Source: a virus. From it: 20,423 nucleotides of DNA. Shown here one piece after another: positions 1 to 20,423 of the stretch (the first letter of the stretch is position 1; each line of letters begins with the position of its first letter). Made by a program: the position numbers and the translations under genes. Location of the stretch: positions 1 through 20,423 of the IMG/VR virus record IMGVR_UViG_3300047548_002258. One strand, given 5' to 3'. The notes below the pieces were generated by a model. It was not told where the DNA came from, made no database searches, and worked only from the letters and a program-made list of their open reading frames with translations.

Positions 1-1650
1 GATGGCATTTGGTTCGACCATGAAGCGGCCAACCATGCCTTCGCCTTTTTTGAGGAGGTGCTGAAGCTTTCGGAAGGTCAGTTCGAAGGGCTGCCCTTCG
101 AACTTCAGCCCAGCCAAGCCTTCATCATTGGCTCGTTGTTCGGCTGGAAGCGCAAGGATGGCAGGCGCCGGTTCCGCCGCGCTTACATCGAACAAGGCAA
201 AGGCAACGGGAAGTCGCCGGTGGCAGGCGGCATCGGCATTTACGGCATGACCGCCTGCAAGGAGGCAGGCGCCCAGATCTACGCGGCGGCGGCCAAGAAG
301 GAGCAGGCCAACATCCTGTTCCGCGACGCAGTGCGGATGGTCCGGCAATCCCCGGCCTTGGATCGGAGGCTCAACTTCTCGGGCGGCCCGGGACGTGAGT
401 TCAACATCGCGCATCTGGCGAGCGGCAGTTTTTTCCGTCCGGTGTCGCGCGATACAGGCAAGACCGGCTCTGGCCCGCGCCCCTATTTTGTGCTGGCGGA
501 CGAGGTCCACGAGCTGCCTGACCGCTCAATCATCGAGATGCTGGAACGCGGCTTCAAGTTCCGCCGCGATCCACTGCTGTTCATGATCACGAACTCGGGC
601 TCGGATCGTAATTCAGTCGCCTGGGAGGAACACGAACACGCTGTCCGGGTGGCGGCTGGTAATCCCGATGCGGTGACTGACCCGACCTTTCTCGGGCAGG
701 TCATCGACGACACGACGTTCAGCTATGTCTGCGCGCTCGATGAGGGCGACGATCCGCTGACTGACCCCAGCTGCTGGATCAAGGCGAACCCGCTTCTGGG
801 CGTCACGATCACCGAGCAGTACCTGACCGAGGTCGTGGCGCAGGCCAAGGCGATCCCGGGACAGCTCAACGGGATTTTGCGGCTCCACTTCTGCGTGTGG
901 ACCGATGCCGAAACCGCCTGGATGGCAAGGGCCACGCTCGAGCCATTGCTGGCCGAGTTCGAACCCAAGGCGGGCCAGCCCGTCTGGCTAGGGCTCGATC
1001 TCAGTCAGAACCGGGATCTGACCGCGCTGGCTGCCGTTCAGCGAAACGGCGAGAAGGACGGCAAACCCTGCTTTGATGCCTGGGTCGAAGTCTGGACGCC
1101 AGGCGACACGCTGGCAGCCCGGAGCTTGCGGGACAAACAGCCCTACGACCTCTGGGTCGCCGATGGATTTTTGAATGCGCCGCAAGGCGAGAACATCAGC
1201 TTTCGCCATGTGGCGCAGGCTCTGGCCGAGATGGCATCGGACTACCGGGTCGAGGCGGTGGCATACGACCGCTACGCCTTCCGCCGGTTCGAGGAGGAAG
1301 TCGCCGAACTCGGCCTCGACCTGACCTTTGTCGAGCACCCGCAAGGCGGCACCAAGCGGGCCAAGCCAGCGGGAGAGATGACCGAAGGCCTCTGGATGCC
1401 GGGCTCGCTTCGGCATCTTGAAGAACTGATCCTTGAGGGCCGCATTCGTCTGAAGCGCAATCCGGTCCTGATTTCCGCAATGATGTCGGCGGTCACCGAG
1501 ACCGACCGCTGGGACAACAAGTGGCTCTCTAAACAGCGGGCCATCAACAAAATCGACGCAGCCGTCGCGCTGTGCATGGCAGTGGGGGCGGCAATGGCGG
1601 GCGACACCAGCGGCTCCATTGACGACTGGCTGAAGAGCCTGACGGCATGA
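1..1650 (+). CDS. terL: Phage terminase large subunit (TerL), 5' end outside the window
   Basis: This is the ATPase/nuclease motor that packages DNA through the portal. The frame is open from base 1 (first residues D-G-I-W-F-D-H), so the gene is truncated by the window edge; the in-frame GTG at 58 is unlikely to be the real start. The Walker A-like motif QGKGNGKS lies at about 193-216, and a Walker B-like segment VLADEVHE at about 490-513 carries the acidic pair D-E (499-504). The C-terminal RNaseH-like nuclease is suggested by GLDLSQNRD near 990-1020, AYDRYAF near 1261-1281 and the late aspartate in KIDAAVAL (codon at 1555). This order matches the Terminase_1/HK97-type TerL family. The stop overlaps the portal start as ATGA, so translation is probably coupled. 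Family assignment is firm; exact subfamily is inference. Confidence 0.95.
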   Translation, partial: DGIWFDHEAANHAFAFFEEVLKLSEGQFEGLPFELQPSQAFIIGSLFGWKRKDGRRRFRRAYIEQGKGNGKSPVAGGIGIYGMTACKEAGAQIYAAAAKKEQANILFRDAVRMVRQSPALDRRLNFSGGPGREFNIAHLASGSFFRPVSRDTGKTGSGPRPYFVLADEVHELPDRSIIEMLERGFKFRRDPLLFMITNSGSDRNSVAWEEHEHAVRVAAGNPDAVTDPTFLGQVIDDTTFSYVCALDEGDDPLTDPSCWIKANPLLGVTITEQYLTEVVAQAKAIPGQLNGILRLHFCVWTDAETAWMARATLEPLLAEFEPKAGQPVWLGLDLSQNRDLTALAAVQRNGEKDGKPCFDAWVEVWTPGDTLAARSLRDKQPYDLWVADGFLNAPQGENISFRHVAQALAEMASDYRVEAVAYDRYAFRRFEEEVAELGLDLTFVEHPQGGTKRAKPAGEMTEGLWMPGSLRHLEELILEGRIRLKRNPVLISAMMSAVTETDRWDNKWLSKQRAINKIDAAVALCMAVGAAMAGDTSGSIDDWLKSLTA

Positions 1651-2897
1651 ACATTTTCCAGAAGGCGTTCGGCTACATCGCGCGCTCTATCGGCCTCACC
1701 GATCCACTGCTGGTGCAGGCGGTGGGTGGGCGCACCACAACGACCGGCGAAATGGTCTCGACCACCTCGGTGCTGGGGCTCGCCTCAGCCTGGGCCTGCG
1801 TCAATCTGCTCGCCGGAACCATCGCCTCGCTGCCGCTCATGGTCTACCGGACCCGGGGCGGCGCGCGGATGGTCGCTACCGATCATCCGCTCTATCGGAT
1901 CCTGCACGACAGCCCGAATGCCGACCAGACCGCGGTCGACTTTTGGGAGTTCATCTGCGCCTGCATTGAACTCAATGGCAATGCCTATGCCGAGATCATC
2001 CGGGGCAGCAACGGCCGGGTGGTCGCGCTCAGCGTGCCGATCGCTCCGGAACTGATGACCGTCCGGCGCCTCCGCGACGGCAGCCTCGAATACGAGTGGT
2101 CCGATAACGGCGTCCGGCAGATCGCCTCCCAGGACAACATGCTCCACATCCGCGGCTTCGGCGGCAACCCGCTGGGCGGGCTTTCGACCCTCTCGTTTGG
2201 CCGCCAAACCTTCGGGCTTGCGCAGGCGATCGAACGGGCCTCGGGCGACACCTTCCGCAACGGGGTGCGCCCCTCTGGGCTGCTAAAGACCGCCGACACG
2301 CTGACCCTCGATCAACGCAAAATGGCCGAGGAACTGTTGCAGGAGAAGTTTGCCGGCGCGATCAACGCCGGGCGGCCTATGCTGCTCGATCGCGGCATGG
2401 ACTGGGTCCAGCTTTCGATCAGCCCGGAAGATGCCCAGATGCTGCAGAGTCGGGCTTTCTCGGTCGAGGAAGTCTGCCGGTTCTTCGGTGTGCCGCCGTT
2501 CATGGTCGGACATACCGAGAAGACCACCAGCTGGGGCACCGGCCTCGAGCAGCAGACGCTGGGGTTTCAGAAGTTCACGCTGCGTCGGCGTTTGAAGCGG
2601 ATCGAGCAGGCGCTCGCCAAGCAGCTGCTGTCCCCCGCCGATCGTCAGGCCGGGCTCGTCATAGAGTTCAACCTCGAAGGTCTGCTGCGCGGCGACAGCG
2701 GCGCGCGGGCCTCCTTCTACCAGCAGATGCTCTCGAATGGCGTGATGACCATCAACGAGGTCCGCGCCCTCGAAAACCTGCCGCCTGTCGAAGGCGGTGA
2801 TGTCCCCCGCATGCAGATGCAGAACGTACCCATAACACAGGCCGGCACTGGCACAGCGCCTGCGCTGCCGCCTGCCGATCCCGGAGCTGCCCCATGA
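1647..2897 (+). CDS. Phage portal protein, HK97 family
   Basis: The 416-residue product fits the HK97-type portal (PF04860-like), the dodecameric ring at one capsid vertex through which DNA passes and to which the connector attaches. The typical portal sequence is visible in the N-terminal stretch LASAWACVNLLAGTIASLP and in the later segment around FFGVPPFMVGHTEKTTSWG, followed by an amphipathic, basic LRRRLKRIEQAL helix. The C-terminus (about residues 390-416) is rich in Pro, Ala and Gly and probably flexible. The start overlaps the terminase stop by 4 bases (ATGA) and the stop overlaps the protease start in the same way. Synteny terL-portal-protease-capsid strongly supports the call. Confidence 0.95.
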   Translation: MNIFQKAFGYIARSIGLTDPLLVQAVGGRTTTTGEMVSTTSVLGLASAWACVNLLAGTIASLPLMVYRTRGGARMVATDHPLYRILHDSPNADQTAVDFWEFICACIELNGNAYAEIIRGSNGRVVALSVPIAPELMTVRRLRDGSLEYEWSDNGVRQIASQDNMLHIRGFGGNPLGGLSTLSFGRQTFGLAQAIERASGDTFRNGVRPSGLLKTADTLTLDQRKMAEELLQEKFAGAINAGRPMLLDRGMDWVQLSISPEDAQMLQSRAFSVEEVCRFFGVPPFMVGHTEKTTSWGTGLEQQTLGFQKFTLRRRLKRIEQALAKQLLSPADRQAGLVIEFNLEGLLRGDSGARASFYQQMLSNGVMTINEVRALENLPPVEGGDVPRMQMQNVPITQAGTGTAPALPPADPGAAP

Positions 2898-3520
2898 ACC
2901 ATCTCGATTTTGTCCTCGATACCAAGGCCGTCACCGAAGACGGACAGATCGAGGGGCTCGCGGCTGGCTACGGCAATATCGATGCGGGCGGTGATGTCAT
3001 TGTGCCCGGCGCGCTCGCCCGGTCCCTCAAGGGCCGCAAGGCGGTGCCGATGCTGATGTATCACGATCAGACCCGCCCGGCAGGCGTCTGGACGGACTTT
3101 ACTGAAAGCCGGGATGGCCTCGTCGTCAAAGGCCAGATCTCGCTGTCTTCGCGCGCTGGCCAGGAGGCCCATGCGCTGGTGCGCGATGGCGCGATCGGGG
3201 GTCTGTCGATTGGTTACCGGACCATCCGGGAGCAGCTGGTGGGCAAGACCCGTCAGCTCCTTGAACTTGCCCTTTACGAGGTGAGCCTTGTTACCATCCC
3301 GATGAACGAGCGCGCGGTGATCACCAGCGTCAAATCGATCGTTGAGGACGGCCGGCTCCCGACCTTGCCCAAATTTGAGAATTTCCTGCGTGAGGCAGGG
3401 TTCTCGAAAAGCCAGGCCACCGCAATTGCGGGCAAAGGCTTGGCGCCGCTGTTCCGGAGTGAGTCTGGCAGCACCCCTTCCGACTTCCTGTCGGCTTTGC
3501 AGGCGCAGCTTCGCGCCTGA
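2894..3520 (+). CDS. Prohead maturation protease, HK97 gp4-like (peptidase S78 family)
   Basis: A 208-residue serine protease that should cleave the capsid delta domain and itself during prohead maturation. Candidate catalytic residues are visible: His57 in MLMYHDQ, Ser105 in GGLSIGYR, and an acidic residue in the conserved LYEVSLVTIPMN segment (Glu129). The N-terminal block with GLAAGYGNIDAGGDVIVPGA is typical of the S78 fold. The gene lies directly between portal and capsid and starts in an ATGA overlap with the portal. About 26 bases containing AGGAC separate it from the capsid gene. The C-terminal 50 residues look like a variable tail that self-cleavage could remove; this is inference. 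Confidence 0.94.
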   Translation: MNHLDFVLDTKAVTEDGQIEGLAAGYGNIDAGGDVIVPGALARSLKGRKAVPMLMYHDQTRPAGVWTDFTESRDGLVVKGQISLSSRAGQEAHALVRDGAIGGLSIGYRTIREQLVGKTRQLLELALYEVSLVTIPMNERAVITSVKSIVEDGRLPTLPKFENFLREAGFSKSQATAIAGKGLAPLFRSESGSTPSDFLSALQAQLRA

Positions 3521-3546
3521 ACCCACTCCCACACAGGACAAATTAT

Positions 3547-4878
3547 ATGAGCGATCAGAAGACCGCCGAGCAGCTTGCCGGCGAAGTGAAAGGCGTGCTC
3601 GACGCGCGCCTTGGTGAAGTCAAATCGACCCTCGATGCCAAGCAGGCTGAACTACGTGGCATTCTTGATGCCCGCCACGACGAGATCAAATCCGATCTCG
3701 AGGGCAAGCACGACAAGGTTAAGGCTCTTGCCGAAGAAGCGCTGGGCAAGGCGCAGCGCGGCGAAGACCTCTCCAATGCCACCAAGCAGCTGGCAGACGA
3801 AGCGCTCACCGCGCTCAATGAAGCCAAGGCCCGGCTCGATGAAGTCGAGCAGAAACTTGCCCGCCGCGTGGCCGACGATGCCCTGCCGGAGTTTAAGACC
3901 ATCGGCGAACAGGTCGTGGCTGACGAGGCGATCAAGGCCTTCCTTGGCAACAACACGGTTCGCGGCCGCGCCAGCGTCGAGGTGAAAGCGATCATTTCTG
4001 CGCTCACCACCGATGCCAATGGTTCGGCCGGTGACCTCATCGTGCCCGATCGACTGCCCGGCATCATCATGCCCGGCCAGCGCCGCCTGACGGTTCGCGA
4101 CCTCCTAACCCCGGGGCGGACGGCCAGCAATTCGGTTCAGTACGTCAAGGAAACGGGCTATGCCAACTCGGCCGCGACCGTTTCAGAAACCGCGGGCCCG
4201 GCCAAGCCGCAGTCCGACATCAAGTTCGATGTTCTGACCAGCAACGTCACCACCATTGCCCACTGGGTTCTGGCGACCCGTCAGATCCTCGACGATGTGC
4301 CGATGCTCCAGTCCTACATCGACGGGCGCCTGCGCTACGGCCTGGCGCTGGTCGAAGAAAACCAGCTGCTCAACGGCAGCGGCACGGGCACGGACCTGGC
4401 CGGCATCTACACGCAGGCGACTGCCTTCAGTCCGCCGATCACCATCCCGGCGACGGTGACCCGGATCGATGTCCTGCGTCTGGCCATGCTTCAGACCGCG
4501 CTGTCCGAACTCATGTCGACCGGCGTGGTGCTGCACCCGGCAGACTGGGCCGCGATCGAGCTGCTGAAGGATGGCCAAGGCCAGTTCATCGTGGGCAACC
4601 CGCAAGGGACGATCACGCCCACGCTCTGGGGCCAGCCGGTGGTGTCGACCCAGTCGATGGCAACCGGCAAGTTCCTGACCGGGGCTTTCCAGCTTGGTGC
4701 GCAGATCTTCGACCGCATGGACGCAGTGGTCGAGATTTCGACCGAGGATGACCAAAACTTCCGCAAGAACCTGGTCACGGTGCTCGCCGAAGAGCGTCTC
4801 GCCCTCGCGGTCTATCGCCCTGAAGCCTTCGTGAAGGGTGACTTCACGGCGGCGGCCACGGCGGCAACCAAGGTCTGA
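3547..4878 (+). CDS. Major capsid protein, HK97 fold, with N-terminal delta (scaffold) domain
   Basis: The 443-residue product resembles HK97 gp5 closely from about residue 155 to the end: GDLIVPDRLPGIIMPG, RRLTVRDLLTPGRT, TIAHWVLATRQILDD and AEERLALAVYRP. Residues 1 to about 147 form a charged coiled-coil delta domain expected to scaffold assembly and then be removed by the upstream protease. From alignment with HK97 the cleavage point should lie near residues 147-151. The delta domain contains about five 11-residue repeats (residues 7-61). Lys220, Asn408 and Glu415 align by eye with HK97 Lys169, Asn356 and Glu363, the crosslink-forming residues. A strong hairpin follows the stop codon. Confidence 0.96.
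   Translation: MSDQKTAEQLAGEVKGVLDARLGEVKSTLDAKQAELRGILDARHDEIKSDLEGKHDKVKALAEEALGKAQRGEDLSNATKQLADEALTALNEAKARLDEVEQKLARRVADDALPEFKTIGEQVVADEAIKAFLGNNTVRGRASVEVKAIISALTTDANGSAGDLIVPDRLPGIIMPGQRRLTVRDLLTPGRTASNSVQYVKETGYANSAATVSETAGPAKPQSDIKFDVLTSNVTTIAHWVLATRQILDDVPMLQSYIDGRLRYGLALVEENQLLNGSGTGTDLAGIYTQATAFSPPITIPATVTRIDVLRLAMLQTALSELMSTGVVLHPADWAAIELLKDGQGQFIVGNPQGTITPTLWGQPVVSTQSMATGKFLTGAFQLGAQIFDRMDAVVEISTEDDQNFRKNLVTVLAEERLALAVYRPEAFVKGDFTAAATAATKV
3565..3729 (+). repeat. Tandem 33-bp repeats encoding 11-residue coiled-coil units in the capsid delta domain
   Basis: Four consecutive 33-base units (3598-3630, 3631-3663, 3664-3696, 3697-3729) encode LDARLGEVKST, LDAKQAELRGI, LDARHDEIKSD and LEGKHDKVKAL. 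A more degenerate unit, AEQLAGEVKGV, precedes them at 3565-3597. Units keep Leu at position 1, an acidic residue at 2 or 7 and Lys or Arg at 4 and 9, the spacing of a hendecad coiled coil. Bases have diverged more than the amino acids, so this is an old, selected repeat. Confidence 0.85.
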
Positions 4879-4886
4879 TGAACGGT

Positions 4887-4914
4887 GAAGGGCTGGACGT
4901 AGGGTCAGCCCTTC
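4887..4914 (+). promoter_or_regulatory. Perfect 9-bp RNA hairpin just after the capsid gene
   Basis: GAAGGGCTG (4887-4895) is perfectly complementary to CAGCCCTTC (4906-4914), with a 10-base loop that can close by one further G-T pair. It begins 8 bases after the capsid stop and ends about 9 bases before the ribosome-binding site (AAGGAGA) of the next gene. There is no following T run, so a full intrinsic terminator is unlikely. A role in stabilising capsid mRNA or damping readthrough is inference. Confidence 0.6.
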
Positions 4915-4936
4915 CAACTTGCCAAGGAGATAGCCC

Positions 4937-5212
4937 ATGCAGTTGCAGGCACTCGATACGATTCACGTGAGCTCGGTGAGCTCGGAAAACATCACCACTG
5001 GCCAGCTCTTCGAGATCGATGACCTTGCGGGCAAAAGCCTGATCGAGCGCGGTCATGCCATTGAAGTCGATGGCGTCCCGGCCACCAAGGCTGAACCGGC
5101 TCCGGCACATGAGCCAGCGCCTGAGACTGAAGCGCCAGAAACCACGGAAGCAGCTCAGCAGCCGCCGATCGCCAACAAGGCCGGCGCCAATACCCGCACC
5201 AAGGCCGGCTAA
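4937..5212 (+). CDS. Small head-region protein of unknown function
   Basis: A 91-residue product preceded by a strong AAGGAGA ribosome-binding site about 7 bases upstream. Residues 1-47 look like a small folded beta/alpha unit (TGQLFEIDDLAGKSLIERGHAIEV). Similar short proteins with a '...G.xFEIDD..AK.LIERG.A..' pattern are common between capsid and connector genes in phages. Residues 48-91 are low-complexity, rich in Ala, Pro, Glu and Thr, and probably disordered. The TAA stop overlaps the ATG of the connector gene by one base. Its job could be head decoration or neck assembly; I do not recognise a specific function. Confidence 0.75.
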   Translation: MQLQALDTIHVSSVSSENITTGQLFEIDDLAGKSLIERGHAIEVDGVPATKAEPAPAHEPAPETEAPETTEAAQQPPIANKAGANTRTKAG

Positions 5213-5754
5213 TGTCCGAGGTCGTCACGCTCGAGCCACCTCAGGACCGAGCCGTGACGCTCGAGGAAGCGCGCCAGCAATTGCGTCTTGATGGACGCGA
5301 CGAGGATCTGCTGCTGGGCGCAAAGCTTGATGCAGCCCAGGCCGAACTGGAACTGCTGACCGGGCTCAAGCTCTGCCAGCAGACCCTCGAACTGCAGCTG
5401 GAAGGCTGGCCGCAGGAAATCATCGTGCCGGTCCGACCGGTGACTGTTGCCGAGATCCGCTACACGGCGGCAAATGGTGCGACGGCAACTCTGCCCGAGG
5501 CGGACTATGTCGCCCGGCGGCGCAATGGGTTCACCCGCATCCGCCCGGCTTCCGGCAAATCTTGGCCTGCACTGGCCGATGACGGCCTGATCCGCATCAC
5601 TCTTTCAGCCGGATTTTCCGATACCGACCCCGAACTCCAGATCGCTCGGGCCGCAATTCTCGTCAAAACCGCCTCGATGTTCGAAAACCGCGAAGGTGCG
5701 CCCTGTCTCGCCTTCGACAGCCTAGTGGGGCAGCTCCAATGTCGCTGGATCTAG
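5212..5754 (+). CDS. Head-tail connector protein, phiE125 gp8 / HK97 gp6-like
   Basis: The 180-residue product has the usual pattern of the phiE125 gp8 family of neck proteins. The N-terminus has helices VTLEEARQQLRLDGRDED and LDAAQAELELLTG. The middle beta-rich part includes the IIVPVRPVTVAEIRY segment, and a C-terminal helix follows (LQIARAAILVKTASMFENREG). Members form the ring below the portal. The start overlaps the preceding TAA by one base, and the 3' end overlaps the next gene by 16 bases. Position between capsid and head-tail adaptor agrees with the assignment. Confidence 0.88.
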   Translation: MSEVVTLEPPQDRAVTLEEARQQLRLDGRDEDLLLGAKLDAAQAELELLTGLKLCQQTLELQLEGWPQEIIVPVRPVTVAEIRYTAANGATATLPEADYVARRRNGFTRIRPASGKSWPALADDGLIRITLSAGFSDTDPELQIARAAILVKTASMFENREGAPCLAFDSLVGQLQCRWI

Positions 5755-6092
5755 CCTCCAAGCTCGACAAGCGGATCCGGATTGAGCGCAAGGTGGTGGC
5801 CCGTGACCCGCACTACGGCACTGAAGTCATCACCTGGTCAGAATTTGCCTGCGTCTGGGCCGAGGTGAAGGACATTCTGCCCTCACGGGCCGAGCGATTG
5901 GCGGACAGCATCCAGATCGGCTGGCGACCTACCCGCATCCGCATCCGGTATCTTCCAGGATTGGCCGCAGACATGCGGATCATCATCGATAATCGTACCC
6001 ACCAGATCATTTCCGGCCCGGCCACGCTTGGCCGGCGAGAGGTCATGGAGATCATGGCCGAAGAACTCTCCAGTGAAGGAGCGGAGCCATGA
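5739..6092 (+). CDS. Phage head-tail adaptor (head closure) protein, SPP1 gp16-like
   Basis: A 117-residue protein matching the head-tail joining family (TIGR01563/Phage_H_T_join type). It opens with LDKRIRIERKVVARDPHYGTE, then WSEFACVWAEVKDILPSRAER, then a beta-rich domain with IRIRYLPGLAADMRIIIDNRTHQI. Proteins of this type close the head after packaging and form the docking face for the tail. The reading frame starts inside the last codons of the connector gene and ends in an ATGA overlap with the next gene, suggesting tightly coupled translation. Confidence 0.88.
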   Translation: MSLDLASKLDKRIRIERKVVARDPHYGTEVITWSEFACVWAEVKDILPSRAERLADSIQIGWRPTRIRIRYLPGLAADMRIIIDNRTHQIISGPATLGRREVMEIMAEELSSEGAEP

Positions 6093-6652
6093 CCATCAGG
6101 CTCAAAGGCGGCCCCGAGCTGCTTCGATTGCTCGATGAACTGCCCAAGAACCTCGAGCGCAACGTCATCCGCGGCGGTCTGCGCGCCGGGGCCAAGGTCA
6201 TTCAGCAGCAGGCCAAGGCCAATGTCCCGGTTCGCACCGGCAAGCTCAAGAAAGCGATCGGGATCGGCACCCGCACCGATGGATCGAAGCTCTCATCCTA
6301 CGTCAAACTGCGCGGGAGCGGCTCCTATCTCGGCCTCTTCGTCGAATATGGCGTCGCGCCCCACGTAATCTCGGTGTCCGAGGCCGACAGACCGGTCCGC
6401 CAGACCCGGCATGGCCCTCGTGCGGTCTCGATAGGCACGATGAACAAGATGCTGAAGCGCGGCAGCCTCAAGATCGGCGAGAACTTCGTCGGGCCCGTCG
6501 TCATGCACCCCGGGCACGCACCTAGGCCGTTTCTGCGCCCGGCGCTCGACCAGAAGGCGGAAGAAGCCGTCAATGCAATGGGCGCTTACATCGCCCACCG
6601 CGTCCAGATTGGCGATCTTCGTGCCCCGACCCTTGAGGTCGATGACGAATGA
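6089..6652 (+). CDS. HK97 gp10-like phage protein (tail completion / neck)
   Basis: The 187-residue product fits the HK97-gp10 family (TIGR01725 type). Visible hallmarks are LLRLLDELPKNLERNVIRGGLRAGAK, then VPVRTGKLKKAIG, a central LFVEYGVAPHVI and the near-C-terminal HAPRPFLRPALDQKAEEAV. Family members act at the head-tail interface or tail completion. AAGGAG lies about 8 bases before the ATG, inside the previous gene. At 187 residues it is somewhat longer than many relatives; the extra length is in the middle (about residues 105-135), a Lys/Arg-rich stretch. Confidence 0.88.
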   Translation: MTIRLKGGPELLRLLDELPKNLERNVIRGGLRAGAKVIQQQAKANVPVRTGKLKKAIGIGTRTDGSKLSSYVKLRGSGSYLGLFVEYGVAPHVISVSEADRPVRQTRHGPRAVSIGTMNKMLKRGSLKIGENFVGPVVMHPGHAPRPFLRPALDQKAEEAVNAMGAYIAHRVQIGDLRAPTLEVDDE

Positions 6653-7053
6653 ACGGGGTCATTGTCGTCCGCTCGCTCCTGGTGGCCGACACCGGGCTGA
6701 CGGCGCTCGTCACGGAGGCAAGGATCGCGGCTGGTAGCCTGCCGCAAGGCACAAAGCTCCCAGCAATCTCGCTGATCTCGGTCAGCAGCGTTGATCGCAA
6801 CATTCCCGCGCCCGGCCCAAAGCGCCGGGCCACGGAACGGGTTCAGGTGACGGTGCTGGCGCGCACCTATCCTGAAACCAAGGCCATTCTTGCCGCCATC
6901 CGCACGGCCGCCGCCGACCAGATGCCTGCCATCGACGGGCTTACCGACGTCACCGTGCACACCGATTCCGCCGGACCTGATTTCCTCGACGAGGAAACCG
7001 GCATCCACATGCAGACGCAGGACTTCCGCGTCTCATTCAACGAGGCGCGTTGA
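6649..7053 (+). CDS. Tail terminator / DUF3168-like protein
   Basis: A 134-residue product with the DUF3168 (lambda gpU-like/SPP1 gp17-like) layout: an N-terminal helix VVRSLLVADTGLTALV, the strand PAISLISVSS, the phrase ATERVQVTVLARTYPETKAILAAIRTA and a C-terminal strand QDFRVSFNE. Such proteins cap the tail tube and join it to the head. The start overlaps the previous gene as ATGA. It is followed by a 27-base gap with an AAGGAC ribosome-binding site for the tail tube gene. Confidence 0.85.
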   Translation: MNGVIVVRSLLVADTGLTALVTEARIAAGSLPQGTKLPAISLISVSSVDRNIPAPGPKRRATERVQVTVLARTYPETKAILAAIRTAAADQMPAIDGLTDVTVHTDSAGPDFLDEETGIHMQTQDFRVSFNEAR

Positions 7054-7080
7054 GGCCTCACCTTCATAAGGACCTAGATT

Positions 7081-7542
7081 ATGACCGTTCGGACTTCCGC
7101 CGGCACCACTCTGAAGGTGTCGGCCTCTACCCCTGCGACCTTCGATGCCACCGGTTACAACGCGCTTGTCATGACGGTGGTCGGCGAAGTGTCTGACCTT
7201 GGCGAGTTTGGGCGCGAGTTCAATCTCGTGACATTCAACCCTGTTGGCAGCCGCGGCGTCGTCAAGAAGAAGGGCAGCTTCAACCAGGGTACGATGCAGA
7301 TCCAGCTCGGCCTCGATACTGACGATGCGGGCCAGATTCTGCTGAAGTCCGCTTCGACTTCGGATGCTGACCACAGCTTCCTCGTCACCACGCAGAATGG
7401 CGACAAATACTACTTCCAGGCACAGGTCATGAGCTTCAAGGTCAACGTGGGGTCGGTTGATCAGATCACGACCGCCACGGTCGCTCTCGAACTAACCACC
7501 AATTCCGCCGGTGTAGGCATCGTCGAGGTGCTGGCGCCGTAA
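7081..7542 (+). CDS. Major tail (tail tube) protein
   Basis: A 153-residue beta-rich protein in the position of the tail tube, following the terminator gene with its own ribosome-binding site (AAGGAC). The pattern is typical of siphovirus tube proteins: an opening TSAGTTLKVSASTPATFDATGY, the central GEVSDLGEFGREFNLVTFNPVGSRG, the KGSFNQGTMQIQLGLDTDDAGQ segment and a late FQAQVMSFKVNVGSVDQIT strand pair. Copies stack as hexamers around the tape measure. It is the last gene before the atypical island; normally a tail assembly chaperone would follow at once. Confidence 0.9.
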   Translation: MTVRTSAGTTLKVSASTPATFDATGYNALVMTVVGEVSDLGEFGREFNLVTFNPVGSRGVVKKKGSFNQGTMQIQLGLDTDDAGQILLKSASTSDADHSFLVTTQNGDKYYFQAQVMSFKVNVGSVDQITTATVALELTTNSAGVGIVEVLAP

Positions 7543-7642
7543 ACCGCAACATTGATTGCCCGCAGGCGCTGTAACGCTTTGCAAAGGTTGCGTCAGGAGA
7601 TTTAGCAGTTAGACCTTTTGTATCAATCAGGGGGTGGGGAAT

Positions 7643-8326
7643 ATGCTGGCGAAACTTGAGCAAGTTTATCTTGCAGTACTGCGGGTGGTTATTCTCGTTG
7701 CAGCAACTGTTGCTTTGGTTGTGGCCGCATTCGGGACGATTGGCGCCATCCCGCCCTTGATCAAATGGGCAGGCCTCACTGATGTCACTGCTCCCACTGG
7801 GGGAACTCTCGGCGAATTCATCAGGGAAATGAAAGCCTCTGGGACGAGTGATGACCTTCCCAACACGACTACTACCACAACGGTCATCAACATCCTGCCG
7901 AATATCAATGCGGCTGCCTTGAACTTAAAGAAGTATCTCGGTGACCGTACTCGTCTGACTGCTGATCAGCTCGCGGAGGGCCTGCAGGGGTTTGCAGACG
8001 AATATCCGATGCATTCAGATGCCTACGCAAAGAGCGTCAGGGCTTTGACTGAAGAGCTGCTAGTCAGCAAAGGCAAGCCGCTAAGTGAAGGCAGAATTTC
8101 AGAGCTTTTGGCCTGGCACAACAAGCGCTTCGAGGCGAACATTGAGCTGCGTGCGGCGGAGCAAGCTGAGGGGAACTCCAAGTTTTTGATGACGATTGGG
8201 GTAGCGGCCATTTCGTTTTTGGCTTTCGTCCTGATTATCTTCATTTTCCTCTTCGTGAAAATCGAGCGGAATCTCCGACCAGCTCGAACCGATCCGGTTT
8301 CCTCGGAACCAAGCGAAAATTCTTGA
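7643..8326 (+). CDS. Two-TM envelope protein of unknown function (cargo/moron gene)
   Basis: A 227-residue product from the ATG at 7643; an upstream in-frame GTG at 7634 would add three residues. The G-rich stretch at 7629-7640 serves as ribosome-binding site and favours the ATG. Residues about 10-38 form a first membrane segment (VVILVAATVALVVAAFGTIG) and about 187-210 a second (IGVAAISFLAFVLIIFIFLFV), followed by a basic tail. The loop between them is probably periplasmic and includes six consecutive Thr followed by VINILPN, and a helical region. I recognise no family. Two hand-counted 60-base stretches (7861-7920, 8161-8220) are 48-50% G+C against 63% at 6541-6600, which marks it as foreign to the late operon. 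It is probably co-transcribed with the lipoprotein gene next door. Superinfection exclusion is possible but unproven. Confidence 0.7.
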   Translation: MLAKLEQVYLAVLRVVILVAATVALVVAAFGTIGAIPPLIKWAGLTDVTAPTGGTLGEFIREMKASGTSDDLPNTTTTTTVINILPNINAAALNLKKYLGDRTRLTADQLAEGLQGFADEYPMHSDAYAKSVRALTEELLVSKGKPLSEGRISELLAWHNKRFEANIELRAAEQAEGNSKFLMTIGVAAISFLAFVLIIFIFLFVKIERNLRPARTDPVSSEPSENS

Positions 8327-8336
8327 GGAACGCGTG

Positions 8337-8912
8337 ATGATCCGCCCAGTAGCCGGCATCTCTGCATTGCTCCTGTTGGCTGGGTGCGGCAGTTCAGGTC
8401 ATGGGCCGGTCGACACGACACTTCCCGACGAGGCATCGAGTGCTGTTGCGACAGAGGTCGCAAGCGAGAGTGCATCTGCGATTGAACAAGAAGCCACATC
8501 GACCGATTTGGCCGGGCAGAAGCCGATAAGGTCGCGGGTGCCAGCGCGCGTTAAACCTTACGAACAGAGCGAGGAAACTGCGAGCGAGCAAAGGAGTTAT
8601 AGCTCCTCAAACCAAGTTTCTAATGCCACTCCGCTAGGAAACCCCGGCAACTGGGTAACTTCAAATGATTATCCAACTAGGGCGCTTCGCGAAGACCGAG
8701 GGGGCACAAGTCGGTTTCGATTATCGATTGGGCCAGATGGACGTGTGGCTGACTGCAACATTACGCAATCGAGTGGTTCTGCCGATCTTGATGAAGCTAC
8801 ATGCGCAAACGTTACAAGGAGAGCCAGGTTCAGGCCTGCGACTGACGCTGCAGGAACGCCTGTGATTGGCTATTATTCCAGCTCGGTTCATTGGTCGATC
8901 CCTGGATACTAG
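8337..8912 (+). CDS. Lipoprotein with TonB C-terminal-like domain (cargo/moron gene)
   Basis: The ATG at 8337 is better placed after GAGGA (8325-8329) than the GTG at 8334. The 191-residue product starts with a lipoprotein signal peptide, lipobox LAGC with Cys17; +2 Gly argues for the outer membrane. Residues about 20-100 are a Ser/Glu/Ala-rich linker. The C-terminal 85 residues match the TonB_C pattern: NDYPTRALRED, RFRLSIGPDGRVADCNITQSSGSADLDEA and ARFRPATDAAGTPVIGYY. Normal TonB is anchored by an N-terminal TM helix and has a Pro-rich span; both are missing, so it cannot transduce energy from ExbBD in the usual way. Two Cys in the domain could form a disulfide. It may bind TonB-dependent receptors or act structurally; both are inference. 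Confidence 0.8.
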   Translation: MIRPVAGISALLLLAGCGSSGHGPVDTTLPDEASSAVATEVASESASAIEQEATSTDLAGQKPIRSRVPARVKPYEQSEETASEQRSYSSSNQVSNATPLGNPGNWVTSNDYPTRALREDRGGTSRFRLSIGPDGRVADCNITQSSGSADLDEATCANVTRRARFRPATDAAGTPVIGYYSSSVHWSIPGY

Positions 8913-8927
8913 CAATTGGCAAGAATA

Positions 8928-8941
8928 CATCACGCTTGATG
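8928..8941 (-). terminator. Possible weak terminator of the minus-strand tRNA pair
   Basis: On the minus strand CATCA and TGATG form a 5-bp stem with a 4-base loop, followed by TATTCTT. It lies about 38 bases downstream of the first tRNA's CCA end. The stem is short and the T tract is interrupted, so the assignment is weak. Confidence 0.3.
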
Positions 8942-8979
8942 CTCTGTTCAAATCCACTCAGGTCGATTGTTTGAATTGC

Positions 8980-9065
8980 TGGTGCGGATGGCGGGACTCG
9001 AACCCGCACGAGGATACCCTCACAAGATTTTAAGTCTCGGGCGTCTACCATTCCGCCACATCCGC
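8980..9065 (-). tRNA. tRNA-Leu, anticodon UAA, encoded CCA
   Basis: Read on the minus strand, a complete class II tRNA is visible. The acceptor stem GCGGATG (5' end 9065) pairs perfectly with CATCCGC, followed by discriminator A and encoded CCA (8980-8982). The anticodon stem CGAGA/TCTTG encloses loop CTTAAAA, giving anticodon UAA (complement of 9030-9032). The long variable arm has a GAGG/CCTC stem, and the T arm is GCGGG-TTCGAGT-CCCGC. It reads UUA and UUG codons, which look rare in the surrounding late genes. It is antisense to the phage operon and 15 bases from a second tRNA-Leu. Confidence 0.95.
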
Positions 9066-9080
9066 TTTGCCACATCAGCA

Positions 9081-9165
9081 TGGTGCGGACGAAGGGACTC
9101 GAACCCCCACACCTTGCGGCGCCAGAACCTAAATCTGGTGCGTCTACCAATTTCGCCACGCCCGC
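9081..9165 (-). tRNA. tRNA-Leu, anticodon UAG, encoded CCA
   Basis: On the minus strand the acceptor stem GCGGGCG (5' end 9165) pairs with CGTCCGC with one G-T pair, then discriminator A and encoded CCA (9081-9083). The anticodon stem CCAGA/TCTGG encloses loop TTTAGGT, giving anticodon UAG (complement of 9129-9131), which reads CUN codons. It has a class II variable arm and a GGGGG/TCCC-type T stem with TTCGAGT loop. The body looks like an ordinary alphaproteobacterial tRNA-Leu, with no obvious decay. It would be transcribed first, before the UAA gene. I saw no clear promoter at 9166-9230 on the minus strand. Confidence 0.95.
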
Positions 9166-9216
9166 ACTGGCGCTGGCCTTTCCCAGATCATGCCCAAATT
9201 GCCAAGGAGAACACGC

Positions 9217-9633
9217 ATGTTCGATATCACCACGCTTGCCGCGGCCGACACCTCGACCCTCGAGCTCGTCGGCGGCGACGATGCCCCGCTCTTTGATGAA
9301 AAGGGGGCGCGCCTCTCGGTTACGGTCTATGGTCCGGGCTCGAAGGTCTACCAGCGGGCGCAGGCTCGCCAGCAGAACCAGCTGATGGACAAGATCAAGA
9401 AGCGCGGGAAGATGGACCAGTCGGCCGAAGAAAAGCTCGCTGAACAGGCGGATTTCCTTGCCGCCTGCACGGTCAGCTTCAACGGCTTTACCTATCCGCC
9501 TGCGGATGGCCTCGAAGGTCAGGAGCTCTTTCGCAAGGCCTATGCCGATCCCTCGATCGGGTTCATCGCGACGCAGGTTGCCGCCCATATTAACGACTGG
9601 GCAAATTTTACGAAGAGCTCAGGTTCGAGCTGA
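9217..9633 (+). CDS. Tail assembly chaperone, G-like (0-frame product)
   Basis: The 138-residue product starts at the ATG at 9217, 6 bases after a clear AAGGAGA; an in-frame ATG at 9190 lacks a ribosome-binding site. It has the look of siphovirus tail assembly chaperones: a beta-rich N-terminus with LELVGGDDAPLFDEKGARLSVTVYGPGSKVY, a basic helix, and a helix-rich end. It sits just upstream of the tape measure, where lambda G/T sits. Near its 3' end a heptamer A-AAT-TTT (9603-9609) in the correct phase should send a fraction of ribosomes into the -1 frame to make the G-T fusion. The 0-frame ends in TKSSGSS-stop. Confidence 0.88.
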   Translation: MFDITTLAAADTSTLELVGGDDAPLFDEKGARLSVTVYGPGSKVYQRAQARQQNQLMDKIKKRGKMDQSAEEKLAEQADFLAACTVSFNGFTYPPADGLEGQELFRKAYADPSIGFIATQVAAHINDWANFTKSSGSS

Positions 9634-9635
9634 GC
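9603..9635 (+). promoter_or_regulatory. Programmed -1 ribosomal frameshift site with downstream stem-loop
   Basis: The slippery heptamer A-AAT-TTT (9603-9609) is in the exact X-XXY-YYZ phase of the chaperone gene. Seven bases later a hairpin GCTCAG (9617-9622) / CTGAGC (9630-9635) with a 7-base loop provides the expected stimulator and includes the 0-frame stop (TGA 9631-9633). The -1 frame is open from 9594 to 10088, so the two frames overlap by only about 40 bases, which contain this signal. Codons after the slip read FYEELRFELSLYVRQL. Confidence 0.88.
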
Positions 9636-10088
9636 CTTTACGTCCGCCAACTCGCGTGGCTTGGCACGGCGCCAAAGCCGCGGATTACCAAACACACCAA
9701 GCCGGACACCGACGCTGAGCCGCTCACCCGGCTACAGCGAATGACGATTGACGATCTTGCGCCTGACTTCCCGCCTATCCGCACCCCATGGGTGATCGAC
9801 TGGCTCATGGAGGTCGGACCAACTGACCCCGGCGGCATGGGCGCAGTTCCCATTTCATGGGGCTCCATCGAGCACTGGCAGCGCTGCACGGGGCATGACT
9901 TCCCGCCATGGGTCGCCAGGCTGCTGCGCCGCCTGTCTGTCGAGTTCGTCGCCGAAACCGTCCGAGCCCGCGAGCCTGATTGTCCGCCGCCCTGGACTGC
10001 CACTTCCAGTCTCAACCGTGATCAAGTCTCCCGGAAGGTCACCAATGCCTTCCGGGCGATGATGCTGCCCAAGGAGCCTGCACCATGA
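9609..10088 (+). CDS. T-domain of tail assembly chaperone G-T, made by -1 frameshift from the 9217 gene
   Basis: This frame has no credible start codon before the ATG at 9741, and that ATG has no ribosome-binding site. It is therefore best read as the extension of the 9217 gene by -1 frameshifting, giving a G-T fusion of about 290 residues (131 from G plus 159). The region just after the slip reads FYEELRFELSLYVRQLAWLG, and further on come DDLAPDFPPIRTPW and WGSIEHWQRCTGHDFPPW. In lambda the T part contacts tail tube protein while G coats the tape measure. The end overlaps the tape measure start as ATGA. A caller that ignores frameshifting would report only 9741-10088. Confidence 0.85.
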   Translation, partial: YEELRFELSLYVRQLAWLGTAPKPRITKHTKPDTDAEPLTRLQRMTIDDLAPDFPPIRTPWVIDWLMEVGPTDPGGMGAVPISWGSIEHWQRCTGHDFPPWVARLLRRLSVEFVAETVRAREPDCPPPWTATSSLNRDQVSRKVTNAFRAMMLPKEPAP

Positions 10089-13000
10089 AAGCCGGCACCC
10101 TTGAAATTGAGATGATCACCAATGTCGCCCGTCTCCAGAAGGAGATGGCCGACATGAAGCGGACGGTGGCTGGCGCCATGGGCGATGTGGTGGACTCCGC
10201 TGCCCGGGCAGACAAGGCGCTGAATGCGGTTGGCGGCGGCGGTGTCACCCGCATGGGCGGCTCCGCCAAGCTTGCCGGCCACCACGTCCAGAACCTCGTC
10301 TATCAGCTGAATGACATGGTCGTCGGCCTGTTCTCCGGACAGAAGCCGCTCACCGTGTTCATGCAGCAGGGCACGCAGATCGGTCAGATCGCCATGCAGG
10401 CGGGTGTGGGAATTGGCGGCATGGCTCGGGCTTTGCTGGGGCTTGCCGCAAGTGCAGCTGCGACAGCGCTCACCAATCCCTATTTGCTGGCGGCAGCAGC
10501 TGCTGCTGCAGTGGCCTTCGGCGCGTTCAAGATGTTCCAGGGATCCGTGAAGCAGTCGGGCGAGCTCGACAAATATGCCCAGAGCCTCGGTCTCACCAAG
10601 AAGGAGATGGAGAAGCTGGGTCCAGTCGGGATTACCGTCGGGGACACCATGAAGGGTCTCTGGAAGACTGTCTCCGATGGTCTCAACCTCGGCTCGGTGT
10701 TCTCGACCCTCAAGGACTGGGCGGTGACCGCCTTCGAGACCGTGATGCAGGTCGGCAAATACGCGATTGCCTTCATCTATGCAGGATGGGTCGGCGGGTT
10801 CAATGCGATCAGGATTATCTGGTCGTCGCTGCCAGCCGTGATCAGCGAGGCTGCTGTTGGCGCAGCCAACCTTACGATCAGCGGCGTCGAGTTTATGGCG
10901 AACAAGGCGATCGCCGCGATCAACTGGCTGGTCGACCGGGTGAACCCGCTGCTCGACCGGGTCGGGCTCTCCTCCATCTCGCGGATCGAGAGCGTTGCTC
11001 TACCGCGCATGGAAAACAGCTTTGCGGGCTCAACCGCCAGGATGGCGAGCCAGATCAAAGGAGAGTTCAGCAGCGCCTTTGGCGATGCCATTTCGATGAT
11101 GGACAGCTTTTCGGCCAAGTGGCGCGAGAACAGCATTGCGGCTGCCAAGGCCCGGCTTGCTGCCAAAGCGGACGAGATCCGGGGCGACAAGACCGACAAG
11201 GCTGCCAAAGGCCTCAAGACCACAGAGGCGGAAAAGGCGCTCAAGGCGGCGCAGGAATTTGCGCAGGGTCTCGAAATCGAGACGGCCAAGATCGGCAAGA
11301 CCCCAATCGAGATCAAGCGCATGGAAGTCGCGATGGCGGCCCTAAAAGCCCCGACCGATGAGGCGCGGCTCGCGATCCTGCAGGCTGGCGAAGCCTGGGA
11401 GCAGGCAACCCGGGCGCAGGCCGAGAAGGAGTTCGTCCGCAACACCATCGCCCCGCTCGAACTGCAGGTCGAGATGCTGGGCAAATCCAGCAAGGCGCAA
11501 GCGCTCGCCAATCTCGAAGCCGAGAAAGAGCAGATCGTCCTCGAGCGCGGGGCCGCTGCCTGGGAACGATACCGGGCCGCCAAGGCTGGGCTCATCGAGC
11601 ACGACTTCGCGGTTCAGGACCAGGAGCAGTATCTCAAGAGCCTGGAAGATATGGTCTCGGCAACCGAACAGGCTGCGCGCGGCATGGCCGATGCCTTTGG
11701 CTCGGTGGGCGGTGCTATCGGCGGCATCACGGCCCAAATTACCCGATTTGCCTCGGAGCAAGCGGGTGCCGCCAAGCGCGTGGCCGATGCCGAGCGCGAA
11801 TATGGCAAGACCTCGTTCCAATACGCGGATGCCCGCACAGCCCAAGCCTCGGCCGAGATCCACCACTATGGCAACCTGGCATCTGCCGCGAAGGGGTTCT
11901 TCAAGGAAGGTTCCGACGGCTACAAGGCGCTGCTCGCCGCCGAAAAAGTGTTCCGCGCCTTTGAACTCGCCATCGCGATCAAGAACGCCGCGGTAAAGAT
12001 CGGGCTCATTGGCGCCCAGACTGCGGCGAAGGTCACCAGCGACACCGCCATGGCCGCCTCCGATACCGCGCGCGCCGGGGTCGAACAGGGCAACTCGATC
12101 ATCACGACCGGGATCAAGGCGGTAGAAGCGGTGGTGAACGCGATCCGCTCGCTGCCGTTCCCGCTCAACATTGCCGCGGGCGCGCTGACCGCCGGGGTTA
12201 TTGCCTCGCTCGGCGTTGCGATCGGCGGCGCGTTCGGCGGCTCGCAAAAGCTGCCGGCGGCCAATGATGGCACTGGCACGGTGTTCGGCGATGCCAGCGC
12301 CAAGTCCGAGAGCATCGCCAAGTCACTCGACCACCTGCGCGAGGTCGATACGCTGACCATGCGCTATTCCGCTGCCATGCTGGCCGCCTTGAAGAATATC
12401 GAGGCCAACATTGGCGGTCTCACCAACCTCATCATCCGTACCGGCGGGATCGAAGCATCGGCCGCCGGCATTCAGACCGGCACGAAGCTGACGGGCCTGT
12501 TGGGCGCGACCAACTCGGTCCTAACCGGCGTCTCTAACTTCCTGGGCTCCAAGACCGGATCGCTGATCGGTGCAGGCATCGGCATGGCTATTGCCGGCCC
12601 CATCGGTGCGGCGATCGGGTTCCTTGGCGCCAAGCTGCTTGGCGGTCTCGGAAAGGTGCTCGGCAGCATCGTCAACGCGCTCTTCGGCACCAAGACCAAG
12701 ATCGTGGGCCAGGGTATATACGGCGGCGCGCAATCGCTGGGCTCAATCCTTTCGGGCGGCTTTGACGCGAGCTATTACAGCGACATCAAGAAGACGAAGA
12801 AGTTCTTTGGGATCAGCGTCGGCTCGAGCTACTCGACCCAGTATTCTGCAGCGAGCGCCGAGCTCGAGCAGCAGTTTGGCCTCATCTTCCGGGGCTTCTA
12901 TGACGCCATCTCGGCGGCGGCCGGGCCTCTAGGGCTCTCGCTCGACGAGGTGCAAACGCGGCTAAATGGCTTTGTCATCAACATCGGCAAGATTGATCTC

Positions 13001-14278
13001 AAAGGCCTGACCGGCGACCAGATCCAGGAGAAGTTGACCGCAATCTTTGGCGCGGCGGCAGACAATCTCGCCCGCTATGCGGTGCCCGGCCTCGAGCAGT
13101 TTAGACAAGTCGGCGAGGGCTACTTCGAGACGCTAGTCCGTGTCGCTTCCAGCATCGAGGCCGTAACCTCGTCGCTGAGCCTGCTTGGCACCTCGGTCAA
13201 GGGGCTGTCCCTTTCGGCCAAGATGAACCTGTTCGACATGTTCGGCTCGGCCAGTGACATGGCATCGGCCACCGGGGACTATTTCTCACTGTTCTATACC
13301 AAGGCCGAACAGTCGGCCGCCCAGACGGCGCAGCTGGCGAGGATCTTCGAAAGCCTAGGGCTAACCCTGCCTGACAGCATCACGGGGTTCAGAGCGCTGG
13401 TTGAAGCGCAGGATCTAACCACCGATGCTGGCCGCGCAGCCTATGTCGCGCTGATCCAGCTCGCGCCTGCCTTTGCCGAAGTAATTGGCGCTGCCCAGGA
13501 TGCGGCAAGTGCGGCGGCCATTGCGGACGAACGCCTGTCGCTTGAACGCCAGTTGCTCGAACTGCAGGGCAACACGGCTGCGTTGCGTGCAATGGATCTG
13601 GCTCAGCTTGATGCATCCAACCAGGCGTTGCAGCAGCAGATCTGGGCGCTGCAGGATCAGCAGAAGGTGGCCGATGAAGCGGCTGCCGCAGCTGACAAGC
13701 TCCGTTCGGCATGGTCGCAGATCACCGACAGCCTACTTTCGGAGGTCGCGCGCATACGCGGGACCATGGACGGCGGCACCAAGAGCTACGCGCAGGCACT
13801 CTCTGAGTTCAACGCGGCAACGCTTGCGGCACGGGCTGGTGATCAGGAGGCGGTGAAGTCGCTGCCGGGCCTCAGCCAAAGCCTGCTGACCGCTGCCGCT
13901 GATGCGGCGACCTCGGCGCAGGATCTTGCCCGTATTAAGGGGCAGACCGCGGCGAGCCTTGAGCAGACCGTGGCGATCATCAATGCCATGGCGGGTCTCA
14001 GCACGGATGCCGCAACCGCTGCGGCCGCCACTTCGGTCACACCCTCTTGGTGGGAGCAGTTTGCAAGCACCCAAACCGCGACAGCGACCTCGGCGGCCAA
14101 CGACAGTGCTAATGTGCTGATCGATGGACTGGCAGCGCTCAAACAGGAACTGTCGGATCTGCGCGATGAGCAGCGCATTGCCTCAGCCACCATTGCTTCG
14201 GGCACAAGCAAGACCGCCCGTATCCTCGAGCGGGTGACGCCGGACGGTGACGCGCTGGCAGTAAGGGCGGCAGCATGA
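10085..14278 (+). CDS. Tail length tape measure protein
   Basis: The 1397-residue product is by far the longest in the window and follows the G/G-T chaperone, as expected. The N-terminus (EIEMITNVARLQKEMADMK, then LVYQLNDMVVGLFSGQKP) is typical of lambda-type prophage tape measures. Several hydrophobic, Gly/Ala-rich stretches occur: about residues 115-155, 235-285, 690-720 and 815-870. They alternate with long charged coiled coils (about 335-540 and 1130-1210). At the usual 0.15 nm per residue the tail would be near 210 nm. AAGGAG lies about 8 bases before the ATG. Its start overlaps the chaperone stop and its stop overlaps the next start (ATGA). Confidence 0.95.
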   Translation: MKAGTLEIEMITNVARLQKEMADMKRTVAGAMGDVVDSAARADKALNAVGGGGVTRMGGSAKLAGHHVQNLVYQLNDMVVGLFSGQKPLTVFMQQGTQIGQIAMQAGVGIGGMARALLGLAASAAATALTNPYLLAAAAAAAVAFGAFKMFQGSVKQSGELDKYAQSLGLTKKEMEKLGPVGITVGDTMKGLWKTVSDGLNLGSVFSTLKDWAVTAFETVMQVGKYAIAFIYAGWVGGFNAIRIIWSSLPAVISEAAVGAANLTISGVEFMANKAIAAINWLVDRVNPLLDRVGLSSISRIESVALPRMENSFAGSTARMASQIKGEFSSAFGDAISMMDSFSAKWRENSIAAAKARLAAKADEIRGDKTDKAAKGLKTTEAEKALKAAQEFAQGLEIETAKIGKTPIEIKRMEVAMAALKAPTDEARLAILQAGEAWEQATRAQAEKEFVRNTIAPLELQVEMLGKSSKAQALANLEAEKEQIVLERGAAAWERYRAAKAGLIEHDFAVQDQEQYLKSLEDMVSATEQAARGMADAFGSVGGAIGGITAQITRFASEQAGAAKRVADAEREYGKTSFQYADARTAQASAEIHHYGNLASAAKGFFKEGSDGYKALLAAEKVFRAFELAIAIKNAAVKIGLIGAQTAAKVTSDTAMAASDTARAGVEQGNSIITTGIKAVEAVVNAIRSLPFPLNIAAGALTAGVIASLGVAIGGAFGGSQKLPAANDGTGTVFGDASAKSESIAKSLDHLREVDTLTMRYSAAMLAALKNIEANIGGLTNLIIRTGGIEASAAGIQTGTKLTGLLGATNSVLTGVSNFLGSKTGSLIGAGIGMAIAGPIGAAIGFLGAKLLGGLGKVLGSIVNALFGTKTKIVGQGIYGGAQSLGSILSGGFDASYYSDIKKTKKFFGISVGSSYSTQYSAASAELEQQFGLIFRGFYDAISAAAGPLGLSLDEVQTRLNGFVINIGKIDLKGLTGDQIQEKLTAIFGAAADNLARYAVPGLEQFRQVGEGYFETLVRVASSIEAVTSSLSLLGTSVKGLSLSAKMNLFDMFGSASDMASATGDYFSLFYTKAEQSAAQTAQLARIFESLGLTLPDSITGFRALVEAQDLTTDAGRAAYVALIQLAPAFAEVIGAAQDAASAAAIADERLSLERQLLELQGNTAALRAMDLAQLDASNQALQQQIWALQDQQKVADEAAAAADKLRSAWSQITDSLLSEVARIRGTMDGGTKSYAQALSEFNAATLAARAGDQEAVKSLPGLSQSLLTAAADAATSAQDLARIKGQTAASLEQTVAIINAMAGLSTDAATAAAATSVTPSWWEQFASTQTATATSAANDSANVLIDGLAALKQELSDLRDEQRIASATIASGTSKTARILERVTPDGDALAVRAAA

Positions 14279-15168
14279 AGCTGATCCGTCCGACCACGCT
14301 GACGGATGCCATGCTTACCAGCAGCACGGCTCCAGAGAACGATTATGCGGTGTGGAGTTCGAGTACGGCCTACGCGGTCGGCGCCCGGGTCATCCTGACC
14401 TCGACGCATCGCAAGTATGAAGCCTTGGCGGCCTCCACCGCCGTGAACCCGGCGAGCGATCCGACCAAATGGCTGGATCTCGGGCCGACCAACCGCTGGG
14501 CCATGTTCGATGCGCGAGTGGGCACGGCGACGACCCGCACAGGATCGCTCCAGGTCGTACTGGCACCTGGCGCTGCCGATGGCTTGGCGCTGATGGACAC
14601 CGATGCCGAAAGCGTGAGCGTGGCGCTCAGTGTTGGTGGCAGCGTGATTTACAGCAAGAGCCAGAGCTTCAACATCGGCGGCACGGCGATCGACAACTGG
14701 TTCAGCTGGTTCTTCGAGCCCTTGGGCCGCAAATCAGGCATGCTGTTCCTGGACGTACCCGTTTACGAAAGCGGGGTTCTGACCGTAACGCTGACCCGGG
14801 ACAATCCCGCTGATACCGTATCCTGCGGCACGCTTCTGGTCGGCCGCCAGTTTGACATCGGCGATACCGAACATGGTGTCGATCTTGGGATCATCGACTA
14901 TTCGCGCAAAGAAACCGACCAGTTCGGGGTGACCTCGGTGGTCGAGCGCGCTTTTGCCAAGCGGATGAGTGTCCGCGTTGTGATGCAAACTAGCGCCGTT
15001 GACGACGTGCACCGCACGCTGGCCTCCATTCGCGCGACGCCAGTGCTGTGGATCGGCTCGGAGAGCTTTGAAAGCCTCACCGTCTTTGGCTTCTACAAAG
15101 AGTTCTCGATTGACCTTGCCTACCCGACGCTGAGCTACTGCAGCCTCACAATCGAGGGTTTGACCTGA
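14275..15168 (+). CDS. Tail-tip protein of unknown family with a possible carbohydrate-binding N-terminus
   Basis: A 297-residue product directly after the tape measure, where a distal tail (Dit-like) or hub protein is expected. Residues 26-50 contain VWSSSTAYAVGARV followed by RKYEALA, which resembles the W-xx-TAY-xxG-xxV-xxxxxxYEA pattern of small chitin- or carbohydrate-binding modules in phage tail proteins. Trp66 and Trp75 follow. The remainder is beta-rich (SLQVVLAPG, SVSVALSVGG, GVLTVTLTRD) and has a C-terminal domain with RKETDQFGVTSVVERAFAKRMSVRVVM. I do not recognise the full-length family. Its start overlaps the tape measure stop (ATGA); a 41-base gap follows. Confidence 0.75.
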   Translation: MKLIRPTTLTDAMLTSSTAPENDYAVWSSSTAYAVGARVILTSTHRKYEALAASTAVNPASDPTKWLDLGPTNRWAMFDARVGTATTRTGSLQVVLAPGAADGLALMDTDAESVSVALSVGGSVIYSKSQSFNIGGTAIDNWFSWFFEPLGRKSGMLFLDVPVYESGVLTVTLTRDNPADTVSCGTLLVGRQFDIGDTEHGVDLGIIDYSRKETDQFGVTSVVERAFAKRMSVRVVMQTSAVDDVHRTLASIRATPVLWIGSESFESLTVFGFYKEFSIDLAYPTLSYCSLTIEGLT

Positions 15169-15209
15169 GCCATTCGGGCCAGACCTTTTCCCCGCTTGAG
15201 GGACCTTCC

Positions 15210-16355
15210 ATGACCATTACAACCTTGCCAGCGCCGCCCACCCGGGCGGACGCGACCAATTTCAATGCGCGGGCAGACGCCTTCCTGTCAGCACTCCCGA
15301 CCTTCGCGACCGAGGCCAATGCGCTGGCGAGCGAAGTGAACGGCTATGCCAGTAATGCTGCTGCCAGTGCCGCCACGGCCACCAATGCGCCTGGCACCAG
15401 CGCGACCAGCACCACCAGCCTTGCTGTCGGCGCTGGGTCGAAGGCGCTAACGGTGCAGACTGGCAAAGCTCTGGTCGTGGGGCAGTGGGTGACTATCACG
15501 TCGACGGCGACGCCGGCCAACTGGATGCACGGCCAGGTCACGGCCTACACCAGCGGCACGGGCGCGCTCACGGTCAATGTGTCAGCAATTGGCGGGAGCG
15601 GTACCTATGCGGCCTGGACTGTTGGCCTCAGCGCGCCATCCCAGTCGAGCGCGGCGCTTCTTTCGACCTCAAGCTATGCTGACCCCACCTGGCTGACCTC
15701 GCTGGCCGCATCGAAGCTCACCGGTACCGTGCTGATTACTGGCGGCGGTACCGGTGCGAACACCGGGGCAGATGCGCGCACCAATCTTGACGTGCCCTCG
15801 CGCTCGGGCGCTGGCGCTTCTGGTACCTGGGGAATCTCGATCAGCGGCAATGCCGCAAGTGCCAATACGGCCACGACTGCGACGGTGTCGGGCACAGCCA
15901 ATGCGCTCAACACTGCAGGCAGCTATCAGGTGGGCTCGCTCGGGATCGGGACCGCGGCTTCCGGCGTTGCTGGTGAAATCCGCGCGACCGGTGACATCAC
16001 CGCGTTCTTTGCCTCGGATGTTCGGCTGAAGGAGAACGTAAAGCCGATCGTGGGTGCACTCAGCGCCGTGCTCGCGATTGGCGGTAAGACCTTTGACTGG
16101 AGCGACAGCCACATCGCAGCGCGCGGCGGCGAAGACGGCCTCTTCGTGCGCAAAGCCGACTTCGGGGTGATTGCGCAGGACGTCGAGCGCGTCTTCCCCC
16201 TTGCGGTCTGTGCTCGGCCTGACGGCCATCTCGCGGTCGACTACGCCAAGCTCGCCGCGCTCGCTTTCCAGGCCATCATCGAGATCAAGGCCGAGGTCGA
16301 CGATCTGCGCGTTCAGCTTCCCAACATACCAATTGCTGGGGCCGCTGATGCCTGA
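15210..16355 (+). CDS. Tail fibre with C-terminal S74 intramolecular chaperone domain
   Basis: A 381-residue fibre preceded by GAGGGACC. Residues 1-60 are Ala-rich and coiled-coil-like, residues 60-150 are beta-rich with SLAVGAGSKALTVQTGKALVVG, and the middle is a low-complexity Gly/Ala/Thr shaft. Residues 269-381 form a Peptidase_S74/endosialidase-chaperone domain: SDVRLKENV gives the Ser269-Lys274 pair at the normal 5-residue spacing, then DFGVIAQDVERVFP and VDYAKLAALAFQAIIEIKAEV. The domain trimerises the fibre and then cuts itself off before Ser269. The 3' end overlaps the next gene by 8 bases. Its receptor is unknown. Confidence 0.88.
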   Translation: MTITTLPAPPTRADATNFNARADAFLSALPTFATEANALASEVNGYASNAAASAATATNAPGTSATSTTSLAVGAGSKALTVQTGKALVVGQWVTITSTATPANWMHGQVTAYTSGTGALTVNVSAIGGSGTYAAWTVGLSAPSQSSAALLSTSSYADPTWLTSLAASKLTGTVLITGGGTGANTGADARTNLDVPSRSGAGASGTWGISISGNAASANTATTATVSGTANALNTAGSYQVGSLGIGTAASGVAGEIRATGDITAFFASDVRLKENVKPIVGALSAVLAIGGKTFDWSDSHIAARGGEDGLFVRKADFGVIAQDVERVFPLAVCARPDGHLAVDYAKLAALAFQAIIEIKAEVDDLRVQLPNIPIAGAADA

Positions 16356-16563
16356 ACAGGATCCCGCCGTCGAAATGGCGCTCATCAGGGCAGACCTCGA
16401 AGCCGTTCAGGAAGAGCTGAAGGCCGTGCGCAAGGAGCTCAAGGACCTGCTCGATGCCTGGAACACCGCCACCGGGGTCGTACGGTTCGTCAAATGGCTC
16501 TCGACCCTCGTGGCAGCGATCGCGGTGATCACGGCCGCGTTCAAAGGCTTTTCAGGCCGCTAA
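16348..16563 (+). CDS. Small single-TM protein, holin or XhlA-like candidate
   Basis: A 71-residue product starting at the ATG at 16348, inside the end of the fibre gene; longer upstream extensions would lie entirely within that gene in another frame. The N-terminal half is a charged coiled coil (LIRADLEAVQEELKAVRKEL). The C-terminal third has one membrane segment (FVKWLSTLVAAIAVITAAF) and a short basic end. This layout resembles XhlA/haemolysin-type and other small phage holin accessory proteins. It sits just before the endolysin gene, which supports a lysis role, but sequence alone does not prove it. Confidence 0.7.
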   Translation: MPEQDPAVEMALIRADLEAVQEELKAVRKELKDLLDAWNTATGVVRFVKWLSTLVAAIAVITAAFKGFSGR

Positions 16564-16583
16564 CCTTCATCAGGAGAATATCC

Positions 16584-17123
16584 ATGAACCCGCTACCGCC
16601 AGCCTACCGCTGGCTTGATGATCTGCAGCCGCTGCCCAGGATGGTGGCGGAAGCTCGTAAGCTCTTCGGAACGGTCGAGGCCAAAGGCGCCGCCGACAAT
16701 CCGGTGATCCTGGGCTGGGCCAAAGAGCTCGGCCTCGCCAAGGTCTACAACCACGACGAGATCCCCTGGTGCGGGCTCTTTGCCGGCATTGTTGCCAAGC
16801 GTGCCGGCAAGGCGCTGCCCAGCCAGCCGCTCTGGGCGCGCAGCTGGGTGAACTTCGGCAAGGATGGCAGCGCAAAGCCGCAGCTTGGCGATGTGCTCGT
16901 CTTCCGCCGCGGTGAGGTCTCCGGCCATGTCGGGCTCTACATCGGTGAGGACTACGGCGCCTTTCATGTGCTCGGCGGCAACCAGTCCGATGGCGTGACC
17001 ATCACCCGCATTGCCAGGGAGCGCTGCATCGCGGTCCGCCGCCCTGTCTACAAGGCAGCGCCTGGAACCGCGAAGCCGGTCGAACTGGCAGCGACCGGTG
17101 CGCTTTCAACGAACGAAGCCTGA
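16584..17123 (+). CDS. Endolysin, CHAP/NlpC-P60-like peptidase (TIGR02594 type)
   Basis: A 179-residue product from the ATG at 16584 after CAGGAG. The core matches the TIGR02594 group of phage cysteine peptidases: ILGWAKELGL, then PWCGLFAGIVAKRAG with Cys63 as likely nucleophile, LWARSWVNFG, QLGDVLVFRRGEVSGHVGLYIGED with His115 as likely base, and LGGNQSDGVTI for the third polar residue. It has no signal peptide and would need a holin to reach the cell wall. It is predicted to cut peptidoglycan peptides. The C-terminal 25 residues are a loose Ala/Pro-rich tail. An intrinsic terminator follows 40 bases after the stop. Confidence 0.88.
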   Translation: MNPLPPAYRWLDDLQPLPRMVAEARKLFGTVEAKGAADNPVILGWAKELGLAKVYNHDEIPWCGLFAGIVAKRAGKALPSQPLWARSWVNFGKDGSAKPQLGDVLVFRRGEVSGHVGLYIGEDYGAFHVLGGNQSDGVTITRIARERCIAVRRPVYKAAPGTAKPVELAATGALSTNEA

Positions 17124-17163
17124 CCCAACCATCCACTGCTTCACAAGCAGCTGGTTCATCCCG

Positions 17164-17185
17164 CCCGCCATTTGGCGGGTTTTTT
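17164..17185 (+). terminator. Intrinsic terminator after the endolysin gene
   Basis: CCCGCC (17164-17169) and GGCGGG (17174-17179) form a perfect 6-bp G+C stem with loop ATTT, directly followed by six T (17180-17185). It ends 4 bases before the ribosome-binding site of the next gene, leaving no room for a promoter between. It would cut late transcription unless antiterminated or leaky. Confidence 0.85.
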
Positions 17186-17199
17186 ATTGGAGAAGTGAC

Positions 17200-17394
17200 A
17201 TGGAAGACCTCAAACCCTGGTGGACTTCGAAGGCCATCTGGACCGGCGTTATCGGCAGCCTTTGGGGCGTTGCCGGCACGCTCGGCGTTCTACCCGCCGG
17301 GCTCGACCAGACTGACGTATTGACCGTGGTGCTGGCGCTGACCGGTATCGGCGGCGTCCTGTTCCGCAAGACGGCAACAGCCCGCATCGGCTGA
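17200..17394 (+). CDS. Small two-TM protein, holin candidate
   Basis: A 64-residue product with GGAGAAG at 17189-17195 before the ATG. Two membrane segments are visible, about residues 12-33 (AIWTGVIGSLWGVAGTLGVL) and 41-56 (VLTVVLALTGIGGVLF), followed by RKTATARIG. Small proteins starting KxWWTSK..W.G and ending in a basic 'AT.RIG'-type tail are frequent near endolysins in alphaproteobacterial phages and are usually annotated as holins. A holin would let the upstream endolysin reach the wall. The stop codon overlaps a small hairpin and an ATG (17394) that is unlikely to be used. Confidence 0.7.
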   Translation: MEDLKPWWTSKAIWTGVIGSLWGVAGTLGVLPAGLDQTDVLTVVLALTGIGGVLFRKTATARIG

Positions 17395-17424
17395 TGCACA
17401 ATGGCGGGGGCTGCGGCTCCCGCC
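17384..17424 (+). promoter_or_regulatory. Two consecutive RNA hairpins between holin candidate and adaptor gene
   Basis: GCATC/GATGC (17384-17397, loop GGCT) covers the stop codon of the preceding gene. Six bases later GGCGGGGGC/GCTCCCGCC (17403-17424) forms a 9-bp stem, one G-T pair included, with loop TGCG. No T tract follows, so neither is a normal intrinsic terminator. The second re-uses the GGCGGG/CCCGCC arms of the terminator upstream in inverse order. They may act as RNA processing, pause or stability elements. Confidence 0.5.
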
Positions 17425-17450
17425 ACCCTGAATTCCAAACAGGTGCAGGC

Positions 17451-17762
17451 ATGACCAGGCTGACCATTCGCCGGTGCGGTACCAAGCGCGTGCGCGCCAC
17501 CTTCTTTGCCGACCAGAGCGCAGGGCTGGCCCGGGATCTTGCCGGTCTAACGCTCATGGTTATCGATCAAAGCCCGAACATTGCAGCGCCCGCACTTGCG
17601 ATCCTGATCCCACCTTCGGGCGGGCAGATTGAAGTGCTCTGGAGCGACGAGCAGACTGCGCCGCTTGCGCCCGGTGCCGGCAAGGTCTGGCTGACGCTGG
17701 GCTTCGAGAATGAGAGCGGGGAGCGTGAGGTTCTTCCGACCCTTACGTTTGATGTCGAATGA
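17451..17762 (+). CDS. Small BppU-N-like beta domain protein, probable fibre adaptor
   Basis: A 103-residue product. I chose the ATG at 17451 because the in-frame ATG at 17394 sits in a hairpin and would add a Gly/Cys-rich stretch unlike a protein start. The pattern DLAGLTLMVID, then GGQIEVLWSDEQTAPLAPGAG, KVWLTLGFENESGE and a last strand LPTLTFDVE resembles the immunoglobulin-like N-terminal domain of baseplate upper proteins (BppU/DUF2479). Phages often place such a domain just before fibre genes to link them to the tail. The stop overlaps the next ATG (ATGA). Family assignment is by pattern only. Confidence 0.6.
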   Translation: MTRLTIRRCGTKRVRATFFADQSAGLARDLAGLTLMVIDQSPNIAAPALAILIPPSGGQIEVLWSDEQTAPLAPGAGKVWLTLGFENESGEREVLPTLTFDVE

Positions 17763-18043
17763 CGGCCGCGCTTCAGATCATCGAGGCGGTCCAGACCATC
17801 CTCGTCGAGAGCGACGGCACAAGCATCACACTTGATGTCTCGAGCGCCGGGATCTCAGGCCCACGCGGGTTTACCGGGCCTCAAGGGCCTCAGGGGCCGC
17901 CCGGACCGCTGAGCGCACTGACCGATCTCAGCGATGTCGACCTCGCCACGCCCGAGGGCGGCGACGTCCTCACCTACTCATCCCCCACCAACACATGGAT
18001 CAACGAGAAAGCGACCAGACTGGTCGACGGAGGTAATTTCTGA
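17759..18043 (+). CDS. Short collagen-like fibre-linker protein
   Basis: A 94-residue product. Residues 1-30 form a small beta segment. Residues 34-50 are collagen-like Gly-X-Y triplets ([17 protein letters not shown]), which in phages form a trimeric rod. Residues 51-94 contain [17 protein letters not shown] and NTWINE, a common unit of tail fibres. It could form a trimeric connector between the BppU-like adaptor and the fibre. The gene ends in DGGNF-TGA, and its last codons include the GGAGGT ribosome-binding site and TGATG overlap of the next gene. Confidence 0.8.
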
Positions 18044-19584
18044 TGGCCAATACCTTGCGCATCAAGCGGCGGGCTGCAGGCGGTGCGGCCGGCGCTCCGG
18101 CTTCGCTTGCCAATGCAGAGCTCGCGTTCAACGAACAGGACAACACCCTCTATTACGGCACCGGCACGGGCGGCGCTGGCGGCACCGCAACGTCAGTCAT
18201 CGCGATCGGCGGCTCGGGGGCTTTCATGGCAACGACTGGCGTCCAGACCATCGCCGGGACCAAGACGTTTACCTCAACGATCTCGGGCTCGATCGATGGC
18301 AATGCAGGTTCGGCGACCAAGCTGGCGACCCCGCGCACCTTCTCCATCACCGGGGACGGCACGGGCTCCGCAAGCTTTGATGGTTCAGCCAACGCCTCGA
18401 TCGCGCTGACCCTTGCCAACTCTGGTGCAACCGCCGGAACCTATGGTTCTGCCACGCAAGTCGGTCAGGTTGCGGTCGACGCCAAGGGGCGCGTGACGGC
18501 CGCCAGCAATGTTGCGATCACGTTCCCGGTCACGTCCGTTGCGGGACGCACCGGGGCCATCACGATCACCACGTCCGACGTCTCGGAAGGTACCAACCTC
18601 TATTACACTGACGTCCGTGTCCGGTCGAACCGGCTCGACCAATTGGCTGCCCCCACGGCTGCCGTAGTGCTGAACAGCCAGCGGATCACAGGCCTCGCAG
18701 ATCCGACTGCAGCCCAGGACGCAGCCACCAAGAACTACGTCGATCTTACCGTTCAAGGTCTCGACCCCAAGGCCTCGGTCAAGGCGGCGTCCACGGCCAA
18801 CATCGCATCGCTATCTGGTGCAATGACCATCGACGGCGTTGCTCTGGTGGCCGGCGACCGCGTGCTGGTGAAAGACCAGAACACGACGTCCGCCAATGGC
18901 GTTTATGTCGTTGCGGCTGGTGCCTGGGCTCGCGCTGACGACCTCTCGACCTGGGCGGAGCATGTCGCGGCTTATCTGTTCGTCGAACAGGGCGCCGTGA
19001 ACGCCGACGTCGGCTTCCTCTGCACTGTCGATACTGGCGGCACGCTCGGCACAACCGCGATCACCTTCGTCCAGTTCAATGGCGCGGGGCAGATCGTTGC
19101 GGGCGCTGGTCTCACCAAGACCGGGAATACGATTGATGTGGGTGCTGGTACTGGCATCTCCGTGGCAGCCGACAGCTTGGGCCTCAGCGGTCAGGCGTTG
19201 GCCCTGCATAACCTTGCCACGAGTGGTCTTGTTACCCGCACGGCTGCCGACACCATTGCCGGACGGACGATCACGGCCGGGTCGACCAAGGTCGCGATCA
19301 CCAATGGCGATGGTGTTGCCGGCAACCCGACCATTGACGTCAACGAAGCCAACCTGACCCTTGGTAACATCGGCGGCACGCTTGGGGTGGCCAAGGGTGG
19401 CTCGGGCGCGACCACGCTGACCGGCTATATCAAGGGCAACGGCACAGCTGCATTCACTGCCTCTGCGACCATTCCCAATACCGACATTTTGGGCCTTGGC
19501 ACGATGTCGACGCAGGCAGCAAGCTCGGTGGCTATCACCGGTGGCTCGATCGACGGGGTTACTCTTGATGGGGGTACATTCTGA
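18043..19584 (+). CDS. Tail fibre protein, Mtd_N-like N-terminus, no S74 domain
   Basis: A 513-residue protein. The start ([13 protein letters not shown], then [20 protein letters not shown]) resembles the N-terminal domain of the major tropism determinant/phage fibre family. Next come repeated fibre units: [35 protein letters not shown] and [14 protein letters not shown]. The middle has [25 protein letters not shown] and a [19 protein letters not shown] block. The end has [20 protein letters not shown] and terminates in [12 protein letters not shown]. No chaperone domain is present, so it probably relies on the next protein or is a structural part of the fibre. It starts in a TGATG overlap after GGAGGT. 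Confidence 0.85.
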
Positions 19585-20423
19585 TGGCGAACACAATTCT
19601 GCTCAAGCGATCCTCGACCGCCTCGAGTGTGCCTACTGCCGGTTCGCTTCAGGCCGGTGAACTGGCAGTCAATCTGGCCGATCAGAAGCTCTACTCGAAG
19701 ACGGCCGGTGGGACGGTGGTGCAGGTCGGGTTTGGTAATCTGACCTCTGGTATGGTGACAACTGCGCTGGGTTACACGCCATACAACTCGAACAACCCAA
19801 GCGGCTACATCACCAGTAGTGGATCGATTACCGGCTCCGCGGGATCCTGCACGGGGAATGCCGCGACTGCGACCAAGTGGGCGACAGGGCGAACCATCGC
19901 GCTGACGGGCGACGTGAGTGGCACTAGTGCTGCTTTTGACGGGGCCGCTGCCCTCTCGTTCGCGACGGCGCTGGCGAACTCCGGGGTTTCCGCCGGAACT
20001 TACACCAAAGTCACAGTCGATGCCAAAGGCCGGGTCACGACCGGCGCTTCGCTCGCATCTTCAGATGTGACCGGAGCCCTCGGGTACACGCCGGCGAACA
20101 AGGGTGGCGAGAGCTTCACGGGCTCGATTTCAGTGAGCGGTACGATCACCGCGAGTGGAGACATTACGGCTTATTCCGACGCTTCGCTCAAGACAGACGT
20201 GGAAACCATCAGTGGTGCGCTTGAGCTTGTGAAGCGGATGCGCGGTGTTCGATACACCCGCACCGATACAGGTATGGCTGGTATTGGTGTCATTGCGCAG
20301 GAGATGCAGGAGGTCATACCGGAGGTTGTTGCGTCAAACGACGATGGCATGGCTTCGGTGGCATACGGCAATTTGGTTGGAGTGCTAATTGAGGCGGTGA
20401 AGGAGTTGGCTGAGAGGTTGTAA
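19584..20423 (+). CDS. Tail fibre with Mtd_N-like N-terminus and C-terminal S74 chaperone domain
   Basis: A 279-residue protein ending with the last base of the window. The N-terminus (ANTILLKRSSTASSVPTAGS, then GELAVNLADQKLYSK) is paralogous to that of the preceding fibre. The middle repeats fibre units: [61 protein letters not shown] and LGYTPANKGG. The C-terminal domain begins YSDASLKTDV, giving the Ser198-Lys203 pair, then GVIAQEMQEVIPEVV and VAYGNLVGVLIEAVKEL. It should trimerise and cut before Ser198. It begins in a TGATG overlap after GGGGGT. It could be the receptor-binding tip of the second fibre set. Confidence 0.9.
   Translation: MANTILLKRSSTASSVPTAGSLQAGELAVNLADQKLYSKTAGGTVVQVGFGNLTSGMVTTALGYTPYNSNNPSGYITSSGSITGSAGSCTGNAATATKWATGRTIALTGDVSGTSAAFDGAAALSFATALANSGVSAGTYTKVTVDAKGRVTTGASLASSDVTGALGYTPANKGGESFTGSISVSGTITASGDITAYSDASLKTDVETISGALELVKRMRGVRYTRTDTGMAGIGVIAQEMQEVIPEVVASNDDGMASVAYGNLVGVLIEAVKELAERL

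Follow-up and report, generated by a model that had tools for sequence, protein, structure and literature searches.

The occurrence of a TonB C-terminal domain in a phage gene raises the question of what this part of a bacterial energy transducer could do in a virus. TonB-dependent receptors are known targets of phage-made proteins, such as Llp of phage T5, which blocks FhuA. The Cor proteins of phi80 and N15 are likewise phage-made blockers that inactivate the TonB-dependent receptor FhuA (PMC11436027), irreversible adsorption of phage T1 requires TonB (PMC11658791), and sphingomonads combine very many TonB-dependent receptors with few TonB complexes (PMC7142613). In the present study a viral record of 20.4 kb, called the window hereafter and comprising the whole stretch of DNA analysed, was investigated with regard to such a domain, encoded at 8337-8912. 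A first-pass annotation had read the gene as a lone lipid-anchored receptor blocker; the domain, the predicted lipid anchor and the absence of the energised span were borne out, but not the solitude of the lipoprotein, as the partner gene at 7634-8326 had been overlooked.

The window carries siphophage late genes (terminase, major capsid, tail terminator, major tail protein, tail-assembly chaperone and tape measure), and related phages are integrated in chromosomes of Sphingomonadaceae (Sphingobium, Sandarakinorhabdus, Novosphingobium and others). Both genes of the pair lie in a cargo hotspot bordered on the left by the major tail protein (7081..7542, +; PHROG 158, E=4.5e-16; 82-99% identical in related loci) and on the right by the tail assembly chaperone (9190..9633, +; PHROG 313, E=6.8e-4). 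With this chaperone 80 related viral loci were fetched, and 82 loci were surveyed at the site, 35 of which show a gap of less than 100 bp between the two border genes. Other cargo found there comprises an RES toxin with Xre/MbcA antitoxin, DUF4172-Fic, a MucR regulator, one or two tRNA-Leu genes and unknown genes. The lipoprotein is optional phage cargo, the module being absent from most sister phages, and GC content amounts to 53.5% in the pair versus 62.1% in the window. The cargo of the window consists of two pieces, namely the module pair and two antisense tRNA-Leu genes, TAA at 8980..9065 (-) and TAG at 9081..9165 (-), which were detected with ARAGORN and regarded as separate cargo that elsewhere is present without the module.

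The occupants of this site in related phages were also recorded. The tRNA-Leu pair, or one of it, stands alone in L002, L003, L009, L038 and L089 as well as in L008, L042, L044, L046 and L049. The RES toxin (PF08808) was found in L006, L007, L016, L029, L033, L035, L039, L045, L068 and L073, usually with the Xre/MbcA-type antitoxin (PF20432, PF09722) just 5' of it, and DUF4172-Fic occurs antisense (-) in L013, L018, L025, L026, L028, L032, L040 and L048 and, in another type, sense (+) in L043, L050, L070, L071, L074 and L078. The 2.7 kb site of L014 holds an RES/Xre pair and an antisense Fic gene with a second, partial major tail protein gene between them, possibly a trace of cargo exchange via recombination between the flanks. 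Two related prophages, L091 and L094, lie about 60 kb apart on one Sphingobium contig; the site of L091 contains a small unknown membrane-like gene and that of L094 is empty.

The reading frame of the lipoprotein (8337..8912, +) had been placed correctly in the first-pass annotation, with ATG at 8337, a stop codon at 8910-8912 and 191 amino acids in between. Its signal peptide is followed by the lipobox LLAGC at residues 13-17 (LAGC at 8376..8387, +), present in both other copies of the gene (L051 and L082). The reported Cys17 with Gly at +2 could be found again, as the end of L14-A-G-C17, and points to a lipid anchor; LPAM_1 gave a weak match (12.7 bits). The Gly at +2, from which probable outer-membrane sorting had been derived, is no firm guide to it, since in sister lipoproteins this position is taken by E, D, S and A as well as by G. 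A linker of about 80 residues, unstructured in the AlphaFold model, leads to the C-terminal domain (residues 97-189; 8625..8903, +). Pfam TonB_C (PF03544) covers residues 111-186 with E=1.2e-15 and 58 bits (cut-off 24.6), far above chance level, and NCBIfam TIGR01352 matches with E=7.4e-11. AlphaFold2, run on an alignment built from the collected related loci, predicted a TonB-like beta-beta-alpha-beta fold with a mean pLDDT of 80-98 per ten-residue block over residues 101-190. Ranks 1-17 of the Foldseek search against the PDB were all C-terminal domains of TonB or TonB homologues, among them the receptor complexes 6i97 (FoxA), 2gsk (BtuB) and 2grx (FhuA). The domain call of the first-pass annotation thus withstood profile and fold comparison, including the structure prediction proposed there, which returned the TonB_C fold.

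In host genomes the nearest relatives are canonical TonBs, which have both an N-terminal helix and a Pro-rich span. The domain in the window is 66-71% identical to the tips of these proteins, versus 32-49% to other TonB_C proteins, and the identity of up to 71% with canonical Sphingomonadaceae TonB (tonB-exbB-exbD; PF03544) includes the preceding NPGxW segment. In three of five cases (L132, L133, L136) canonical tonB is followed by exbB, and in L133 and L136 then by exbD; for L099 and L135 the same ORF filter gave no clear answer on this adjacency. When 39 conserved positions were defined among 13 canonical TonBs, the two phage copies kept 37/39 (window) and 38/39 of them and three divergent TonB-like proteins 26-30/39; the YP-x-R segment is kept in the phage domain as well. 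Judged by its residues, the phage domain is a near-copy of the TonB tip of the host family. A phylogenetic tree joins both phage tips in one group (96/96) without singling out a particular host TonB lineage as source.

What is missing is the remainder of TonB. The absence of a Pro-rich span, claimed before, could be quantified: proline makes up 7.6% of the linker in the window and 8-11% across the phage copies versus 31-38% in canonical sphingomonad TonBs. The aligned canonical TonBs do carry the coupling helix and its H, whereas the N-terminal transmembrane helix with SxxxH-type coupling residues is absent from the lipoprotein, which possesses the signal peptide and lipobox Cys17 instead. It further differs from canonical TonB in being phage-borne and in having another membrane partner; its gene is not adjacent to exbB or exbD and has the two-helix gene and the tRNAs as neighbours. 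A TonB without an SxxxH-type helix should not couple to ExbB/ExbD. With coupling helix and Pro-rich span both missing, the domain thus represents a receptor-binding tip that is not energisable in the known way. The protein was consequently not classified as a canonical TonB energy transducer, with which it shares the TonB_C domain and neither helix, Pro-rich span nor exbB/exbD adjacency.

Directly upstream lies the conserved partner (7634..8326, +; likely start ATG 7643), a two-helix membrane protein of about 227 amino acids with hydrophobic segments near residues 5-41 and 178-212 and, in the AlphaFold model, a helical bundle between them. This model is of moderate quality (pLDDT 71). No significant family was found in Pfam, PHROG, NCBIfam and PADLOC and no match in the PDB, neither by fold nor by sequence; a resemblance to NarQ sensor fragments is weak and non-significant. 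The protein sits probably in the inner membrane, with an orientation that may be deduced from its charge distribution. At the junction of the two genes (8324..8339, +) the stop codon TGA of the partner is contained in the likely ribosome binding site TGAGGA of the lipoprotein, and in L051 both frames overlap by 8 bases, which suggests translational coupling. In the search for a promoter of the pair's own, upstream matches were at chance level only, although the window and L051 have GGTTGCGT and some neighbouring bases in common ahead of the partner.

Beyond the window the same pair, with its TonB lipoprotein, occupies the same cargo site in two further contigs (L051/L083 and L082). L051 and L082 are near-identical, so that two TonB-bearing lineages only were found; compared with the window, the partner is 91% and the lipoprotein 60% identical. 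Between the window and L051 divergence is greater in the module than in its flanks: the partner shows a dN of 0.058, dS is saturated in the module and reaches 0.62-0.77 in the flanking genes. Hence the module is either older in the phage backbone or moves independently of it, and it is under purifying selection, strongly so in the partner.

A first genome scan with three partner sequences gave no match, nor did direct searches of phages and plasmids with the partner. Profile searches, by contrast, revealed homologues that share 32-55% of their residues with the protein of the window. Four of them come from sphingomonad genomes (L122, L123, L124, L126) and one from a phage of different structure (L130). 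No more than these four host genomes with clear homologues were found among several hundred sphingomonad genomes, an approximate measure of rarity as the sample covers part of the order, and samples of other Alphaproteobacteria and Pseudomonadota yielded no clear homologue and one partial, marginal match. Altogether seven distinct partner loci (two phage types and chromosomes) are known, each followed by one lipoprotein, or by two in L122 and L124. All partner-linked lipoproteins share a short motif, VDTTLPD in the window (residues 25-31; 8409..8429, +), the core of which, VDTT or VDTS, stands 7-10 residues after the lipobox Cys. VDT[TS] was present in 9/9 distinct partner-linked lipoproteins versus 0/109 other distinct lipobox-like ORFs from all collected loci, and when the viral collection was scanned at DNA level for VDTTLP[DE], those among the matches listed which had a lipobox context were all from known partner-bearing contigs.

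The lipoproteins of L122, L123, L124, L126 and L130 have no TonB domain. Across the modules the C-terminal part differs by locus: the window and L051 end in a TonB tip, L122 and L124 possess a Cys-rich domain, and L130 has none. The TonB domain is one of several exchangeable C-terminal domains in a two-gene module, and since sister modules do without it, the job shared by the modules must be broader than competition with TonB. The Cys-rich domain of the second lipoproteins of L122 and L124 recurs in L163:1093-1728 (G052), a lipoprotein without VDTT near integrase genes. At L285:676-1662 (-) (G233) a distant partner relative of 328 amino acids is encoded without a VDTT lipoprotein nearby; it has IDTTRP behind the first of its own helices, which might represent the lipoprotein motif incorporated into the membrane protein.

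The surroundings of the sister modules are uneven. In L122 (7095-13525, sphingomonad genome) the module is followed by PsyrT (E=3e-270) and PsyrA (8e-128) and preceded by an integrase, in L124 integrase genes are found on either side of it and a type I restriction enzyme is encoded close by, in L130 it stands antisense among phage structural genes, and the chromosomal modules of L123 and L126 are placed among ordinary genes without evident defence or mobile neighbours. An association with defence is therefore suggestive and not universal. The HMMs of PADLOC 2.0 matched neither the lipoprotein (P0001) nor its partner, nor any sister lipoprotein searched with them, and assignment of the pair to a known defence family was discarded. 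The optional cargo site and the two homologous modules beside defence genes fit an exclusion or defence role.

We give about an even chance to the reading that the pair at 7634-8912 is an accessory (moron) exclusion module, in which the TonB tip competes with TonB at receptors. The pair would be a moron of a temperate sphingomonad siphophage, composed of a two-helix membrane protein and a VDTT lipoprotein with an exchangeable C-terminal domain. The lipid-anchored tip would bind TonB-dependent receptors at their TonB boxes or plugs from the periplasmic side and, being non-energised, compete there with energised TonB; this would exclude phages, perhaps also bacteriocins, which need such receptors, while the membrane protein may hold or control the lipoprotein via the VDTT segment. 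Expression, sorting, receptor binding, exclusion phenotype and VDTT-partner contact of the pair are what we infer in this proposal. Strong inhibition of TonB should burden a host that scavenges iron and substrates, which counts against competition at receptors, and an explanation as a lone Llp-like plug is too simple and incomplete, as the lipoprotein belongs to a two-gene module with exchangeable domains; a sensor/effector mechanism may be involved.

Such a mechanism is the main rival, even if we consider it rather unlikely. Here the variable lipoprotein domain would serve as sensor or bait, in this phage docked on receptors in the manner of TonB, and the two-helix protein would be an inner-membrane effector, triggered when entry of phage DNA disturbs the receptor. 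A partner conserved at 91% between phages next to a lipoprotein at 60% with a C-terminal domain differing by locus is in agreement with this division of labour, as are the two modules with defence neighbours, the predicted topology, with a helical bundle enclosed by the two helices, and, for what a non-significant match is worth, the weak resemblance to NarQ sensor fragments. However, the partner possesses neither a known effector domain nor a significant PDB match, and only a short tail follows its second helix. Lysogenic conversion without phage exclusion appears less probable still: the pair would tune receptors or nutrient uptake, or act as an alternative TonB or envelope-stress factor aiding the lysogen. 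The chromosomal copies among ordinary genes (L123, L126), the distant relative in L285 without such a lipoprotein nearby and the resemblance of sister C-terminal domains to ordinary periplasmic domains point in this direction, but coupling to ExbB/ExbD is not expected where the SxxxH-type helix is absent, and the site is common to toxin-antitoxin and Fic cargo.

Two further explanations are very improbable. Adjacent genes for a membrane protein and a lipoprotein, overlapping by 8 bases in L051, recall a spanin-like lysis pair, in which an inner-membrane protein and an outer-membrane lipoprotein fuse the membranes at lysis. Yet endolysin-like and holin-like genes are found at 16584-17394, about 8 kb from the module, most sister phages lack it, chromosomal copies have no phage structural genes nearby, and at one site it is antisense to structural genes; moreover, the partner has two helices, and the lipoprotein is of considerable size and contains a folded TonB domain. 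A two-component spanin was ruled out by position outside the lysis cassette and by architecture. Equally doubtful is selfish or neutral captured DNA without function, as patchy distribution and low GC might indicate, in view of intact frames, the strong purifying selection on the partner and a TonB core kept at 37-38/39 positions in two lineages despite saturated synonymous divergence. The first-pass annotation had itself named a conserved housekeeping lipoprotein as a reading that would overturn its proposal. This was rejected: the search for full-length relatives revealed none that is a conserved gene of the hosts, almost all of the matches listed from 200 Sphingomonadaceae genomes start at the TonB domain, few being longer, and clear homologues of the partner were found in only four of the host genomes sampled.

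Returning to the exclusion module, its closest parallels are found among receptor blockers and TonB fragments. Llp and Cor resemble it in being small envelope proteins which a phage directs at a TonB-dependent receptor, a target that is presumptive here, and differ in that neither a TonB domain nor a conserved two-helix partner or swappable domains are known in them. Howard and Braun are said to have described in J Bacteriol in 2001 that engineered periplasmic TonB fragments inhibit FhuA and FecA transport in E. coli. By analogy, a non-energised periplasmic tip competing with TonB would be the mechanism proposed here; those fragments are laboratory constructs without lipid anchor or partner, whereas the phage protein is a natural gene. 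TonB_C proteins also occur on phage-labelled records of Acinetobacter, where they are annotated as transport protein TonB, with 30-36% identity over the domain only, and literature searches brought up no phage-borne TonB tip. New here are the host-TonB likeness of the domain, the loss of the coupling helix and the two-gene module with VDT[TS] lipoproteins.

More tentatively, and as a possibility rather than an expectation, the modules may form an undescribed mobile class of defence or exclusion systems of Sphingomonadales, in which a conserved two-helix protein is combined with VDTT lipoproteins whose swapped domains, in one case a TonB tip captured from the host, guard different entry routes through the envelope. 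The partner gene and the VDTT motif offer handles for further systems missed by current defence libraries. If the proposal holds true, the receptor-binding part of the host's TonB has been converted by a phage into a competitor on a lipid anchor, a natural counterpart of the dominant-negative TonB fragments made in laboratories. This would also hint at a modular, swappable platform guarding the envelope and would open a direct route to finding out for which sphingomonad phages TonB-dependent receptors are essential.
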